DNA from: a virus
Virus record (IMG/VR): IMGVR_UViG_3300027896_000040
Location: 1 to 61,717 of that record
DNA: 61,717 nt
Strand: one strand, 5' to 3'
Under the pieces are notes generated by a model that saw only the letters and a list, made by a program, of their open reading frames with translations, was not told the DNA's origin and did not search any database. The position numbers were made by a program, and so were the translations under genes. The number at the start of each line of letters is the position of its first letter. Positions within the stretch are counted from its first letter, which is position 1. Of the stretch, positions 1 to 61,717 are shown in pieces.

Positions 1-68
1 TTACCCCCACCGTCATTAACGTCTACTGTTAGAGCCTTTACTGGTACATTTACTGTGTAAGTGATCAT
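1..68 (-). CDS. N-terminus of a repeat-family protein (partial)
   Basis: Only the first 22 codons are in the window; the gene runs off the left edge. It begins MITYTVNV, the same N-terminus as the four repeat proteins just to the right, and has the same GGAAC/TATAAT element directly upstream. The residues after that (PVKALTVDVNDGGG) are not repeat-like, so this may be a diverged or recombined member. Function unknown. Confidence 0.6.
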   Translation of the reverse strand, partial: MITYTVNVPVKALTVDVNDGGG

Positions 69-74
69 GTTATA

Positions 75-90
75 ATTATATCTCAGTTCC
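75..90 (-). promoter_or_regulatory. GGAAC-N4-ATATAAT promoter-like motif
   Basis: GGAAC, four bases, ATATAAT. The last T is 6 nt from the ATG of the partial gene at 1-68, so a start 7 nt after the -10-like box would fall on the ATG. Confidence 0.6.
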
Positions 91-91
91 T

Positions 92-460
92 TTACACCTT
101 TGTAAGCTTGTACTTAACACCATCGACCTCTACGACCTTACCTTCGCATGACGGCTTCTTACATGCATTGAATTGCTCTTCGGTAAGCTCTTCACCATTA
201 ATATACCACCACTTATCTCCATTAGCACATTCACGAGCTGGACCATCTTCCCTATGGAGCTTACCATTAATATACCAACACTTATCTCCATTAGCACATT
301 CACAAGCTGGACCATCTTCCCTATGGAGCTTACCATTAATGTACCAATACTTAGATCCATTAGCCCATTCACAAGCTGGACCATCTTCCCTATGGCGCTT
401 ACCATTTACATACCAATACTTATCTCCACATTCATTAACATTTACCGTGTAAGTGATCAT
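92..460 (-). CDS. MORN-like 23-residue repeat protein
   Basis: 122 aa. After the MITYTVNV start it carries about three tandem copies of a 23-residue repeat of the form (D/S/T)K-x-WY(I/V)NGK-x-HREDGPA-x-E-x-ANG. It then ends in a conserved tail with ELTEEQFNA and a basic, Lys-rich C-terminus. The WY-NG-HR-DGPA pattern resembles the MORN-type repeats seen in phage and giant-virus proteins, which form beta-hairpin arrays; this likeness is from memory. No catalytic residues, signal peptide or membrane segment are visible. It is one of at least four close paralogues here, which differ mainly in repeat number and in swaps at a few positions. Function unknown. Confidence 0.8.
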   Translation of the reverse strand: MITYTVNVNECGDKYWYVNGKRHREDGPACEWANGSKYWYINGKLHREDGPACECANGDKCWYINGKLHREDGPARECANGDKWWYINGEELTEEQFNACKKPSCEGKVVEVDGVKYKLTKV

Positions 461-466
461 ATTATA

Positions 467-482
467 ATTATATCAGTGTTCC
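467..482 (-). promoter_or_regulatory. GGAAC-N4-ATATAAT promoter-like motif
   Basis: Six nt separate the final T from the ATG of the 92-460 repeat gene. Confidence 0.6.
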
Positions 483-486
483 AAAC

Positions 487-520
487 ACAAAAGGAGGGGT
501 TGGCACCACCCAACCCCTCC
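487..520 (-). terminator. Rho-independent terminator
   Basis: An 11-bp perfect stem (493-503 pairing with 510-520, GGAGGGGTTGG arm) with a 6-nt loop is followed on the minus strand by TTTTGTG. It lies downstream of the basic-tail gene at 569-910. Confidence 0.8.
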
Positions 521-521
521 C

Positions 522-546
522 GGATAATCGACGTCATCGATTATCC
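522..546. repeat. Second hairpin next to the terminator
   Basis: A 9-bp inverted repeat (GGATAATCG / CGATTATCC, 7-nt spacer) sits between the stop of the 569-910 gene and the terminator hairpin, giving a tandem hairpin 3' end. It may protect the transcript from exonucleases. Confidence 0.6.
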
Positions 547-568
547 TCCTCCACCAAAACTGCCTAAC

Positions 569-910
569 TTAGGCAGTAACTGTATCAGCGGGAGCAGGCA
601 CCGGTGCCGGAGCAGGCTTACTCTTCGTAGTCTTCGTCTTCTTGGGAGCCTTCTGCGTACGAGCAGCCTGGAGCTTGGCCTTAAGGGCCTCATATGAGGC
701 CTTCTTACGCTCAGCCTTTGCAGCCGTGTTGGCAGCATTAACGGCCTCAGCCCTCGTAACGATGTCGCTCTTATGCTCTAGGGCAACATCGACGACAAGC
801 GTCATGAGCTCCTTCTCACTCAGGTTAGTCTCGTTGCGCAAAGCAACGATAGCATTCTTCGTATTCTGCTCAACAAGCGTGGCAGTGAACTTAGTATTGT
901 TGTTATTCAT
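569..910 (-). CDS. Small helical protein with Lys/Ala/Pro-rich basic tail
   Basis: 113 aa. The N-terminal half (about residues 1-60) is a predicted helical domain; the C-terminal half is rich in Lys, Ala and Pro (KAPKKTKTTKSKPAPAPVPA), like histone-H1-type or nucleoid-associated tails. A nucleic-acid-binding role is plausible but unproven. The start ATG is 51 nt downstream of a GGAAC/TATAAT element at 962-977, so this transcript has a real 5' leader, unlike its neighbours. A strong terminator follows. This suggests a highly expressed, separately transcribed gene. Confidence 0.75.
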   Translation of the reverse strand: MNNNNTKFTATLVEQNTKNAIVALRNETNLSEKELMTLVVDVALEHKSDIVTRAEAVNAANTAAKAERKKASYEALKAKLQAARTQKAPKKTKTTKSKPAPAPVPAPADTVTA

Positions 911-961
911 ATGTATCTGTGTTTGTTTTTTGTTGTTTGTTATTGTTATCTTAACTCAATT

Positions 962-977
962 ATTATATCACCGTTCC
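962..977 (-). promoter_or_regulatory. GGAAC-N4-ATATAAT promoter-like motif
   Basis: It drives the 569-910 gene; the ATG is 51 nt downstream, giving one of the few leaders of normal length for this motif. Confidence 0.6.
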
Positions 978-1014
978 TGTAATGTCCATCAAGGTAATTA
1001 CAATTTACTCAAAA

Positions 1015-1404
1015 TTAAAGCTGACCAATGATTATGTTGCTATTGAGCTTTGCACCATCAAGCCACACCTCGAAATTATTGGGATCGATATCATTGTCAT
1101 TGAAGGCCAGGTTAATCTCCTCACCATATCCAAACAGATATGGGTACTGCTCAACAGTGTCGCGTAGTCGACCACCGATTAAAGAGATCCAAAAAATGCC
1201 GTGCTTCTCAATGAGATTTTGAAACCAATTACTGCTCTCAGTATGCTTAAAAAGCTCAAGTATAAACAGATTATTTTGGTTTTTATCACTTTCGTACGTA
1301 ATAAGATCTTGGAGAGCATTAGCATGATATTCGTTTAACATCTGCATGCACTCACTGTAATCTAGATCGATACGTAGATTAACAATTTTACGTGTAATTT
1401 TCAT
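1015..1404 (-). CDS. Hypothetical protein, 129 aa
   Basis: No family recognised. Soluble, moderately acidic in its second half (NDNDIDPNNFEVWLDG), with no signal peptide or membrane segment. It is real on the grounds of its promoter-like element (1411-1426) six nt before the ATG and its place in a continuous minus-strand run of small genes. Function unknown. Confidence 0.7.
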   Translation of the reverse strand: MKITRKIVNLRIDLDYSECMQMLNEYHANALQDLITYESDKNQNNLFILELFKHTESSNWFQNLIEKHGIFWISLIGGRLRDTVEQYPYLFGYGEEINLAFNDNDIDPNNFEVWLDGAKLNSNIIIGQL

Positions 1405-1410
1405 ATTATG

Positions 1411-1426
1411 ATTATATCTCAGTTCC
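1411..1426 (-). promoter_or_regulatory. GGAAC-N4-ATATAAT promoter-like motif
   Basis: Six nt from the ATG of the 1015-1404 gene. Confidence 0.6.
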
Positions 1427-1450
1427 TATCACCACAAGTTGTGATCTCCA

Positions 1451-1687
1451 TTACTCCCACATCTTGTGATCTCCATTACTCTCATTATCATCATACCCAG
1501 CATTGTATTCGGCAATCTGATCATCATCAAGATCAGTGACCCTGGGATCATTATAAGAGCCATTAGGGTACCAATGCGCATTATGGCCTCGGCGGTAATA
1601 GCTATCAGCACTCCCGCGATCAAAAAGTGATCCATGGCGCTCGCGATTAAATGATGCTTTATAGAGCTCTTGCATATCATTGTTCAT
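1451..1687 (-). CDS. Conserved small phage-type protein, 78 aa
   Basis: Contains YKASFNRERHG, RGSADSYYRRG, HWYPNG and the acidic IAEYNAGYDDNE. The GSADSYY ... PH/AHWYPNG ... Y-x-AGY pattern is one I associate with small phage proteins of unknown function. A second frame over the same bases (1429-1680) gives a low-complexity Met/Ile-rich product and is rejected. The GGAAC/TATAAT element lies six nt before the ATG. Confidence 0.75.
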   Translation of the reverse strand: MNNDMQELYKASFNRERHGSLFDRGSADSYYRRGHNAHWYPNGSYNDPRVTDLDDDQIAEYNAGYDDNESNGDHKMWE

Positions 1688-1693
1688 ACTATG

Positions 1694-1709
1694 ATTATAT
1701 CTCAGTTCC
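1694..1709 (-). promoter_or_regulatory. GGAAC-N4-ATATAAT promoter-like motif
   Basis: Six nt from the ATG of the 1451-1687 gene. Confidence 0.6.
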
Positions 1710-1710
1710 T

Positions 1711-2217
1711 TTACACCTTTGTAAGCTTGTACTTAACACCATCGACCTCTACGACCTTACCTTCGCATAGGCTCTTCTTATGTGCATTGAATTGTTTTTC
1801 AGTAAGCTCTTCACCATTAATATACCAACACTTTGTTCCATTAGCCCATTCTACAGCTGGACCATCTTCCCTATGGAGCTTACCATTTACATACCAATAC
1901 TTATCTCCATTAGCCCATTCACAAGCTGGACCATCTTCCCTATGGCACTTACCATTTACATACCACCACTTTGTTCCATTAGCCCATTCACAAGCTGGAC
2001 CATCTTCCCTATGGAGCTTACCATTAATATACCAATACTTAGATCCATTAGCCCATTCAACAGCTGGACCATCTTCCCTATGGTAATTACCATTAATATA
2101 CCAACACTTATCTCCATCGGACCATTCTACAGCTGGACCATCTTCTCTATGGAGCTTACCATTAATATACCAATACTTTGTTCCATCGCAATTTACCTTT
2201 ACTGTGTAAGTGATCAT
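1711..2217 (-). CDS. MORN-like 23-residue repeat protein
   Basis: 168 aa, paralogue of the 92-460 protein with about five HREDGPA repeats instead of three. The N-terminus MITYTVKVNCDG and the tail (ELTEKQFNA ... VDGVKYKLTKV) are conserved. At DNA level the 69-bp units are nearly identical, which favours unequal recombination and copy-number change. No enzymatic motif; a binding or structural role is inferred from the repeat nature only. Confidence 0.8.
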   Translation of the reverse strand: MITYTVKVNCDGTKYWYINGKLHREDGPAVEWSDGDKCWYINGNYHREDGPAVEWANGSKYWYINGKLHREDGPACEWANGTKWWYVNGKCHREDGPACEWANGDKYWYVNGKLHREDGPAVEWANGTKCWYINGEELTEKQFNAHKKSLCEGKVVEVDGVKYKLTKV

Positions 2218-2223
2218 ACTATG

Positions 2224-2239
2224 ATTATATCTTAGTTCC
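2224..2239 (-). promoter_or_regulatory. GGAAC-N4-ATATAAT promoter-like motif
   Basis: Six nt from the ATG of the 1711-2217 gene. Confidence 0.6.
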
Positions 2240-2256
2240 TGAAAACTGGCTTAACT

Positions 2257-2272
2257 GGAACTGTGATATAAT
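2257..2272 (+). promoter_or_regulatory. GGAAC-N4-ATATAAT motif on the plus strand
   Basis: GGAAC-TGTG-ATATAAT pointing right, opposite to every gene nearby. No protein longer than 18 codons follows, so it may drive a non-coding transcript that ends at the tandem terminators near 2500-2560. Confidence 0.55.
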
Positions 2273-2335
2273 ATGGTTACAAGATGCCTATATGGCAGGC
2301 GAGGACTGGGTACAAATAACTTAAAATAACTAACA

Positions 2336-2351
2336 GGAACATTATTATAAT
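2336..2351 (+). promoter_or_regulatory. Second plus-strand GGAAC-N4-TTATAAT motif
   Basis: Same spacing as the other elements with one change in the -10-like half. It lies 79 bp downstream of the first plus-strand copy. Confidence 0.5.
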
Positions 2352-2480
2352 GTGCGTTCGCGGTATGGGTAGTGGTGTGGGTGTGTATTAGAAGGGCTTA
2401 TATGTGGAGGTGTGTTTGGTGGCCCCATATTGGCTTATTTGGGGAATGGGAACGCAATTTGGGATGTCCTAAGGACTTAC

Positions 2481-2580
2481 TTAGTAAATCCGCAGTTACT
2501 GCAGTTACTGCAGTTTTTTCTTAGTAAATCCGCAGTTACTGCAGTTACTGCAGTTTTTTCTTAGTAAATCCGCAGTATCC
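2481..2580 (+). repeat. Exact 40-bp tandem repeat containing terminators
   Basis: Two perfect copies of a 40-bp unit (2481-2520, 2521-2560) are followed by a partial third (2561-2580). Each full unit holds ACTGCAG-TTA-CTGCAGT plus a T6 run, that is a 7-bp hairpin with a U-tract on the plus strand (2498-2519 and 2538-2559). Confidence 0.8.
2498..2519 (+). terminator. Hairpin terminator, copy 1
   Basis: 7-bp stem (2498-2504 with 2508-2514), 3-nt loop and six Ts. A second identical copy lies at 2538-2559. Confidence 0.55.
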
Positions 2581-2636
2581 GCAGTTAACTGCGTGGTGCC
2601 GCACATCTGCATTGTATTGCGTGTACTTCTTTTGTG

Positions 2637-2843
2637 TTACCTATGCTTCTTGTTCTTGCCTCTACGCATATTAGCTTGCCAGTGTGCTAATTGCTTCTTG
2701 CGTTTACTTGCTGTTTTGCTATGCACTATTTTATCCAATTGCTTTAACGTTGAGTGTTTCTTTATTGCATATCTCTCACTGTCACCGCGCTTTCCGGGAC
2801 CTTTGTTATCGAGAAAGTTTTCGAAAAATAGCTTAAATTGCAT
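2637..2843 (-). CDS. Small basic phage protein, 68 aa
   Basis: Strongly basic, with STLKQLDKIVHSKTASKRKK and AHWQANMRRG near the C-terminus. This pattern resembles short basic proteins found in other large phages, function unknown. No membrane segment. A role in binding nucleic acid is possible from charge alone. It lacks the GGAAC element. Confidence 0.65.
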   Translation of the reverse strand: MQFKLFFENFLDNKGPGKRGDSERYAIKKHSTLKQLDKIVHSKTASKRKKQLAHWQANMRRGKNKKHR

Positions 2844-2902
2844 ATAACTTACTTATCTACATTCAAAGCTATTATTTCAACGTACTTCTCATAACAAAAC
2901 GT

Positions 2903-3178
2903 TTATATTATATATTTGTTACGTTTTTGTAGAGATTGCAATAGCTCTTCGTATATTATTACTGCCGAATGCTCAGCATAAGCCTCTGAGGCAAAGACAC
3001 CTGCAAATAACGAACACGCTATTGCCACAGTGGTATGATTGGTGCTTTTAAACTTTACTGCAATTATTGTTACAGTAATAAACAACACTGTGTACGCATT
3101 GCGTAGAGCTTTTGCGTATGCCAATACCGTTTCATTTAATTGTATTAGCGCTTGTAGACACGTATTCTGTTCATTCAT
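2903..3178 (-). CDS. Small membrane protein, 91 aa
   Basis: Two hydrophobic stretches, about residues 29-43 (AYTVLFITVTIIAVKF) and 50-66 (TVAIACSLFAGVFASEA), with a charged C-terminal helix. It is probably a two-span inner-membrane protein. No family recognised. Confidence 0.55.
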   Translation of the reverse strand: MNEQNTCLQALIQLNETVLAYAKALRNAYTVLFITVTIIAVKFKSTNHTTVAIACSLFAGVFASEAYAEHSAVIIYEELLQSLQKRNKYII

Positions 3179-3373
3179 TTTCTGTTTTATTGTATTTCGT
3201 ATATCTTATTACAATGCTCTTTGTTATCTTTAGTCTCTCTTTGGTTCTATCTTCTAATAAACAACCAGGTAAATAACTATTTTCCCTTACTATAATAATA
3301 AATCGTAACAATTTTATATATTATTACAATATTCCCTATCTTTTTTACCGCACTTAGCTAATGGTATATGCTT

Positions 3374-3880
3374 TTATGCTTTTGTAAGCCTGTACTTAAC
3401 ACCGTCAACCTCTACAACCTTACCTTCACATGATGGCTTCTTACGTGCATTAAATTGCTCTTCGGTAAGCCTTATATCATCTATATACCACCACTTTGTT
3501 CCATTAGCATATTCACAAGCTGGACCGTCTTCCCTATGGCGCTTACCATTAATATACCAATACTTTGTTCCATCGGACCATTCTACAGCTGGACCATCTT
3601 CACGATGTAGCTTACCATTAATATACCAACACTTATATCCATTAACACATTCTACAGCTGGACCGTCTTCCCTATGGTAATTACCATTAATATACCAATA
3701 CTTATCTCCATTAGCCCATTCAACAGCTGGACCATCTTCTCTATGACGCTTACCATTAATATACCAATACTTATCTCCATTAGCACATTCTACAGCTGGA
3801 CCGTCTTCACGATGTTGCTTACCATTAATATACCAACACTTATCTCCACTGTTATTAACATTTACTGTGTAAGTGATCAT
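3374..3880 (-). CDS. MORN-like 23-residue repeat protein
   Basis: 168 aa with five HREDGPA repeats, N-terminus MITYTVNVNNSGDK, and a tail with IDDIRLTEEQFNARKK in place of the INGEELTEEQ seen in the two leftward copies. It is therefore closer to its right-hand neighbour 3905-4411, with which it forms a tandem pair separated by 24 bp that contain only the promoter-like motif. Confidence 0.8.
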   Translation of the reverse strand: MITYTVNVNNSGDKCWYINGKQHREDGPAVECANGDKYWYINGKRHREDGPAVEWANGDKYWYINGNYHREDGPAVECVNGYKCWYINGKLHREDGPAVEWSDGTKYWYINGKRHREDGPACEYANGTKWWYIDDIRLTEEQFNARKKPSCEGKVVEVDGVKYRLTKA

Positions 3881-3886
3881 ATTATA

Positions 3887-3902
3887 ATTATATCTCAGTT
3901 CC
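3887..3902 (-). promoter_or_regulatory. GGAAC-N4-ATATAAT promoter-like motif
   Basis: Six nt from the ATG of the 3374-3880 gene. Confidence 0.6.
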
Positions 3903-3904
3903 TT

Positions 3905-4411
3905 TTATGCTTTTGTAAGCCTGTACTTAACCCCGTCTATTTGTACTGTCTTACCTTCACATGATGGCTTCTTACGTGCATTAAATTGCTCTTCGGTAAG
4001 CCTTATATCATCTATATACCAACACTTTGTTCCATTAGCATATTCTACAGCTGGACCATCTTCACGATGTAATTTACCATTTACATACCACCACTTATCT
4101 CCATTAGCCCATTCACAAGCTGGACCATCTTCCCTATGGCGCTTACCATTAATATACCAACACTTATCTCCATTAGCATATTCTACAGCTGGACCATCTT
4201 CTCTATGGAACTTACCATTAATGTACCACCACTTAGATCCATCGGACCATTCTACAGCTGGACCATCTTCTCTATGGAGCTTACCATTAATATACCAACA
4301 CTTATCTCCATTAGCACATTCACGAGCTGGACCATCTTCCCTATGGAGCTTATCATTAATGTACCAATACTTTGTTCCACTGTTATTAACATTTACTGTG
4401 TAAGTGATCAT
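3905..4411 (-). CDS. MORN-like 23-residue repeat protein
   Basis: 168 aa, five repeats, tail IDDIRLTEEQFNARKKPSCEG then VQIDGVKYRLTKA. Together with 3374-3880 it is the most recent-looking duplication of the family. Repeat units between the two genes are shuffled (YW/CW/WW and VEW/VEC/CEW variants in different order), which suggests unit exchange by recombination. Confidence 0.8.
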   Translation of the reverse strand: MITYTVNVNNSGTKYWYINDKLHREDGPARECANGDKCWYINGKLHREDGPAVEWSDGSKWWYINGKFHREDGPAVEYANGDKCWYINGKRHREDGPACEWANGDKWWYVNGKLHREDGPAVEYANGTKCWYIDDIRLTEEQFNARKKPSCEGKTVQIDGVKYRLTKA

Positions 4412-4417
4412 GTTATA

Positions 4418-4433
4418 ATTATATTAGTGTTCC
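4418..4433 (-). promoter_or_regulatory. GGAAC-N4-ATATAAT promoter-like motif overlapping a stop codon
   Basis: Six nt from the ATG of 3905-4411. The TAA stop of the small gene upstream (4424-4564) lies inside the motif. Confidence 0.6.
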
Positions 4434-4564
4434 TTACAATTTAACTGCAAATCTCTTATTTTATGAAGTTTTCTTAAATCATTAATAGCTGCAATAAGGT
4501 CAAAACAGACTCTTGTACCAAGATGAATGGTGTGCTCTCTGCAATTCATTATGTGCCACCACAT
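4424..4564 (-). CDS. Small protein, 46 aa
   Basis: Begins MWWHIMNCREHTIHLG and ends LNCKEH. It has an AGGA five nt upstream of the ATG and fills an otherwise empty gap in a tightly packed minus-strand run. No family recognised. It ends inside the promoter-like motif of the next gene, as several other genes here do. Confidence 0.5.
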   Translation of the reverse strand: MWWHIMNCREHTIHLGTRVCFDLIAAINDLRKLHKIRDLQLNCKEH

Positions 4565-4601
4565 CCTAAAAGGTACCGATTTGCTCTTTTGAACTCTTAT
4601 A

Positions 4602-4802
4602 TTAGTAATTGTCGCTAACCAAGTCTTTTTTGATGAAATCTAGATAATTAACTATCAATTCATCACGAGTGCTCTCGTCTGAATAATCATTCTCTTTAAT
4701 ATCAGCCATAATCTCATCAATTTCAGCTTCAATGAGCGTACGAATTTGATGGTAACGGGTACCGGCCATTGACGCTGTAAGTGAGGGGGTGCAAGTGTGC
4801 AT
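4602..4802 (-). CDS. Small acidic protein, 66 aa
   Basis: Helical, acidic C-terminal half (LIEAEIDEIMADIKENDYSDE). The start is chosen at the ATG at 4800-4802, one base after the TAA of the upstream gene (TAACATG), which allows translational coupling; an internal ATG at 4767-4769 (MAGTRYHQ) is the alternative. Function unknown. Confidence 0.55.
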   Translation of the reverse strand: MHTCTPSLTASMAGTRYHQIRTLIEAEIDEIMADIKENDYSDESTRDELIVNYLDFIKKDLVSDNY

Positions 4803-4803
4803 G

Positions 4804-4980
4804 TTAATTTGAATAGGTAGAAAACTTTTCAGCCTTGTCAAGCTCTTTAGCAATAAATTGTTTAAACATCTCCCTATCAGTAATTACAACTCCAGGTATT
4901 TCGTATTGGGTTATCAAACCCTTTAGAACTGACTCAAGATAACCAACCCACCTCGCGTAACTAATTTTTTGATCGTTCAT
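4804..4980 (-). CDS. Small protein, 58 aa
   Basis: Begins MNDQKISYARWVGYLES and ends DKAEKFSTYSN. Predicted alpha-helical, no membrane segment. Its ATG is five nt from a variant promoter-like motif (4986-5001, GGAAC-AATC-ATAAATA). The stop is one base from the next start, so the two form a pair. No family recognised. Confidence 0.65.
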   Translation of the reverse strand: MNDQKISYARWVGYLESVLKGLITQYEIPGVVITDREMFKQFIAKELDKAEKFSTYSN

Positions 4981-4985
4981 ACAAT

Positions 4986-5001
4986 TATTTATGATTGTTC
5001 C
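4986..5001 (-). promoter_or_regulatory. Variant promoter-like motif GGAAC-N4-ATAAATA
   Basis: Same GGAAC and spacing, but the downstream half is ATAAATAAT, closer to the T4 late-promoter core. The ATG of 4804-4980 is five nt away. Confidence 0.5.
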
Positions 5002-5006
5002 TATAA

Positions 5007-5195
5007 TTACTTTTCAAAAATTCGTTTAACCTCGTGATAGTAGTGCTCACTAATAGTATTGAAATCATAAGGCTCAGCTAGACACCCATTATCAGCACAT
5101 TCCCAATACTGGTCGTGAGCAATTTCACACATAAGCTTCAAAATTTTATTAATCTGCTTATCGTAGTTTTTGTTTTTAGTACCAGGTTTCTTCAT
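5007..5195 (-). CDS. Small protein, 62 aa
   Basis: Begins MKKPGTKNKNYDKQIN; two Cys (CEIAHDQYWECADNGC) in the middle. The start is chosen at 5193-5195, one base after the stop of the membrane protein upstream (TAAAATG); the longer frame would run back through that gene. Function unknown. Confidence 0.6.
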   Translation of the reverse strand: MKKPGTKNKNYDKQINKILKLMCEIAHDQYWECADNGCLAEPYDFNTISEHYYHEVKRIFEK

Positions 5196-5196
5196 T

Positions 5197-5415
5197 TTAA
5201 GTCTTGGTTGTATAAGAACCCTTAAACAAGATGCTAGTGAGGAAGTTAATCTTCCAAGCCATCCACAAACCAATTGACTTAAAGCCAAATAGTTCAGGCA
5301 TTGTACTATTCCACAACCACATAGTCGGGTACGCTAGTACAAATGACAGTGCAACAATTCTAACAATTACACCAATTACAATACCCACAACCTTACCAAA
5401 CAGTTTATATGTCAT
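5197..5415 (-). CDS. Small membrane protein, 72 aa
   Basis: A long hydrophobic N-terminal region (about residues 6-30, VVGIVIGVIVRIVALSFVLAY) is followed by PTMWLWNSTMPELFGFKSIG, a pattern common in short phage membrane proteins of unknown function, and a second weak hydrophobic segment. It has its own promoter-like element and is coupled to the downstream 62-aa gene. Confidence 0.65.
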   Translation of the reverse strand: MTYKLFGKVVGIVIGVIVRIVALSFVLAYPTMWLWNSTMPELFGFKSIGLWMAWKINFLTSILFKGSYTTKT

Positions 5416-5421
5416 ACAAAC

Positions 5422-5437
5422 ATTATATAACAGTTCC
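5422..5437 (-). promoter_or_regulatory. GGAAC-N4-ATATAAT promoter-like motif
   Basis: GGAAC-TGTT-ATATAAT, six nt from the ATG of 5197-5415. Confidence 0.6.
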
Positions 5438-5444
5438 TAAAAAA

Positions 5445-5642
5445 CTAGTCTACGTGTAAAGAAGTTTGTTGCTTGGCAAATTCATAACCAGCGTTAAACC
5501 AATCTAAAGCCCTCCAATCAGTGGTACTATTACTATTGGCTAGTTTTTGAAATTCACTATTAACACACTCCACGTTTTGTTTTACATTGTGAGTAATTAC
5601 ACAAATATCTGCCTGTTGCTTGTTTTTTTGCTTTGTATGCAT
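5445..5642 (-). CDS. Hypothetical protein, 65 aa
   Basis: Soluble, with a basic N-terminus and a Trp-rich C-terminal half (TTDWRALDWFNAGYEFAKQQ). No family recognised. It ends in TAG, one of the few amber stops in the window. No GGAAC element upstream. Confidence 0.6.
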   Translation of the reverse strand: MHTKQKNKQQADICVITHNVKQNVECVNSEFQKLANSNSTTDWRALDWFNAGYEFAKQQTSLHVD

Positions 5643-5678
5643 TTTTACTTCAATATTTGAGACCGTTTTATTTATCTT

Positions 5679-6302
5679 TTAGATAGAAATGGGCAGTATT
5701 GTACCATCTTTTTGTTCTGGTAAATCAGCCACTGGCACATAGTTACGACTAACACAAAAAGGGTCTGTCTTAGCAAACTCACGGTTTAAGGTACATACCC
5801 AACCACCAGACACGTGCAATTCGCCACGCTTACCAGTATGTTCACAAGTACGCGACGACAGCACTTCACCCATATGCACTATACCATCAATATAGTCAGA
5901 GTATCTATTTGCAAATTCTGTAGCTTTAGGCAATGGTGTTTCCCCGTAAGCAAGCTCTTTAAAACGCTCTTCAAACTCAAGATGAAAATAAAAACGCAAT
6001 GTACCATACTTCTCCTTAACTTGATCGGCCACAACTTGGGGGCACGTTACTGGGAGAATATATTGTGAAATATTGTTATAAACATATGGTGTTATGTTGC
6101 ATTGCTTGCCCCTAACCTCATCCACTTGTAAAGAGGTACTAAACGTGTATTGCATTGCTTCACACATTGCATCAACTATATGATACCAACCATCCCCACA
6201 GTCAAACCCCCAACACATAGCAGTTCCGTTCATCGGCTTATTGCGATTAACAAATATTTTTGGGTACTTTTCACAAAGCTTTTTGTCTAGTTCTGGGCTC
6301 AT
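5679..6302 (-). CDS. Conserved phage protein of unknown function, 207 aa
   Basis: Contains KYPKIFVNRNKPMNGTAMCW, CGDGWYHIVDAMCEA, VKEKYGTLRFYFHLEF and SSRTCEHTGKRG-x-GGW. I associate this combination (GFDCGDGWY, KEKFGTLRFY, paired Cys near the end) with a protein family widespread in phages and lacking a known role. The Cys pattern in the C-terminal third might bind a metal. It overlaps the start of the next gene (6299) by four bases. Confidence 0.75.
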   Translation of the reverse strand: MSPELDKKLCEKYPKIFVNRNKPMNGTAMCWGFDCGDGWYHIVDAMCEAMQYTFSTSLQVDEVRGKQCNITPYVYNNISQYILPVTCPQVVADQVKEKYGTLRFYFHLEFEERFKELAYGETPLPKATEFANRYSDYIDGIVHMGEVLSSRTCEHTGKRGELHVSGGWVCTLNREFAKTDPFCVSRNYVPVADLPEQKDGTILPISI

Positions 6303-6496
6303 ATACGGTTATTTTTTATATTGTACATTACTTCCAAAAACACTTTATGAGCTTCCCCTGCATCTTGTATACGATTACCTTTGTAAACGAAACCCTCTTT
6401 GTCAATTACAAGTACTGGTGCCGAACTATTACCTGCAAAAGAGGTAATGTTTTGGTTGTGTGAATATGTTAAACGCAGCTCTTGGTGTTTGTCCAA
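6299..6496 (-). CDS. Hypothetical protein, 65 aa
   Basis: Begins MDKHQELRLTYSHNQN; compact alpha/beta look with VLVIDKEGFVYKGNRI. ATGA overlap with the downstream 207-aa gene indicates co-translation. No family recognised. Confidence 0.6.
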   Translation of the reverse strand: MDKHQELRLTYSHNQNITSFAGNSSAPVLVIDKEGFVYKGNRIQDAGEAHKVFLEVMYNIKNNRI

Positions 6497-6524
6497 AGCT
6501 ATATTATATTATATGGTTGTTTAA

Positions 6525-6824
6525 TTACCAGTTCTTACAACTAAAATACCGAGCGGTGCCTGGTTTTGCTGAACTACACTTATGACGGGCTCTAAACGAT
6601 TTACGGCGTTTTGGATTGGACTTTTTAATGCGAAGGTGAGGATCACCGTAATGTATTCTTTTTAATTTACCATTTACCCGAGCACATCTCATGTACTTTT
6701 TATCAGAACGTGTTGATGACATTTGTCCAGTAACTTTAGTACAACGTGCACCTTTCTTTTCTTCCACTACACCAACAAACTCGTTTATTAATCTTTCGTA
6801 CGTGCTATTAAATGCTGTAAACAC
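6525..6824 (-). CDS. Conserved basic phage protein, 99 aa
   Basis: The C-terminal two thirds carry YMRCARVNGKLKRIHYGDPH, LRIKKSNPKRRKSFRARHKC and GTARYFSCKNW. This strongly basic, Cys- and His-containing block recurs in T4-like and other large phages, where I recall it without a firm function. The two Cys with His could form a small zinc site. No membrane segment. Confidence 0.7.
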   Translation of the reverse strand: MFTAFNSTYERLINEFVGVVEEKKGARCTKVTGQMSSTRSDKKYMRCARVNGKLKRIHYGDPHLRIKKSNPKRRKSFRARHKCSSAKPGTARYFSCKNW

Positions 6825-7032
6825 GTAATTATTTATGCTAATTAATGATGCTTAAAATATATGTACATAGACCCTCCAACCGGTTACCGTAAATGTTATG
6901 TCTAAGTGTCGTTAGGGCAGTTATGTGGGCGGCGCAAATCGGGTTAATGCTGAGTCGCAGGCATGCACGGAAAAGCTCGATTGCGCTGCTCATTTGATTC
7001 CGATTGCTGCGAGTTCTACAATTAAACGGTAA
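6825..7032. other. Intergenic stretch with elevated G+C
   Basis: No gene found. From about 6875 to 7010 the G+C content is visibly higher than in the surrounding genes, and short complementary segments are present. It could be a small structured RNA, but nothing recognisable is visible. Confidence 0.3.
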
Positions 7033-7347
7033 TTAGATGGTACCGACTTTACTAACGACATTACGCTCCTTAAAATAACGCTTACACCGATTATAAAAAA
7101 AATTGTAGTGATCAATCATTGAAGCAGGCACCTCAGCAGCGCTTGCCTTACGTGACCTCTCAAAGGCAATAACAGTACCCATCTTTTTATCGAACCGGTC
7201 ACCAGCACGCTTATTTGCCCGGGACCACCCAATATGGACAACTGATGTATCGTAATCAGAAGGTACAGCAGCAAAGACGCCAACAGACTGACCGCGCTTA
7301 TTATACACGTACTCATGAATACCGTAACCATTATTGATATTTTTCAT
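7033..7347 (-). CDS. Hypothetical protein, 104 aa
   Basis: Soluble. Contains VVHIGWSRANKRAGDRFDKK and a basic C-terminal helix (FFYNRCKRYFKERN). The start is set at MKNINNGYG; a start two codons earlier (7353) is possible. No family recognised, though the IGWS-x-ANK-x-GD-x-FDKK stretch reads like a conserved phage motif. Confidence 0.65.
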   Translation of the reverse strand: MKNINNGYGIHEYVYNKRGQSVGVFAAVPSDYDTSVVHIGWSRANKRAGDRFDKKMGTVIAFERSRKASAAEVPASMIDHYNFFYNRCKRYFKERNVVSKVGTI

Positions 7348-7368
7348 AATCATATTTGTACATTTATT

Positions 7369-7584
7369 TTAAATTTGTTCCTTAATACCATTTTCACGTA
7401 ATGTTTTGTTAATACCCTCTCCCAAGCCATCTTGAAAACCATTTTTAAAACCATCTTCATAACCAATTCGTGTACCGTTAGCAAAAGCGTCATTTATTAC
7501 AAACAATACCAAGTGCCTATCTTGTGCAGATAAATTGTCTACAATTTTTTTACCTTTTTGTATAATTGAAGCTTCAACAGTCAT
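7369..7584 (-). CDS. Small protein with G-Y/F-x-DG repeats, 71 aa
   Basis: The helical N-terminal half is followed by GYEDGFKNGFQDGLGEGINK, a four-residue periodic Gly motif (x-DG-F/L-x-x-G) also seen in short structural or scaffold-like proteins. Function unknown. Confidence 0.6.
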   Translation of the reverse strand: MTVEASIIQKGKKIVDNLSAQDRHLVLFVINDAFANGTRIGYEDGFKNGFQDGLGEGINKTLRENGIKEQI

Positions 7585-7605
7585 TGAAAAATTATAAGCA
7601 CAGCT

Positions 7606-8247
7606 TTAAATTTCTAAAGCTTTAAATGTGTGAGGAAAAATTTGCGTTAAAGAGTTCTTTATCTGTACAGCAATATCTCTATGTTCTTTTTGCGTACTCT
7701 CAGCACAGCGTAAATCCAAATAATGAATCCAAGAACGGAGAGTACCTGTCATATAAATAGTGGTGCTTGTGTTGAGAGGTAATATCATTCTAGCGCACTC
7801 TTTAGCTATACCTGCATCAATTAAAGAACTATAGGTACTCTTCAATAACATTTGAAGATTATCAAATGTTGACTGTAAGTTTGCCGGTAAAGTAATAACT
7901 TCATCTCCAACTTGCCTATTTGTTTTACCTTGCATACGCCATTCAACAGGCTCAAAATCATTAACTTCAGCATAACGTTGGCTAAACTCTTGAAATGTAA
8001 ATGAACGGTGCCGGAGGATTTGAGCAGCAATAGCTCTTGAGGTCTTTATTTCAAAGGTACAGCTTACATGCTCAAAAGGACTCCAATGCTTATGCTTAAT
8101 AAGATAGTTTAAAAGCTTTGGGCCAGTTTCTTTATTAAACTGATTGGCTGGGTTGCTAACACGAGCAATATAAACAATGAACTCTTCTGGTGACAATGCA
8201 TTAGTAGTCAATTGAGGGTTGGTAATGGCTACTAATTTTGTGTTCAT
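7606..8247 (-). CDS. thyX: Flavin-dependent thymidylate synthase ThyX
   Basis: 213 aa, the normal ThyX length. The diagnostic ThyX motif RHRxxSxxxxSxRY appears as RHRSFTFQEFSQRY around residues 79-92; W-S-P-F-E-H upstream is also typical, as is the C-terminal RSW-HYLDLR segment. The enzyme makes dTMP from dUMP using FAD, NADPH and methylene-tetrahydrofolate. Many lytic phages encode it to support DNA synthesis. It overlaps the upstream phosphoesterase gene by four bases (8244-8247), so the two are co-translated. Confidence 0.95.
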   Translation of the reverse strand: MNTKLVAITNPQLTTNALSPEEFIVYIARVSNPANQFNKETGPKLLNYLIKHKHWSPFEHVSCTFEIKTSRAIAAQILRHRSFTFQEFSQRYAEVNDFEPVEWRMQGKTNRQVGDEVITLPANLQSTFDNLQMLLKSTYSSLIDAGIAKECARMILPLNTSTTIYMTGTLRSWIHYLDLRCAESTQKEHRDIAVQIKNSLTQIFPHTFKALEI

Positions 8248-8795
8248 GTTGTATAATTATTGTGGAGGTCAACCGGTTTCCATGTCTTATGTTTTATTCG
8301 TTCTTTAATCTGTTGCATTGACACTGGCTTGTAGTCCCAACAATCAACTCCAACATCCAGAGAAAGACTATTTGGATCGTCTGGAAGAGAGCCATGCGAA
8401 TGCCCATACAGATGCCATGCACCCTTGTGAGACTTATCCCATACCTTCATTGCATAGTGACATAGAACGATACGCTGCCCATCAACCGAAATATGACGGA
8501 TGTGCTCAATATCCATTGGCCATAGGCTATTACCCATAACCAATTTAAGTCTATTATCATGATTACCCCAAACGAACTTAATATGCCCATTTAGTGCTGA
8601 GAGATAGTTCATAGCAGGACCCCCACCTACAGCAAAGTCGCCAAGATGGTACACAGTATCATCCGACCTAACAATAGCATTCCAGTTACTTATAATAGTA
8701 CGATCCATCTCATCTACATTAGCAAATGGACGGTTAGAGTAATCAATAATACGGCCATGGCCAAAATGTGTATCAGATGTAAAGTAAGTGGCCAT
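8244..8795 (-). CDS. Calcineurin-like metallophosphoesterase
   Basis: 183 aa. Metal-ligand motifs are visible in order: SDTHFGHG (D-x-H), HLGDF (GD), WGNHDNR (GNHD), LCHY, and GHSHG near residue 135. This is the short phage type of metallophosphoesterase. The substrate is unknown; RNA ends, cyclic nucleotides and phosphoesters are all possible for this fold. A second unrelated metallophosphoesterase lies at 12871-13554. Confidence 0.9.
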   Translation of the reverse strand: MATYFTSDTHFGHGRIIDYSNRPFANVDEMDRTIISNWNAIVRSDDTVYHLGDFAVGGGPAMNYLSALNGHIKFVWGNHDNRLKLVMGNSLWPMDIEHIRHISVDGQRIVLCHYAMKVWDKSHKGAWHLYGHSHGSLPDDPNSLSLDVGVDCWDYKPVSMQQIKERIKHKTWKPVDLHNNYTT

Positions 8796-8797
8796 TA

Positions 8798-9298
8798 TTA
8801 ATTGTCATAAAAGAAAATAAAACGTACATCCATATTATCCTTGTAAAGCGAGCGAGCTGCAGCTACCATAGCACGATACACTGGAGAAGTGTTTCCACGT
8901 AAAGCCTTAGCCATTTGCTTAACAGTGCAATAGCCATGACTATGCCAATCAGGATTGGTTACAGCAACAATTTTACCTTCAGCGTTTGAAATAAACTTGC
9001 TAAAATTGCTTTTAACATAATGTTGTGCTGTCTCCATAGACACAACACCCTCCCTCACTTTTTCACTATCTTCTGTGATGTAAATGTTATTAGCGCAGTT
9101 AGCGGCCCAGCTAACATCTCTAGGCCAACCCGAAGTGGCAATAGGATCATCATTATCCCCACGCACACCTGAAAGCTTATTGAAAAGCTCGTAGCTGCGG
9201 CCCGGGTTGATCGGTTTGTAACCAAAAGAAGTCCACTTATCAGGCCAAGCACCTCTCTTAGCCCTGTATTCAATTAGAATATGTATATCACATCCCAT
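8798..9298 (-). CDS. Conserved phage/bacterial protein starting MGCDIHILIE
   Basis: 166 aa. The N-terminal MGCDIHI with later ELFNKLSGVR and GWPRDVS marks a family I recall as widespread in phages and bacteria, without known function. The motif pattern (CD-H near the start, D and H later) hints at a metal-dependent enzyme, but this is inference. No signal peptide. Confidence 0.75.
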   Translation of the reverse strand: MGCDIHILIEYRAKRGAWPDKWTSFGYKPINPGRSYELFNKLSGVRGDNDDPIATSGWPRDVSWAANCANNIYITEDSEKVREGVVSMETAQHYVKSNFSKFISNAEGKIVAVTNPDWHSHGYCTVKQMAKALRGNTSPVYRAMVAAARSLYKDNMDVRFIFFYDN

Positions 9299-9319
9299 AA
9301 TAATATTGTTTCGTTTATT

Positions 9320-9481
9320 TTATACTTTTTCCCAATACTTAAATAACGAAGATTGTAAAGGAATAAATTTTTCATTATATGGGTTAAGCCAATAATATCT
9401 ACGCTTCTTTGAATCCACTCTCAAGTAAGCATAAAAAGTATATGCTGGTGTAACTTTTTTAGCTACTTTTTGCAGTGTCAT
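9320..9481 (-). CDS. Small basic protein, 53 aa
   Basis: Begins MTLQKVAKKVTPAYTFYAYL, ends LFKYWEKV. The start is chosen at 9479-9481, overlapping the end of the nuclease-like gene by 23 bases; the longer frame (from 9517) would lie deeper inside that gene. Unknown function. Confidence 0.5.
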   Translation of the reverse strand: MTLQKVAKKVTPAYTFYAYLRVDSKKRRYYWLNPYNEKFIPLQSSLFKYWEKV

Positions 9482-9932
9482 ATCCGTACCAAACGTCCAA
9501 CCTGTGCTCACCCACAACTAGACATTTCCAGCTTTTATTTAAGACTGCCCTTTTAATTAAGTTTTCTTTGGATATTTCTCCGATCAAGACTGCATTAGTT
9601 GGGTTAGTAATAATAGCATGAGCAAGTACGTACTTCTGCACACTTGCAAGTTTAAGTGATTTATCACTAGTACCCACTTTAAGTTGTTTATCTCTCCCCT
9701 CCCAAGTGGTTGTCTTAATTTGTGTATTTTTAAAGTCAGCTCCCCCATCACCTTTAAAATGTGAATACACTTTAAAGTTTACCTCCTGATTGGTGAACTT
9801 ACCATAAGCAATTTCACCTACTGTACCAATAAAGTAGTTTTCAAAGGTACCAGGACGTCCTGTACGAATAAGCTCGAACGCAAAGTCACGAGCTTTAGCA
9901 ACTTCCTTCTCAGTTAATTCAACTATTTTCAT
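9459..9932 (-). CDS. PD-(D/E)XK-like nuclease fold protein
   Basis: 157 aa. GTVGEIAYGKF (helix with conserved Glu) is followed by GDGGADFKNTQIKTTTWEG, matching the E ... D ... (E/Q)-x-K layout of restriction-endonuclease-like enzymes; here the last acidic residue is replaced by Gln (QIK), as in some active families. A nuclease or DNA-damage role is inferred. It overlaps a small membrane-protein gene upstream (9919-10065). Confidence 0.6.
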   Translation of the reverse strand: MKIVELTEKEVAKARDFAFELIRTGRPGTFENYFIGTVGEIAYGKFTNQEVNFKVYSHFKGDGGADFKNTQIKTTTWEGRDKQLKVGTSDKSLKLASVQKYVLAHAIITNPTNAVLIGEISKENLIKRAVLNKSWKCLVVGEHRLDVWYGYDTAKSS

Positions 9933-10065
9933 TTACTTCTTTCCACCGCTTTGTAATTACCTTCTTATAACTATACCAAAGGTAAAATTTAAAACTAACA
10001 ATTGTTACCACTATTGTAATTACAATTGTTGCAATTGCTTGTACATTATCATTATCAAATTGCAT
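9919..10065 (-). CDS. Single-span membrane peptide, 48 aa
   Basis: Begins MQFDNDNVQAIATIVITIV. One hydrophobic segment (about residues 9-30) is followed by a basic cytoplasmic-type tail (KKVITKRWKEVNENS). The ATG is five nt from a promoter-like motif, and the gene overlaps the nuclease-like gene downstream by 14 bases. Function unknown. Confidence 0.6.
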   Translation of the reverse strand: MQFDNDNVQAIATIVITIVVTIVSFKFYLWYSYKKVITKRWKEVNENS

Positions 10066-10070
10066 CACTT

Positions 10071-10086
10071 ATTATAAAAACGTTCC
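10071..10086 (-). promoter_or_regulatory. GGAAC-N4-TTATAAT promoter-like motif
   Basis: Five nt from the ATG of 9919-10065. Its first G is also the G of the TAG stop of the upstream peptide gene (TAGGAAC). Confidence 0.55.
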
Positions 10087-10157
10087 TAATCGTCAATACT
10101 ACTATCTACGGCGACAAATACAGTGATGACAATAATAATTAAAAGAGACACAATCAT
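10086..10157 (-). CDS. Tiny membrane peptide, 23 aa
   Basis: MIVSLLIIIVITVFVAVDSS plus a short acidic end. The ATG overlaps the TGA of the upstream GMP-reductase-like gene (ATGA), a classic coupling arrangement, and the product is one clean transmembrane helix. It is very short, so confidence is limited. Confidence 0.4.
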   Translation of the reverse strand: MIVSLLIIIVITVFVAVDSSIDD

Positions 10158-11089
10158 CGCTTATATGTAGTATATTTAACATTAGAAAGATTTAAACAAA
10201 AAAGATCTTTACCACCAGCATAGGAAATCGCACTTTGCAGATCCATACGAATTTCTGATAACTTTGTTTGTATGGTATTTGTGGGGGTGAGGTGTGCAGT
10301 AAAGCCTTCAACATTTTTATTATGACCTTTATTACGTTCAGATGCACTGCCATAATACTCTTTTTTACCATCAATAATTTCAGCGGGTGAGTCTGAACAT
10401 GCAGCTAACATACCTCCAACCATAACAAAATCAGCCCCTGCAACTAAAGCCTTTACTATGTCTCCATTCTCTTTTATACCCCCATCAGCAATAATAGGTA
10501 CTTTAGCTACTTCAGCACATTGCATAATTGCTGTAAACATTGGTACATGAAAACCAGTTTTGTTTTTTGTACTGCATACTTGCCCCGGACCAATACCAAC
10601 TTTAATCATACTTGCACCCCAATTTTGCAAATCAATAACTGCATCAGGTGTAGTGACATTACCTGCAATGACAATAGTATTAGGAAATATTTCTAGGACC
10701 TTTCCAATCATATTCTTCATCATTAAGCTATGACCATGAGCTATATCAATACAAACACACGTTGGTTGTAAATTATAGAAGTGACGTAATTCATACAATT
10801 CAGTTACATCTTTTTCCTTAACTCCAACACTAATTGCTTTCCAATCGCATTGACAACCTTTTAAAAATTGAGCGTTATCTACATTGAAACGGTGCATTAT
10901 AGGAATAACGCCAGACAAAAAATACTTATGATAGGTACTTAAATCTATAACCGATTTCATATTAGCAGGAATGATCGGTAACTTAAAAGTGAAATCTTTA
11001 ATTGTTACCGACGTGTCTGCTTCGGCTCTTGATTTTAATTCGCTGTAGTTAGGAGTTAAATAAACGTCGCTATAATTTAGTGCCATCAT
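10154..11089 (-). CDS. GMP reductase / IMP dehydrogenase family enzyme
   Basis: 311 aa, single TIM barrel without CBS domains, the length expected for GMP reductase rather than IMP dehydrogenase. The catalytic-Cys loop reads KVGIGPGQVCSTKNKTGF near residue 165-180, followed by IIADGGIKENGDIVKALVAG and GADFVMVGGMLA, the phosphate-binding strands. E-YYGSASE matches the flap region of GuaC-type enzymes. GMP reductase converts GMP to IMP with NADPH; with ThyX nearby, it points to nucleotide-pool remodelling. Assignment to reductase over dehydrogenase is inferred from length and motif. Confidence 0.85.
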   Translation of the reverse strand: MMALNYSDVYLTPNYSELKSRAEADTSVTIKDFTFKLPIIPANMKSVIDLSTYHKYFLSGVIPIMHRFNVDNAQFLKGCQCDWKAISVGVKEKDVTELYELRHFYNLQPTCVCIDIAHGHSLMMKNMIGKVLEIFPNTIVIAGNVTTPDAVIDLQNWGASMIKVGIGPGQVCSTKNKTGFHVPMFTAIMQCAEVAKVPIIADGGIKENGDIVKALVAGADFVMVGGMLAACSDSPAEIIDGKKEYYGSASERNKGHNKNVEGFTAHLTPTNTIQTKLSEIRMDLQSAISYAGGKDLFCLNLSNVKYTTYKR

Positions 11090-11574
11090 ACACTAACTAT
11101 TGTATCTACAATACGTTCTATTTCAACTGGTTCAAGACTTTGACTTTTAAACCCTTTATATGGGCTTATTTGAATGTATTTTGTCGGTCCAATTTGTTTA
11201 AGTACAGCAATTTTTTCATAATTTTGTGATTGTGGTAAATCATCAATCAAAAAATTCTTACCAGGAGGTACATCTATTTTACGATAACCTGCAGATCCTA
11301 CAATCTTTCTATCAAATACGCGGTTTGTATCTATACCAAGATCAAAGGCATTTATCATTGCAATTGCATACTCTCTTGTAGCTCTTGTAAGCATGTAAAC
11401 TTCCCCGAGTTGCTTCATTCTATTTACCAATAGTTTGGCACCAGGACGCACACTTGCATAGTAATTACACCCATCTACATCGACAGCAACTGTAGAGTTG
11501 TCATTCCCAAACATACTTGTATGGATGAGTGTTTCATCCAAGTCCAGAAAAATATTTCGAACCATATATTCCAT
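11086..11574 (-). CDS. HAD-superfamily phosphatase (FCP/NIF-like)
   Basis: 162 aa. The N-terminal motif I is FLDLDETLIHTS (D-x-D-x-T), motif II/III candidates are the T in YMLTRAT and the Lys in VFDRKIVGS, and motif IV is FLIDDLPQS. DLDETL-H resembles the CTD-phosphatase (NIF) branch. The substrate is unknown. It overlaps the GMP-reductase-like gene by four bases, so it is part of the same translational unit. Confidence 0.8.
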   Translation of the reverse strand: MEYMVRNIFLDLDETLIHTSMFGNDNSTVAVDVDGCNYYASVRPGAKLLVNRMKQLGEVYMLTRATREYAIAMINAFDLGIDTNRVFDRKIVGSAGYRKIDVPPGKNFLIDDLPQSQNYEKIAVLKQIGPTKYIQISPYKGFKSQSLEPVEIERIVDTIVSV

Positions 11575-11582
11575 AGCTATAT

Positions 11583-11771
11583 TTACTTACCCATATAGTA
11601 TGGGCCGCTATAGTTTGTATATTTATTACACTGGGGGCAATAATCCGTGATGGTAAGTTGTTTGCGCGTTATTTCAGTTATAGCAAACCCGCAACGGTTG
11701 CACCTATAAAAAGCGTAACACTCTTTCTTTTCTTCAGTTATCGGCTCTTTCTTTGGCTTACTCTTTTTCAT
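11583..11771 (-). CDS. Small zinc-ribbon protein, 62 aa
   Basis: Two Cys pairs, CNRCGFAIT and CPQCNKYT, spaced as in a zinc ribbon, after a Lys/Glu-rich N-terminus. The start is set at MKKSKPKKEP (11769-11771), overlapping the end of the membrane-protein gene by 14 bases. A nucleic-acid or protein-binding role is likely; the target is unknown. Confidence 0.65.
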   Translation of the reverse strand: MKKSKPKKEPITEEKKECYAFYRCNRCGFAITEITRKQLTITDYCPQCNKYTNYSGPYYMGK

Positions 11772-12012
11772 CACGCTTGTACAGCCATGTTTTAAAGCCT
11801 CTAAACACCCAATCAAGAAAGTCTAATATGAATCCAACTGATTGGCAGAACCAAACTATTGGCCCACAAATTAAATTGTAAATTAATTTTTGTGGTCGAA
11901 GCCGAACCCTACCATGGTTATTAACCCAATGAATACCCCCACTAACTGCCCATGACCAACCAGCAATAATCGGCCAATGCAACCAAATATAATATTTTAT
12001 TGTATCGATCAT
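11758..12012 (-). CDS. Membrane protein, 84 aa
   Basis: Trp-rich hydrophobic segments at about residues 8-27 and 47-67, then a basic tail. Probably two spans. No family recognised. Confidence 0.6.
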   Translation of the reverse strand: MIDTIKYYIWLHWPIIAGWSWAVSGGIHWVNNHGRVRLRPQKLIYNLICGPIVWFCQSVGFILDFLDWVFRGFKTWLYKRDEKE

Positions 12013-12015
12013 AAA

Positions 12016-12660
12016 TTAAGTCCAAAGACGGTTCCTGTTAACAATAACCCATTGGCAAAGCTTAGTATCACACTCCTCTAACCAATCCTCCAACTTTGTA
12101 ACTTCATCGTAAATGCTAAGCCCTTTTTCTTTATAAAGATCTCCTTTAAGAGGTATTTTATTCCAAGCATCTTCTATTTGTTTAAGAAGCTTAGCACGTC
12201 CAAATTTAGCATAATCATATGCTTCTTTCAATTCTTTTTCAAATTTTTTATTTAAATCATCTGAATTGTAATCGGTAAACTCAAAGCACTTTTCGCGGTC
12301 AACAAACTCTAAAACACACTGAAGGTGAAATTCTATAACCATACCACATATGTCTACCCACTTAGGAGGGAATACAATATCACGCATTTCTTTGCGTGGA
12401 TTCTTAATACGGTATTTTAACTCTTGTACAAACTCACGCACTCGCATTATACGAACGCTAAAAAAAATATTTACATCATTTCTAATCCAGTACTGAATTG
12501 GGTAATTGGTTCTACCATATGTTTCAAATAAATCCCAACCTTCCATGGTAAGAGCATATGGTTGGGTGTACCATTTTGCAGGCCACCACCAGACCCAGCA
12601 CTCCTTTTTATTAGCAGGCTGATTAATGTAATGTTCAAATTCAAATGTATATTTATTCAT
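12016..12660 (-). CDS. Hypothetical protein, 214 aa
   Basis: Soluble; aromatic-rich N-terminus (CWVWWWPAKWYTQPYALTMEG) and helical C-terminal half. It resembles an uncharacterised family seen in large phages (WEVWDEWEI-type starts), from memory only. Its start overlaps the stop of the 69-aa gene upstream by one base. Confidence 0.6.
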   Translation of the reverse strand: MNKYTFEFEHYINQPANKKECWVWWWPAKWYTQPYALTMEGWDLFETYGRTNYPIQYWIRNDVNIFFSVRIMRVREFVQELKYRIKNPRKEMRDIVFPPKWVDICGMVIEFHLQCVLEFVDREKCFEFTDYNSDDLNKKFEKELKEAYDYAKFGRAKLLKQIEDAWNKIPLKGDLYKEKGLSIYDEVTKLEDWLEECDTKLCQWVIVNRNRLWT

Positions 12661-12869
12661 TATTTGTAGTCAACTGTCCAGTAAGTTTCGTTCAAGATAT
12701 GATCCCAAAGTGTTTCATATTCTTTGCTACCAATTTCAATATTATTATCTTTTGCTATTTCGTTAATAAGTTTATCAATTTTCTTATTAAAAGAGACATT
12801 TAACTTTTGAACAGCTGCAATCTTTTTTTTAGACTTCTTTGATAAAATGAGTTTGTGGGAATTATTCAT
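12660..12869 (-). CDS. Small helical protein, 69 aa
   Basis: Basic N-terminus (LILSKKSKKKIAAVQK), acidic C-terminus. Ends one base into the next gene. No family recognised. Confidence 0.55.
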   Translation of the reverse strand: MNNSHKLILSKKSKKKIAAVQKLNVSFNKKIDKLINEIAKDNNIEIGSKEYETLWDHILNETYWTVDYK

Positions 12870-12870
12870 A

Positions 12871-13554
12871 TTAATATACTCTTACTATATTAGCTGTTTT
12901 TCCAACAATATCCACCACATAAGGTTTGTTAATGGGACTGTAAGCCTCGTTACAAATTGAGGCATTAACGTGGGTAACGTTATCTCTATAACAATCTCCA
13001 TACCCATAATGAACGTGACCACAAACATGTAGTAATGGCTTTATCTTTTTGATAGTATCAAGAAGATTTTGACAACCTACATTTTTAAGAACAGCTTTAT
13101 AATCTAAGCTGGGACACTCATCGCACCTAGAATAAGCAGGTCCATGTGTGATAAGCACGTCAGTATCTTTTGGAATAAGGTCCCAATGTTTCTGAATAGC
13201 TTCTCCCCTATCTCTGTTGAACGCCCAGTTAAAGAACGTGGGCTGAATAGGGGAGCCCCAGAATTTAATACCCTCTACCTCACAACCACTATCGTTAAGA
13301 TAGGTAATTTCAGGAGGAATAATAGCTTTAATCTCAGAATAAGAAGCTTTCTCCATCCACACATCATGGTTACCAGCAATAACGATCTTGTGTTTATGTG
13401 GTTTGGTATTAAACCAACCAAAGAACCGCATGCAATCAATCATATTACCATGATTGCAGAAATCGCCTGTATGAACGAGGATATCTCCATCAGGAAGGCT
13501 AGGAAGCATCATGTGCATTCCGTGCGTGTCAGAAATTGCTACAATTCTAGTCAT
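12871..13554 (-). CDS. Calcineurin-like metallophosphoesterase, 227 aa
   Basis: Motifs in order: SDTHGMH, HTGDFCNHG, IAGNHDVWM, ITHGPAY, VCGHVHYGYG. This is the longer branch (resembling human 239FB / MPPED-type phosphodiesterases) and differs from the short enzyme at 8244-8795. It is likely a metal-dependent phosphodiesterase; the substrate is unknown. It might act on cyclic nucleotides, of interest given the cyclase at 20370-22460, but nothing in the sequence proves that. Confidence 0.9.
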   Translation of the reverse strand: MTRIVAISDTHGMHMMLPSLPDGDILVHTGDFCNHGNMIDCMRFFGWFNTKPHKHKIVIAGNHDVWMEKASYSEIKAIIPPEITYLNDSGCEVEGIKFWGSPIQPTFFNWAFNRDRGEAIQKHWDLIPKDTDVLITHGPAYSRCDECPSLDYKAVLKNVGCQNLLDTIKKIKPLLHVCGHVHYGYGDCYRDNVTHVNASICNEAYSPINKPYVVDIVGKTANIVRVY

Positions 13555-13562
13555 TTAAAAAA

Positions 13563-13721
13563 TTAAAAAAAAGGTTGTGTATTGTTTGGGGGTGGCATGT
13601 AAGGTATTGGGTCCCACCTTGATATGTCTTTAATTTCCCCGTGATAGGTAGTACAGCCAGTAACAATACTAACCCCAGTTAGCGTAATCAGGATAATCAA
13701 AATGTTTTTGAATGACGTCAT
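13563..13721 (-). CDS. Small lipoprotein, 52 aa
   Basis: Begins MTSFKNILIILITLTGVSI, then lipobox VTGC at about residue 22 and a Pro-rich C-terminus (YMPPPNNTQPFF). Expected to be lipid-anchored. It overlaps the upstream gene by 53 bases in another frame. Its size and Pro content recall Rz1-type spanins, but no Rz partner is adjacent. Confidence 0.55.
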   Translation of the reverse strand: MTSFKNILIILITLTGVSIVTGCTTYHGEIKDISRWDPIPYMPPPNNTQPFF

Positions 13722-13851
13722 GAATTGCACAATAAAGTTTGTCTGTTGTTTGATCATTATAATCAAGTGCCCCATGATGTTCAAGATTATCTATAGCTGC
13801 TAATGCTGCGCTACGAACATCTTCCATGTACACTTTTCTTTCTGTTTTCAT
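13669..13851 (-). CDS. Small protein, 60 aa, paralogue of next gene
   Basis: Contains KVYMEDVRSAALAAIDNLE and ends FDYPDYANWG. The same elements (VYMEDV ... ; F-PDY-x-x-x) are found in 13851-14165, so the two arose by duplication. Soluble; unknown function. Confidence 0.6.
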   Translation of the reverse strand: MKTERKVYMEDVRSAALAAIDNLEHHGALDYNDQTTDKLYCAIHDVIQKHFDYPDYANWG

Positions 13852-14165
13852 TAATTGTGGTGCCTATAATCTGGCCATTGAAACTGTTTTTCAAGAAAAG
13901 CTTGAAGGTTGTCGCAAAAAGTATTATCTTCATTTACATTGACGAAATTAATATTGGACTTGTCCATTGCGTCATAAACAGCAAGGATCATATTGTTTAC
14001 ATCTTCCATATACACTTCTCTATTTGTAATAGCTTTACGGTCAGGATTAGTATCAGAAACAGGAATAGGTGTAGGTGGTGTTACTTGCTCTATAACCGGT
14101 TGTGGTTTCTTTCCGTAATTAGGACTGAAAAATGCTCTGCTAGACGTACCAGGTAGTTTGTTCAT
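13851..14165 (-). CDS. Hypothetical protein, 104 aa, paralogue of previous gene
   Basis: Pro-rich, flexible N-terminus (VTPPTPIPVSDTNP), then REVYMEDVNNMILAVYDAMD and a terminal FQWPDYRHHN matching the 60-aa neighbour. The start is set at MNKLPGTSS (14163-14165), with an in-frame ATG five codons earlier as the alternative. Function unknown. Confidence 0.6.
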   Translation of the reverse strand: MNKLPGTSSRAFFSPNYGKKPQPVIEQVTPPTPIPVSDTNPDRKAITNREVYMEDVNNMILAVYDAMDKSNINFVNVNEDNTFCDNLQAFLEKQFQWPDYRHHN

Positions 14166-14198
14166 AATATAAATTATCAACTTTCCTCTTAAAATAAA

Positions 14199-14765
14199 CT
14201 ATTTGATTGTTAGTAATTCTAACAAGGATGTATATTTAACCACACCAGTAGTCTCAATTTTAAATATCCAATATGTTCTCTTTATAAAAGTATCGTAATC
14301 TAATGTTTCAATAAAGAAGTCAAAAGCGGTATTTGAATTGAATGGTACATCTTTAGCATTAACTGTTGAAACCAATACCACATTATTTTTAAAGAAATAA
14401 ACTACTGCAGCGTGAGCATTAGCAGCACTTGGATCAGCTACCATTTCTTTTGGAAGCTCACCAACCCAGAAGTAAGGCACACCAATTTTTGTATCAAACT
14501 CTTTTTGATTACCTGCCATTACTTTCAAAGCAGAATAAAAAGGAGTTAAAGCGATTTCTGGCTCTTTCTTATGCCAAATATCTAACGCATCACGAAGTGT
14601 GGGAGTAGCTTCTTTACCGGTTGGGTAAAACTCTTTCATCCACATTTCATTCTTTGTTGGTTTGCCTAACAAGAATGTGATTGTTGTAAATGTGTTTGGG
14701 ATACAATCTTGTACCGCTACTAAACGTGTTGCAATAAGTACAAACAAAACTATAACAAATTTCAT
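14199..14765 (-). CDS. Exported protein, 188 aa
   Basis: N-terminal signal-peptide-like segment (MKFVIVLFVLIATRLVAV) followed by a soluble domain with no recognised motif. Probably periplasmic. It starts a minus-strand run; the 375 bp upstream are empty. Confidence 0.6.
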   Translation of the reverse strand: MKFVIVLFVLIATRLVAVQDCIPNTFTTITFLLGKPTKNEMWMKEFYPTGKEATPTLRDALDIWHKKEPEIALTPFYSALKVMAGNQKEFDTKIGVPYFWVGELPKEMVADPSAANAHAAVVYFFKNNVVLVSTVNAKDVPFNSNTAFDFFIETLDYDTFIKRTYWIFKIETTGVVKYTSLLELLTIK

Positions 14766-15140
14766 ATGTAGATTATAATTATAGTTACTAGTAAAGCAAT
14801 TACAATAAGTGCCTTGGTACTTATTTTTATTTAATATCAGTTAAAAAATTAACCTTTGCGAAAACTCATAGCCCTGTACTATTTCTTTTCACTAGATGCG
14901 CCGCGATTCTAAACGTTGATGACCGCGCAGGGTTCAGGTTAAAGAGACTTGGTTGTATAGCATATCTTGTATTGCCATGTATTGGTCAGTCGTCGGACAC
15001 GTGCTAACCATTGATTGCAGACTCGATTTTTATTGTCATCTGTATAATACAACTACTATTGACTTATTTGTCGTTTATTTGCAAATTGTTTAAAAGAGCA
15101 CCACCATTATAACTTATTTCCTTATTTAATCCACCCAACT
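14766..15140. other. Gene-free stretch
   Basis: No supported gene. A higher-G+C patch lies at about 14885-15015 within AT-rich flanks, as at 6875-7010 and 40230-40480. It could be a small RNA or regulatory region; no promoter motif or terminator was identified. Confidence 0.3.
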
Positions 15141-15563
15141 TTAAAGCTTTACTGCCCACACATAAGGGATATCATCGGGGACGTCAAGCCATAGTGCGCG
15201 GTAATGCGAAGGTTGTTTTTTAATGAGATTTGATTTATGACTTAAATGAATATCTTCTCGTCCTAGCCAAGGAGGGAATGTGATTGGTTTAGAATTATCC
15301 AAATGATTGGTTATCTTTTGATAGCATGTATCTTTATACCCACGGCTCACCCATTCAATGCAAATAACTTGACCGTAAACTACCAACCCATTTTCATAAC
15401 CACGCCACATCTCTCTACAAGGATGATTTTTCCAGCCTTTGTAGTTTGGTTTATAAAATGAGTTGAGAAGGATTAAAACTTCAACCCTCTGTTTCCCTAA
15501 CCGCCTGTAATCTAAACATTTTGCGGACTTTTTAAAATCAGCGTACGGGAGAAATGTGTTCAT
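15141..15563 (-). CDS. Pyrimidine-dimer DNA glycosylase-like protein (MSMEG_6728-type)
   Basis: 140 aa. Begins MNTFLPYADFKKSAKCLDYR, then RLGKQRVEVLILL, GWKNHPCREMWRGYE, and ends SHYRALWLDVPDDIPYVW. This matches the family related to T4 endonuclease V (pyr_excise), in which the conserved N-terminal and Arg/His residues act in base excision of UV photoproducts. Enzymatic activity is inferred from family likeness. Confidence 0.75.
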   Translation of the reverse strand: MNTFLPYADFKKSAKCLDYRRLGKQRVEVLILLNSFYKPNYKGWKNHPCREMWRGYENGLVVYGQVICIEWVSRGYKDTCYQKITNHLDNSKPITFPPWLGREDIHLSHKSNLIKKQPSHYRALWLDVPDDIPYVWAVKL

Positions 15564-15750
15564 CGCGATTACTATGCTTAAACCAACCTAATGCATCTTC
15601 AAAAACATTATTATCATTGCTATTGAGCAAACTACGAACTACAACTGCTTCTGTTGTATTATACTTCTTGGCAAGATTTGAAATAATCAACGCTTCAGTA
15701 TCGTAACAGTTGATGTTGGTCAAGAGCTCAAACGACTTTGGTTTATTCAT
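15538..15750 (-). CDS. Hypothetical protein, 70 aa
   Basis: Begins MNKPKSFELLTNINCYDTEA; helical, with ALIISNLAKKYNTTEAVVVR resembling a short helix-turn-helix or ribbon-helix region. The start is chosen six nt from a promoter-like motif. It overlaps the glycosylase-like gene by 26 bases. Confidence 0.6.
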   Translation of the reverse strand: MNKPKSFELLTNINCYDTEALIISNLAKKYNTTEAVVVRSLLNSNDNNVFEDALGWFKHSNRDEHISPVR

Positions 15751-15756
15751 ACAATT

Positions 15757-15772
15757 ATTATATGATTGTTCC
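15757..15772 (-). promoter_or_regulatory. GGAAC-N4-ATATAAT promoter-like motif
   Basis: Six nt from the ATG of 15538-15750; this decides that start against a longer frame. Confidence 0.6.
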
Positions 15773-15785
15773 GTTACTAAGCACA

Positions 15786-16091
15786 CTAAGAATACGTAAC
15801 TCTAACCTGTTGGTTGTTAAAATTGTAAACACGCTCACCAACATTATTATTAATAGGAGCTTTTGAAGTTTGCTCACCATTAAGAATAATTTTACCGTTC
15901 CAAGTTTTTGCCTCTTGACCTGTTGGCTTCTTTTGCTTTTTAGCACCCTTCATAACAAAAGTATTTATGAGAGTGGTTAGGTCTCCAGCCTTAGCAATTC
16001 TCTTTTCGATGTAAGGGCGGCTGTAATACTTTACCTTACAACCGGTGACTTTGCAAGTAAGAATAAGCGGAACTGGATAATCGGTGTTCAT
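15786..16091 (-). CDS. Hypothetical protein with possible Cys-rich site, 101 aa
   Basis: CKVTGCKVKYYSRPYIEKRI near the N-terminus, then a basic linker (KGAKKQKKPTGQEAKTWNGK) and a beta-rich end. It resembles short phage proteins with a CKVTG-x-x-V motif. Promoter-like motif six nt upstream. Confidence 0.65.
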   Translation of the reverse strand: MNTDYPVPLILTCKVTGCKVKYYSRPYIEKRIAKAGDLTTLINTFVMKGAKKQKKPTGQEAKTWNGKIILNGEQTSKAPINNNVGERVYNFNNQQVRVTYS

Positions 16092-16097
16092 ACCAAA

Positions 16098-16113
16098 ATT
16101 ATATCACAGTTCC
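16098..16113 (-). promoter_or_regulatory. GGAAC-N4-ATATAAT promoter-like motif
   Basis: GGAAC-TGTG-ATATAAT, six nt from the ATG of 15786-16091. Confidence 0.6.
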
Positions 16114-16129
16114 GCTTATTAACTTTTAC

Positions 16130-16375
16130 TTACTGTAGTTCAATACCCTTTTCAGAAGCTAGAATGTAAACAGCTTCCTCGAAAGCATCATCGTAAATAC
16201 CATCATACTCATCCTCACTAAGATCCTCGTCAATCTTCATTGATACAATCTTAGGATGATTATCAATAATCTGTTCTGTCATAATCTCAATTTCCTTCTG
16301 ATACTTCTTCTCAAAGATATCAGCAGACATTGTCTTAGTATTGACCTTCTTGTTTATTTTTTTTGTCTTTGTCAT
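16130..16375 (-). CDS. Acidic hypothetical protein, 81 aa
   Basis: Begins MTKTKKINKKVNTKTMSADI; the basic N-terminus is followed by an acidic body (IDEDLSEDEYDGIYDDAFEE). The start lies eight nt from a GGAAC/TATAAT-like element at 16384-16399. Unknown function. Confidence 0.6.
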   Translation of the reverse strand: MTKTKKINKKVNTKTMSADIFEKKYQKEIEIMTEQIIDNHPKIVSMKIDEDLSEDEYDGIYDDAFEEAVYILASEKGIELQ

Positions 16376-16496
16376 ACGTGTTAATATTATAATTGTTCCT
16401 TTTAGAATTTTTGTTTCTAAAAATATCGTCAAACCTCTTACCATAATCTTCGTAAGAGATCTTAATTGGGCGTGGTTTGCTTCCTTTTCCAGACAT
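16335..16496 (-). CDS. Small phage protein starting MSGKGSKPRP, 53 aa
   Basis: MSGKGSKPRPIKISYEDYGK then RFDDIF matches the very common short phage family (M-GKGS-x-x-RP ... W/F-DRIFG), of unknown function. It overlaps the start of the 81-aa gene by 41 bases in another frame, and the promoter-like element for that gene lies inside this one. Confidence 0.7.
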   Translation of the reverse strand: MSGKGSKPRPIKISYEDYGKRFDDIFRNKNSKRNNYNINTYDKDKKNKQEGQY

Positions 16497-16501
16497 AATG
16501 A

Positions 16502-16669
16502 TTACTTGTTTTTTAAGTTATTATGCGAACCGTCGCATAAATCACCTTCGTCTTTAGTTGCACCGCAACCACAAAAGCGTACCTTTTCTGCAATAACTTT
16601 TGTACGCTTAAGGGGTTTGGTTTGTTTAATTGTAGTAAGTAACTTTGTTTGTTTAATAGTTTTGGGCAT
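16502..16669 (-). CDS. CDGSH-type iron-sulfur protein, 55 aa
   Basis: After a basic N-terminus (KQTKPLKRTKVIAEKV) comes FCGCGATKDEGDLCDGSHNN. This fits the CDGSH iron-sulfur signature C-x-C-x2-(S/T)-x-n-C-D-G-(S/A/T)-H, in which three Cys and one His bind a 2Fe-2S cluster. The usual Pro before the third Cys is replaced by Asp-Leu. Such proteins act in redox or Fe-S transfer. There is no membrane anchor. Confidence 0.6.
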   Translation of the reverse strand: MPKTIKQTKLLTTIKQTKPLKRTKVIAEKVRFCGCGATKDEGDLCDGSHNNLKNK

Positions 16670-16793
16670 ATACTATATTATAGTATAAACATTTAACCTT
16701 TCCACCCTGGGGGTGGTTCAGCAAAGTCAGCAGGAAAACCAGAAGTAGAGCTATTACCTTCTCTTATATTTATATTACGTTTTTAAAATTCAA

Positions 16794-17444
16794 TTACAAT
16801 TTATCAAATTTACCAACCAAACTGTTCATATCTTGTTGTTGGAATTTTAACGCTGCACCAATAGCTGCTGGACCTATTAATGCTAATACACCAGGTGGTA
16901 AATGGTTTAATATATCTTGCAAGTGAGGTATAAATGATGCACAACCTTGTAATGCAGTTAAACCTGCTACCCCACTTGAAATTAAAAATGATTTAGATTT
17001 AGCTATGTTTATTTTCTTTAAAGTATCTTTGCAGCGTTCTTTATGTACTTTTATCAGTGTGGTTGAAATGGTAGCATCTGCAGCCACCATTTTATTGTAT
17101 GCCTCTTTATTAAAATATGCTATCTTAACTGGTGTTTTAGCTTTAACTGTTGCATTACGCGGAGCGCCAGACATTAATGCACCCTCACCAATAAACGTAC
17201 CAGGGCCTAAAGTAGCTACAACTAGTTCTTTATCTTTTATCATTTTTATTACATCAACTTGACCACTTAAAACGATAAACATAAACTCTCCAAAATCACC
17301 TTCTTTAATGATCATTTCATTAGATTTATGTTCTATAGCTTCAGGAAATGTTGCAATCTTCTTTATTGTCTTTTCATGTACACCTGCAAATAAAGGACTA
17401 TTAACTATTTCCTCATAATTAATTTTCAATTTTTTAGCTGCCAT
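16794..17444 (-). CDS. Cyclic-nucleotide-binding domain protein with hydrophobic C-terminus
   Basis: 216 aa. A cNMP-binding (CRP/cap_ED) domain spans about residues 15-130: SPLFAGVHEKTIKKIATFPE, IKEGDFGEFMFIVLSGQVDV and the phosphate-binding-cassette-like FIGEGALMSGAPRNATVKA (consensus FGE-(L/I)-AL-x-PR-x-A). It has no C-terminal helix-turn-helix; instead a weakly hydrophobic Gly/Ala-rich tail (FLISSGVAGLTALQGCASF and GVLALIGPAAIGAALKF) suggests membrane association. It is divergent from the curli/cyclase operon with 17 bp between starts, so it is a likely effector of the nucleotide made by the cyclase at 20370-22460. Confidence 0.85.
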   Translation of the reverse strand: MAAKKLKINYEEIVNSPLFAGVHEKTIKKIATFPEAIEHKSNEMIIKEGDFGEFMFIVLSGQVDVIKMIKDKELVVATLGPGTFIGEGALMSGAPRNATVKAKTPVKIAYFNKEAYNKMVAADATISTTLIKVHKERCKDTLKKINIAKSKSFLISSGVAGLTALQGCASFIPHLQDILNHLPPGVLALIGPAAIGAALKFQQQDMNSLVGKFDKL

Positions 17445-17446
17445 AC

Positions 17447-17461
17447 ATTTATTTAATAAAT
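17447..17461. promoter_or_regulatory. Perfect 15-bp inverted repeat between divergent starts
   Basis: ATTTATT-T-AATAAAT fills almost the whole 17-bp gap between the ATG of the cyclic-nucleotide-binding gene and the ATG of csgF. It could be an operator, or simply the AT-rich start context usual here. Confidence 0.35.
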
Positions 17462-17932
17462 ATGATTATGTTAAAATTTTTGTTTATTTTCACATTACTT
17501 ACACAACAATTACTTGCAACACAATTAGATTTTGCATTTAAGTCTTCTGCATTTCAAACCAATGGTACATTTTCTAATTATGAAATAACATTAGAGAATT
17601 TAACTTATTCACGCAAACAAACTACAATTGCTCAACAAAAAGCTGATACTGCTACTGCGGTTGCTAATGCACAAAACACTCCAATAAATCAATTTATAAG
17701 TAACCTACAAGCTAGAATATATTCACAAATTGCGGCAAATGTTACAAACCAAATATTTCAAAACGGAGCTACGCAAGGTTCATTTAATCTACCCGGTGGG
17801 GCGTATGTCAATTGGGTAGTCAATGCTGGTACAGCTACTTTATCAATTTACGACCCATCTACCAACTCAACAACTACTTTAACAATTCCAGTCAGTAGTT
17901 TAATTACCCAGTCTAACGGAGGCAATGGATGA
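17462..17932 (+). CDS. csgF: Curli assembly protein CsgF
   Basis: 156 aa, near the usual ~138. Signal peptide MIMLKFLFIFTLLTQQLLAT, then LDFAFKSSAFQTNGTFSNYE, corresponding to the CsgF N-terminal segment (x-F-x-FRNPNFGGN-x-x-NG) that inserts in the CsgG pore. The helical middle (INQFISNLQARIYSQIAANV) and beta-rich C-terminus (VNAGTATLSIYDPSTNS-T-TLTIPVS) also fit. CsgF binds CsgG on the outside and couples secretion to curlin nucleation. A start six bases later (MLKF) is possible. The stop overlaps the csgG start (GGATGAGG). Confidence 0.85.
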   Translation: MIMLKFLFIFTLLTQQLLATQLDFAFKSSAFQTNGTFSNYEITLENLTYSRKQTTIAQQKADTATAVANAQNTPINQFISNLQARIYSQIAANVTNQIFQNGATQGSFNLPGGAYVNWVVNAGTATLSIYDPSTNSTTTLTIPVSSLITQSNGGNG

Positions 17933-18738
17933 GGTATCTAATAATTTTGTTAGCTATATTCTTAACAGGTTGCAGCACTACAAAAGTAAACGTTTCAAAT
18001 AAAATAGCAGAACAACCTTACGTACAAGAAAGTCCATTAGCTAAACAACTTAGAGGTTTACCAGAGTTAGATGGTCCCCCTATGACAGTTGCAGTTTATA
18101 AATTTGAAGATAAAACTGGCCAAAGAAAAACTTCCCAAACCATCGCACTATTTTCATCTGCAGTAACTCAAGGGGCTGAAAGTTGGTTAATTGATTCGTT
18201 TCAGCAAGCAAGCAACGGTAAATGGTTTATTGTACTTGAAAGAGCTGGGTTAGATGATTTGATTAAAGAAAGGCAAATGTATAGACAGGCCCGTGAAGAT
18301 TTTGAAAATTTAAAAAGCCCAGGCCCTCTAAAGCCAATGATCTTTGCTGGGGTGATAGCTGAGGGTGGTATAATAGGATATGATACTGATGTAAAGACGG
18401 GTGGTTATGGGGCTAATGTTTTAGGTATTGGTGCTAACGTACAATACTCAACTGACGTTATAACAACATCTTTACGTTTAGTAAGTACTAATACAGGTGA
18501 AGTATTAATTTCAGTAGCAGTAACAAAAACAGTGTATAGTGCAACTGTATCTGGTAATACTATGATATTTTTTAGTAACGGTACAAAGTATGGGGAAGGT
18601 GAATTAGGTGTAGGGGGTAATGAGCCAGTTACTTTAGCGTTAAGAGCTGCAATAGACGAGTCTGTTATTGAACTTATCAAACAAGGAGAGAAAAAAAGTT
18701 ATTGGAAGTTTAAGGGACAACGGAACAAAAACCAATAA
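17929..18738 (+). CDS. csgG: Curli secretion channel lipoprotein CsgG
   Basis: 269 aa, the normal CsgG length. Lipobox LTGCS at about residue 15; MTVAVYKFEDKTGQRK matches the CsgG core (VSVYNIQDETGQFK); WFIVLERAGLDDLIKERQ matches WFIPLERQGLQNLLNERK; VIAEGGIIGYDTDVKTGG matches IMVEGSIIGYESNVKSGG; the end GEGELGVGGNEPVTLALRAAI also fits. In curli systems CsgG forms a nonameric outer-membrane pore that exports unfolded curlin. GGAGG lies eight nt before the ATG, a clear Shine-Dalgarno, rare among genes in this window. Confidence 0.97.
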   Translation: MRYLIILLAIFLTGCSTTKVNVSNKIAEQPYVQESPLAKQLRGLPELDGPPMTVAVYKFEDKTGQRKTSQTIALFSSAVTQGAESWLIDSFQQASNGKWFIVLERAGLDDLIKERQMYRQAREDFENLKSPGPLKPMIFAGVIAEGGIIGYDTDVKTGGYGANVLGIGANVQYSTDVITTSLRLVSTNTGEVLISVAVTKTVYSATVSGNTMIFFSNGTKYGEGELGVGGNEPVTLALRAAIDESVIELIKQGEKKSYWKFKGQRNKNQ

Positions 18739-18754
18739 AAAAGTAAATATATAT

Positions 18755-19438
18755 ATGAACTACCTCCGAATAATTTTTGTTTTAACGTTCATTGCGTTAA
18801 AAGCACATGCTCAAAACGTTATTTACTTACAACAAATAAGTACATCTGCTACTGATAATATTACCCAAACAGGTACGTCTAACAGGGTTGGCTCTTCAAC
18901 CACACCTTCCACTATTAACGGTGATGGTGGTACGTTTACCATATCACAAATTGGTAGTAGTAATGCTTTAGATTTTAATTTAACTGGTGGTAGTTATAGT
19001 TTTTCTTTAACTAATACTGGTGACTCTAACACACAAGGTATATACTTAAACGGTAACAACAATTCGTTCTCTGGCACATTTACCGGTAGTTCAAATACAA
19101 TGCTATTTAATAAGGATGCTTCAACAGCCGGCACAACACAAGCAACCACTTTAAATGGTACGTTTGCATTTAATGTAACTGGTAATAGTAATTCATTTTT
19201 AATTGGTGAAAGCGATGGTTCGTATAACAATTTAAATTATACAGTTACTGGTAATGGAAATAGTTTTATTGCTTCACAATCGGGTACGGTTACTGGGGCA
19301 GCTGGACATTCACAAACAGTTACAACATCTGGTAACAACAATACATTAACAATTAATCAATCAGGTACATCAGCACAAACTGTTGATTTAACCCTTTCTG
19401 GTAGTAGTAATGTAATTACAGTAAAGCAAAGCCCGTAA
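18755..19438 (+). CDS. Curlin-like amyloid subunit (CsgA/CsgB type)
   Basis: 227 aa from MNYLRIIFVLTFIALKAHAQ, a clear signal peptide; a longer frame starting inside csgG is rejected. The mature part is Ser/Asn/Gly/Thr-rich with about nine irregular strand-turn units marked by G-(S/N)-x-N (GTSNRVG, GSSNALD, GDSNTQG, GNNNSFS, GNSNSFL, GNGNSFI, GNNNTLT, GSSNVIT). It ends with Q-x-G-x-S / VKQSP, like curlin repeats (S-x5-Q-x-G-x2-N-x5-Q). It is the predicted substrate of the CsgG/CsgF pore. Whether it is the major or nucleating subunit is unclear; no second curlin gene is seen. Confidence 0.85.
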   Translation: MNYLRIIFVLTFIALKAHAQNVIYLQQISTSATDNITQTGTSNRVGSSTTPSTINGDGGTFTISQIGSSNALDFNLTGGSYSFSLTNTGDSNTQGIYLNGNNNSFSGTFTGSSNTMLFNKDASTAGTTQATTLNGTFAFNVTGNSNSFLIGESDGSYNNLNYTVTGNGNSFIASQSGTVTGAAGHSQTVTTSGNNNTLTINQSGTSAQTVDLTLSGSSNVITVKQSP

Positions 19439-20373
19439 TGAAGAGCGTTGTTATAATAATAGCAACGCTCTTTCTGTGCACAAAATTATTTGCTATAGCT
19501 GGTAACATAACATCAATTACTGGCCCCACTCAAATAACTCGTTTAAACGATAAAATAAAAGGGGAGCTACAAACAATAATTGAAATGAATGATATAGTTG
19601 AGACTTTAAACTCTCGTACTGGTATTACATTTGTAGATAATACTATAGTATCGGTAACAGAGCATAGTAAATTAATAGTTGATAGCTTTGTATATGATCC
19701 ATCCAATGGTACAGGCAAGATAAGAATGAAAGCTGCATTAGGTACGATACGTTATACAACCGGTAAGATAGCACATAACAATCATAACAACGTAAACGTA
19801 CAAACACCTACAGCAAGTATTGCTGTCCGCGGTACTGACTTCAGTCTTACTGTTGATGAAATAGGAAAAAGTTTAATTATTTTATTACCTGCACTTAATA
19901 AAGAAAATGGTAAGTATAAGGTGGGGGTTATAGATGTAAAGACTGATGCAGGTTCTGTTACTTTAGATAAAGCTTTTGAAGCTACAATAGTATCAAGTGC
20001 TTTTACACCACCCACACCCCCGGTAGTTCTTAAGATAGATGAAGGTGGTATTGGCAATAACTTATTATTAGACACTCCAAAAGAAATAACAAATGATTCA
20101 ATATCTAAACAATCTCATGAAAATATAGAAAAACAACAAATACAACAAATTTACAATTCAGCTAAAGCGATTGAAGTAATTGATAATTCTAAGTTTGTAT
20201 TCGTTAATGATGGGGTTTATGCTACATTAAAAAATAATATTGGTGGTGATATTATTAGTTTAAAAATACCAGGTACTTCTAATGCAACGTTAATTTATAA
20301 TTATTCTGGAGGTACAGTATCAGCTAAGAACGGTGCTGGGGATGGAATATCAATAAATATTACACAAAGATGA
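19438..20373 (+). CDS. FecR-domain periplasmic protein
   Basis: 311 aa. Signal peptide MKSVVIIIATLFLCTKLFAI, then a FecR domain at about residues 45-140 with VETLNSRTGITFVDNTIVSV and VNVQTPTASIAVRGTDFSLT, the hallmark A-x-(V/I)-RGT-x-F. The C-terminal half has a Gln-rich stretch (NIEKQQIQQIYNSAK) and a beta-rich end. FecR domains bind envelope ligands or peptides; stand-alone versions next to CHASE2 cyclases probably sense extracellular or periplasmic state. Its ATG overlaps the curlin TAA (TAATG) and its stop overlaps the cyclase start (ATGA). Confidence 0.88.
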   Translation: MKSVVIIIATLFLCTKLFAIAGNITSITGPTQITRLNDKIKGELQTIIEMNDIVETLNSRTGITFVDNTIVSVTEHSKLIVDSFVYDPSNGTGKIRMKAALGTIRYTTGKIAHNNHNNVNVQTPTASIAVRGTDFSLTVDEIGKSLIILLPALNKENGKYKVGVIDVKTDAGSVTLDKAFEATIVSSAFTPPTPPVVLKIDEGGIGNNLLLDTPKEITNDSISKQSHENIEKQQIQQIYNSAKAIEVIDNSKFVFVNDGVYATLKNNIGGDIISLKIPGTSNATLIYNYSGGTVSAKNGAGDGISINITQR

Positions 20374-22460
20374 AGTTAAGAATTTTACTTACCGGTTTTG
20401 GTATTTTAATATTTCTTACAACGTTACGTATAGTTGACCCATATCCGATAGAAATATTGAGATTGAAAGGTTTAGATTATTATCAAAGAAAACAACAAAA
20501 AGTTAAAAGCGACAGTATAGAGGTGGTGGAAATAGACGAACAGTCGTTAATGCAATATGGTCAGTGGCCATTTCCAAGAAACATTCTAGCTGATGGTATA
20601 CAAAAAGCATTTGAAAATGAAGCTCAATTAGTTGTACTTCCAATATTATTCAGTGAACAAGATAGGCTGGGTGGTGATAAAGCTTTCTTAGATACGCTTC
20701 AAAAGTATCCAGTTATAACTTCTCAATCGGCTTCTATAAAAGGTAAAGGTACCCCAGTACCAAGAGGTGTTGCAACAATAGGTACAGGAATTAATGATTG
20801 GATATTTAACTATCCAGCTGCAATAGGCCCTACGAAAGAAATTGGCGAATCATCTGCTGGTGTAGGCATGTTACTAACAGCTCCGGAACTCGATGGTGTC
20901 ACTAGAAGAATGCCTCTTATAGTGCAAGTAAACAAAGAAACGTATCCATGCTTACCTTTAGAAGTATTGAGAATGTTTGGAGGTGAAGAATCGTTTCAAG
21001 CTAAAGTAAGCGATGCTGGTGTTGATGCAGTTAGAGTAAAAGGTATAGCGCCGATAAAGACTGATAGTAATGGACGCGTTTGGATTAACTTTAAGTATAA
21101 GTTGGATAGTATTTCTTTTGTTGATAAAGATTGGTCAAAGGTAAAAGGTAAAATAGTTATATTAGCTTTAACTGCTGAAGGGCTTAACAATACTGTAGCT
21201 ACACCGATAGGAATATCTCAAGGGTATGAAGTATCAGCTCAAACATTACAAATGCTCATTGATGGTAATAGATTGCAAAGACCAGCAGAGTTTGACTTAT
21301 ATGAGATAGGTGGAGGGGTGTTATTAGCTGCTTTATTAATTGTAGCTGCTTGTTATTTTAGTTACACTGTAAATGGCGTGGGTATTATAGCTTTATTATG
21401 TGCACCTTTTTATGTCGGATTAAGTTTATTTGAAAACGGTGGGTATCTTGTTGACTACACTTGGCCTACATTAGCTGTACTAGTACCATGGGTGGGTAGT
21501 ATATTCATGCGATTTGTAATGGAGTTTAAATTAAAGCAGCAAATAAAAAAACAGTTTGGTACTTATCTATCAAAAGATATGGTAGATCAACTTCAAAAAG
21601 ATCCAAGTTTACTTAAGTTAGGTGGAGAGACAAAAGAACTAACTATATTATTTTCAGATATTAGAGGTTATACAGCGCTGTCTGAACATTTTGGTAAAGA
21701 CGTGCAAGGGCTTACAAGTCTTATTAATCGTTATATGGATACAATGCTACCTATAATAATGAATAATAAAGGTAATGTAGGAAAATTAATTGGAGATGCA
21801 ATTATGGCTTGGTGGTCAGCTCCAATAGAGGTAAAAAATCAAGCTACGTTAGCGGTAAAAACTGCGCAAGAAATGAAAGTTGCGCTAGATAAGCTTAATA
21901 AAGAATTAATTGCTGAAGGTATACCACCGCTAGGTATTGGAGTGGGTATTAATACGGGGGAGGTGGTTGTTGGTAATATGGGATCTAAAGATAGGTTTAG
22001 TTATGATATCTTAGGAGATGCTGTTAATTTAGCTTCTCGTTTGGAAGGACAATCTAAACCATATGGTGTGTTGATAGTAATAGGAAAAAATACGAAACTA
22101 AGATTAGAAAAAGAAACTGAATGCCTCGGAGATGCTCATATGAAGATGCAAATCTTACCTTTTTTATTTGAATTAGATTGTATTGCAGTGAAAGGAAAAT
22201 CAGAAGGTATTAAAATTTATACTATTCTAGAATCCCCATTAACTGAAAATGTTAACGAAATTATAAAATTACACGATGAGTTATTGTCTAATTATAGAAT
22301 GCAAAGATGGGACAATGCTATACAATTAGCTAAATCGTCAATAACTTATAATCCTGAGTTAGCTCACTATTATCAAAATATGATAGAGAGGATTGACGAA
22401 CTCAGAAATGCTAACTTACCAGCTGATTGGGATGGAGTATTTGTTGCGAAAAGTAAATAA
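20370..22460 (+). CDS. CHASE2-domain class III adenylate/guanylate cyclase
   Basis: 696 aa. An N-terminal membrane segment (ILLTGFGILIFLTTLRI) is followed by a periplasmic CHASE2 domain (about 30-300; VVEIDEQSLMQYGQWPFPR, GGDKAFLDTL, DGVTRRMPLIVQVN). Two or three membrane spans lie at about 315-385, then a class III cyclase domain (about 420-610). Catalytic features: LFSDIRGYTALSE (metal Asp), VGKLIGDAIMAWW (second metal Asp), INTGEVVVGNMGS, DILGDAVNLASRLEGQ (transition-state Asn and Arg). It should make cAMP or cGMP; the base cannot be decided by eye. The C-terminal tail is TPR-like (RMQRWDNAIQLAKSSITYNP). It is the last gene of the curli operon and the likely source of ligand for the protein at 16794-17444. 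Confidence 0.95.
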   Translation: MKLRILLTGFGILIFLTTLRIVDPYPIEILRLKGLDYYQRKQQKVKSDSIEVVEIDEQSLMQYGQWPFPRNILADGIQKAFENEAQLVVLPILFSEQDRLGGDKAFLDTLQKYPVITSQSASIKGKGTPVPRGVATIGTGINDWIFNYPAAIGPTKEIGESSAGVGMLLTAPELDGVTRRMPLIVQVNKETYPCLPLEVLRMFGGEESFQAKVSDAGVDAVRVKGIAPIKTDSNGRVWINFKYKLDSISFVDKDWSKVKGKIVILALTAEGLNNTVATPIGISQGYEVSAQTLQMLIDGNRLQRPAEFDLYEIGGGVLLAALLIVAACYFSYTVNGVGIIALLCAPFYVGLSLFENGGYLVDYTWPTLAVLVPWVGSIFMRFVMEFKLKQQIKKQFGTYLSKDMVDQLQKDPSLLKLGGETKELTILFSDIRGYTALSEHFGKDVQGLTSLINRYMDTMLPIIMNNKGNVGKLIGDAIMAWWSAPIEVKNQATLAVKTAQEMKVALDKLNKELIAEGIPPLGIGVGINTGEVVVGNMGSKDRFSYDILGDAVNLASRLEGQSKPYGVLIVIGKNTKLRLEKETECLGDAHMKMQILPFLFELDCIAVKGKSEGIKIYTILESPLTENVNEIIKLHDELLSNYRMQRWDNAIQLAKSSITYNPELAHYYQNMIERIDELRNANLPADWDGVFVAKSK

Positions 22461-22721
22461 TTAAGCTTTACTCAAAACAGTAACCAATCCATTAAAGATT
22501 GTGTTAACCATTTCAACATTAGCTACATCATCAGCCTCTGTTACTGATTCTTTAAGAGCATCTAAATCAGATGCGAGTTCTTTAAACTCGTCAATTGATA
22601 ACGAGCCACTTTCAACATCTTTAGCATTAGCAGCAATCTTAGCTGCAGCTTCAGCAATAACGCTATTAGCATTATTAGCAAATGGATCTAGTTTTTTTAA
22701 AAGAGGAGTTATATTGTCCAT
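22461..22721 (-). CDS. Small helical protein, 86 aa
   Basis: Ala/Asp/Glu-rich, all-helical look (AEAAAKIAANAKDVESGSL, LASDLDALKESV). Convergent with the cyclase gene and abutting its stop. No family recognised. Confidence 0.65.
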   Translation of the reverse strand: MDNITPLLKKLDPFANNANSVIAEAAAKIAANAKDVESGSLSIDEFKELASDLDALKESVTEADDVANVEMVNTIFNGLVTVLSKA

Positions 22722-22729
22722 ACTATTAT

Positions 22730-23158
22730 TTATAAAGACTCACCACCAATTGTTGTTCTTAAAGTATCAGCAAGTTTTACAATTAACTCCATTTTTTTAT
22801 CGTAATATTTTCCACTAATAGTAGTTTCATTTCTTTCACGTTCTTGTAACTCCACTGTTACCTTTTTAAGCAATTCAATTTGATGTAAGATACGTTTATT
22901 ATAAGGACGACCACTAGCATATAGCTCCACATCTGATATTTTATCTACTAAACCATCTAAAACTAAAGAACTGCCTTTACTAATTGGTTGGTTAATAGCC
23001 AAGTATTTTGCAACAATTTCAATATCAACAGCTCTATTATATTCTTGAGCATCGTAGTGAGGGTAATGGCCAAGTACGCCATCTATAATGACTGCTGGTT
23101 TAATTGATGTACACCCTGTCAATGCAAATCCTAAAAATAAAATTGCTATTTTACGCAT
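22730..23158 (-). CDS. Lipoprotein, 142 aa
   Basis: Signal peptide MRKIAILFLGFALTGC with lipobox LTGC, then a soluble helical domain (LLKKVTVELQERERNE). It lies right after the small helical gene in the same direction. Probably anchored in the envelope. Whether it belongs to the curli unit is unknown. Confidence 0.7.
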   Translation of the reverse strand: MRKIAILFLGFALTGCTSIKPAVIIDGVLGHYPHYDAQEYNRAVDIEIVAKYLAINQPISKGSSLVLDGLVDKISDVELYASGRPYNKRILHQIELLKKVTVELQERERNETTISGKYYDKKMELIVKLADTLRTTIGGESL

Positions 23159-23260
23159 ATAATTTATTTAATAAAAATTCAGGCGCTGACTTTATTGTCC
23201 GAGTCCGCCAGAAGGACAAGTTGTCATTTCCCTTTGAAATTATCTCGGGATATGATAGTG

Positions 23261-23599
23261 TTATACAGCTGGATAAACATGAGGATTATTTCTATGAAGG
23301 GTCCGCTGCAAATTTATTTTCTGTTCTTTATCTCTAGTATCACGCAAGTAGTCCACGTACTTGAAAAGATGGTTTGATGCTTCATCAAAAGTATCATAAC
23401 TAAACTTTTTAGCATTAACATCTGCACCATTTGGGTAACCAATTTGTGTGCAACCGTTAACAGCTGGTACAAACTTACCATCAGCTTTATAGATGGTTAA
23501 GTAGCAACAACGATAGTCGCCATACTCCCACGCACCACCCATATCAAGCCATTCATTAGGACGTGCATAGCATTCTGGTCTGTAACGAGCTTTACCCAT
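23261..23599 (-). CDS. Hypothetical protein, 112 aa
   Basis: Cys- and Tyr-rich N-terminal part (MGKARYRPECYARPNEWLDM, GDYRCCYLTIY), helical C-terminal half. Promoter-like motif five nt upstream. No family recognised. Confidence 0.65.
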   Translation of the reverse strand: MGKARYRPECYARPNEWLDMGGAWEYGDYRCCYLTIYKADGKFVPAVNGCTQIGYPNGADVNAKKFSYDTFDEASNHLFKYVDYLRDTRDKEQKINLQRTLHRNNPHVYPAV

Positions 23600-23604
23600 C
23601 CCTA

Positions 23605-23620
23605 ATTATATCATAGTTCC
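23605..23620 (-). promoter_or_regulatory. GGAAC-N4-ATATAAT promoter-like motif
   Basis: Five nt from the ATG of 23261-23599. The TAG stop of the upstream gene overlaps its first G (TAGGAAC). Confidence 0.6.
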
Positions 23621-23826
23621 TAGTACTCGTCGTCTTCTTCTTTTTCGTCGTAATTAGGATCTTCACTCTCGACTACACTAATAAATTCATCAGATAAAAA
23701 AGCTAACTTACGGGCTGCAACTTGCTCTTTATCAGATAAACTATCCATACCATAAGTAGCTAAGTACTCTAAGGCATCAACATAATCTTCATGAAGATCT
23801 TGGAAACGTTGTAAGTTCTTTGCCAT
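23620..23826 (-). CDS. Acidic protein, 68 aa
   Basis: Helical with a strongly acidic C-terminus (SEDPNYDEKEEDDEY); ends in TAG. Acidic mimic proteins are common among phage early genes, but nothing specific is visible. Confidence 0.6.
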   Translation of the reverse strand: MAKNLQRFQDLHEDYVDALEYLATYGMDSLSDKEQVAARKLAFLSDEFISVVESEDPNYDEKEEDDEY

Positions 23827-23848
23827 AATAATATATATTTAAATTTGT

Positions 23849-24925
23849 TTAGTTTGAAAGTTGTAAATCATTCTTTACCATTTTTTTTACTAATTCGTTG
23901 AATGATACTTTTGGTTTCCATAACAATTCTGTTCTTGCTTTATTTGAATTGCCAAGTAAAGTATTTACTTCTGCTGGTCTATATAAATCTTTACTGACGG
24001 CTACAAGTGTATGTTTTTTGTACTTAAAAACTTCATCTTCTGGATTAACACCTTTTACCCAGCTTCCTTTAATGCCAACAGCTTGAAATGCTAACTCTAC
24101 AAATTCTCTTACTGAATGATTTTCATTAGATGAAAGTAAATACTCTTTTACTGGACCTGTTTGATTGAGCATTAACCAAATACCTTCAACAAAATCTTCT
24201 GCATCACTCCAATCTCTTGTTGCTTCTAAATTGCCTAGCAATAGTGGTTCAAACGTTTGCTTCTTTGCGATAGCCTTTTTAATACGTGCAACATTTTTTG
24301 TGATTTTACGTGTTACAAACTCTTCACCACGTCTTGTACCTTCATGGTTAAATAATAAACCTTGCACTGCATACAAGCCGTATGACTCTCTATACACTTT
24401 AACTAGCTGTCTAGATGCTGCTTTAGAAGCACCGTACGGTGAACGAGGTCTTAATGGGTGTTTTTCATCTTGAGGTGAATAAATTACATCACCAAATTCT
24501 TCAGATGAACCGGCTTGGTAAAGTCTGCATGTTGGGCTATATGATCTAATAGCTTCTAAAATATGCAGAGTTGATGTTGCATTTGTCTCCCAAGTTTGAT
24601 AAGCAAAATCCCAACTACTACCAACAAAGCTCTGTGCTGCTAAGTTAATGAAGTATAATGGTTTAATTATCTCTACAGCTCTAGAAATAGAATGGCTATC
24701 AATTAAATCGAAATTTATTAGATGAAATCTATCACTTTTTATATGCCTGAGATTAATATGGTTATTAACACTTAAACGTCTTACACATCCAAATATTTCT
24801 AAATCTGTATTCTTAAGAAGAAAATCTACCATGTGTGATCCGTCTTGACCAGTAACACCGGTAACTATGACACAATTTTTATCACGTGCAAATAATGCTG
24901 CAGTATCTATATTAATGACGTTCAT
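23849..24925 (-). CDS. gmd: GDP-mannose 4,6-dehydratase
   Basis: 358 aa from MNVINIDTAALF; an in-frame ATG at 25019-25021 would overlap the upstream gene by 47 bases. SDR fold: NAD(P)-binding VTGVTGQDGSHMVDFL, active-site AGSSEEFGDV (Ser/Thr and Glu), catalytic YGASK, then FNHEGTRRGEEFVTRKIT, which is the Gmd signature (NHESPRRGETFVTRKI), and RDWSDAEDFVEG. The enzyme converts GDP-D-mannose to GDP-4-keto-6-deoxy-D-mannose, precursor of fucose, rhamnose and perosamine sugars. It heads a glycosylation island that supplies and transfers sugars. Confidence 0.92.
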   Translation of the reverse strand: MNVINIDTAALFARDKNCVIVTGVTGQDGSHMVDFLLKNTDLEIFGCVRRLSVNNHINLRHIKSDRFHLINFDLIDSHSISRAVEIIKPLYFINLAAQSFVGSSWDFAYQTWETNATSTLHILEAIRSYSPTCRLYQAGSSEEFGDVIYSPQDEKHPLRPRSPYGASKAASRQLVKVYRESYGLYAVQGLLFNHEGTRRGEEFVTRKITKNVARIKKAIAKKQTFEPLLLGNLEATRDWSDAEDFVEGIWLMLNQTGPVKEYLLSSNENHSVREFVELAFQAVGIKGSWVKGVNPEDEVFKYKKHTLVAVSKDLYRPAEVNTLLGNSNKARTELLWKPKVSFNELVKKMVKNDLQLSN

Positions 24926-24974
24926 GTTATCTATTTTTTTAGATGTGTAATCTTTTGAAGGGGTAATCACAGTT

Positions 24975-26789
24975 TTAATTCTCTCTTCTTTCTTCCGGTT
25001 TGTAGTAAACAATTCTGTCATGTTTAACTGGAGCAGCTAATAACACTGCTGGTTGTAAATTCTTCTTTAATGTTTCTTGAAACATGTAAGACATCCAAGT
25101 TTGTTCGAACGGATGGGCCCATTTTGTATCGATAAACATCTTCTTATTACCTTTTTTATCTACAATCATCGGCCAGTTAGCATAATAGATTTCGCCGGTA
25201 ATATAACTCAATTCATCTTGAACATCTATTCTATCAAATTTAGTTCTTGGTGCGTATGGATCAAGTCCCGATACTGGCAACTTATCATAATCAGGCCATA
25301 AAGCTGTACGAACTGTTTGCGGTACATTATACCAAGATACTTGTATATTGTTGTCCATATACACTTCAGTGTACGATAGCTTTAAAAAGTCAAACTGCTC
25401 ACGTGCCATAATCTTATGCACTTTTGTATAAAGATCAGGTACATACTTTACAAGCCCATTACGGCAAGTAAGAGGTAAATCTCTTGGACCGTAAAATCCC
25501 ATATCGTCTTCAAAGAAGAAATAATAATCACTATCTGAATCATGGAAGTGTTCTGCAGCAAATTGCCTACCACCGCATATACCTCCATTCTTGCCCGTTA
25601 CAATATGTTCAAAGCCGTACTTATCTGCAATAGCTTTATTACCAACTATAGCCATTGCATCGGTAGAATTATCAATAAGAACTTTTCTTGGCTTATTCAA
25701 CCAATCTGGAGAGTTTGCAATCCAAGTTTGAATAGTATGCTCAATCTGCTGAGGAAAGTTAAATGTGAGCATGTAAAGGGTTGTTTTATCAACGGTCTCA
25801 TTATAAGAGCCTTTTGGTAACACATTCTTTCTATCTTGAATTGGTACCAACTCTACCTTATCTTGCAAAAGGTTTTGGATAAATTTAACAATCAAACCAT
25901 TTTCATCTAACTGATAACGCCTATAGATATGTGGTTCAGAGTTAGCCATAATGCTAAATATGCTCTCTTCTGTACCCATATAGCCATTACTAAGTGTATC
26001 ATTTAATAATGAATAATATGTACCATTAGCCTGTGATAAAAAGTCTTTATGACCACCAAACAACCCACCCCTACAAACATACTTTACATCATTATGTGCG
26101 TAACGGTCAATAGCTTTCTTATCAAACCCATGTATCTCAGATTTTGTTTCGTATGGATAACTTAAGAATAAGAATGTCTTTAAAAGGGGGGTAATCTTTG
26201 TTAATGCTTTATCATTAACAAAGAAGTTCTCGTAAACTGTATTAGTAATGCCAGCATCTAACCAAATGAAGTAATCAGTGTTAAATGCATTTATTACCTT
26301 GGCATCATGCAACATAAACATCTTAGACTGTACAATAGGGTTGTAATATTCTAATACTGTTTGCGGTGCTGACTTTAACCAACCATTCTCACCTGTCTGG
26401 TTAAACCAGTTTGGATCATTTCTTATCTTTTGTGTATTGTCCCAAAAAGGGGCATAGTAATTGCTCTTAATATCTTCTAACTCTAAAATCTTTACAATAG
26501 TATTATCTTTGCTGCGTCTCTCCCAAACAAAATCTTCTAACTCCTTAGGGACGTATATAAACATATACTGCTCCATTTGCAGAATCTTTTCAAAACATTC
26601 TTTGTAATGATCAAAGCTACGTCCTGGCTTACTTAAATTCCAAAGACCAGTTACTACTGTAAGCTTATCATCAGTTACTTGAGGCTTCTTACGCTGAAAC
26701 TCTATAAGCTGTTCATGTGAGTATTTGTTCAACGCAGACTCAATAGCTGTCTTACCATACTTTTCAATTAAACTTTCAACAGGGAGCAT
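24975..26789 (-). CDS. Two-domain glycosyltransferase (HtrL/YibB-like + GT-A)
   Basis: 604 aa. The N-terminal half (LTVVTGLWNLSKPGRSF ... YFIWLDAGITNTVYENF ... GGLFGGHKDF) resembles the HtrL/YibB family, thought to be glycosyltransferase-like. The C-terminal half (from about 340) is a GT-A domain: TLYMLTFNFPQQIEHTIQTW, nucleotide-sugar region GKNGGICGGRQFAAEHF and the metal-binding EDD in YYFFFEDDMGFYG. It probably transfers two sugars in sequence. No membrane segment. Confidence 0.75.
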   Translation of the reverse strand: MLPVESLIEKYGKTAIESALNKYSHEQLIEFQRKKPQVTDDKLTVVTGLWNLSKPGRSFDHYKECFEKILQMEQYMFIYVPKELEDFVWERRSKDNTIVKILELEDIKSNYYAPFWDNTQKIRNDPNWFNQTGENGWLKSAPQTVLEYYNPIVQSKMFMLHDAKVINAFNTDYFIWLDAGITNTVYENFFVNDKALTKITPLLKTFLFLSYPYETKSEIHGFDKKAIDRYAHNDVKYVCRGGLFGGHKDFLSQANGTYYSLLNDTLSNGYMGTEESIFSIMANSEPHIYRRYQLDENGLIVKFIQNLLQDKVELVPIQDRKNVLPKGSYNETVDKTTLYMLTFNFPQQIEHTIQTWIANSPDWLNKPRKVLIDNSTDAMAIVGNKAIADKYGFEHIVTGKNGGICGGRQFAAEHFHDSDSDYYFFFEDDMGFYGPRDLPLTCRNGLVKYVPDLYTKVHKIMAREQFDFLKLSYTEVYMDNNIQVSWYNVPQTVRTALWPDYDKLPVSGLDPYAPRTKFDRIDVQDELSYITGEIYYANWPMIVDKKGNKKMFIDTKWAHPFEQTWMSYMFQETLKKNLQPAVLLAAPVKHDRIVYYKPEERREN

Positions 26790-26803
26790 AATATAATTTT
26801 ATA

Positions 26804-28618
26804 TTAACTAATATACTTTTCAATCATTTGAGAGGTAAATATATTCTTTTTATATTTAGCTACGTTATTGTTCTTGAAGATGTTACAACCTTCAGCACCT
26901 TCATGTGATGTATGAGCTAGTACCGGGAATGTAATAGCACCGCCACCCTTTTGCCAATCATCTACTGTTTCATAGTACGGTGTTAAAGTTTCGTGATAAG
27001 TGGTTACTCTCTTTATACCTTTAAAGCCAAGGTATGCTGATACAAATGAATCATCACACCATGTGTAGTATTCATCCATAAGTTGCTTTAAATCATCTTC
27101 AAAGTACTTACGTTTGTAAGAAATGGACTTATAATGTTGTAAGGTTTTTGTCTTTACATGCTTTCTAACAGCAGTTAAATAATGATCTCTTACATCATTA
27201 TAAATAGGTTGCCAGCAAGCAAGACCATCATAACCAACAGCACTATTTGGAAACTTGAATTGATTAATGATTTGCTCTTTGAGCATATCTTCATGGTAAA
27301 CTAAATCATCATCAACCACTACAATAAAGCTTTCTGGGTCTTTTACTCTTAATAACGTTGGGTATAATTTAGTAATTGGTCCAAAGTCATCAGTTCTAAA
27401 GATTTTAAAGCGAGGAAACTGATTTGGTAAATCTAATACCCAATTTGGTATCTCATACTTTTCACCAGTACTCTTACAAACAAATGGTACATTGAAATGA
27501 ATTTCATACTCACCTGGATAATTTTGCATAAGCAAAGAGTAAATGCATTTAGTAATACCATTGGGTTTGGTGTCAGCTAGTCTTGTTGGTACTGTAGTGA
27601 AGGTGATAACTGGCTTTACCGGCCATACAAAGTTATTCATGTCAACAGCTACTGGAATAGCATCACCTGGGGGGTATTTTGTATCAGATGGTATTGCAAC
27701 TGGTGTAGCTACTTTAGCTTGTTCAGGCTTGGGCTCATCAGCCTCAGAGAACGGTGGTTCATAGTACCAGTTATCACAATCAAACTTTAACACTGACTCT
27801 AAATCTTTCCTAACAAAGCCTAAATGATTACCAGTCTTTTGTCTAAACAAATTAAAACCGGTATCAGTTGCATAAGATAATTGCTTTAAAATAGGGTAAT
27901 GGTGAGAATGCTTACCAAGCCCACAAGCAGAGTAATTAACTGGGATAAAGTTATTTTCTTTATCCCAAGCTAACATTATAAAGTTAATTTTCTTCTTTCT
28001 CAAATAATAACCAACAACAAGATCATCACTATCAGCAACACCTAAGTACTCATCAGTAAAAAAGTCATCACCAAAGAACTTACGTTTATAAGTTACAGAA
28101 TGCCAATGGCCTGGTATAGCTGCATACGTGTCGTGCTTTAAAGGAAAAAAAGCATGTGTACCCAACAATATATACTTCTTTATACCATTCTTATCAATAA
28201 ACTCTCTCTTATCAACAATGTTATCACCTCTGAATCCTATAGCAGTGTTTGGATACTTATCCATTCTTGCAGACACATACTCTATAAGATCATCATAATA
28301 AACATGATCGTCATCTAAAGTAATAATAACATCTTCTGGGTCGGTAACAATGTTAAAACAGCCAATAACCTTTTCAATTGGACCCCTATCAGTGTCTATT
28401 CTATTGATAATAAGTTTTGGGTTCGATGCTGCTAATTGTGTTAGTTCATCTGGTACAATATAAGGCATGTTTCTGTTCTTATAAATTTTTGGAATGTTGA
28501 TAACTACTTTATAGTCCCTATCTGTCTTTTGGTTTATTAATGATAATACATTTTGCTTAAACTCTGGCCAAGTTGATAGCCTTTCTGGGACTGTAGTCAA
28601 TGAAATATAAGTGCTCAT
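26804..28618 (-). CDS. Two-domain GT-A glycosyltransferase
   Basis: 604 aa from MSTYISLTTVPERLSTWPEF; a longer frame into the upstream gene is rejected because this ATG lies one base after its TAA. Two similar domains: (1) ISLTTVPERL ... DRGPIEKVIGCF ... VIITLDDDHVYYDDL; (2) ITFTTVPTRLADTKP ... DFGPITKLYPTL ... FIVVVDDDLVYHEDML. The DDD motifs are the metal/sugar-nucleotide site. Domain 1 is nearly the same as the single-domain protein at 30338-31237, so the island grew by duplication and fusion. Acceptor unknown. Confidence 0.8.
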   Translation of the reverse strand: MSTYISLTTVPERLSTWPEFKQNVLSLINQKTDRDYKVVINIPKIYKNRNMPYIVPDELTQLAASNPKLIINRIDTDRGPIEKVIGCFNIVTDPEDVIITLDDDHVYYDDLIEYVSARMDKYPNTAIGFRGDNIVDKREFIDKNGIKKYILLGTHAFFPLKHDTYAAIPGHWHSVTYKRKFFGDDFFTDEYLGVADSDDLVVGYYLRKKKINFIMLAWDKENNFIPVNYSACGLGKHSHHYPILKQLSYATDTGFNLFRQKTGNHLGFVRKDLESVLKFDCDNWYYEPPFSEADEPKPEQAKVATPVAIPSDTKYPPGDAIPVAVDMNNFVWPVKPVITFTTVPTRLADTKPNGITKCIYSLLMQNYPGEYEIHFNVPFVCKSTGEKYEIPNWVLDLPNQFPRFKIFRTDDFGPITKLYPTLLRVKDPESFIVVVDDDLVYHEDMLKEQIINQFKFPNSAVGYDGLACWQPIYNDVRDHYLTAVRKHVKTKTLQHYKSISYKRKYFEDDLKQLMDEYYTWCDDSFVSAYLGFKGIKRVTTYHETLTPYYETVDDWQKGGGAITFPVLAHTSHEGAEGCNIFKNNNVAKYKKNIFTSQMIEKYIS

Positions 28619-28619
28619 T

Positions 28620-29573
28620 TTAATAGTAATTTTTTTGTTGCTTATCGTAAAAGTATATATCAAATTCTGGCTTGTTTCTCAAGTCACATTCATTGACTAT
28701 TTCGAATATTTTTTGCTGAACCCAATTATCGGGAGCTAAATTGTTGCCTGGTCTACCAGGCAAAGTAAACTTACCATGCCCTACCATCTCTACGTATGTT
28801 ATAATAAACTTTTGATTAGCATAAGGATAGTAATCAAACGTCATATACTTACTGCATAATGTTCTAAACATATAATCTTCATTAGAAGACCAAGGGAGAT
28901 AATAGTCTAATGAACCAACATGATGATCACGATATGTACCGTTTTTACCTTTGATATGGGAGCTATCTAAATGGTGCAATCTACAATCTGGATTATATTT
29001 GAAAAGCTCTTTATATGATGACTTTCTCCATATACAAGGTTGTACGCTAAATTGATGCATATGCCCATCACCAACATAATATAGTTCATCACTTTTAAAG
29101 CCATATTTTTCACTAAAAGGAAACAACTTAAAAAAGTTTGGAGGTTGCTGTGTTTTATTGTGGTTTTCTGGCTGAAACGATGAAAATGTATAATTGTCTA
29201 CTTTTTCATTTGTAAAGATATTAATAAGTTTGTTAAGTGATTCAAAATCCAAATCACTAGTTAGCATATAATCTTCACAAAAGTAAAAGATAAAATCTTC
29301 TGTAATCGAATCAATAGCATGTGCCATTACAGGAGCAAAATGATGACCACCTGGATCAAAAGGTATTTGTGGCGACAAATAATTTACTTTATCACAATAT
29401 GGCAAGTTTGAAACATCATTAAATCTGTTTAGTGCAACTGAAATGTTAATGTTATCTAAACCCACATATTTATCAAAATACTTTAAACAAATACCTGCTA
29501 AAGGTATAGTTCTTTCATTGCAATAAATTACAAAGTGTGTATTAGGTACTTTGTTGTGGTTCTTTAAAATCAT
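28620..29573 (-). CDS. Glycosyltransferase-like protein, 317 aa
   Basis: HFVIYCNERTIPLAGICLKY near the start, an acidic motif FIFYFCEDYMLTSD in the place of the GT-A DxD, and later SNEDYMFRTLCSKYMTF. This layout fits a GT-A-type transferase or a related sugar-binding domain. It overlaps the methyltransferase gene by 32 bases and is coupled to the downstream transferase. Confidence 0.55.
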   Translation of the reverse strand: MILKNHNKVPNTHFVIYCNERTIPLAGICLKYFDKYVGLDNINISVALNRFNDVSNLPYCDKVNYLSPQIPFDPGGHHFAPVMAHAIDSITEDFIFYFCEDYMLTSDLDFESLNKLINIFTNEKVDNYTFSSFQPENHNKTQQPPNFFKLFPFSEKYGFKSDELYYVGDGHMHQFSVQPCIWRKSSYKELFKYNPDCRLHHLDSSHIKGKNGTYRDHHVGSLDYYLPWSSNEDYMFRTLCSKYMTFDYYPYANQKFIITYVEMVGHGKFTLPGRPGNNLAPDNWVQQKIFEIVNECDLRNKPEFDIYFYDKQQKNYY

Positions 29574-30333
29574 GTAAGAAACTTAAATCAAGATCTTTAT
29601 CGCCTGGGTTAGCTCTATTTCTGCAATCTAGCTTTTCTATAGGATAGTTTTGAGTATCCGGGGCAATATAATTAACAAATCTTTTATTTTCAAATGTTAC
29701 TTCCCAAACTCTTGGGATAGTATAGATTACCGATTTTGAATCGTGAATCTTTTGCTCATACTTAAAAACTTCACCCCAATTGTTACCATGGACATGTGTA
29801 AGAACAAAGTACTCATTAAGTCTGTTGATAATAACTTCAGCCTTCTGTCTCCATTCTGGACCATCAAGCCAATGTATTTCTAAAATGATACCAGTACAAT
29901 ACTTTGCAATTTCAGCAATATCTGTTTTTGCAAAGTAATCATACTCAGAGCCTTCAGTATCAATTTTTAATAATACATCCCCCTTAATGCCTAACTCTTT
30001 ATAAAGTTGAACAACCTCTTTAGCTGGTATATTATTAACATTAGTACCAGCTAAACCTAAACCTACCTTGTAAAAATAAATTTCTGGATCTTCTTTAGCA
30101 GGACGATCAACGAATGGGTCAAACATGTAAACTGGTTTCTTAAACCTTTTAGCAAAGTCAAACTCATATCTAGTCTCTCCACCCACACCAAAGGTAAATA
30201 AGCATGAACACTTATCTATCATCATTTGTGAACAGACATAACCACCATCTGAGTGCTCATTATCTCTTTCACTGTATGGTCCAACCCTGACTTTCTTCTC
30301 GTTAATAGTTTTTGGTTTTAATAAATGAAACAT
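29542..30333 (-). CDS. FkbM-type methyltransferase
   Basis: 263 aa. SAM-binding pattern: SCLFTFGVGGETRYEFDFAK (Gly-rich motif I), VYMFDPFVDRP (acidic end of strand 2), LLKIDTEGSEYDYFA (the FkbM hallmark K-x-D-x-EG-x-E) and ILEIHWLDGPEW. FkbM-like enzymes O-methylate sugars. Set among glycosyltransferases, it probably caps or decorates the glycan. Confidence 0.8.
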   Translation of the reverse strand: MFHLLKPKTINEKKVRVGPYSERDNEHSDGGYVCSQMMIDKCSCLFTFGVGGETRYEFDFAKRFKKPVYMFDPFVDRPAKEDPEIYFYKVGLGLAGTNVNNIPAKEVVQLYKELGIKGDVLLKIDTEGSEYDYFAKTDIAEIAKYCTGIILEIHWLDGPEWRQKAEVIINRLNEYFVLTHVHGNNWGEVFKYEQKIHDSKSVIYTIPRVWEVTFENKRFVNYIAPDTQNYPIEKLDCRNRANPGDKDLDLSFLHDFKEPQQST

Positions 30334-30337
30334 AAAT

Positions 30338-31237
30338 TTATTGTATTACATCTTCATCATATACTTTATCAAACCCACAGTTAATATAGTTTGTATCAAA
30401 ATCTTTTCTAACTACACCGTGTGTTGGGTTTTCTTTACAAGCATTTCTATAAACAGCAAACCCAGTATGTGATGGCATTGATAATTGTCTTTTAATAGGA
30501 TAATGAGATGAAGGTGTACCTATATCTTTACCATTATGTTTAACTAAACTATTAACTGGTATGAAGTTAGTTTCATCATCATAGGCTAACATAATAAAGT
30601 GTATTTTTTTAGCTCTTAAATAGTAGCTTATTGTTAAATCATCAGATTTAGCTACACCTAAAAATTCATCAGTAAAGAAATCATCTTGTATAAACTTACG
30701 TCTATATGTTACTGAATGCCAATGACCTGGTATAGTGGCATAGGTGTCATGTTTAACTGGAAAGTAAACACCATGAGAAGATATTAGAATAAACTTTTTA
30801 TTACCATTATCATCTATAAATGTTCTTTTTTCTAATGGATTATCTCCTCTAAAACCAACAGCATAGTTTGGATATTTTGGAAGCTTTTTAAGAATATACT
30901 CAATCATACTATCTTCATATGCATGATCATCATCTAAAGCTATAATAATATCTTCAGGGTCGTTAATAATGTTGAACCCACCTACTACCTTTTCAATAGG
31001 ACCCCTATCTGTGTTTATTCTATTTAAAATTAACTTTGGATTTTCATCTGCTAACTTTTGTAACTCAGCTGGTATAATGTAAGGGGAGTTATCTGGGACG
31101 TACACATAAGGTATATTAAATATAACCTTATACTCTTTATCAGTTTTTTGATTGAGCAATGAAGTTATATTTTCAATTACAGAAGGTACATCTGCCAATC
31201 GTTTAGGTACTGTTGTCAAAGATATGAATATTCTCAT
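30338..31237 (-). CDS. GT-A glycosyltransferase, 299 aa
   Basis: ISLTTVPKRLADVPSVIENI, DRGPIEKVVGGFNIINDPED, IIALDDDHAYEDSM (DDD), and KSDDLTISYYLRAKK (downstream acidic motif). Highly similar across its full length to domain 1 of 26804-28618. Probably the ancestral single-domain form. Confidence 0.8.
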   Translation of the reverse strand: MRIFISLTTVPKRLADVPSVIENITSLLNQKTDKEYKVIFNIPYVYVPDNSPYIIPAELQKLADENPKLILNRINTDRGPIEKVVGGFNIINDPEDIIIALDDDHAYEDSMIEYILKKLPKYPNYAVGFRGDNPLEKRTFIDDNGNKKFILISSHGVYFPVKHDTYATIPGHWHSVTYRRKFIQDDFFTDEFLGVAKSDDLTISYYLRAKKIHFIMLAYDDETNFIPVNSLVKHNGKDIGTPSSHYPIKRQLSMPSHTGFAVYRNACKENPTHGVVRKDFDTNYINCGFDKVYDEDVIQ

Positions 31238-31243
31238 AAAAAA

Positions 31244-32524
31244 TTATTTATTAATGATATGTTCTATACGTTCTGCCCAGCCTTGTGATTTACTATGAGC
31301 CCAGATAACCCACTTATGAGGCTTCTTATCAGTTAAGAAGAACCGTTCAAAACTTGTCCAGTTATCTTTACGCGACATAATTTCTTTGACTTGTGCTTCA
31401 GTTAAATCTTCTCTTTGAACTGCAATACCGTTTTCATCATCAAACGCTACAACCCAAAAGTCATAATCATTCAATTTAAAATTACTCTTATCAAAGTTAA
31501 CTAAACAATAGAAAGAAGATGCAAAAGACTTCTCCCACTCTTCCTCATTATTAATTGGAGGGTTAGGTGGAAAGTTATTATGAACTGTGTACATCTGCAC
31601 TGCTTTACGCTTGAAATGCACACCAGCATACTTCTCATAATCTCTTAACGTTCTCACTGTACCAAGATCATAGCCAGTTAAATCTACATCATCATCTTTT
31701 TGAGTACGTAAAAGGTTACGAATACGCTTCCATGCTGCTTGTTGCTGTGCATACCAATCAACACCCCGCTTATATTGATCGTCCCATACTAACTTACCAG
31801 ATCTTTCCTCTCTCATTGTTGCATGCCATATAACTATCTTATGTGGGTGGAATAGATCGTAACCATACGTAAACGAACGCACAGTCATGTTGAGCTCTTC
31901 ACCACTAAACACAATACCTGGATCGTGCTTAATGTCTTTAGCCCATTGAGTGCGAGCAAACAAAAAGTGTCCAGAAATGAATCTTGAATGCACTGGCTCT
32001 GTTCTTGATTGCCAACCTTGTAGTAAGCTTGGACGGATAAAGATGGTACCGTGTGGATAGAAGCAAGCAAACTGCTGTTGCCAAGGCTCCTGACAACGAC
32101 TTTTTGGATCATTGAACGGGTCATAGTATGGTAGATAAGCTGTAAGGATTGGTTTGAAGCCTTTGTCTTCTAGTCCTTTGTGCATACTAATCAAAGTTTC
32201 ATCCCAATCCTTAGTAAATCTATGGTGAGAGTCTAATTGTAATAGATACGTCTCATCTGTAATCATATTGTTGATGCGTTGGCGAGCGTATGGTAATCCT
32301 TTAGCTTCCGTATAAAGCATCTCATCTATCTTAAAACGTGAATCGTTTCTAAATTCATCAATGTTATCAAATTTATCATCCGGGTGATACTGCCTGCAAA
32401 TACCGAAAACTAAACGTGATGGGTCCTTTGCCTGTGCTAAGCAATCTTTAATTGTTGGTACTAATTCTGGCTCTCTGTAAGCTGGTAAGTGTACCAAAAT
32501 AGTTTCTTTGTTTTGCTTTTTCAT
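31244..32524 (-). CDS. GlcNAc-transferase-like glycosyltransferase (GT60 type)
   Basis: 426 aa. VHLPAYREPELVPTIKDCLA, TEAKGLPYARQRI, TYLLQLDSHHRFTKDWD (D-x-H in the DxD position) and GHFLFARTQWAKDI match the family of Skp1-type GlcNAc transferases (Pfam GlcNAc). The fungal and Dictyostelium members add GlcNAc to hydroxyproline; bacterial and phage members are uncharacterised. It overlaps its paralogue upstream by four bases. Confidence 0.8.
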   Translation of the reverse strand: MKKQNKETILVHLPAYREPELVPTIKDCLAQAKDPSRLVFGICRQYHPDDKFDNIDEFRNDSRFKIDEMLYTEAKGLPYARQRINNMITDETYLLQLDSHHRFTKDWDETLISMHKGLEDKGFKPILTAYLPYYDPFNDPKSRCQEPWQQQFACFYPHGTIFIRPSLLQGWQSRTEPVHSRFISGHFLFARTQWAKDIKHDPGIVFSGEELNMTVRSFTYGYDLFHPHKIVIWHATMREERSGKLVWDDQYKRGVDWYAQQQAAWKRIRNLLRTQKDDDVDLTGYDLGTVRTLRDYEKYAGVHFKRKAVQMYTVHNNFPPNPPINNEEEWEKSFASSFYCLVNFDKSNFKLNDYDFWVVAFDDENGIAVQREDLTEAQVKEIMSRKDNWTSFERFFLTDKKPHKWVIWAHSKSQGWAERIEHIINK

Positions 32525-33777
32525 ACGTATGGTAAATTGTTCTCAATAATTTTGCATTCCCAACCTTTTGACTTACTATGCGGCCATAATGTCCATTTAG
32601 TTGGTCTTACATCTGTACTAAACTCTCTCCAAATGTGAATAAACTTATCATTTGGATCTGTTTGCATAAGAGCCTTTAATTCATTTTCATCAATATCTTT
32701 TCTAAACAAGTCTGTATTCTTTTCGTCCTTGAACACACATACAATGAAATCGTAATCAGGCTCTGGTAAGTCAGGCTTATAAACGTCAATACAGTGTTTG
32801 GTCCAGCTGCAAAGACTCTTATCAAACTCTTCTCTTGTTGTGAATGGTACTGGGGGGGTTGACTCATCTAAACAATTCTTATGGAAGCGTCTTGTTTTAA
32901 AGTATACACCAGCAAAGTTTTCAAAATCAGTTAACGTTTTTTTTGTACCTAAACCGTAAGCACCGAAGTTAATTTGATTTGGATTTTCACCATCAATACC
33001 TAAAAGAATCTTAACTCTCTTATACGAGATTAAATTGATATCATTCCAATTCTTATGATCATCCCAATGCTTCTTTTGATTAGCTCTGGTGTATTGATGC
33101 CAAATAAACACCTTATGTGGTGCAAACAAATCGTAACCTTTAGTAAATGATCTCACTGCTAACGATATTTCCTCACCGTGAAAGTAAAGATCTGGATCGT
33201 ACGGCACCTCTAAACACCACTTACCTTGTGTAAAAATAAAATGAGCTGAAAATCCTCTGCTTGGGGCTGGTAACGTACGATTCTGCCAATCTCTTAATGT
33301 AGAAGGTCTTAGAAAAATCACCCCTTCTGGTAAGAATCTATCGTAGTTAACTTGCCAAGGCTCCATAACCCTACCATTCGGTTCAGTTGTTGGATCGTAA
33401 CTTGGAAGATAACTACTGAGTAATGGCTTGGTGACACCACTCTCTTTTAAACTTTTATACATTTCAATAGCAGTAACATCCCAATCCTGTGCAAATCTAT
33501 GATGCGAGTCTAACTGTAAAGTGTATGTCTCACCATCGTACTGCTGCTGTATTTTACTTCTTATCCAACAAGCACCTTTTGTTTCAGTGTAAGGTACGTC
33601 TAAGATTTTAACTTGCGGTAAATTTTTAATCTGTGAAATATCTTCATCACCAGCATGTTGCCACCCGATGCAAATATGTAATGATTTTGGGTGTTTAGCT
33701 TTTGCGATACAATCTAAAACTGTTGGCACTAATTCAGGGTCTCTGTAAGAAGCTATTTGAACAAAAATCGTATGCAT
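32521..33777 (-). CDS. GlcNAc-transferase-like glycosyltransferase (GT60 type), paralogue
   Basis: 418 aa. VQIASYRDPELVPTVLDCIA, TETKGACWIRSKI, TYTLQLDSHHRFAQDWDV, SAHFIFTQGKW. Tandem duplicate of 31244-32524. SYRDPEL, KGACW-x-R and LQLDSH are closer to the family consensus than in the neighbour. It is the first gene of the glycosylation run on this strand. Confidence 0.82.
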   Translation of the reverse strand: MHTIFVQIASYRDPELVPTVLDCIAKAKHPKSLHICIGWQHAGDEDISQIKNLPQVKILDVPYTETKGACWIRSKIQQQYDGETYTLQLDSHHRFAQDWDVTAIEMYKSLKESGVTKPLLSSYLPSYDPTTEPNGRVMEPWQVNYDRFLPEGVIFLRPSTLRDWQNRTLPAPSRGFSAHFIFTQGKWCLEVPYDPDLYFHGEEISLAVRSFTKGYDLFAPHKVFIWHQYTRANQKKHWDDHKNWNDINLISYKRVKILLGIDGENPNQINFGAYGLGTKKTLTDFENFAGVYFKTRRFHKNCLDESTPPVPFTTREEFDKSLCSWTKHCIDVYKPDLPEPDYDFIVCVFKDEKNTDLFRKDIDENELKALMQTDPNDKFIHIWREFSTDVRPTKWTLWPHSKSKGWECKIIENNLPYV

Positions 33778-33815
33778 AAAATTATATTATATTACAAAAC
33801 AAAAAAAATCTACTC

Positions 33816-34190
33816 TTATAACATATTATCAAAGTATTTGATTTCTTTACCGTCAGTATTGTACATCTTTTCAAATCCATAATCATCTAACTCACACCCA
33901 TACCCTTTGTAATCATCTGTTATACCTTCATAAGCATATGAATTACGAACACCGATATAAAAATAGTCGTTATCCAACACGGTAAATTCGTCAATGTACG
34001 AAGCATCTTTTTCATTTATATAATCGTAAAGGTTGCCATCCTTATCGCAATGCTCTTCCATCCACAACTTACTATAATGGTTAAAAGCGTCCTTTATTGA
34101 ACCGGCAAATTCCGGTAACAGTTCACCTTTTTGAAACCCGTTATGATTGTAAGTTATTTTACGTACCTTAATTTTATCAAAATCAATCAT
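33816..34190 (-). CDS. Hypothetical protein, 124 aa
   Basis: Asp- and Tyr-rich, soluble (DYINEKDASYIDEFTVLDND, GITDDYKGYGCELDDYGFE). Overlaps the upstream gene by four bases. No family recognised. Confidence 0.6.
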   Translation of the reverse strand: MIDFDKIKVRKITYNHNGFQKGELLPEFAGSIKDAFNHYSKLWMEEHCDKDGNLYDYINEKDASYIDEFTVLDNDYFYIGVRNSYAYEGITDDYKGYGCELDDYGFEKMYNTDGKEIKYFDNML

Positions 34191-34465
34191 GCAACATTAT
34201 CAGCATCATGCTGAATAATTTGAGCAACTTTTACGATAGGGTTCTTGATATCTTCAGCTAAATACTTTGCAGTCTCACGTAAATCGCGTTTTGAAATCTT
34301 ATTATCACGGCATTCATAATTGAATATAAAAAATGATTCCATAAGGTCCTTCAACCTCTTAACGTAAATAGGTGACCTGATTCTTTTAAGATATTCAGCT
34401 CTTGGATCTTTTATTTCTGTTGTTTTCGTACTTTTCATTAAAAATTTCTCGATAACATGTGACAA
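34187..34465 (-). CDS. Hypothetical protein, 92 aa
   Basis: Helical, basic (YLKRIRSPIYVKRLKDLMES). Overlaps its neighbours on both sides (4 and 28 bases), so all three are one translational unit. Unknown function. Confidence 0.55.
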   Translation of the reverse strand: MSHVIEKFLMKSTKTTEIKDPRAEYLKRIRSPIYVKRLKDLMESFFIFNYECRDNKISKRDLRETAKYLAEDIKNPIVKVAQIIQHDADNVA

Positions 34466-35010
34466 ATGTTCCCAGCTTCATAAAAAAACTTATAAATATA
34501 TAACCTAACTTTCATAATAAATTTTGTGTGTAGGAAATATTTATTATACCAAATGTTATTGGTTCTTATAATTTCGTCTTCTATTGCCATGTCTCTTGCT
34601 TTACGTTCAGCATTGTCAGTCTTTTTGAACTCAGACAGAGTAATCTCCACTACATCACCATACAATAAAGTAGCGTTATATTCCACCCAACAATCCCATT
34701 TACCCTGTACATCTCTTATGCTATCATAAAAATTAATCACACCAGTATGTAAAACTCGCTCCACGTACGGGCCGTTATATTCAATGTGCCCTAAATTAAA
34801 ACGTTTATCATTATTTTTTTCTGGTTCAATATATTTTGATTCTTTATACTTTTCAATATAAAGCTTACCCCCTTCAATGGTAAAATTGCACAGTATATTA
34901 TCCAAGTCTTTAGTTTGAAAGTTAATTAAAGTGCCGCTAAGACCTAACGAAGTCATGTCATCGTTGTAAGGTAAATCATCTTTATAAGCTATGTAATCAA
35001 AAAGTCCCAT
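34438..35010 (-). CDS. Conserved phage protein starting MGLFDYI, 190 aa
   Basis: MGLFDYIAYKDDLPYNDDM, then FQTKDLDNILCNFTIEGGKL, matches a family I recall from many phages (MGMFD-x-(I/V) ... FQTKDL), of unknown function. The C-terminus has an amphipathic, Tyr-rich helix. Confidence 0.7.
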   Translation of the reverse strand: MGLFDYIAYKDDLPYNDDMTSLGLSGTLINFQTKDLDNILCNFTIEGGKLYIEKYKESKYIEPEKNNDKRFNLGHIEYNGPYVERVLHTGVINFYDSIRDVQGKWDCWVEYNATLLYGDVVEITLSEFKKTDNAERKARDMAIEDEIIRTNNIWYNKYFLHTKFIMKVRLYIYKFFYEAGNICHMLSRNF

Positions 35011-35052
35011 ACATTAATTATAGTACTTTTCCGAAATAAACAAGTGTATAAA

Positions 35053-35080
35053 CAAAAAAGCTCTAGCTTTCGCTAGAGCT
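35053..35080 (-). terminator. Rho-independent terminator
   Basis: 9-bp stem AGCTCTAGC / GCTAGAGCT with a GAAA loop and T6 on the minus strand, directly downstream of the DUF932 gene. Confidence 0.85.
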
Positions 35081-35096
35081 CTTGTTGTAAGTTTTA

Positions 35097-36086
35097 TTAA
35101 GCTACTGTCATCAGTGCCTTCTGACCGGCATTGATAAACTCATTAACCTGGTTATCATTACGGATAACATTCCAGAAGTTCTGCTTAGCCATGCGTCCAA
35201 GCCCGAACTCTGACGAAACAAACTGCCTGCCGGTATTCGCACCTTTATTGCGGGTAGACTCGTGCGTGTAAAAATCAGTAACAGCACTAAATGCATCAGC
35301 ACGATTCTTACCATCGTTACCCTTACCGGTAGCAAAAAGCTCTGTAAGACGATTTACCTTATTAAGGCTTCGAATGGAGATCTCCTTATCCATATCATTA
35401 CGGAGAGTCCAACCCGTAAACAAATTACGTGCGTCATTAGCACTGAGATCAATGCTCATCAAACGTTTAAACTCAGCCTTATATTCAGCCTGGCAACCAA
35501 GATGAGCATCGATAATCTCAGCAATGTTAGAGATCTTTACTTCAACATTACCGCGGTGAAAAACGCGAATATCAATAACAGAGTTCTTATTGTTAAGATT
35601 GTACGAAAACGTATTATTACAAACGGTACAAACGTTCGTGTTATTAACCCATAGAACACAAGACTGGTCATGACCATTACCAAAGTTAAGGTAATCCATA
35701 AACTCACGCTTACCAATCTTATAAAACGAACTATCCTTTAGTGAAAGCGAAACAAATACACGTCCGCGGTTGCAAACCGATCCAACCGACTCAACCTTAA
35801 CCCCCTTAATACCAGAGACAGCTTCCTTGATCATACCAAGAAAGATGCTATTGCTAATGGGTTTGTAAGTGTCTGGGAACGGCTTACCGATAACCTCACC
35901 ATCGTCGTTACCGACAAGAATACTAAAATCCGTATCAACCCCATCAAGCTGTAGCCTACGAGTTTCGATATCCCACTTAGTGAGCCAATTATTGTCGAGA
36001 CCGAGATCGATCATCACATCGGTTAGACCGTGCCAACCCATCTCAACGCCTTGCTGCTTATCACGCTTTTCGATTCTATGTGCCAT
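35097..36086 (-). CDS. DUF932 phage/plasmid-type protein
   Basis: 329 aa, usual length. GWHGLTDVMIDLG at the N-terminus, VSVKIS-type middle, CVLWVNNTNVCTVCNNTFSY and a C-terminal helical part (NRADAFSAVTDFYTHES) match the DUF932 / TIGR03299 family found in phages and plasmids. Function unknown. It stands alone with its own promoter-like element and terminator, and its codon use looks more G+C-rich than neighbouring genes, as for a highly expressed gene. Confidence 0.8.
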   Translation of the reverse strand: MAHRIEKRDKQQGVEMGWHGLTDVMIDLGLDNNWLTKWDIETRRLQLDGVDTDFSILVGNDDGEVIGKPFPDTYKPISNSIFLGMIKEAVSGIKGVKVESVGSVCNRGRVFVSLSLKDSSFYKIGKREFMDYLNFGNGHDQSCVLWVNNTNVCTVCNNTFSYNLNNKNSVIDIRVFHRGNVEVKISNIAEIIDAHLGCQAEYKAEFKRLMSIDLSANDARNLFTGWTLRNDMDKEISIRSLNKVNRLTELFATGKGNDGKNRADAFSAVTDFYTHESTRNKGANTGRQFVSSEFGLGRMAKQNFWNVIRNDNQVNEFINAGQKALMTVA

Positions 36087-36101
36087 ATGATTTGTTAGTT
36101 A

Positions 36102-36146
36102 ATTGTTACTTGAAGTAATTATAAAGAAGTTCCTTCAAGTAACAAT
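36102..36146. promoter_or_regulatory. 14-bp inverted repeat around a promoter-like motif
   Basis: Perfect arms at 36102-36115 and 36133-36146 (ATTGTTACTTGAAG and its complement). The 17 nt between hold most of a GGAAC-TTCT-TTATAAT element (36118-36133). It could be an operator, or a hairpin at the 3' end of the 36150-36692 gene. Confidence 0.6.
36118..36133 (-). promoter_or_regulatory. GGAAC-N4-TTATAAT promoter-like motif
   Basis: Drives the DUF932 gene; the ATG is 31 nt downstream of the final T. Confidence 0.6.
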
Positions 36147-36149
36147 TAT

Positions 36150-36692
36150 TTAAACAAATATTTTCGTTTCTTGCAATTGGCGGTAAATAGCTATTGTATA
36201 ATTATACCCCATCACTACTTCATCTAACACATCAACAGACACCTTATTGGATAGCACTTCTAAAGTATCATTTATGTAATCAAAATCCAAATACGTGCAA
36301 GGCTGTGTAAGCTTTGTCTTTGTAATTTGCCCACCTGTTAAATCCTCCCCATACCTAACGTACATATGAGCTAATACACAGTTGTAATCGTTCGATTCTT
36401 TAATGTAATTACAGTATTCATGGGTTGCAGGTAATATAACATGTTTGATATTTTCCCCAACGAGACTTTCGTAATTATGTTTGGCTAACAAATATCTAGG
36501 CAAAGAAGGTAAATTGTCTAACAAATTAAACTTTGAAGCAGTATCTTCCAGTGCTTGGTAAATTTGTATCATTTGGTAGATATATTTGCTGCAATCCTCT
36601 AATGTAGCCTCTCCTGATTGTAAGTATCTATAGAAAAGCATTGTAACTAACTCTTCATGTTTAGGTTGTAGAATTTCTTTGAAAGAGTTCAT
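36150..36692 (-). CDS. Hypothetical protein, 180 aa
   Basis: All-helical look (LVTMLFYRYLQSGEATLEDC, YQMIQIYQALEDTASKF), soluble. No family recognised. Confidence 0.65.
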   Translation of the reverse strand: MNSFKEILQPKHEELVTMLFYRYLQSGEATLEDCSKYIYQMIQIYQALEDTASKFNLLDNLPSLPRYLLAKHNYESLVGENIKHVILPATHEYCNYIKESNDYNCVLAHMYVRYGEDLTGGQITKTKLTQPCTYLDFDYINDTLEVLSNKVSVDVLDEVVMGYNYTIAIYRQLQETKIFV

Positions 36693-36707
36693 ATATGTGA
36701 TTATAAT

Positions 36708-36740
36708 AAAAAACCCCTTACTTTTTATTGCGGTAAGGGG
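36708..36740 (-). terminator. Rho-independent terminator
   Basis: 8-bp stem CCCCTTAC / GTAAGGGG followed by T6 on the minus strand, downstream of the beta-barrel gene. Confidence 0.85.
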
Positions 36741-36765
36741 TCAATTATATCTAGTTAAAGAATTA

Positions 36766-37467
36766 TTAGAACTTTAACTTATAGCCTACGTCATAACCAA
36801 CAACCTGGTTGATTTTGGTTGTCACATCTACGCGATGTACAAAGCCATCTACGTAGATCCCGTAGTAGTTAAGACCGATACCTGCTGTTGCATAGTGCTT
36901 GTCGTTCTTAAGTACTGCGAGTGTTGGAGCGCCTGGATCGTTAAAACCAACTCCAACTGCTGGAACAACCTTAAGACCCTTTACTAAGCCCGTATTAATT
37001 GGAAGACGGACATTAGCTTCGTAGTTATTGCTACGGTTCTTGGTATCGTTAAGAGCTGTTGCATCCCAAACAAACATTTCAGTAATATGACCATCAATTC
37101 TTACGAATGGTAGTACATCTGACTTTACTTTGTTGAATGCATATGCAGTGTCAGCATTGCGAAGATCGGCACCAAATGTCAAGTTAGCAAGATCTGACTT
37201 GAATGTGTAGCCTGCGTTAGCAATTAATAGCTTATATCCACCCCTAACACCGTTATTTGCTTGATATGCACTGTATGTGTCGAGACCGAGATCAACGCCA
37301 TATACAGAAACACCTACACCAGCTGTAATAAAATTAGATCCAATTAAAGCACCTTGCTGAATAAGCTTTGATGTAAAGCCTACGTCAATAGACACATTTA
37401 CTGGAGTCTGACTATAGCCAGTTGCTATAACAAGAACCAATGTTAATATAGTTATTAGTTTTTTCAT
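36766..37467 (-). CDS. Predicted outer-membrane beta-barrel protein
   Basis: 233 aa. Signal peptide MKKLITILTLVLVIATGYSQ, then alternating-residue beta strands rich in Gly, Tyr and Val (AGVGVSVYGVDLGLDTYSAY, TAGIGLNYYGIYVDGFVHR). It ends in Phe (VGYDVGYKLKF), as outer-membrane barrels do for BAM recognition. It has a strong terminator. A phage-coded barrel could alter the host surface, for instance to block superinfection; that is inference. Confidence 0.7.
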   Translation of the reverse strand: MKKLITILTLVLVIATGYSQTPVNVSIDVGFTSKLIQQGALIGSNFITAGVGVSVYGVDLGLDTYSAYQANNGVRGGYKLLIANAGYTFKSDLANLTFGADLRNADTAYAFNKVKSDVLPFVRIDGHITEMFVWDATALNDTKNRSNNYEANVRLPINTGLVKGLKVVPAVGVGFNDPGAPTLAVLKNDKHYATAGIGLNYYGIYVDGFVHRVDVTTKINQVVGYDVGYKLKF

Positions 37468-37515
37468 ACGTCAATATTTAATCTTGTTTTGATTTTTTAC
37501 CAATTAGGAACTTTT

Positions 37516-37782
37516 TTAAACACTCTTTTTTTGTTTTCTCTGTTTCTTACTAACGGGAGAGGTAGTATCTGATACCACTTCAAACGTTTCATTATTGGAA
37601 ATCTCCTCTTTTTGCTCCTTTTTTTCTGGCTGCGGAGCGGTCCACTCTAGTTTCAAGTTCAAAACTTGGCACAAAACATCCAAATATGCTCTATTATTGT
37701 CGTGCTCTTCTAATGAAAGAGGAGCCTTACGTGTGGCATTGTATAGATTAATAAGTGCTTGTTGAGCTGTTATTGGTTTCAT
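37516..37782 (-). CDS. Small protein with basic tail, 88 aa
   Basis: Helical N-terminal half (ITAQQALINLYNATRKA), Lys/Glu-rich linker, and a C-terminal KKQRKQKKSV. Unknown function. Last gene before the tRNA cluster. Confidence 0.6.
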   Translation of the reverse strand: MKPITAQQALINLYNATRKAPLSLEEHDNNRAYLDVLCQVLNLKLEWTAPQPEKKEQKEEISNNETFEVVSDTTSPVSKKQRKQKKSV

Positions 37783-37826
37783 ATCTAATATAATATATTA
37801 TCTTCTTTGAAATACAACTTTTAAAA

Positions 37827-37895
37827 TGGCGGGTACGACAGGGCTCCCACCTGTAACCGGAAATTTTAGAGATTTCTGCTCTGGAAATGGTACCC
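37827..37895 (-). tRNA. tRNA-like element with amber anticodon CTA (Pyl-like features)
   Basis: A perfect 5-bp anticodon stem (GAAAT / ATTTC) holds the loop CTCTAAA, which reads as anticodon CUA with U33 and A37. It is followed by a 5-nt variable loop, a 5-bp T stem (ACAGG / CCTGT), acceptor strand CGTACCC, G73 and encoded CCA. The best 5' acceptor strand (GGGTACC, 6 of 7 pairs) overlaps the CCA end of tRNA-Arg, leaving only about 12 nt for the D region. CTCTAAA, the short D region and G-CCA also occur in tRNA-Pyl. The T loop TGGGAGC is not canonical. It is either a suppressor-type tRNA or a remnant. Confidence 0.4.
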
Positions 37896-37963
37896 CCGGC
37901 GGGATTCGAACCCACATAAGACGGCTTAGAAGACCGGTGCACATCCATTATACCACAGGGGCA
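37888..37963 (-). tRNA. tRNA-Arg(TCT)
   Basis: Cloverleaf with acceptor TGCCCCT / GGGGGTA, loop CTTCTAA, T arm TGGG-TTCGAAT-CCCG, CCA encoded. One mismatch in the anticodon stem. Confidence 0.85.
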
Positions 37964-37969
37964 TGAAAT

Positions 37970-38045
37970 TGGAGCGGCAGATGGGGCTCGAACCCACAAC
38001 ATCCAGCTTGGAAGGATGGCGCTCTACCAATTGAGCTACTACCGC
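37970..38045 (-). tRNA. tRNA-Gly(TCC)
   Basis: Acceptor GCGGTAG / CTGCCGC, loop CTTCCAA, CCA encoded. The first 7 nt overlap the stop of the gene at 38039-38230. Confidence 0.88.
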
Positions 38046-38230
38046 AAATTGGTTAAATCAAACAACGTAAAGTCATTTATTATATCTTCGTACCCTTTAT
38101 CTTGTTTATAAATTTGCAAAATACGGCCATGCTCATAATCTGTAGTAGGGAAGATCTTTGGTTCGTACCCAGGTAAAAAGATTGCCGTGTATGAATGTTG
38201 TCTGTCCACCATTCTACGTATTACCATCAT
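38039..38230 (-). CDS. Hypothetical protein, 63 aa
   Basis: Begins MMVIRRMVDRQHSYTAIFLP; beta-rich then acidic. Its TAG stop lies inside the 5' end of tRNA-Gly, an unusual CDS/tRNA overlap. No family recognised. Confidence 0.55.
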   Translation of the reverse strand: MMVIRRMVDRQHSYTAIFLPGYEPKIFPTTDYEHGRILQIYKQDKGYEDIINDFTLFDLTNLR

Positions 38231-38251
38231 AATAGTCAGATGTGTCTTTAG

Positions 38252-38497
38252 TTACTTCCACTGAACTCTCTTATGGCTTGTCTTCTTTTGTATCTTACCT
38301 TTAATTGATTTGCACTGAGCGTGGGTAGGTCTGCATGCTGGGTACTTATCACCTTTACTCTTTGAAGAGCAAGGACCGCCAGTACGGCAATTAACCCAAC
38401 CTTTAAAACGTTTACCTGTTCTCTTATCAATATGTGGTTTAAACCAATCTCTAAGAGACTCATGTATTAAAGCTATCTGTCTGTCAAACTCTCTCAT
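38252..38497 (-). CDS. Cys-rich basic protein (DUF5872-like), 81 aa
   Basis: KGWVNCRTGGPCSSKSKGD then KYPACRPTHAQCKSIKGK. The WVNCRTGGPC ... KYPACRPT-x-x-(Q/E)C pattern is known in phages and large DNA viruses, of unknown function; the four Cys may bind zinc. It overlaps the following gene's end by four bases. Confidence 0.7.
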   Translation of the reverse strand: MREFDRQIALIHESLRDWFKPHIDKRTGKRFKGWVNCRTGGPCSSKSKGDKYPACRPTHAQCKSIKGKIQKKTSHKRVQWK

Positions 38498-38664
38498 TTT
38501 TTCTTTTTAAATGCTTTACCTTTACGGCATTTAGCTAATGCACCCGATGCATAAGCACTTGGCCACACTTTATATCTAGCTTTAACTGCATAATAGCATC
38601 TATCTTTCTTTTCAGATAGCAATTGGTTTTCAATCTCTTCAATCTTACTATTAAACAAGTTCAC
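38494..38664 (-). CDS. Small conserved phage protein (DRCYYxVKARYKVWPSAYASG), 56 aa
   Basis: The core KKDRCYYAVKARYKVWPSAY followed by ASGALAKCRKGKA is a well-conserved short block in cyanophage-type and giant viruses, related to the neighbour. No ATG is in frame; the start is set at a GTG (38662-38664), since the frame further upstream lies within a tRNA remnant. Function unknown. Confidence 0.65.
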   Translation of the reverse strand: MNLFNSKIEEIENQLLSEKKDRCYYAVKARYKVWPSAYASGALAKCRKGKAFKKKK

Positions 38665-38685
38665 ACCATTATTTAATGATAAAAG

Positions 38686-38724
38686 TGGTGGGTAAAGAGG
38701 GACTCGAACCCACAACACCCCCAC
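38686..38724 (-). pseudogene. tRNA 3'-half remnant
   Basis: T arm (GTGGG-TTCGAGT-CCCTC), acceptor strand TTTACCC, A73 and CCA are present, but no matching 5' acceptor, D arm or clear anticodon arm is found upstream. Confidence 0.45.
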
Positions 38725-38750
38725 GTATTACGATCATAATATTATTTAAA

Positions 38751-38827
38751 TGGGGCGATAGACGAGATTTGAACTCGCAATCCCAAGATCCACAATCTTG
38801 TGCCTTAACCGTTTGGCCACTACCGCC
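38751..38827 (-). tRNA. tRNA-His(GTG)
   Basis: 8-bp acceptor with the G-1:C73 pair typical of tRNA-His, loop TTGTGGA, CCA encoded. Confidence 0.92.
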
Positions 38828-38843
38828 ATTATACAGGAGCAAA

Positions 38844-39155
38844 TTAATCAGATGTGTCTTTTGTGTACCAAACCTTTAATGAAGGTGAAAGGTAGTGGTG
38901 GGTATGCATACCAGTAGACCACTCTAGCCAATCTTTTGTTTCATCAATAATGCTAGTATCAAAATTTGCACCACCATACAAACCACCTATACCACCAAGG
39001 TGCTTATACCCTTGTGGTACCCCTTTTACAAATGTAACTGGTACTTTCTCACCATTTGGGTATTTCCATATTACTTCTTGCGGACCATTAAAACCCCATT
39101 TCTCTGTAACAAAACTATATTGTTCTGCTATTGCGTAATAGTCTTTTGTACTCAT
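38844..39155 (-). CDS. Hypothetical protein, 103 aa
   Basis: Begins MSTKDYYAIAEQYSFVTEKW; contains IWKYPNGEKVPVTFVKGVPQ. The start is chosen at 39153-39155 because the longer frame runs through tRNA genes. It lies between two tRNAs. Unknown function. Confidence 0.6.
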   Translation of the reverse strand: MSTKDYYAIAEQYSFVTEKWGFNGPQEVIWKYPNGEKVPVTFVKGVPQGYKHLGGIGGLYGGANFDTSIIDETKDWLEWSTGMHTHHYLSPSLKVWYTKDTSD

Positions 39156-39167
39156 GTAATTATTTAA

Positions 39168-39251
39168 TGGTGCCCTGGGAGGGATTCGAACCCTCAAAAA
39201 GCTGCGGTCTAAACGCAGTAGCTGTACCAATTTGCATGTCTCACCGGGGCA
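39168..39251 (-). tRNA. tRNA-Leu(TAG), short variable region
   Basis: Anticodon stem CTGCG / CGCAG with loop TTTAGAC, T arm GAGGG-TTCGAAT-CCCTC, CCA. The variable region is only about 6 nt instead of a class II arm, and the region between acceptor and anticodon stems is long (26 nt). Confidence 0.75.
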
Positions 39252-39257
39252 TAAAAA

Positions 39258-39334
39258 TGGTGCACTAGCCGAGACTCGAACTCGGAGTTTCCTGCTTGGC
39301 AAGCAGGTGCATTAACCATTATGCTACTAGTGCA
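39258..39334 (-). tRNA. tRNA-Gly(GCC)
   Basis: Acceptor GCACTAG / CTAGTGC, anticodon stem CCTGC / GCAGG, loop TTGCCAA, CCA encoded. Confidence 0.92.
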
Positions 39335-39358
39335 TTTAAAATTACTTATCGACTAAAA

Positions 39359-39435
39359 TGGAGCTTCCAGCCGGTATTGAACCGGCCGCCTCAATCTTAC
39401 CAAGATCGCGCTCTACCATCTGAGTTATGGAAGCA
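39359..39435 (-). tRNA. tRNA-Thr(GGT)
   Basis: Loop TTGGTAA, T arm GCCGG-TTCAATA-CCGGC, CCA encoded. Confidence 0.88.
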
Positions 39436-39440
39436 TAAAA

Positions 39441-39515
39441 TGGTAGGGCCTTCCGGACTTGAACCGATATATGAGAGTTTGCAGACTCTTGCCTGGCCGT
39501 TTGGCTACTGATGCA
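39441..39515 (-). tRNA. tRNA-Cys(GCA), possibly defective
   Basis: The anticodon region CTGCAAA fits Cys but with an 8-nt (or 6-nt) loop. The 5' strand GCATCAG hardly pairs with the 3' strand AGGCCCT. CCA is present. It is either a decayed or recombined gene, or one needing editing. Confidence 0.5.
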
Positions 39516-39520
39516 TAAAA

Positions 39521-39598
39521 TGGTACACTCGGAGGGATTTAAACCCCCAGCCTTCCGGTCCGTGGCCAGAAGCTCTATTCAGTTGAGCTACAAGTGTA
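39521..39598 (-). tRNA. tRNA-Arg(ACG)
   Basis: Acceptor TACACTT / GAGTGTA, anticodon stem TTCTGG / CCGGAA, loop CCACGGA (C at position 33 instead of U), CCA encoded. It abuts the next tRNA with no spacer. Confidence 0.7.
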
Positions 39599-39683
39599 TG
39601 GTGCTCCAGCGGGGAATCGAACCCCGAAAACGACAGATTTTAAGTCTGTAAGCTGTACCGATTCGCTACTACGTCACTGGAGC
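39599..39683 (-). tRNA. tRNA-Leu(TAA), short variable region
   Basis: Acceptor GCTCCAG / CTGGAGC, anticodon stem ACAGA / TCTGT, loop CTTAAAA, CCA. Like tRNA-Leu(TAG), it has a short variable region (6 nt) and a long acceptor-to-anticodon segment (27 nt). Confidence 0.75.
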
Positions 39684-39692
39684 GTAAAAAAA

Positions 39693-39779
39693 CGGAAAGG
39701 GAGGGATTCGAACCCCCGGATGCCTTAAAGCATCGGAAGTTTAGTAAACTTCTGCTATAGACCGCTCAGCCACCTTTCC
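39693..39779 (-). tRNA. tRNA-Ser with anticodon ACT
   Basis: Class II body: acceptor GGAAAGG / CCTTTCC, G73, hairpin variable arm (GATGC / GGCATC). Anticodon loop TTACTAA gives ACU where GCU is normal. No CCA encoded. Confidence 0.8.
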
Positions 39780-39828
39780 ATAAGAGTGAAATGGTTGTAC
39801 CAGTTTCCTTATTCATATACCCAAACTT

Positions 39829-39915
39829 AGGAAGAGGTGGGATTCGAACCCACGGCCGGCTCTCACCGACATTCGATTTCAAGTCGAGTGCCTTTAACCA
39901 CTCAGCCACTCTTCC
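39829..39915 (-). tRNA. tRNA-Ser(TGA)
   Basis: Acceptor GGAAGAG / CTCTTCC, loop CTTGAAA, long variable arm. No CCA encoded. Confidence 0.88.
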
Positions 39916-39922
39916 AAAAAAT

Positions 39923-40016
39923 TGGTAGTCCTGCTCGGAATTGAACCGAGGCTCGGCGCCAATCTAGCGCACACAGTTTATAAGACTGTCGGTGCTTCCA
40001 ATTACACTACAGGACT
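39923..40016 (-). tRNA. tRNA with anticodon TAT and class II variable arm
   Basis: Acceptor AGTCCTG / CAGGACT, anticodon stem ACAGT / ACTGT, loop CTTATAA (UAU, Ile codon AUA), T arm CTCGG-TTCAATT-CCGAG, CCA. A 22-nt variable arm (TGCGC / GCGCC hairpin) is unexpected for Ile. Confidence 0.75.
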
Positions 40017-40022
40017 AAAAAA

Positions 40023-40097
40023 TGGTTGCCCCCGATCGATTCGAACGATCACAAAGCGGGTCAAAGCCGCGTATCCTACCTTTAGATGAGGGGGCAA
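40023..40097 (-). tRNA. tRNA-Gln(TTG)
   Basis: Acceptor TTGCCCC / GGGGCAA, loop CTTTGAC, CCA encoded. Confidence 0.92.
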
Positions 40098-40102
40098 TAA
40101 AA

Positions 40103-40177
40103 TGGTCGGCGCGGCAAGATTCGAACTTGCGACCATTCCGTCCCAAACGGAACATTCTACCGCTGAACTACGCGCCG
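40103..40177 (-). tRNA. tRNA-Pro(TGG)
   Basis: Acceptor CGGCGCG / CGCGCCG, anticodon stem TTCCG / CGGAA, loop TTTGGGA, CCA encoded. Confidence 0.92.
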
Positions 40178-40199
40178 GTTTTAATAATAAAATTATTAA

Positions 40200-40480
40200 T
40201 ATATTAGTTGATCTTATCAACTACCAAATGCTTAAATTTACTGTGCCAATACTGGTGATGTGTGGGGTACGTACTGGTAGCTGCTGCAGCATCGCCAGCC
40301 TCTCGTGGTCGAGCAGCCCGCTCACATTTTCCTCTCTTTTTAGTAGGCCAAAAGCAAGGAACCGACTACGGTTACCCCGCCGCGCGTAATTGATGTCGCT
40401 CGATTCTGTTTCCGCAGAAGTCATCACCGCCGATGTTACTTGGTCCGGCTGCGTCGTATTTCAACGATATCGAGCGATAA
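40200..40480. ncRNA. Candidate structured RNA, G+C-rich island
   Basis: About 280 nt with clearly higher G+C than its surroundings, between tRNA-Pro and the tmRNA, with no convincing gene. On the minus strand a 9-bp pairing (TCGCTCGAT with ATCGAGCGA) encloses two hairpins (CATC-GGCGGT-GATG and TTCTG-CGGAAA-CAGAA); further stems include GATGCTGCAGC. It does not show the conserved RNase P, SRP or 6S motifs I know. Strand and function are open. Confidence 0.4.
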
Positions 40481-40482
40481 AT

Positions 40483-40871
40483 TGGTGGAGCTGCCGGGAT
40501 TTGAACCCGGGTGTTCCGTAACTTTCCGATCAGTTTCTACAAGCTTAGTAGTAATAATAAGACCATACCTTAACTACAAGATATTGGAATTTTCAGAATA
40601 CGTGTAACGTTATTTTACCTACTCTGATAATCTCAAACAACGTTCTCACTGTTTAACAGCTACACAATATAGTGAGAATCTATTGTATAACTGATCGCAG
40701 ATTAAGCTGCGAGTGGAGTAACTTCTGGAACAAAAGCTTCGGAAAGCTTTGCGAAGTAACCCTTTACTTTGCTTGTTAATTTAGCATTTATGTTTTTGCT
40801 AGTTTTGAAAGGTCTAACAACCTTGCTTGCTTCTAATAAGTCTGGTACAGAATAGAATCCATAACAGCCCC
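40483..40871 (-). ncRNA. ssrA: tmRNA
   Basis: The tRNA-like ends pair: 5' GGGGCTG with 3' CAGCTCC, then A-CCA. The T arm ACCCGGG-TTCAAAT-CCCGG is standard, and the 5' end GGGGCTGTTATGGATTC resembles other tmRNAs. The tag frame starts after AAACATAAAT at GCT (resume Ala) and encodes 27 residues ending EVTPLAA before TAA, the proteolysis-signal end seen in ssrA tags. tmRNA rescues stalled ribosomes and tags the product for degradation. It lies 28 nt from a promoter-like motif. The tag is much longer than the usual 10-or-so residues. Confidence 0.9.
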
Positions 40872-40899
40872 AAAAAATGTGTCAAATAACTAAAAATGT

Positions 40900-40915
40900 A
40901 TTATATTAATGTTCC
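40900..40915 (-). promoter_or_regulatory. GGAAC-N4-ATATAAT promoter-like motif for tmRNA
   Basis: GGAAC-ATTA-ATATAAT; the mature tmRNA 5' end is 28 nt downstream, so processing of a short leader is expected. Confidence 0.65.
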
Positions 40916-40961
40916 AATTGTTTTAAAATTCTATCAAAATCTAAAAAATCTTCATAATAGT

Positions 40962-41331
40962 TTATACCTTTTGTTTGCCCATTTTTGTCTTGTTAATTCT
41001 AAAAACAAAACCATTTTTTCCCTTTAAATCATCCCAACCTACGTATATGACTTTATCATTTGGTAACAAACAAGCAAACACATCCACGTCTTTTTTTGTA
41101 TATGTAAATTCATAATTTGGACCAGATTTATGTATTGAAAAAGGAATCAAATTATTACTGTTAATAGATGCTAAATTTTTTACTTGTATTTTAATACATT
41201 TATAATCAACAATTGTTATTATATCCACTTTACAAAGATCTCCCAATTCTTTAAATATTGGTAAACCTTTTTTTGTTAACCCCAACGCTACCGCTATCTC
41301 TCCAATATTTCCTTTTTTGTTTACTGTGCAT
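40962..41331 (-). pseudogene. PD-(D/E)XK homing-endonuclease-like gene with frameshift
   Basis: The main frame (40962-41285) encodes LTKKGLPIFKELGDLCKVDI, IKIQVKNLA and YTKKDVDVFACLLPNDKVIY, fitting the group-I-intron-associated PD-(D/E)XK endonuclease family (I-Ssp6803I type; D ... QVK active site). It has no ATG. The expected N-terminus (MHSKQK + GNIGEIAVALG) is present upstream from an ATG at 41329-41331, but in another frame; the two join if one base of an A6 run (41313-41318) is skipped. It lies beside, not inside, the group I intron of tRNA-Lys. A homopolymer sequencing error or programmed slippage is possible. Confidence 0.6.
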
Positions 41332-41344
41332 TAATAATTATTGT

Positions 41345-41375
41345 TTAATCAGCTATATACAAGGTAGCTGATTAA
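41345..41375. repeat. 11-bp inverted repeat downstream of tRNA-Lys
   Basis: TTAATCAGCTA (41345-41355) and TAGCTGATTAA (41365-41375). It is probably a hairpin at the 3' end of the tRNA-Lys transcript; no U-run. Confidence 0.55.
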
Positions 41376-41381
41376 AGAAAT

Positions 41382-41647
41382 TGGTGGGGGCATAGGGACT
41401 TGAACCCTAAACCTACTGCTTAACATACCACTATAGCTTTCGCTACATAGCTTTCGCTACTGCGTGGTCTGGACTATGCCTTCACCATTTGACAGGTGGG
41501 TGATTATAGTCTCTACACCTTCCCTTTCGGGCTTGGCTCGGCGTTGGGAGGTTAAACCGTTCACCGAATTTACACCATTCACGTATAATCTTTCGATTAT
41601 AGTGCTCCTATTAAAGGCAGCTGCTCTAACCATTGAGCTATACCCCC
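41382..41647 (-). tRNA. tRNA-Lys(TTT) interrupted by a group I intron
   Basis: 5' exon GGGGGTATAGCTCAATGG... ends at CTGCCTT; 3' exon starts TTAAGCAG and ends CCCCC-A-CCA. Joined, they give a standard cloverleaf: acceptor GGGGGTA / TGCCCCC, stem GCTGC / GCAGT, loop CTTTTAA. The intron sits between anticodon positions 34 and 35, the place used by group I introns in several bacterial tRNAs. Confidence 0.85.
41424..41613 (-). mobile_element. Group I intron (about 190 nt) in tRNA-Lys
   Basis: It ends in G before the 3' exon. Core elements visible on the minus strand: CGCCGAGCCAAGCCC (P3/P4 region), AAGGTGTAGAGACTATAATC (P6-P7 region) and GAAGGCATAGTCCAGACC (P7 3' strand). Peripheral hairpins AGCGAAAGCT follow. 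No ORF inside. The exact 5' splice site is uncertain by one T because of a T-run. Confidence 0.85.
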
Positions 41648-41652
41648 ATAAA

Positions 41653-41674
41653 ATAATGGCACCTCTAATCTGGT
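41653..41674. repeat. Small hairpin upstream of tRNA-Lys
   Basis: GGCACC-TCTAATCT-GGTGCC inverted repeat within a tRNA-like but unpaired stretch (41655-41740). Possibly a decayed tRNA or a processing/terminator hairpin. Confidence 0.35.
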
Positions 41675-41767
41675 GCCCAGAGAATTGAAACCTTCGTGCA
41701 CGGCAATATCTAGAAGAGCAGTACACTACATGTCACTCTGTCGCGAAATTGTTAAAAGAACATAACA

Positions 41768-41783
41768 ATTATATCTATGTTCC
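41768..41783 (-). promoter_or_regulatory. GGAAC-N4-ATATAAT promoter-like motif
   Basis: Points at the tRNA-Lys/intron unit, about 120 nt upstream of the mature 5' end. Confidence 0.55.
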
Positions 41784-41785
41784 TA

Positions 41786-42643
41786 TTATCTCAATTCATC
41801 CAAATCTAAAACAGATAACAAAATACCAATATTTTTTAAAACCGTACCGTTCTTTTTATACCATTCATAGCCATTGTTAGCTATGGTTTGTAGTAAGTCA
41901 TTTCTATTGATAATCATGTCATACGTTTCAATCATATTACCCATCATTAGTTTAAAATCACTATGTCTTTCAAATGGAATATAATGCACCCAAGGTAACA
42001 AAGGATTGTGGAATACACAATTGACTATTCTTGGTCTAAGCATCGGTACACCTATACCTAAATATTCAATATCCCTTGTATTGATTTCAGCTGCACCATC
42101 TAAGTTTAATGCAACCTTACACTTAGCTGTTCTAATAAGATAATCTTTAAAATTTGAATCAACATATGGCTTAACTAAAAACTTATCTGATTGTTGCTGT
42201 GAAAGATATTCTCTAAACAAATAAAGTAATCCAGTAAAGAGCATCTGATTTTCTGTTCTTTCAATTTTCATACTCTTTACCTCATCAACATCTCTTTCAT
42301 GCCATATGCAATTGTTAATCCAATATGAAACACCTGTGATAGGAGCACTTGTATGCTTTCTTACCGTAAGTGCATTAGCACAACCATAAAATCTAACTAA
42401 GTTACTATCAAAAATAAAATCGTATGGTCTATCAGGATAGTCAAGATACGAAATCACAATGTGTTTATTAGTTTGTGTATTTCTGATAGCCATCTGACCT
42501 AATGTATTATTCTCTGTAAGCTTTACATTATCTTCACCATACTTTAAGATAAGCTGGTTAATAACCGCATTAAAAATTAATGCTATTGGCCATGACGTAT
42601 CAGTCTTTATTCTACTATGGTAAGCAATTACTTCTAGTTGCAT
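41786..42643 (-). CDS. Glycosyltransferase-like protein, 285 aa
   Basis: From MQLEVIAYHSRIKTDTSWPI; the longer frame would enter tRNA-Ala. The segment CKVALNLDGAAEINTRDIEY-LGIGVPMLRP is the C-terminal nucleotide-sugar site typical of CgeB/YkvP-like and other GT-B enzymes (F/D-R-x-x-EYL-x-x-G-x-P-x-L). It is isolated inside the tRNA cluster, far from the glycosylation island at 23.8-33.8 kb. Confidence 0.6.
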   Translation of the reverse strand: MQLEVIAYHSRIKTDTSWPIALIFNAVINQLILKYGEDNVKLTENNTLGQMAIRNTQTNKHIVISYLDYPDRPYDFIFDSNLVRFYGCANALTVRKHTSAPITGVSYWINNCIWHERDVDEVKSMKIERTENQMLFTGLLYLFREYLSQQQSDKFLVKPYVDSNFKDYLIRTAKCKVALNLDGAAEINTRDIEYLGIGVPMLRPRIVNCVFHNPLLPWVHYIPFERHSDFKLMMGNMIETYDMIINRNDLLQTIANNGYEWYKKNGTVLKNIGILLSVLDLDELR

Positions 42644-42655
42644 ATTAATATATAG

Positions 42656-42731
42656 TGGTGGAGATACGGGAACTCGAATCCCGACTTGTTGAATGCAAAT
42701 CAACTGTGCTGCCAATTATCACTATATCCCC
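42656..42731 (-). tRNA. tRNA-Ala(TGC)
   Basis: Acceptor GGGGATA / TATCTCC, anticodon stem GTTGA / TCAAC, loop TTTGCAT, CCA encoded. Confidence 0.92.
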
Positions 42732-42838
42732 AGTTTTGAAATTATTTCTGTCAAATAACCATATAACAATTGTTATTTGTTTTCCCATACATTATACTTA
42801 TGTTGGACTACCTTTAAATTAAATTATTGTTGTGCAAA

Positions 42839-42914
42839 TGGTACCCCCACCGGGATTCGAACCCGGATAAACTGCTTGAGAAGCAGACGAACTAACCGCT
42901 ATTCGATAGGGGCA
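42839..42914 (-). tRNA. tRNA-Glu(CTC)
   Basis: Acceptor TGCCCCT / GGGGGTA, stem TCTGC / GCAGT, loop TTCTCAA, CCA encoded. Confidence 0.88.
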
Positions 42915-42919
42915 TAAAA

Positions 42920-42995
42920 TGGTAGCGACGACGGGATTCGAACCCGTACAAACCGCTGTGAAAGAGCGGTGACCTAGCCATTAGTCCACGTCGCC
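42920..42995 (-). tRNA. tRNA-Glu(TTC)
   Basis: Acceptor GGCGACG / CGTCGCT, stem CCGCT / AGCGG, loop CTTTCAC, CCA encoded. Confidence 0.92.
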
Positions 42996-43181
42996 ATGTT
43001 ATCATATAATTCATAATATACTCGCCTAGTCGAGTAAAATTGATCATTTTAGGTTGGGGAGACTCCTGACTACTCCCAGCATTTGTACACATTCAGTTAT
43101 TCAGTCAGTTGAAACTGTCGTCTCTAATGCGCCGTCATATCAGATGTATTTTATCTACATAGGTGTTTAAAGAACGAAAGA

Positions 43182-43197
43182 ATTATATACTAGTTCC
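43182..43197 (-). promoter_or_regulatory. GGAAC-N4-ATATAAT promoter-like motif
   Basis: GGAAC-TAGT-ATATAAT, inside the end of the broken gene 43183-43670 and pointing at the tRNA-Glu pair about 190 nt away. Confidence 0.5.
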
Positions 43198-43670
43198 ATT
43201 GGCTGTAAGTTTTTTCAAAAATCGTTTAAGAGCAACAACTGCTCTTTTTTTGTACAAAAATCCTTTTAATTCTGAGTCCGGATAATCTTTACCAAAGTCT
43301 TCAACTGTATTTACATGTACACTAAAATCTACCTTATTATTTCTTATCATTTTTGCAAGTTCAACTCCGGTACCTCCTAGAACTTAAAATTTTTCAGCTA
43401 TTTGATTTAAAATCTTTGGATCGTTTACTGTATAAAAGATTTTATCACCATCTGATGCAGGATCGAGACCGACCGTTGTTATCTTTAATACTGGAGTACC
43501 ATTTTTGTATATAAAAGATATAACATCTGTTGGAAGCTGATATTCACTAGATACTAACATTAAGTCATTTTGATAATCTAAAAAATCAAAACAACTATCT
43601 TCATCTAACTGTTGGTGATCAACAATAAAATGCGGTAGTTACTCTCAAAGAAGAATGTTTTAAACGACAT
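43183..43670 (-). pseudogene. Broken gene with frameshift and in-frame TAA
   Basis: From ATG 43668-43670 (MSFKTFFFESN) the frame must shift by one base to continue as LPHFIVDHQQLDEDSCFDFL ... DKIFYTVNDPKILNQIAEKF. A TAA stops it, and the same frame resumes with VLGGTGVELAKMIRNNKVDF ... KKRAVVALKRFLKKLTANGT. The original product was about 160 aa. Family not recognised; (L/M)PHFIVDH reads like a conserved start. Either a decayed gene or an assembly error. Confidence 0.55.
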
Positions 43671-43687
43671 GTAACTATTTATTAAAA

Positions 43688-43764
43688 TGGTGCTGAGGGT
43701 CCGACTTGAACGGACGACAACCGGTGTGTAGGACCGATGCTCTAACCAACTGAGCTACCCCAGC
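43688..43764 (-). tRNA. tRNA-Val(TAC)
   Basis: Acceptor GCTGGGG / CCTCAGC, stem TCGGT / ACCGG, loop CCTACAC (C33), CCA encoded. Confidence 0.85.
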
Positions 43765-43770
43765 ATAAAA

Positions 43771-43846
43771 TGGTAGGAGAGATGGGATTTGAACCCATAT
43801 ATAGCACCTTATGACGGTGATGCCTTATCTGTCGAGCCACTCTCCT
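43771..43846 (-). tRNA. tRNA-Met(CAT)
   Basis: Acceptor AGGAGAG / CTCTCCT, stem CACC / GGTG, loop GTCATAA, CCA encoded. It could be elongator Met or Ile(k2C); the pairing of the first acceptor base argues against an initiator. Confidence 0.85.
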
Positions 43847-43850
43847 GTAA

Positions 43851-43884
43851 AATAAAGAGCTCCGTTAAATTGCTTTAACGGAGC
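43851..43884 (-). terminator. Rho-independent terminator
   Basis: 11-bp stem GCTCCGTTAAA / TTTAACGGAGC, 4-nt loop, followed by TCTTTATTTT on the minus strand, downstream of 43897-44082. Confidence 0.8.
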
Positions 43885-43896
43885 GTTGTTTTCTTT

Positions 43897-44082
43897 TTAT
43901 AAGCTACGGAATATGATGCCGTTATATGCTGGGTCTTTCACACTCATAATCTTTTGATAATATGAAGTGTTATTACCCTTGTAATCATTTATAGCGAGTA
44001 CAATAATTCCGGCAACAGCTCCGTATGCTATAGCTAATACTATAATCATACGTTTTTGTGTCTTTCTTGTTAGAACCGCCAC
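43897..44082 (-). CDS. Small membrane protein, 61 aa
   Basis: Basic N-terminus (MAVLTRKTQKRM), one transmembrane helix (IIVLAIAYGAVAGIIVLAI, about residues 13-31) and a soluble C-terminus. Own terminator. Unknown function. Confidence 0.65.
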   Translation of the reverse strand: MAVLTRKTQKRMIIVLAIAYGAVAGIIVLAINDYKGNNTSYYQKIMSVKDPAYNGIIFRSL

Positions 44083-44140
44083 CTGAAGGCTTTGGTTGTT
44101 GAAAATTATTTATTATAGATACTAGTAAAACCTAATTGGA

Positions 44141-44165
44141 ATACCATAGAAGTTAACTATGGTAT
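44141..44165. repeat. 9-bp inverted repeat
   Basis: ATACCATAG / CTATGGTAT with a 7-nt loop, downstream of tRNA-Asn; probably a transcript-end hairpin. Confidence 0.5.
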
Positions 44166-44194
44166 CTATAACTAGAATTAACTATAAAGGAAAA

Positions 44195-44269
44195 TGGCTG
44201 CTCGGGTTCGGATCGAACGAACGACTCTTCGCTTAACAGGCGAGCACTCTGCCCCTGAGTTACCGAGCA
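44195..44269 (-). tRNA. tRNA-Asn(GTT)
   Basis: Acceptor TGCTCGG / CCGAGCA, G73, loop CTGTTAA, T arm GTTCG-TTCGATC-CGAAC, CCA encoded. Confidence 0.9.
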
Positions 44270-44278
44270 ATAAAAAAA

Positions 44279-44352
44279 CGGGATGCACGAGGGTTGAACT
44301 CGTGACCTTTTGATTGACAATCAAACGCTCTGACCAGCTGAGCTAGCACCCC
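44279..44352 (-). tRNA. tRNA-Asp(GTC)
   Basis: Acceptor GGGGTGC / GCATCCC, G73, stem TTTGA / TCAAA, loop TTGTCAA. No CCA encoded. Confidence 0.9.
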
Positions 44353-44361
44353 ATATTAAAT

Positions 44362-44478
44362 TGGCAGGAGCGGTAAGACTTTAACTTACGACTGATCTAA
44401 AGTACGCTTTAGACCCGGCTCAACTTCAAACCTAAGCTTCTCGCTCGTCAGCTTATCGCCTTTGGCACCAGCGCTCCT
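44362..44478 (-). tRNA. Oversized tRNA-like element (117 nt), isotype unclear
   Basis: The ends are tRNA-like: acceptor AGGAGCG / CGCTCCT, G73, CCA, T arm GTAAG-TTAAAGT-CTTAC. The middle does not fold as a normal cloverleaf: the best anticodon-type stem (AAGCT / AGCTT) has an 11-nt loop, and 41 nt with two hairpins (TCTAAAG-CGTA-CTTTAGA) sit in the variable region. G73 and size recall Ser tRNAs. Confidence 0.5.
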
Positions 44479-44492
44479 ATGTTTAATAAAAT

Positions 44493-44566
44493 TGGCACGG
44501 ATACAAGGAGTTAAACCCTGACAGAATCTTTTGGAGAGATTCGTGCTATCATTACACTATATCCGT
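44493..44566 (-). tRNA. tRNA-Trp(CCA)
   Basis: Acceptor ACGGATA / TATCCGT, G73, stem AATCT / AGATT, loop CTCCAAA, CCA encoded. Confidence 0.92.
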
Positions 44567-44579
44567 AAATTCCTTGAAA

Positions 44580-44672
44580 TGGTGGGCAAGGAGGGAATCG
44601 AACCCCCAATGTTACTCGAAAGAGAACGGATTTACAGTCCGTTGCTACACAACCAATAGTAGCCTCTTACCC
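44580..44672 (-). tRNA. tRNA-Tyr(GTA)
   Basis: Acceptor GGGTAAG / CTTGCCC, stem ACGGA / TCCGT, loop CTGTAAA, long variable arm, CCA encoded. Its 5' end overlaps the HNH endonuclease stop by 6 nt. Confidence 0.92.
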
Positions 44673-45440
44673 TTTATAGCATTTTCTAGGTATAGGGGTA
44701 TATTCAGGTATAAATTTTTTCCATAATTTACACAAACTCGTTAAAGAGTAATTATATTCTTTTTGTGTGTGTAAGAAATCTCTGACTGACCTACAACCGC
44801 TACTTAAAAAATTATTATATAGTTTTCTTGCAAAAACTTGTTTATTATGCTGCCTTTCTAGTTGTCTTTTTTTGTTTAAAACGTCTTTTTCCTGTTTGAT
44901 TTTCTTACGCGTAGCTTTTTTAACTTGTTTTTGGTAATTTAGTTCCTGTCTTTTATTAAAACTATCAAAATTAATAACTCTACCTTTACGCCAACCTTCA
45001 GGTATAATGTCGGTTTTGTTAATGCGTTTAGACTGTCTTAAGACAGGGTTATGTATCCATTTCATATTAAAACATTGATTGTTACTGCCTTTATTTGCTA
45101 TTGAATTATGTTTACCTATTGCTAGAGCATGTTTACGTTTTAGCCAACCATAAAGTTTATTATTAAATCTTCCACAGCACATTTTATGAGCAGCAAACAC
45201 TAACAAGGAGTTATTAGGGTATATCTTTACAAGCAATTGATGTGCAACATAATGCTCTTCCGGAGTCAAAGCAACTAGATTATTGGGATCATCAGACCCA
45301 CCCATACATTTGGGTATAACGTGATGCTTTTCAGTGTAACCTTCTAAAGAAGTTCTACTCTTAGCTTTTTCAATTAATCTTTCATATATTAAACTGTAGT
45401 TCACTCTGTTAATATTTATGCTAGAACAGGTCAACCTCAT
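44667..45440 (-). CDS. HNH homing endonuclease
   Basis: 257 aa. LIYERLIEKAKSR then GYTEKHHVIPKCMGGSDDPN with NLVALTPEEHYVAHQLLVKI, the standard phage HNH layout (H-H-I/V-P ... N ... H). The basic C-terminal half is a likely DNA-binding part (KKATRKKIKQEKDVLNKKR). It lies between a 5' fragment resembling tRNA-Tyr (45457-45496) and the intact tRNA-Tyr, whose end it overlaps, as expected for a self-propagating endonuclease gene that invaded a tRNA locus. Confidence 0.9.
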   Translation of the reverse strand: MRLTCSSININRVNYSLIYERLIEKAKSRTSLEGYTEKHHVIPKCMGGSDDPNNLVALTPEEHYVAHQLLVKIYPNNSLLVFAAHKMCCGRFNNKLYGWLKRKHALAIGKHNSIANKGSNNQCFNMKWIHNPVLRQSKRINKTDIIPEGWRKGRVINFDSFNKRQELNYQKQVKKATRKKIKQEKDVLNKKRQLERQHNKQVFARKLYNNFLSSGCRSVRDFLHTQKEYNYSLTSLCKLWKKFIPEYTPIPRKCYKG

Positions 45441-45456
45441 GACTTTTAATTAAAAA

Positions 45457-45496
45457 AGTTTACAGTCTTCTGCAGTTGCCGCTGTGCCATACTCCC
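45457..45496 (-). pseudogene. tRNA-Tyr-like 5' fragment
   Basis: GGGAGTATGGCACAGCGGCA then an anticodon-loop-like CTGTAAA, cut off by the HNH endonuclease gene. No 3' half. Confidence 0.45.
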
Positions 45497-45499
45497 AAG

Positions 45500-45668
45500 A
45501 AAAGGGAGAGAGTGTTTGGTTATGAGACTTATTCCGTAGTGCGTAGATCCTACCGCGTACATCCCGGTAGCAGTACCCTTAACTCTCTATAAAATTTTTG
45601 CAGTGTCAGCAGAAATTATCACCCGACGTTTCATTACCCGAGGGTTATCTGGTTACTGGCGGGTCTGC
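45500..45668. other. Possible structured RNA between HNH gene and tRNA-Thr
   Basis: No gene found. Several hairpins (TACCG / CGGTA, ACCC-TC-GGGT, CTCCC-TTTTCTT-GGGAG). It could be a degraded intron or tRNA, or a small RNA. Confidence 0.3.
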
Positions 45669-45672
45669 AAAG

Positions 45673-45761
45673 TGGAGGCTCCTCCCGGACTCGAACCGAG
45701 AAACGACTTTCGTCTATGCTTCTTTACAAAAGAAGTCCTGTACCAATTGAGGCAAGGAGCC
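45673..45761 (-). tRNA. tRNA-Thr(TGT) with long variable arm
   Basis: Acceptor GGCTCCT / AGGAGCC, stem CTTCT / AGAAG, loop TTTGTAA, T arm CTCGG-TTCGAGT-CCGGG, CCA. The 18-nt variable region has a GAC-GAAA-GTC hairpin, unexpected for Thr. Confidence 0.8.
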
Positions 45762-45770
45762 AAAACTAAT

Positions 45771-45810
45771 AAAAAAATTGGCCCGGCAGTTATTTAAAGA
45801 CGTCCGGGGC
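45771..45810 (-). terminator. Terminator-like hairpin
   Basis: CCCGG / CCGGG stem with a long loop, followed by T7 on the minus strand, just upstream of tRNA-Thr. Confidence 0.5.
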
Positions 45811-45931
45811 TCGTCTATATATTATTGAAACAAAGAACTTATTAATCTTGCCCCTCTCAGCTTTTGATTTACTGGTTTGGACACCCATTGTCGGTCGTTT
45901 GGGCTAGTTATGGCACTAGCCTGGCATTAAT

Positions 45932-45966
45932 AAAAAAACCCTAAGCTTTTTAGGTCTTAGGGTTTT
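45932..45966 (-). terminator. Rho-independent terminator
   Basis: 10-bp stem AAACCCTAAG / CTTAGGGTTT with T7 on the minus strand, downstream of the 25-aa gene. Confidence 0.8.
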
Positions 45967-45991
45967 AAATGTATAAAAAGATTTAAACCCT

Positions 45992-46069
45992 TCAACACGA
46001 ATCGCGTGGTCCTACATAACCTGTATTAGGTAATGTAAACCATTTAATTGCCTGTTGTGTTTCTATCAT
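45992..46069 (-). CDS. Tiny protein, 25 aa
   Basis: MIETQQAIKWFTLPNTGYVG then PRDSC. Supported by a promoter-like motif 18 nt upstream (46088-46103) and a strong terminator downstream. A short soluble peptide of unknown role. Confidence 0.4.
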   Translation of the reverse strand: MIETQQAIKWFTLPNTGYVGPRDSC

Positions 46070-46087
46070 TGTTATTAATATTTATAT

Positions 46088-46103
46088 ATTATAAACCTGT
46101 TCC
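46088..46103 (-). promoter_or_regulatory. GGAAC-N4-TTATAAT promoter-like motif
   Basis: GGAAC-AGGT-TTATAAT, 18 nt before the ATG of the 25-aa gene. Confidence 0.55.
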
Positions 46104-46105
46104 AA

Positions 46106-46750
46106 TTAATCAATATGTAAATAAGGTTTCCATTCATCTCTTATGGTGAAGTTTTCTGGGATAATGGAAGCGTACATACTGCTAATTTTTGGATTAACTT
46201 CTTTACCATCGACATCAAAGTAAGGGTATTTGTTATCCTTGGCACTATTGCAAGAACGGCAAGCAAGTACGAGGTTAAAGTCATGATTAGTACCACCTAA
46301 AGATCTCGGATAAAGATGGTCTTTAGTTGCTTCTGACATAGAAACCTTTTCATAGCAGTACTGGCAAATACCTTTATAAACAGAGTAAAGATATTTGAGT
46401 GAAACATATTCACCTGTTTTACGTCTGTAACCGAAATGGTAATTACACAATAGTATGGTTGGTACTGCCCATTGCTTTTCAGTACCGATTACTGGGTCTG
46501 GAGCACTACGAAGACAAGGTTGGTCCTCGAAAAGAGATACTTCATTATTGTACCAACGTAAAGTGCTTGGTGTGTTTCCAAGTTGAATATCAGTACCAGA
46601 CCACGATACAATGTTACCCATTGCATCGATACCTTTAACTCTATCAGTCATAAGGTGTCTAATAGCAGCTCTAGCTGTAACTAAAGCAATAGCTTGGTGG
46701 TTGCGGTTGAGTAAAAGAGAAGTTTTTTCTTGTGGTTGTACTGCTTTCAT
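46106..46750 (-). CDS. HNH endonuclease (Cys-containing type)
   Basis: 214 aa. C-terminal HNH core: GICQYCYEKVSMSEATKDHL then YPRSLGGTNHDFNLVLACRS-C-NSAKDNK, that is two Cys-x2-Cys pairs (CQYC, CRSC), the His in DHLYPRS and the Asn in NHDFNLV. This is the HNH_5-like type of bacterial and phage nucleases. The N-terminal half is unassigned. It could be a free-standing homing endonuclease. Confidence 0.85.
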   Translation of the reverse strand: MKAVQPQEKTSLLLNRNHQAIALVTARAAIRHLMTDRVKGIDAMGNIVSWSGTDIQLGNTPSTLRWYNNEVSLFEDQPCLRSAPDPVIGTEKQWAVPTILLCNYHFGYRRKTGEYVSLKYLYSVYKGICQYCYEKVSMSEATKDHLYPRSLGGTNHDFNLVLACRSCNSAKDNKYPYFDVDGKEVNPKISSMYASIIPENFTIRDEWKPYLHID

Positions 46751-46783
46751 AAAAAAAGCCTAGAAAATTAATTCTAGGCTTTT
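46751..46783 (-). terminator. Rho-independent terminator
   Basis: 11-bp stem around AAAGCCTAGAA / TTCTAGGCTTT with a T7 run on the minus strand, downstream of 46808-47350. Confidence 0.85.
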
Positions 46784-46807
46784 GAATTAGAATTAATAAT
46801 TTATATT

Positions 46808-47350
46808 TTATCTATGTTCCCGCTCGCGAGGGTTTCTATGTTTTATCTCTTGATGGTTATAAAAATGTTCACTTTCGTGACCTAAACGCAATGGGCGGTG
46901 CCAAAACCCAACATACCAGTTTACAAATGCATTGTACGGGTAATAAGTTGATACCCACATAACACCATTCCATTGATAAACAAATACATATTCTGGGTAA
47001 CCTAATTGATTAATAGGGCCGTAACCGTACTGAATAAACGGGTTTCCAGTTGATATAAACTCAACAACTACTGGAGCTCCAGGGGGTACAGGGGTACAAA
47101 CAACTGCTGCACCTACTGGGGGTGCTGGTGTCTGTACAATTACCGGTTTCTGTTGATTTTGTTCAATAGCATTACCAATTACACCTCCTACAATGGCACC
47201 AGCAACTGCTCCTGCTACGGGAGCGTGGTTATTAGCACCAATTAAAGCCCCAGCTACTGCACCTACTGCGGCACCGTCCGCTGTGGTTTGTTGAGCATTT
47301 ACCGTTGCAGTAAATGCTAACACTGCGATGATAGGTATAATGTTTTTCAT
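46808..47350 (-). CDS. Exported glycine-zipper protein, 180 aa
   Basis: Signal peptide MKNIIPIIAVLAFTATVNAQ, then a Gly-zipper helix pair (GAAVGAVAGALIGANN, AGAVAGAIVGGVIGNAI, about residues 26-62), a Pro-rich linker and an aromatic-rich C-terminal domain (YVFVYQWNGVMWVSTYYPYN) with a His-rich end. The glycine zipper suggests an outer-membrane or membrane-active protein of the Rick_17kDa / YMGG type. Own terminator. Confidence 0.7.
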   Translation of the reverse strand: MKNIIPIIAVLAFTATVNAQQTTADGAAVGAVAGALIGANNHAPVAGAVAGAIVGGVIGNAIEQNQQKPVIVQTPAPPVGAAVVCTPVPPGAPVVVEFISTGNPFIQYGYGPINQLGYPEYVFVYQWNGVMWVSTYYPYNAFVNWYVGFWHRPLRLGHESEHFYNHQEIKHRNPREREHR

Positions 47351-47379
47351 ACGTTTATATTTATATCAATATTTTTAAA

Positions 47380-47415
47380 AAAAGTAAGAGCCTAAGCTAT
47401 TAATAGCCTAGGCTC
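47380..47415 (-). terminator. Rho-independent terminator
   Basis: GAGCCTA ... TAGGCTC stem with an inner GCTA / TAGC and a U-tract on the minus strand, downstream of 47432-47656. Confidence 0.75.
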
Positions 47416-47431
47416 TTTTATAAGACAAATC

Positions 47432-47656
47432 TTAGGCGACTGTAACCTGAGAGTTGCGGAGAGCAGTAAGGAAATTACGGCTATCAACACGAACCCAATC
47501 TGCCTCATATTGGTTAACAACATCGAGCATCTTGGTCTCATTGCCTACGATTGTAAAGTTACCACTACGATCGCGCTCGAGCGTAACGGTAAATGTCTTT
47601 GGACGAATGTCACGATTGCTGAGATATTCATTCCACTGTTCGTTTGGATTTTTCAT
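47432..47656 (-). CDS. Hypothetical protein, 74 aa
   Basis: Beta-rich (FTVTLERDRSGNFTIVGNET), soluble. Own terminator. It lies next to the divergent start of the virion-protein block. Function unknown. Confidence 0.65.
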   Translation of the reverse strand: MKNPNEQWNEYLSNRDIRPKTFTVTLERDRSGNFTIVGNETKMLDVVNQYEADWVRVDSRNFLTALRNSQVTVA

Positions 47657-47715
47657 ACACCACTATTATAACGGGGGTTTTATAATATCCACTTTATTTT
47701 TCAATAAATAATAGT

Positions 47716-48387
47716 ATGTCATATAATCCGTACCTTATCTCGCGTAACATCCGCGACATGGAATACAACAAGTACACCGAAATTGTAAATGATACACGTT
47801 TTCCTCAAATCACATCTGTAATTCAAAGTTATGATATTGGTCCAACAGGCCAACCACAGGCACAGACAAACTATTATAATAAGACAGCTGAGTTGGTGTA
47901 CTTGGTTAACGCCAGTGATATTAACCAAAACATTACATTATCTGCTACAAACATTCAAGTAAGTAATGTTGGTATTACAGGTGTTGCAGCAGTTAGTGGC
48001 ACTGTTAACGTTCAAACAAATGGTACGTATGCAATTGCAGTATCATCAAATAATACAAATGTAACCAATACGGTAGCAGTAAGTGGTAACGTAGCAGCAA
48101 CAGGCAATGTTGGTGTTGCAGCTGCTACAAATTGGTACGTGACACAAGTTCAAGTTACAACAGCAGGCTTTACACCATTCCCATCATTAACAGGTAGAGT
48201 AGCTACGGTTGTTAATACAACTGGTGATACATTATTGTTAACAAGGGCTGGGCAAGGTATTGCATTGCCATTCTTAAATAACTCTTCATTGGACATCACT
48301 TTAACTAACAACGTAAGTGAAATTCAATTAAAAGCTCAGACATTGGTAACCCCTGGTTCAGCTTACGCTTTAGTAACAAACTATTGA
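47716..48387 (+). CDS. Probable virion structural protein, 223 aa
   Basis: Helical N-terminus (NPYLISRNIRDMEYNKYTEI) followed by Ala/Val/Thr/Asn-rich beta strands (NIQVSNVGITGVAAVSGTVN). This composition and the location at the head of a plus-strand run of fibre genes suggest a tail or head-decoration protein. The start lies in AT-rich sequence without Shine-Dalgarno. Confidence 0.6.
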   Translation: MSYNPYLISRNIRDMEYNKYTEIVNDTRFPQITSVIQSYDIGPTGQPQAQTNYYNKTAELVYLVNASDINQNITLSATNIQVSNVGITGVAAVSGTVNVQTNGTYAIAVSSNNTNVTNTVAVSGNVAATGNVGVAAATNWYVTQVQVTTAGFTPFPSLTGRVATVVNTTGDTLLLTRAGQGIALPFLNNSSLDITLTNNVSEIQLKAQTLVTPGSAYALVTNY

Positions 48388-48389
48388 TA

Positions 48390-48581
48390 ATGGCAACAAA
48401 ATATTCATTAGCACCACCCACAAAACCTTTACAAACAGTGCCCGCTGCTTCTAAAGGCAAAAAAAGGGATGCTTTTGGTATGGTATCTAATGATACAAAT
48501 TACTTTTATTACTGTACAGGAAACTACGGCGGTATTACTAATATATGGTGCCGCGTATCTAATACAGGAGCTTCATTCTAA
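48390..48581 (+). CDS. Small protein, 63 aa
   Basis: Begins MATKYSLAPPTKPLQTVPAA; ends NYGGITNIWCRVSNTGASF. It is coupled to the neighbours: start two bases after the upstream TGA, stop overlapping the next ATG (TAATG). Perhaps a short head-fibre or capsid-decoration protein. Confidence 0.55.
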   Translation: MATKYSLAPPTKPLQTVPAASKGKKRDAFGMVSNDTNYFYYCTGNYGGITNIWCRVSNTGASF

Positions 48582-49687
48582 TGTCCTCAAACTATAATAT
48601 TGGTTTTCAAAACCCTTACACCAACTCTGCATGTAATAATGTGTTAAGTGCAGTTGGTGGGTTTACCACGGCAGGTATTTTTACTGTCAACGGTAACTCA
48701 ACATCAACCACAACAATAAGTGGTGGTTCTTTTTATATGCATGTACCTTATGTGTCAGGTGGTACGGGAGGTGCATTTAATTTAGTTGGTTCTAGTAGTG
48801 GTGCTTATCAAAATATTATTAATGCTGGTGACTTGTTCCATGTAACTGGTAATGACAACACTCAAACAAGAATTACATTTGACGGCTTTGGGTTATCAGC
48901 AACAAATTTAAACCCAAACCAAAACGCGTTCCCCAATTTAATTATAAGAAGTGCTAGAGGTACGGTAGCTACCCCATCAGGCCTTTCAGCGGGTGATGTT
49001 TTAGGCCGTATAACGTTTAACGGTTATCAAGGCAGTTCATATTTACCACCAGGATCTGCTCAAGGTCAGAATTACTTACAGTACGTTGCAACGAGTAACT
49101 ACACCGCTTCAGCAGCAAGTTCTCAAGTTCAATTCTGGCTAGCCCCAACTGGGACGAATCAAAGTACACTTGCATTAGCTTTAGATTCATATGCATTATC
49201 TTCAAACAATATTGAAGTAAATCCAGGCAATGCAATTATATTTAGTGATAATTCAGCTCAAACAACAGCATTCTACCAGTTAACAGGTACTTGGACACCT
49301 AAACTGTCAAGTTCAAATAACGGTTCGGGTATATCAGCAACTAATGTAACATCCGGTGTTTATATTAAATCGGGAAAACAAGTATACTGTACTTTTATTA
49401 TTACCTTAAGTTCAATTGACTCAGCTTCAGGCAACGTTTATCTTTATAATTTACCTTACCCAGTTGCCATCGGTAATACAATTTGGGGTGATTGTAGAGT
49501 AACAAGCTTTGCTGCTTCAAACGGCCAGTTAATTGGTATTGTAGGTGATAATAGTGGTTCGTTGCAAGACTTTACCTTGTACGGTATTTACCGTAATAGT
49601 GGTGGAGGTAGTAATAACTTACAAGTATCAGACTTGGGAGCTACTGCATACCTTAAAGGAGCTATAAACTACGTTGCTGCTTATTAA
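48581..49687 (+). CDS. Tail-fibre-like structural protein, 368 aa
   Basis: Ser/Asn/Thr/Gly-rich beta repeats (TTAGIFTVNGNSTSTTTISG) and a C-terminal domain (LTGTWTPKLSSSNNGSGISA, TSGVYIKSGKQVYCTFIITL). The latter resembles C-terminal domains of phage fibres and exported carbohydrate-binding proteins. No enzymatic motif. Last gene of the first fibre block. Confidence 0.65.
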   Translation: MSSNYNIGFQNPYTNSACNNVLSAVGGFTTAGIFTVNGNSTSTTTISGGSFYMHVPYVSGGTGGAFNLVGSSSGAYQNIINAGDLFHVTGNDNTQTRITFDGFGLSATNLNPNQNAFPNLIIRSARGTVATPSGLSAGDVLGRITFNGYQGSSYLPPGSAQGQNYLQYVATSNYTASAASSQVQFWLAPTGTNQSTLALALDSYALSSNNIEVNPGNAIIFSDNSAQTTAFYQLTGTWTPKLSSSNNGSGISATNVTSGVYIKSGKQVYCTFIITLSSIDSASGNVYLYNLPYPVAIGNTIWGDCRVTSFAASNGQLIGIVGDNSGSLQDFTLYGIYRNSGGGSNNLQVSDLGATAYLKGAINYVAAY

Positions 49688-49924
49688 TCACTCAAGCATT
49701 ACTTGATTGTATTCGTTAATTTTCTGAGAGATGTAAATTATTTCCATTTGAAAATCTCTCATTGAAGAACAATTAACTTGAGACCTGTAAATGCACTGAG
49801 CTTTACTATTCTCTACTAATACCTCATTTAAACTGGTATCGTAAACGCTAATAAACCCTGACTTGTCGTAAATGTAAAGATAACCATTTACGGTTGTATT
49901 ATAAACAATATCGTTCTTATTCAT
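49688..49924 (-). CDS. Hypothetical protein, 78 aa
   Basis: Begins MNKNDIVYNTTVNGYLYIYD. Convergent with the fibre gene and overlapping the upstream 61-aa gene by one base. Unknown function. Confidence 0.6.
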   Translation of the reverse strand: MNKNDIVYNTTVNGYLYIYDKSGFISVYDTSLNEVLVENSKAQCIYRSQVNCSSMRDFQMEIIYISQKINEYNQVMLE

Positions 49925-50109
49925 TAGTTCAAATCCAAAACAATTTGTCTATCGAACTCAATAATAGCCTCTCCAGCTTTATTATCTCTAAATTGCTTCA
50001 AAACACATAGAAGCGTTTCAACGTGCTTTACGTCAACAACTTGTTTATCCTGAATTTCTCTTTCTATAGAAATAATAATTCTATCCAAATTCTCGTAATT
50101 CATGCACAT
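49924..50109 (-). CDS. Hypothetical protein, 61 aa
   Basis: Helical, acidic (LDRIIISIEREIQDKQVVDV). Overlaps both neighbours, part of one translational unit. Unknown function. Confidence 0.55.
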   Translation of the reverse strand: MCMNYENLDRIIISIEREIQDKQVVDVKHVETLLCVLKQFRDNKAGEAIIEFDRQIVLDLN

Positions 50110-50327
50110 ACGTTCTTAGAAAAATTCTTTATAGCAGACCTTGCGCCATTAGCATCGTAATAATGCTTAGTTTTTTCAAATGACTCCTTTGTAAAAATCT
50201 CAATCTCACCAGCAGTCTTATGCGCGTAACACATTCTTCCAAACCTATTGCGTTCCTTCTCACGTGGAACAAAATTAGGATCAGTAAAAATGCCCAGTTC
50301 AATTAGTTTTTTAATGGTATCGTTCAT
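50100..50327 (-). CDS. Hypothetical protein, 75 aa
   Basis: Begins MNDTIKKLIELGIFTDPNFV; basic middle (REKERNRFGRMCYAHK). A weaker upstream element with GGAAA instead of GGAAC precedes it by six nt. Unknown function. Confidence 0.6.
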   Translation of the reverse strand: MNDTIKKLIELGIFTDPNFVPREKERNRFGRMCYAHKTAGEIEIFTKESFEKTKHYYDANGARSAIKNFSKNVCA

Positions 50328-50339
50328 ACATGTATTATA

Positions 50340-50807
50340 TCAATTTTCCTTGTATTTTGAATGGTTGTAAAATTGTTTCTTTGTAGTAATAAGATTGTTG
50401 TAAAGTTTAAGTACCTTTTCACTCATTTCCATCTCAAACCTATCAGCATCTAACTCAACCGGTGAGCCAAGATAAGACTTAACTGTTGATTCATCATAGT
50501 TCTTTTTAGTTAGCGGTATCTTAAAAATTTTATCTTGCATGAAGTGTCTGAATTCATGAAGTAAATATGAGTTCATTTTTTTAAAATTTTTTACAATATG
50601 GCTAACATGTACACGGACAAATCTACCACTCTGAAACCTGTAAAAAGAGTAGTTATACTTTGTCTCATGCAAATACAATACATAACTACGTTTCCTTTTT
50701 ACTTTATAAACGCTATCAAAAATGATTGAATAAACCAAAGAAAGGGTATTAAAATCTACGCCTTTATACTTTAGTTTGAATTGCTTAGTTGGTTTAAAAA
50801 CAATCAT
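50340..50807 (-). CDS. Putative zinc metallopeptidase, 155 aa
   Basis: HEFRH in NSYLLHEFRHFMQDKIF fits HExxH, and ELDADRFE about 30 residues later can supply the third ligand, as in minigluzincin or SprT-like enzymes. Basic N-terminal half with beta strands. Enzymatic role inferred from these motifs only. Confidence 0.6.
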   Translation of the reverse strand: MIVFKPTKQFKLKYKGVDFNTLSLVYSIIFDSVYKVKRKRSYVLYLHETKYNYSFYRFQSGRFVRVHVSHIVKNFKKMNSYLLHEFRHFMQDKIFKIPLTKKNYDESTVKSYLGSPVELDADRFEMEMSEKVLKLYNNLITTKKQFYNHSKYKEN

Positions 50808-50815
50808 TTGAAAAG

Positions 50816-50901
50816 TGGTAGGGGTGAACGGACTCGAACCGTTACGACCTTCCGGTCAACAGATTTTAAGTCTATAGTGTCTACCATTCCACCACACCCC
50901 C
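50816..50901 (-). tRNA. tRNA-Leu(TAA), class II
   Basis: Acceptor GGGGGTG / CACCCCT, stem ATAGA / TCTGT (one G-T), loop CTTAAAA, class II variable arm (GACC-GGAA-GGTC), CCA encoded. It stands alone, 5 kb from the main cluster, and is a normal Leu tRNA, unlike the two odd ones at 39168 and 39599. Confidence 0.92.
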
Positions 50902-50909
50902 ATCTTATA

Positions 50910-51887
50910 TTAATTAGTTACCAAACCCCCATTAACCATTGTAGTAAAATTACTATTAGTTGGAATGTTGAGTTTAAAATTCTTTGCAGTTACCTTATAC
51001 ACCGCCTTATCACCGCGACCATACTTCTTGATATCATCCCTATAACACAACTCCTTAAGTATCACATAAGCCTGTGATGAAGTAATATCAAGCTCCTTCA
51101 TCACCCTCTTCTTCGTAATGTAAGGTGGTTCAATCATGGCAATAACCTTTTTCATTTGCTCTTTCATACGCTGCTCCTTAGAGAGAGCTTTTTCAGCAAC
51201 CTGCTTACGTCCGGTAAAAATAAATCCCTTATCAGTAAGAAGGCTTGTAAATTCGTTGCAAGGACCAAATCTATTCTTTGAAAACGTAATGATACGTGCC
51301 CTATCATCACCAGAAGCTTCATCAATGGTAATTTCCATATTAACATCAACGGTATGGGGAATAAGAGTACCACCCTTAAGCACACCAGCTTTGGTAAGGT
51401 GCATTACGAAAAAGATTGCACATTCATTTCCCTTTGCAGCATTTACAAGAGAAGTAATTGCATAGTGCTCTTTCTCTCTTGAGTTCATATCTGTCTTTGT
51501 AGAAAGAGCTTGAAATGAATCAACAACGATAGCGTCGAACGTCTCAGTTGCCTTTACTAGCTCATCAATATCAGTAATGTTAGCAATACAGAGATTGGTT
51601 ACATTAAGACGTTTGCAATTAAAAGCTAGCTGAGTAATATTTTCCTCACCAGAAGCATAACCAACATTGTAACCGGTCTTAGCAAGAGCTTCAAACACTT
51701 GTAGCAAGAAAGTAGTCTTACCACAACCTGCCTTGGCAGTTACAGTAAAAGAAGACCCAGGTAGAATACCATTACCAAATAGTTCGTCAATTTCAGTAAT
51801 GCCAGTCTTGAACCTTCTATAAAATATATCAGGTATTTGAATATCTGAAACTCTTGTAAAAGAGGTCTCTTGTAGATTAAGATTCAT
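50910..51887 (-). CDS. RadA/RecA-like ATPase with C-terminal winged helix
   Basis: 325 aa. Walker A TAKAGCGKTTFLLQVF (about residues 50-65), GYASGEENITQ (RadA-type YVSGEES), Walker B AIVVDSFQALS, and the RadA signature KNRFGPCNEF. The C-terminal part (ITKKRVMKELDITSSQAYVI) looks like a winged helix. There is no N-terminal zinc finger or C-terminal Lon-like domain, so this is a trimmed RadA core. Likely role: branch migration or helicase loading in phage recombination and replication. Promoter-like motif six nt upstream of the ATG. Confidence 0.85.
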   Translation of the reverse strand: MNLNLQETSFTRVSDIQIPDIFYRRFKTGITEIDELFGNGILPGSSFTVTAKAGCGKTTFLLQVFEALAKTGYNVGYASGEENITQLAFNCKRLNVTNLCIANITDIDELVKATETFDAIVVDSFQALSTKTDMNSREKEHYAITSLVNAAKGNECAIFFVMHLTKAGVLKGGTLIPHTVDVNMEITIDEASGDDRARIITFSKNRFGPCNEFTSLLTDKGFIFTGRKQVAEKALSKEQRMKEQMKKVIAMIEPPYITKKRVMKELDITSSQAYVILKELCYRDDIKKYGRGDKAVYKVTAKNFKLNIPTNSNFTTMVNGGLVTN

Positions 51888-51893
51888 ACGTTT

Positions 51894-51909
51894 ATTGTAT
51901 CAATGTTCC
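51894..51909 (-). promoter_or_regulatory. GGAAC-N4-ATACAAT promoter-like motif
   Basis: Six nt from the ATG of the RadA-like gene; the TAG of the upstream gene shares its first G (TAGGAAC). Confidence 0.6.
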
Positions 51910-52316
51910 TAGACAAACTTAGTTACATCACGGTTAAAATGTTTCCTAAAATTGGACGCAATAGTTTGCATCTCATTCTTGACACGGGCAATAGCTTCCT
52001 GATTGAAGTTATCTTTAAGATTTTCAATGCAAGCCTTGTAACATATTACAAGATAATCAGAATATGCATTTAATGAGAACTGATCATCTGTATAACCATC
52101 ATCTTCGAGCTTTTTCTTAGCTGCACTCTTTTGTGCATAATGCTTAAGAAAATACTCAAAGTTATTCTTGTAATGCTTTTTGATGAGCTTTTCAAGAAAC
52201 TTGTGGTATATAGGTACAAATTCGCCGGTAATGTTACACTTGGCTTTGTACGAAGATGGAATCTGCTGCACTCCGTCAGCAAACTCGTATAAGTGAAATT
52301 TAGCTTTTCTTGCCAT
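51909..52316 (-). CDS. Hypothetical protein, 135 aa
   Basis: Helical, basic (KFLEKLIKKHYKNNFEYFLK, AKKKLEDDGYTDDQF). Ends in TAG. Adjacent to the RadA-like gene, so a DNA-metabolism role is possible but unsupported by motif. Confidence 0.6.
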   Translation of the reverse strand: MARKAKFHLYEFADGVQQIPSSYKAKCNITGEFVPIYHKFLEKLIKKHYKNNFEYFLKHYAQKSAAKKKLEDDGYTDDQFSLNAYSDYLVICYKACIENLKDNFNQEAIARVKNEMQTIASNFRKHFNRDVTKFV

Positions 52317-52321
52317 ACTAT

Positions 52322-52337
52322 ATTATGTCACAGTTCC
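52322..52337 (-). promoter_or_regulatory. GGAAC-N4-ACATAAT promoter-like motif
   Basis: Five nt from the ATG of 51909-52316. Confidence 0.55.
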
Positions 52338-52378
52338 TCACTCAAACTGTTATCATAAATTAGGAACTCGTGTATAAT

Positions 52379-52603
52379 TTAACGTACAACAGCCCAATCA
52401 TTATACTCAGGATCAATGAATCTGTCACTAATCTCGGCAACCGACATAACGCTATTTGTAACATTGTTCACAAGAATGCCAGGCCCGTACTTAAAGTGGG
52501 GAATGAACTTCCAATTCTCTCCCATACCTCTAAGATAGCCAGGTCGGCTATTGCTAAGCTCACCATTGTTAATGCACTTAATTAGATAATCTGCAATTGT
52601 CAT
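52379..52603 (-). CDS. Hypothetical protein, 74 aa
   Basis: Begins MTIADYLIKCINNGELSNSR; soluble. Promoter-like motif six nt upstream. Unknown function. Confidence 0.6.
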   Translation of the reverse strand: MTIADYLIKCINNGELSNSRPGYLRGMGENWKFIPHFKYGPGILVNNVTNSVMSVAEISDRFIDPEYNDWAVVR

Positions 52604-52609
52604 ACCGAT

Positions 52610-52625
52610 ATTATATTTACGTTCC
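52610..52625 (-). promoter_or_regulatory. GGAAC-N4-ATATAAT promoter-like motif
   Basis: Six nt from the ATG of 52379-52603. Confidence 0.6.
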
Positions 52626-52656
52626 TAAATAGTCAAGTTTATATTAAATATTATAA

Positions 52657-53316
52657 ATGGGCTACGTAACAATTCTAGAATTACCAGCAGTAGAAAATGT
52701 CTTACCATTAACAGCAGGTGACGTAATGCCTATAGTTCATGGCGCAACAACTTATAATGTTGATCTTTCAACATTACAGCAGTACTTTAACTTTAACATT
52801 GCTTTATCGGCTGCTGGTAAAAAAAATTACGTTCAATTCGCTTCAAGTAGTTCAGCTTTATGTGCTGATCCAGGCTTTGTTTATATCCCACAGTTAAGTA
52901 GTTTACAAATCGGTTTTAATAATGTAATGGCTGGTTTGTATGGTGGTATTTTAGGCGGCTATCAAAATACAAATTACAGTAACAATGCTTTCATTATTGG
53001 TAGTAATTTAACTACATTCCAAGACAATTTAACTTTAGTAAATGCTATTAGTGCTCAGAATTATGTTTATGATACAACAGGCAATTCATCACAATGGTCA
53101 ACAGCTTACACTTACGTAGTATCTCAATCATCGATTTCAACAACTGTAGCTACAATTACCACACCAGTTGCATTTAATGCATTACCATCTAAAGTTGCAG
53201 GTATGAGAGCATTCGTTAATAATTGTAATACAGTTGTTTTTGGAAATTCAGCTAATGGTGCTGGTTTATTAACAGTGCCTGTTTGGACGGATGGTATTAA
53301 GTGGTATGTAGGCTAA
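52657..53316 (+). CDS. Fibre/adhesin structural protein, 219 aa
   Basis: N-terminal anchor-like segment (LPAVENVLPLTAGDVMPIVH) shared in outline with the start of the broken tailspike that follows (FTPSADDVIPIDGVTNGTRN). The remainder is beta-rich, with Gly/Asn repeats (GLYGGILGGYQNTNYSNNAF). Probably a short tail fibre using the same attachment domain. Confidence 0.6.
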   Translation: MGYVTILELPAVENVLPLTAGDVMPIVHGATTYNVDLSTLQQYFNFNIALSAAGKKNYVQFASSSSALCADPGFVYIPQLSSLQIGFNNVMAGLYGGILGGYQNTNYSNNAFIIGSNLTTFQDNLTLVNAISAQNYVYDTTGNSSQWSTAYTYVVSQSSISTTVATITTPVAFNALPSKVAGMRAFVNNCNTVVFGNSANGAGLLTVPVWTDGIKWYVG

Positions 53317-53328
53317 TAAATATAATAA

Positions 53329-55096
53329 ATGCCTAACGAAAGAATATATTAATTTCCAAACGTTTTTACACCAAGTGCTGATGACGTTATTCCTATTGAC
53401 GGTGTTACAAATGGTACAAGAAATTTATCTGCAGTAAGAGTTGGTAATGGTTTAGATTACCCAGCTTACGTTACAAGCCAATTTTTACCATTAAGTGGTG
53501 TAGGTTCAACAGTTACTGATGCTGCACACGGAGCAATGACCGGTAGAATATTCATTACTAATAGCGTTGCTGGTAATTTTTTTCACATTACAATCACAAA
53601 ACGCAAGCACAGCTACAAACGCTGTTGCTGGTCAAACCATTGCAAATAGTACAAACAATCTTATTGATGTAATTACAAGCACTGGTTATTCTGGTACTTA
53701 TTTAACAAATGGTATTGTTGGACAAACAGCAGCTTCATTTACTAATGCTTTAGTACCATACAGTCTTGGAACAAACAATATAGCTGCAATAAACATTGAT
53801 ACATCTCAAAACGTATATATTCCAAACTTAGCAAGTGCTCAAACAATTACAAACACATCTGGTAAATTGCAAAAAACAAATGGTGTATTTAATGTTCAAG
53901 CATACGGTGCAAAAGGTGATGGCAGTACAGATGATACTTCAACCATTAACGCAGCTATTACCGCTTTACAAGCTTTTTCGTCCGGCTATTCAGGTGGTGT
54001 TCTTTATTTTCCAGCTGGTACTTACAAAATTAGTTCTGCATTAGCTGTATCAATCAGTAATCCACAATTGGTAACAATTTGCGGTGATAGAAAAGCATCT
54101 ATTATTTTACAAACAGCATCTGCAGCAGACGGATTAACAATAACAATAGCCCATGGTAGTGGTAATACTGCATTAGCATCTGTTGAAGTTTGCGATTTAA
54201 GTTTTTCAACTAATACAACAGCAGCTAACGCTATCACAATTACGTATGGATCAACAGGCACTGGTTCAAGTGAAGCAACTGACGGTGTTCGTGTACATGA
54301 CATTAACATTTACAATAATGGTAACGCTGCGAGTAACACGCAAGGTTGGACAAATGGTATTTATCTTTACAATATTTGGAAAGCTCAAGTAAGTAAAATT
54401 TTTGGTTGTGGTGGTGCAACAAGCGGTAACGTTGTTGTACATGATAATACAACACCATCTACAGGTGGTTCAACCCCAGGTCAAGGTGCATGTATAGCAA
54501 TTTTTGGTACAATCAATACAACCATTACAGACATACAAGCAGAGTTTTGGCAATATGCAATTTATTTAGGAGCTCTTCCAGGTGGTGGTGTTGGTCCTCA
54601 AGGTGTGTTCATAAACAACTTTATTTGTGTTGCTGTTTATAGGGGTTTATATCAAAATGGTGGTACTTATGTATCAAACATTCAATGTAATAATATGTTA
54701 ATAGATCAAGGCAATTCCCCCTATAATAGCGGTATACAAAACATTGCAATTGATCTAAACAATTCATCTGGAGCAGCGTCAGGTTGGTCATTAAACAATA
54801 ACGGATTTAATTTGTTTAATAACATAGCTTGGACCCAGCTAGGTACGGGTTATGGTATTTACATGGCAAACACTAATTATTGTCAATTCTCTAACCTTAA
54901 TGCATTTGCAAATGGTTCTGGTGGTGCAGTATATTTAAATGGTGGTTGCAGCTATAATACATTCTCAAATGGTTATTATGGTGGTGGTACAATTACATTA
55001 ACATCTACATGTTCTGGTAATGCTTTTAATAATATTGGAGGCTCCACATTTACTAATTCCGGTACTAACAATATAAGCAAGACAACATTGTTTTAA
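53329..55096 (+). pseudogene. Tailspike with pectate-lyase-type beta-helix, interrupted frame
   Basis: The 53567-55096 part (about 509 aa) holds FNVQAYGAKGDGSTDDTSTI and GGVLYFPAGTYKISSALAVS, the Pectate_lyase_3 signature of phage tailspikes that cleave or bind surface polysaccharide, followed by beta-helix coils. It has no ATG start. Upstream, from ATG 53329, the frame reads MPNERIY, then TAA, then FPNVFTPSADDVIPIDGV ... NSVAGNF and joins the main frame only if a T7 run (53577-53583) is read as T6. It may be decayed, phase-variable by slippage, or carry sequencing errors. Confidence 0.7.
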
Positions 55097-55133
55097 TTAG
55101 TTTACTAACCCATACTGATAATTAAATATATTT

Positions 55134-56402
55134 GTGGGTAATGTAACTTTTGATATCTATAATAGACTCAATGTAGAGATGTGGCCAATGACAGGCTACA
55201 CTTTACCGTTCGAAGTTTTTACATTCGTACCTAATTTCAGTAATGCTCCGAAGTACGTGTCTAATAAGCAAGTTATTTGGAATTTCGGTGATGGTACAAC
55301 ATCAACTAACTTAACTGCAACCCACAGTTATGTCTACCCTGGTACATATCCAGTAACTTTAACAACATTCTTATCAACAGGCGATAGTACGGTTATACCT
55401 GTTGTATCATCGATAAGTTTAATAAATTTAATTCAAGACCAGCTTCTTTTAACAACAAAAACTAATATTCAAACTGGCGGTCAAAGTAATAACCCAATTT
55501 ATCTTGAAAGGTATAATTCTTACCAAACAACAGTTTCAGGGAAAAACACTGTAATTAAACTATCTGTTGCTAATAATGCATCACCATTTGCTACATCTCT
55601 TCAGTATTATTCAAATAAAAATGCACAATTTTTATCAATTTCAAGATTTGCAATTCAAACTCCGTTAGGGCTTACTATTGTAGATGAAGTTTCTACAACT
55701 AATGATACTCTTTACGCAACTGCAACTGGTACATCTGTTAACCTTTCTTTAACACCAACAGGTAATAGTGTTGTTGCCGGTTCTAGTGGTTGTGCTGCGT
55801 TTTATTATATTGAAGATGCACAATATGGTTATGTACCGCCTTCAATAACCCCATCACCATCATCACCCCCTTCAGTTACACCAACCCCAACACCAACCCC
55901 AACACCAACACCTTCAGTTACATCTGGTTATGTTTATCCATCAGTTACACCGACACCATCAATAACACCGAGTAAGACACCTTCAGTTACACCAACACCT
56001 TCTATCACCCCCTCAAAAACACCTACCCCTTCATTGACCCCAACTTCAACCCCACATATTTCTCCAACACCTACAACTAGTGTAACACCATCACCAACCC
56101 CTTCACCATCTAGTATTTGTTATGGTTATATAATTACATCAAATTTACCAGCCGTTAATTATTCACCAACAAATCCAGTTTATCAATTTTATTTTAGTTA
56201 TAATGAATGTGGTACCAATGCATCTGTTAATATCAATAATACTTATCCCGCTGGTACACAAATTTATATTTGTCCAGCTGATGGATCGTTACAATGTTAC
56301 CCAGGTACAATAAGTACGCGTGTAGCTGGTGCTTTTTGTGCTCCGGGTTCTTATTACCCACCACCAGCTATTCCACCGGGTAATTATTACCCTGGGTTTT
56401 AA
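55134..56402 (+). CDS. PKD-domain adhesin with Pro/Thr/Ser linker, 422 aa
   Basis: Starts at GTG. A PKD domain spans about residues 35-95, with [20 protein letters not shown] and [12 protein letters not shown] beta domain follows, then about 90 residues of (S/T)-P-(S/T) repeats (about 240-330), and a Cys-containing C-terminal domain ([16 protein letters not shown]). PKD domains bind proteins or sugars at cell surfaces; the linker would be extended. Likely a fibre or host-adhesion protein; the same linker type ends the giant gene at 57480. Confidence 0.75.
55853..56112 (+). repeat. Low-complexity Pro/Thr/Ser-coding repeats
   Basis: Imperfect repeats of ccaacaccaacccca-like and acaccttcagttaca-like units encode [22 protein letters not shown]. 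Prone to slippage and copy-number change. Confidence 0.8.
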
Positions 56403-56469
56403 TTCCCCACCAGAACCTATTGTACCAGGTGGTGGCTGTTAACACATCCCTACACACCAGACAACCATA

Positions 56470-56499
56470 TTAATTGATTATTAGTTAATTGATTATTAG
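56470..56499. repeat. 15-bp exact tandem direct repeat
   Basis: ttaattgattattag twice, in the gap before the PD-(D/E)XK gene. Possibly a regulatory site. Confidence 0.6.
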
Positions 56500-56524
56500 T
56501 TTTTGTATATTAAAATATTAAAAT

Positions 56525-57232
56525 ATGGTTTTGTTTGATAAAGAAGCACACTCTTATACTAATTCCGAAACTGGTAGAAAATATATTTCTGTTTCTCAAT
56601 TGCTTTCCTTATATAAGGAGCCGTTTGATAGGGATTATTTTGCTGCAAAGGTAGCTAAAAGACAAGGTGTTAGTAAAGAGAAGGTTATTAGTGAGTGGGT
56701 TAAGACAAATAAAGATGCCTGTGATAAAGGAACTTCTATTCATGAAATAATTGAAAATTATATTAAGACAGGTGAAATACTAGAACAGGATTACGAATTA
56801 GTTAAAAGTTTAGAAGATGTTTTTAATAGAAATGATTATAAGAATATTTTAAGTGAAGAGCTTGTTTATAGTGATCATTACGAAGTGGCTGGTACATCAG
56901 ATTTGATATGTGGTGTAGATGAAAATTACTTTGATGTATTAGATGTTAAGACCAACAAAAAGTTTGAATTTTACAGCAAATATGGAAAACATTTAAAAAC
57001 TCCATTAAATAATTTACAGCAGTGTCATTACAATGATTATAGCTTACAATTGTCTTTATATGCATACCTATATAGTGGGTTAACTGGTAAAAAGGTAAGA
57101 AAAATATGCATACTATATCATGACGGTAAAAAATTTATTAGCTATCCAGTACCGTATTTGTTCTGGGAAGTTTCAGCATTGCTGAAACACTATTCTTTAA
57201 ATCATGGACAAAAACCTGATAAACAAAGTTAA
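56525..57232 (+). CDS. PD-(D/E)XK exonuclease-like protein, 235 aa
   Basis: RecB/Cas4-like layout: GTSIHEIIENYI (N-terminal His/Glu helix), EVAGTSDLICGVDENYFDVL then DVKTNKKFEF (D ... D-x-K active site) and LQLSLYAYLYSGLTG (QxxxY helix). Likely a DNA exonuclease or recombination nuclease. The only obvious DNA-metabolism gene within the plus-strand virion block. Confidence 0.8.
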   Translation: MVLFDKEAHSYTNSETGRKYISVSQLLSLYKEPFDRDYFAAKVAKRQGVSKEKVISEWVKTNKDACDKGTSIHEIIENYIKTGEILEQDYELVKSLEDVFNRNDYKNILSEELVYSDHYEVAGTSDLICGVDENYFDVLDVKTNKKFEFYSKYGKHLKTPLNNLQQCHYNDYSLQLSLYAYLYSGLTGKKVRKICILYHDGKKFISYPVPYLFWEVSALLKHYSLNHGQKPDKQS

Positions 57233-57470
57233 ACAACTATTAACAAAGTGTACACCTAACAACGCCGATCAGATAAAAACTCAGCTAATGGTTACATTAA
57301 AGCCGGAAGAAGCTAACCAAGTTTACGATTATTTTTTACGTGAAGAGCCAGACTTTATATATAAAAACTATAAAGTATGGGATAACCAGGTAATCCCACA
57401 ATACAACGATTATTTTACCGACAATAGTACATTATCCGACATAGTAGATGACGATGACTACGTGGATTAA
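57204..57470 (+). CDS. Hypothetical acidic protein, 88 aa
   Basis: Begins MDKNLINKVKQLLTKCTPNN; ends STLSDIVDDDDYVD. Overlaps the nuclease gene by 29 bases in another frame. Function unknown; the acidic tail could mimic DNA or bind a partner. Confidence 0.6.
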   Translation: MDKNLINKVKQLLTKCTPNNADQIKTQLMVTLKPEEANQVYDYFLREEPDFIYKNYKVWDNQVIPQYNDYFTDNSTLSDIVDDDDYVD

Positions 57471-57479
57471 ATATTTTTG

Positions 57480-60400
57480 ATGCTTTCGGCGTTTGCATAT
57501 TCTTTGTCGGGATTTAATAGTCTCTTACCTGTTGAGTTCATTTATCAGCATGATAATGATTTGATTATAAATCAAAACCAATTTGTAACGCAGCAAGGCT
57601 TGGTAATGAACTTGGTTAATGCTTTAAGTGGTCTTCAAGACGAAGCAATCATCAATTATTCAAACATGTTCTTAACCAACGCTATGTCGGTTAATGACAT
57701 TGTTTATTTACCACCAAAAGCAAGTACGTTAAATTTCACTTTTCCAACATATTTAGCATTTAATGCTTACCCAACAATAACACCAAGCTCATATTACCTT
57801 TATTATAATTCAAGCCCTTCAAATACAAGCACCCTCACATTTAGTTACTCATTAAGTAGTACATCCAACACAAATTTTATATTCTATGATGTTGATGGAT
57901 TGCATTGCACTATTTCTGTAATTGATCAAGGTATAACAAAATATCTTTCAGTTGGTGGTAATAATATATGCAATTTAAACTCGCAATACACTTTACTTGA
58001 ATATGCTATTGATAGTAATGGTAATTTAAAACTATTCTATAGAACACCAACAAACTTCTATTCATTAACATCCATAAACACGCAATACTTAAGTGCTGTT
58101 GATGTTTCAGTTACCCCGGTTGCATCAATTGGCTTTATTGTTACAAATTACTTAACACAGCCTCAACTTTATTTCAAAAACGACTTCATTTACTACAATA
58201 AGTCGGGTGTTAAAGACTTTTTAGTAAATTCAAGCAAGTCAGTAACAGATGTTCCACAAAACCATCTCCTTTATTACAATTACCAAAGTAAATATAACTT
58301 CTTAACAAGTTCAGATGTAAATGTAGATTTCTTTAAAGCCAAGAACGTTTTAAGTGACAATTATTACATCAATGATAAGTTACCATTTGGTAATGAAAAT
58401 GTTGTTCAAAGAAATTACACAAACATTCTTTCAAAACAAAATTCAGAAACGTTTAATGCACAATTACAATTAAATTACAATTACTATACAAAGGAATATG
58501 CTTTCTTACCAGACGTGGTTACAAAGTTTACATTACCACAAACCCTTTACCCGTACAGTGTTATTAACATAGATGATAGTAATTTAGTAAATGAAGGTGC
58601 TTATGGTGGGTTGACACCAGTGTTTTCTGATAAGGTTACAAAGTGGTTAAATCCAAATACAAACGTTGTAAACTATAATGAACAAAATGGTATATATCTT
58701 TATTCTTGGCTTTATACAGACACATCTCAATTAACATCATATTGGTTGGACAGATACTATTACCCAAAAGCAAATGCTCTTAACGTTGCTTATTCCGGTG
58801 TAAATGTTCAATCATTTAATTACACACCAGGGCTATCAAGTTTCTTACAAAGTAATAATGTACCAAGCTCACTTTACTACGATATTAGAAGTTCATTAAC
58901 TTTTGAGCCTTCATCAACTTATTACTATTCAAGAATTGGTAATAACTACATTAACAAGGTTGTTAATACATTTACTAAAGCAATTACAGCAGTTCAGTCA
59001 TTTAATGGTGCTAATGTAATGCAGCAACCAACAACAAGTCTCTCATTCTTTGGTAGTTCTTATGGTGCGTTCGTTGCTCAATCCCCACAAACAAATTCAT
59101 TAACAATTTCATTTGATTTAGAAACAAATACTCTTGATAATATAAACTCTAATTTAATAGTTGGTAATAATTATGATGAAGGTCTAAGTATATATAAAGG
59201 TGGGGTTAAAAATATCTTTACACCAGGCTATTTAGTCAATACCCTTTCTAGTGTTAACTTCTTTGATATTGACAATTTTAATACATTTAATGTTGCTGTA
59301 AGCACATTTATCAACTCACCTATCAAAGTACTTGATATAGTTAATACGGGTAATGACCACGTATTGAAGTTATTTTATTATAACCTTTCAAACAACACCC
59401 CTGGTTTCTTAGACTTTGCTGTTTATGGTAAAGTGTTGAACATTTTTGAATTCCCACAATTAGGTTCAGGATTTATTCCAAGTAGTCCAGGTACAAAATT
59501 TGGTTATCAAAACTTGTATGGTAAGCAATATATTGGTAATAGTCAAATCTGGTACTTATTAAAGCTTACACCTCAATTTGATAACGTTTCTTCAATTCAA
59601 GGTATAGCTTATGGTTTTGATTATCTAAACAATATATACCTTGGTTCTGTGGCATTACCAAATACAAACCAAGGGTTTTTCAATAGCTTTATTTCGTATA
59701 ATAATGCACTTTCAACGTTATCAGGTTATAGTGGTTTAATATTTGATAACATGGTAGGTGTATCAAAGTTAAACAATACAGTTTACTATAAAGACCTTTC
59801 AGCAGGTACAGAATATCCAACGTTATGCACCACCGGTGGTATCTTTGATATTGTTGCTTTAGACAATTATCTTTATATTCAAACAAATAGTTTTGTTGCT
59901 CAATTTGACGTATATAAGAACCCATACAACACCTACTTTAATAATACCAGTGCAGTTTCAGGATTAAAAATTGACTTTATAAACGATAACTTTAAAACGA
60001 AGTTAATTAGTTATGTTGCTGATGCTAATGGTCATATTTTAATTGATAAATTTGATTTAGTTACTGCAGAATTAGAAAGTACATACAATACTGGTATATT
60101 AGCTGATCCAGTTTTCTATAATGAATTCACATACACAAAGCCAGCATCTTATAATCTCTTTAAAGCAACTGGATTTGTAAACGGTAACTTTGTAAGTGGT
60201 GGTGTTGTAAATGCATACACACAAGTCACACCAATTTTAGATAGCCAAACATCAGTTAATGTAAATGCAGCAATTGTTGCTTATTCAATCGATGCAACTA
60301 ATAATTCGTTACTATCAGGTGTTGTTGATATTGGGGGTGGCCCAATACCAAACGATTTAGTAGTGTTTTTAATTAATACATCAAACAATACTATTATATC

Positions 60401-61717
60401 ATCATTAACAAGTGATGGTTCAATGACATCTTTAAATATAGTTTATTCCGGGTTACAACCAACAGGTTATAAGTTACAAGTTGTTAGGACAAATAATGTA
60501 AGCCAACCAGTAAACCTATCGCTTTCTATTCAAAGCGGTTCATTTTATAATGGTTCGTTTTATAATTATCTTATACCGCAGCAATACTTACCATACGGTG
60601 CAAGTATAATACCAACATATTTTACAGGTTATAATACAGCAAGTCTTACAGAGAAATATGGATTTATTAATCAAGCAGCAGTTAATGCTCTATCTTCATA
60701 TTATTTCCCATACAATACAATAACCCCAGTGAATGGTGTTATTAGCTTTAATAGCGTTACTTCTACAAATGGTAACTACCCATTCGCTAGTACATATAAC
60801 AATTATGTTTCACCAACGTTACCGTTATTTGTTCTAAGTGCATATGGCACGCAGAACATTACACCATACCAGATGTTAGTTGCTGTAACACCTAACGGTT
60901 CAATACCAGTGCCGCCATTATCTGGCATTGCTTTCCAAGTTCCAACAAATCTTGCTACAATTAATGCAGTAAATGAATTTGATCAGGGTGATATGGTAGC
61001 TAGATTAGACTTATATTCAGGCTTTGATTATAAGAATAAACAAATTGAAATTGTACCGTTTAATTTAGTAAATAACGCTTCTCAAATTGCTGTTGTATTA
61101 GATGTTATAAATGGATTTTTAAACATTTATACCGATGCAGAATTAATACAAACGGTTTCATTATCAGCAAATGTATTCTTTACAAGTCATTACTTGAATA
61201 ATAACTTCGGTGTTGGTGTACCATTTATTGATAACAAATCGATTTCAACGTTAGGTGAAAATTATAATAGTTACCCAAATAACTACACACTTAATAATAT
61301 CAATGTTTATAATGAAGCATTAAACCCGGACGAAATTAAGTTTAATTACTTAGCTAACCAAACAATTGATACAATCAATTTTGATGTCCCACAAGGTGTT
61401 AGAAACAATACTGATACAGTTACATCATTTAACAAAATGGTTGTACCTGGTAGAAAGAATAATAACTTAAAACTTTATGTTAAAAACGCTAACTTAACCC
61501 CAACAAGTCAAGCTCAATTAACACCACTTTTACTTTCTAAGTTACAGCAAATTATTCCACTATATATTAACAATGATCCAATTGATATTGAATATCTAGA
61601 TTATGTTGATACAACAACAATTAATCCATTAATTTCACCATCACCAACACCGTCAGTAACACCTACACCATCTGTTACACCATCAATAACGCCTTCAGTT
61701 ACACCGTCATTTACACC
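57480..61717 (+). CDS. Giant fibre/adhesin protein, more than 1,412 aa (partial)
   Basis: Open without a stop from ATG 57480 to the end of the window. Begins MLSAFAYSLSGFNSLLPVEF. Composition is Asn/Ser/Thr/Tyr-rich beta structure throughout, typical of very long phage fibres or baseplate-linked adhesins. Segments such as FNYLANQTIDTINFDVPQG near the end may mark a LamG-like fold (NINVYNEALNPDEIKFNYLA is a typical concanavalin/LamG end). The last 80 bases encode [20 protein letters not shown], the same linker as in 55134-56402. No enzymatic motif seen. Confidence 0.8.
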   Translation, partial: MLSAFAYSLSGFNSLLPVEFIYQHDNDLIINQNQFVTQQGLVMNLVNALSGLQDEAIINYSNMFLTNAMSVNDIVYLPPKASTLNFTFPTYLAFNAYPTITPSSYYLYYNSSPSNTSTLTFSYSLSSTSNTNFIFYDVDGLHCTISVIDQGITKYLSVGGNNICNLNSQYTLLEYAIDSNGNLKLFYRTPTNFYSLTSINTQYLSAVDVSVTPVASIGFIVTNYLTQPQLYFKNDFIYYNKSGVKDFLVNSSKSVTDVPQNHLLYYNYQSKYNFLTSSDVNVDFFKAKNVLSDNYYINDKLPFGNENVVQRNYTNILSKQNSETFNAQLQLNYNYYTKEYAFLPDVVTKFTLPQTLYPYSVINIDDSNLVNEGAYGGLTPVFSDKVTKWLNPNTNVVNYNEQNGIYLYSWLYTDTSQLTSYWLDRYYYPKANALNVAYSGVNVQSFNYTPGLSSFLQSNNVPSSLYYDIRSSLTFEPSSTYYYSRIGNNYINKVVNTFTKAITAVQSFNGANVMQQPTTSLSFFGSSYGAFVAQSPQTNSLTISFDLETNTLDNINSNLIVGNNYDEGLSIYKGGVKNIFTPGYLVNTLSSVNFFDIDNFNTFNVAVSTFINSPIKVLDIVNTGNDHVLKLFYYNLSNNTPGFLDFAVYGKVLNIFEFPQLGSGFIPSSPGTKFGYQNLYGKQYIGNSQIWYLLKLTPQFDNVSSIQGIAYGFDYLNNIYLGSVALPNTNQGFFNSFISYNNALSTLSGYSGLIFDNMVGVSKLNNTVYYKDLSAGTEYPTLCTTGGIFDIVALDNYLYIQTNSFVAQFDVYKNPYNTYFNNTSAVSGLKIDFINDNFKTKLISYVADANGHILIDKFDLVTAELESTYNTGILADPVFYNEFTYTKPASYNLFKATGFVNGNFVSGGVVNAYTQVTPILDSQTSVNVNAAIVAYSIDATNNSLLSGVVDIGGGPIPNDLVVFLINTSNNTIISSLTSDGSMTSLNIVYSGLQPTGYKLQVVRTNNVSQPVNLSLSIQSGSFYNGSFYNYLIPQQYLPYGASIIPTYFTGYNTASLTEKYGFINQAAVNALSSYYFPYNTITPVNGVISFNSVTSTNGNYPFASTYNNYVSPTLPLFVLSAYGTQNITPYQMLVAVTPNGSIPVPPLSGIAFQVPTNLATINAVNEFDQGDMVARLDLYSGFDYKNKQIEIVPFNLVNNASQIAVVLDVINGFLNIYTDAELIQTVSLSANVFFTSHYLNNNFGVGVPFIDNKSISTLGENYNSYPNNYTLNNINVYNEALNPDEIKFNYLANQTIDTINFDVPQGVRNNTDTVTSFNKMVVPGRKNNNLKLYVKNANLTPTSQAQLTPLLLSKLQQIIPLYINNDPIDIEYLDYVDTTTINPLISPSPTPSVTPTPSVTPSITPSVTPSFT
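61636..61717 (+). repeat. Pro/Thr/Ser-coding repeat (continues off the edge)
   Basis: Same unit type as 55853-56112 (SVTPTPS, SITPS), at the extreme end of the giant adhesin gene in this window. Confidence 0.8.

Follow-up and report, generated by a model that had tools for sequence, protein, structure and literature searches.

A short insert interrupts the anticodon of a tRNA-Lys gene in the viral genome analysed here (the whole stretch of 61,717 nucleotides is called the window), and it raises the question of whether this insert is a group I intron that splices and, if so, how such an element could have reached a phage tRNA gene. A review published in 2014 confines phage introns to protein genes and ties their absence from tRNA genes to protein-gene targets being better suited to homing endonucleases (PMC3984707). 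The gene in question occupies positions 41647–41382 of the minus strand as one complete tRNA-Lys(UUU) in two exons around an insert of 190 nt (Table 1). With introns allowed, ARAGORN returned a single tRNA, c[41382,41647], with an intron of 190 nt; by default the program did not call the split tRNA-Lys in the window. Once ligated, the exons form a tRNA of 76 nt in which every stem is paired, the loop reads CUUUUAA, the discriminator is A73 and the CCA is encoded. The point of insertion falls between U34 and U35 of the anticodon, and the intron ends in G at the 3' junction, ...GUGGUAUG|UUAA.

Table 1. Positions of the split tRNA-Lys(UUU) gene, its intron and neighbouring features in the window.
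Feature	Position	Strand	Evidence or remark
tRNA-Lys(UUU) 5' exon: acceptor 5' strand, D arm, anticodon 5' strand, C32 U33 U34	41614..41647	-	ARAGORN with introns; boundary from terminal G, U·G rule and guide pairing
tRNA-Lys(UUU) 3' exon: U35 U36 A37 A38, anticodon 3' strand, T arm, acceptor, encoded CCA	41382..41423	-	
Group I intron, 190 nt, UAAUAGGAGC...GUGGUAUG	41424..41613	-	R1, held out, 97.9 bits, E=5e-30; RF00028 E=1.3e-6
Internal guide UAGGAG: P1 with C32 U33 U34 (U·G at splice site), P10 with U35 U36 A37	41605..41610	-	
P2 hairpin, GAAA cap	41584..41602	-	
P3: 5' strand GGUG; 3' strand CACC	41573..41576; 41499-41502	-	Pairing read in the sequence; each of the four P3 pairs shows covariation in relatives
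P4: 5' strand UCGGUG; 3' strand CGCCGA	41562..41567; 41538-41543	-	Family covariation and R1 match
P6/P6a, GCCAAGCCCGAAAGGGAAGGU	41517..41537	-	Family covariation and R1 match
P7 (guanosine-binding helix): 5' strand GACUA; 3' strand UAGUC	41507..41511; 41472-41476	-	
P8, CACC...GGUG	41479..41498	-	Family covariation and R1 match
P9: perfect 2 x 14-nt tandem repeat, two identical GUAGCGAAAGCUAU hairpins	41433..41460	-	
Outer P9, CCAC/GUGG	41464-41467 and 41428-41431	-	
PDDEXK_5 endonuclease-like ORF, between split tRNA-Lys and tmRNA, just downstream of the tRNA	40962..41285	-	Pfam PF11645, 29.4 bits against a cutoff of 26.1
tmRNA within the tRNA cluster, unusual tag AKLTSKVKGYFAKLSEAFVPEVTPLAA	40483-40871	-	Rfam, 109.7 bits

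Relatives of the insert were gathered by a core pattern, and 21 of them, all tRNA introns of other phages or of bacteria, were aligned without the window (alignment A2) and used to build a covariance model (R1) from which the window intron was held out. Across the 61.7 kb window this model had a sole match, at 41581–41467 on the minus strand, with 97.9 bits and E = 5e-30 (a rough value, from a short calibration). Pairs were counted over P3, P4, P5, P6, P6a, P7 and P8 in the alignment of the 21 relatives, and in the relatives only because MAFFT misplaces the P3 3' strand of the window intron; 98.9% of the cells were paired and 15 of the 29 pairs had double-sided changes, none of 500 shuffles was as good, and sliding a strand by one to three columns left 26–42% paired. 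The window intron shares both alignment and model with the tRNA-Leu, tRNA-Arg and tRNA-Lys introns, the tetraloops, P7 and tRNA stems of its own copy are intact, and the fold of the pre-tRNA is more stable than all 200 shuffles (z = -4.3). The comparison with Rfam by Infernal that the preliminary description had proposed gave a mixed outcome: in a 601-base search RF00028 matched the intron with E = 1.3e-6, but with 32.8 bits it stayed under the curated cutoff of 50 bits, and neither Rfam at its gathering threshold nor RF00028 run over the whole record returned a match. The missed threshold says little and was not taken as a negative, because RF00028 likewise misses the sister tRNA-Leu introns of three phages (L004, L006 and L007); on a phage protein-gene locus it scores 77–78 bits. 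Other parts of that description held: the group I assignment by the held-out score and the covarying family, the length of 190 nt and the terminal G by the interval 41613–41424, the P3/P4/P7 segments by helices that were located in the window and covary in the relatives, and the lack of an ORF by the finding that none is confined to the intron, both overlapping frames (41457–41726, minus; 41464–41688, plus) extending into the exons and flanks. Judged by these sequence signatures, the stretch 41613–41424 is almost certainly a group I intron inside tRNA-Lys(UUU). By comparison with the Azoarcus and Anabaena introns it may belong to subgroup IC3.

In group I introns the U preceding the intron pairs with a guide G in P1, and the intron ends in G (PMC11915505). 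In the window intron, 6 of 6 positions of the guide UAGGAG find a partner in the CUU|UUA of the ligated loop, with U34·G in CUU/GAG at the 5' splice site and with all three P10 positions filled (UAG with U35 U36 A37). Such complete pairing was found in 26 of the 32 introns at the U34|U35 site, which had been chosen by their 3' exon and not by their guide. In introns with a CUU 5' exon loop, the P10 triplet changes with the 3' exon. Exons with AAA (Leu) are matched by UUU or AUU, those with UUA (Lys) by UAG, those with GUA (Thr) by UAC and those with UGG (anticodon UUG) by UCG. This match between P10 and exon held in 30 of 45 cases against a permutation mean of 20.4 (p ~1.5e-4; the cases represent 15 distinct combinations that, owing to shared ancestry, are not fully independent). 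In the splicing pathway proposed, pairing of the transcribed guide with C32-U33-U34 would set U34 opposite a G and so form the U·G pair of the 5' splice site. The core P3–P8 would fold so that P7 can take up the guanosine cofactor, and P10 would align the 3' exon. An external guanosine would then attack after U34, the freed U34 would in turn attack behind the terminal G, and normal maturation of the ligated tRNA would follow.

An uninterrupted form of the gene is found in a related phage. Relatives of the window phage were identified via a glycosyltransferase (the 309-aa ORF adjoining the tRNA had a single distant relative), and one phage contig, L164, is about 71% identical in DNA to the window over 2.8 kb and has a tmRNA and a tRNA-Lys(UUU) whose order and orientation match those in the window. 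Its tRNA-Lys(UUU) is an uninterrupted 76-mer, identical to the joined window exons at 58 of 76 positions and equal to the predicted spliced product in loop and length; it shows the form expected after splicing. R1 detected no intron in the L164 record, and no copy of the PDDEXK_5 gene was detected in it. The tmRNA of the window has its homologue in this contig, which likewise has a tRNA-Ile(tat), of 90 nt.

The identity of the tRNA depends on how the final G is counted. ARAGORN labelled the gene Asn(gtt) i(34,190), which would make it a tRNA-Asn(GUU) interrupted behind U33, and counting the final G as exon does produce the loop CUGUUAA; the program arrives at this label because the terminal G of group I introns is not among its rules. 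An Asn identity is nonetheless very improbable, since it would leave the intron with a terminal U instead of G, the guide matches the Lys loop at every position and the discriminator is A73. A genuine Asn intron (L103) has two Gs at its 3' junction, the intron end and G34, whereas the window has one; moreover, a separate Asn(gtt) tRNA lies at 44195 and default ARAGORN found no further tRNA-Lys in the window, and the syntenic tRNA of L164 is Lys(UUU). The Asn(gtt) label was dropped on the evidence of the terminal G, guide pairing, discriminator and synteny, and the tRNA-Lys(UUU) identity given in the preliminary description follows when the exons are joined under the terminal-G rule. The anticodon-loop position is also the one used by protein-spliced introns of the archaeal and eukaryotic type, so that the insert could be such an intron, or a chance insertion resembling group I; against this stand the match of E = 5e-30 to a covarying group I family and the dozens of same-site homologues in phages and bacteria, and the probability left to either origin is negligible.

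It could also be asked whether this group I intron is still active. Its J3/4 is one base shorter than in the relatives and its J7/3 reads UAAU where the relatives have GACGG, differences that might weaken its activity; the 14-nt duplication in P9 is recent, and these oddities may together tune or weaken splicing. A strict pattern with the window's own guide and J3/4 had no other match over the viral contigs, which indicates that the intron is a diverged member of the family. The junction differences, the duplication and the shifted frame of the downstream endonuclease would all suit a degenerate group I intron that no longer splices within a tRNA pseudogene. Such decay is unlikely, given that the tRNA stems, CCA, guide, P4, P6, P7, P8 and terminal G are all intact and that no second Lys tRNA was found in the window. 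Taken together, a group I intron in tRNA-Lys(UUU) that splices is a highly probable reading of the sequence; active splicing in vivo is quite likely, and the intron is probably self-splicing.

Introns of this class are widespread in phage tRNA genes. Among the matches listed, the core lies inside a tRNA in 103 of the 120 viral contigs with the core pattern (by ARAGORN), mostly in Leu(UAA) and otherwise in Lys, Arg, Thr and Asn; the remaining ones are mostly in apparent protein genes. The ARAGORN labels of intron-bearing tRNAs are partly wrong, and the Tyr(ata) and some of the Ser and Phe calls in relatives were rejected by eye as Leu(UAA) introns with mis-set boundaries. With a second scan, targeted at the Lys 3' junction, the tally of tRNA-Lys(UUU) introns at the exact U34|U35 site rose to at least 25 viral contigs or genomes besides the window, some of which may be fragments or prophage, and seven bacterial contigs, among them a Clostridium MAG and three of Microbacterium. 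The same tRNA-Lys site is also occupied by a second intron lineage, a distant one with a similar guide (L133, L134, L135, L153 and L154); R1 gives only 35–40 bits on its members L134 and L153, and in L134 a virion structural protein lies beside the intron. Elsewhere, Agrobacterium phage Atu_ph07 (L004) has an unannotated group I intron of 278 nt in tRNA-Leu(UAA), Microcoleus phage My-WqHQDG (L001) has one of 213 nt in tRNA-Arg(CCT), and two huge phages (L006 and L007) have unannotated ones in tRNA-Leu(UAA). The intron of L007 is enlarged by a long insert that apparently encodes a protein of the HNH type. The preliminary description had placed phage introns usually in protein genes, which agrees with the literature (PMC3984707) but not with the present data, in which the same class is common in phage tRNAs. 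A survey of recoded jumbo phages from 2026 reports tRNA introns and does not call them group I (PMC13037316), and a search of the open-access literature turned up no paper on group I introns in phage tRNAs. A cyanobacterial tRNA-Lys ‘group I intron’ (PMC5733544) was rejected as a precedent, being at most 49 nt long and too short for a group I core.

One of the same-site introns belongs to an isolate, Gordonia phage Daredevil (L074/L176, NC_048021.1), in which a tRNA-Lys(TTT) at 2340–2651 is split by a group I intron of 238 nt beside the integrase. The split gene is absent from the annotation of the record, and the phage has been reported to integrate in the host tRNA-Lys-TTT and to have no tRNA of its own (PMC10865867), so that its split tRNA-Lys seems to have been missed in earlier work. 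A little upstream of it lies GGACTTTTAATCCGC, a sequence of the Lys anticodon loop that probably forms the core of attP. As an isolate with the same intron site, Daredevil makes both splicing and tRNA-dependent lysogeny directly testable.

A candidate for the spread of the intron is encoded next to it. What is new is the presence of a PDDEXK_5 endonuclease relative just downstream of the split tRNA-Lys. The conserved N-terminal stretch of this ORF lies in another frame (about 41286–41329), so the frame of the whole domain is not intact, and the window copy is probably decayed, or else affected by an assembly error in an A-run. No relative of the ORF was found in the viral contig scan, and no sequence relative in the PDB. 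The tRNA-Lys introns of L138, L154 and L158 contain genes for homologues, the protein in L154 being 38% identical to the window ORF, and in L144 a complete PDDEXK_5 gene starts about 60–100 nt downstream of the split tRNA-Lys. The ORF in the L138 intron is open only if TGA is read as Trp, which suggests a phage with a recoded stop codon. In the route proposed, the PDDEXK_5 endonuclease would cut uninterrupted tRNA-Lys genes and the intron would have reached tRNA-Lys by homing driven by it. The gene of the enzyme lies within the intron in some lineages; in the window phage and L144 it follows directly downstream, an arrangement that would amount to collaborative homing. Homing of this type, by ORF-less introns with free-standing endonucleases nearby, has been described in phage protein genes, psbA among them (Zeng et al. 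2009, as cited in PMC3984707), and by analogy we infer that the tRNA and PDDEXK_5 arrangement may operate in the same way. From gene context and homology, spread of the intron by PDDEXK_5 homing into tRNA-Lys has a chance somewhat short of even. Present-day mobility of the window copy is rated low, because the endonuclease start is in another frame and the protein has no sequence relative in the PDB.

Further features of the window were noted. Two HNH endonuclease genes, one weak and one clear, lie in or adjoining the tRNA cluster (44667–45440 and 46106–46750, both minus). A tRNA-Ile(tat) of 94 nt (39923–40016, minus) and a tRNA-Thr(tgt) of 89 nt (45673–45761, minus) each have a long variable arm, unusual for their identity. 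Genes for a CsgG-like protein, a FecR-domain protein and a CHASE2 adenylate/guanylate cyclase are clustered at 17929–22460 (plus), in what looks like an envelope-sensing and secretion module.

These data contradict the review of 2014 (PMC3984707), in that phage tRNA introns are many, at least for this core. In environmental phages their guides are matched to several anticodon loops, and an endonuclease family is associated with them at tRNA-Lys. Phage tRNA repertoires are undercounted because default tRNA finders miss split genes. A broader reading, tentative and on the doubtful side, would be that mobile group I introns have in phage tRNA genes a major habitat that has been overlooked, that two lineages have converged on the U34|U35 site of tRNA-Lys(UUU), and that their spread is due to homing by a PDDEXK_5 endonuclease targeting the anticodon region, whose gene lies within the intron or shortly after the tRNA; where the integrase of a phage acts on the host tRNA-Lys, as in Daredevil, the intron could also hide the phage's own tRNA from the integrase.

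By every sequence feature tested, the window intron is of the bacterial tRNA type of group I introns, with which it shares small size, lack of an ORF, a place in the anticodon loop, a 5' exon ending in U, a terminal G and the P3–P9 layout. In the collected Leu(UAA) introns, UUUGAG or a variant pairs with CUU|AAA in the same geometry as in the window. It differs from the bacterial type in its phage genome, its place after U34 of a tRNA-Lys(UUU), the change of the guide to UAGGAG and the tandem duplicated hairpin in P9. The same-site tRNA-Lys introns of Daredevil, of other viral contigs (L095, L131, L136 and L139) and of Microbacterium (L156, L159 and L162) have the tRNA, the U34|U35 site, UAGGAG, the core and the terminal G in common with it; they differ in length, the window intron having 190 nt against 238 nt in Daredevil and 181–254 nt in most other ORF-less copies, and the viral copies are nearly all from uncultured contigs. 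With the group I introns of phage protein genes it shares the ribozyme class, tailed phages as hosts and a frequent link to homing endonucleases, the difference being that its host gene is a tRNA. A further parallel is I-Ssp6803I, a PD-(D/E)XK homing endonuclease encoded in a cyanobacterial tRNA-fMet intron, which we assume to belong to PF11645. Both this enzyme and the window ORF are of the PD-(D/E)XK type and tied to a tRNA group I intron; the window ORF, a predicted endonuclease, differs in lying outside the intron, in having its start in another frame and in lacking a sequence match in the PDB. Collaborative homing (Zeng et al. 2009) offers a likeness too, in that an intron lacking an ORF lies next to the gene of an endonuclease of a kind linked to its site of insertion; the earlier cases concern phage protein genes such as psbA, and the present one would involve a tRNA and a PDDEXK_5 enzyme. 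The window intron is in sum a known kind of element, in a setting, the phage tRNA, that the literature consulted had called empty.
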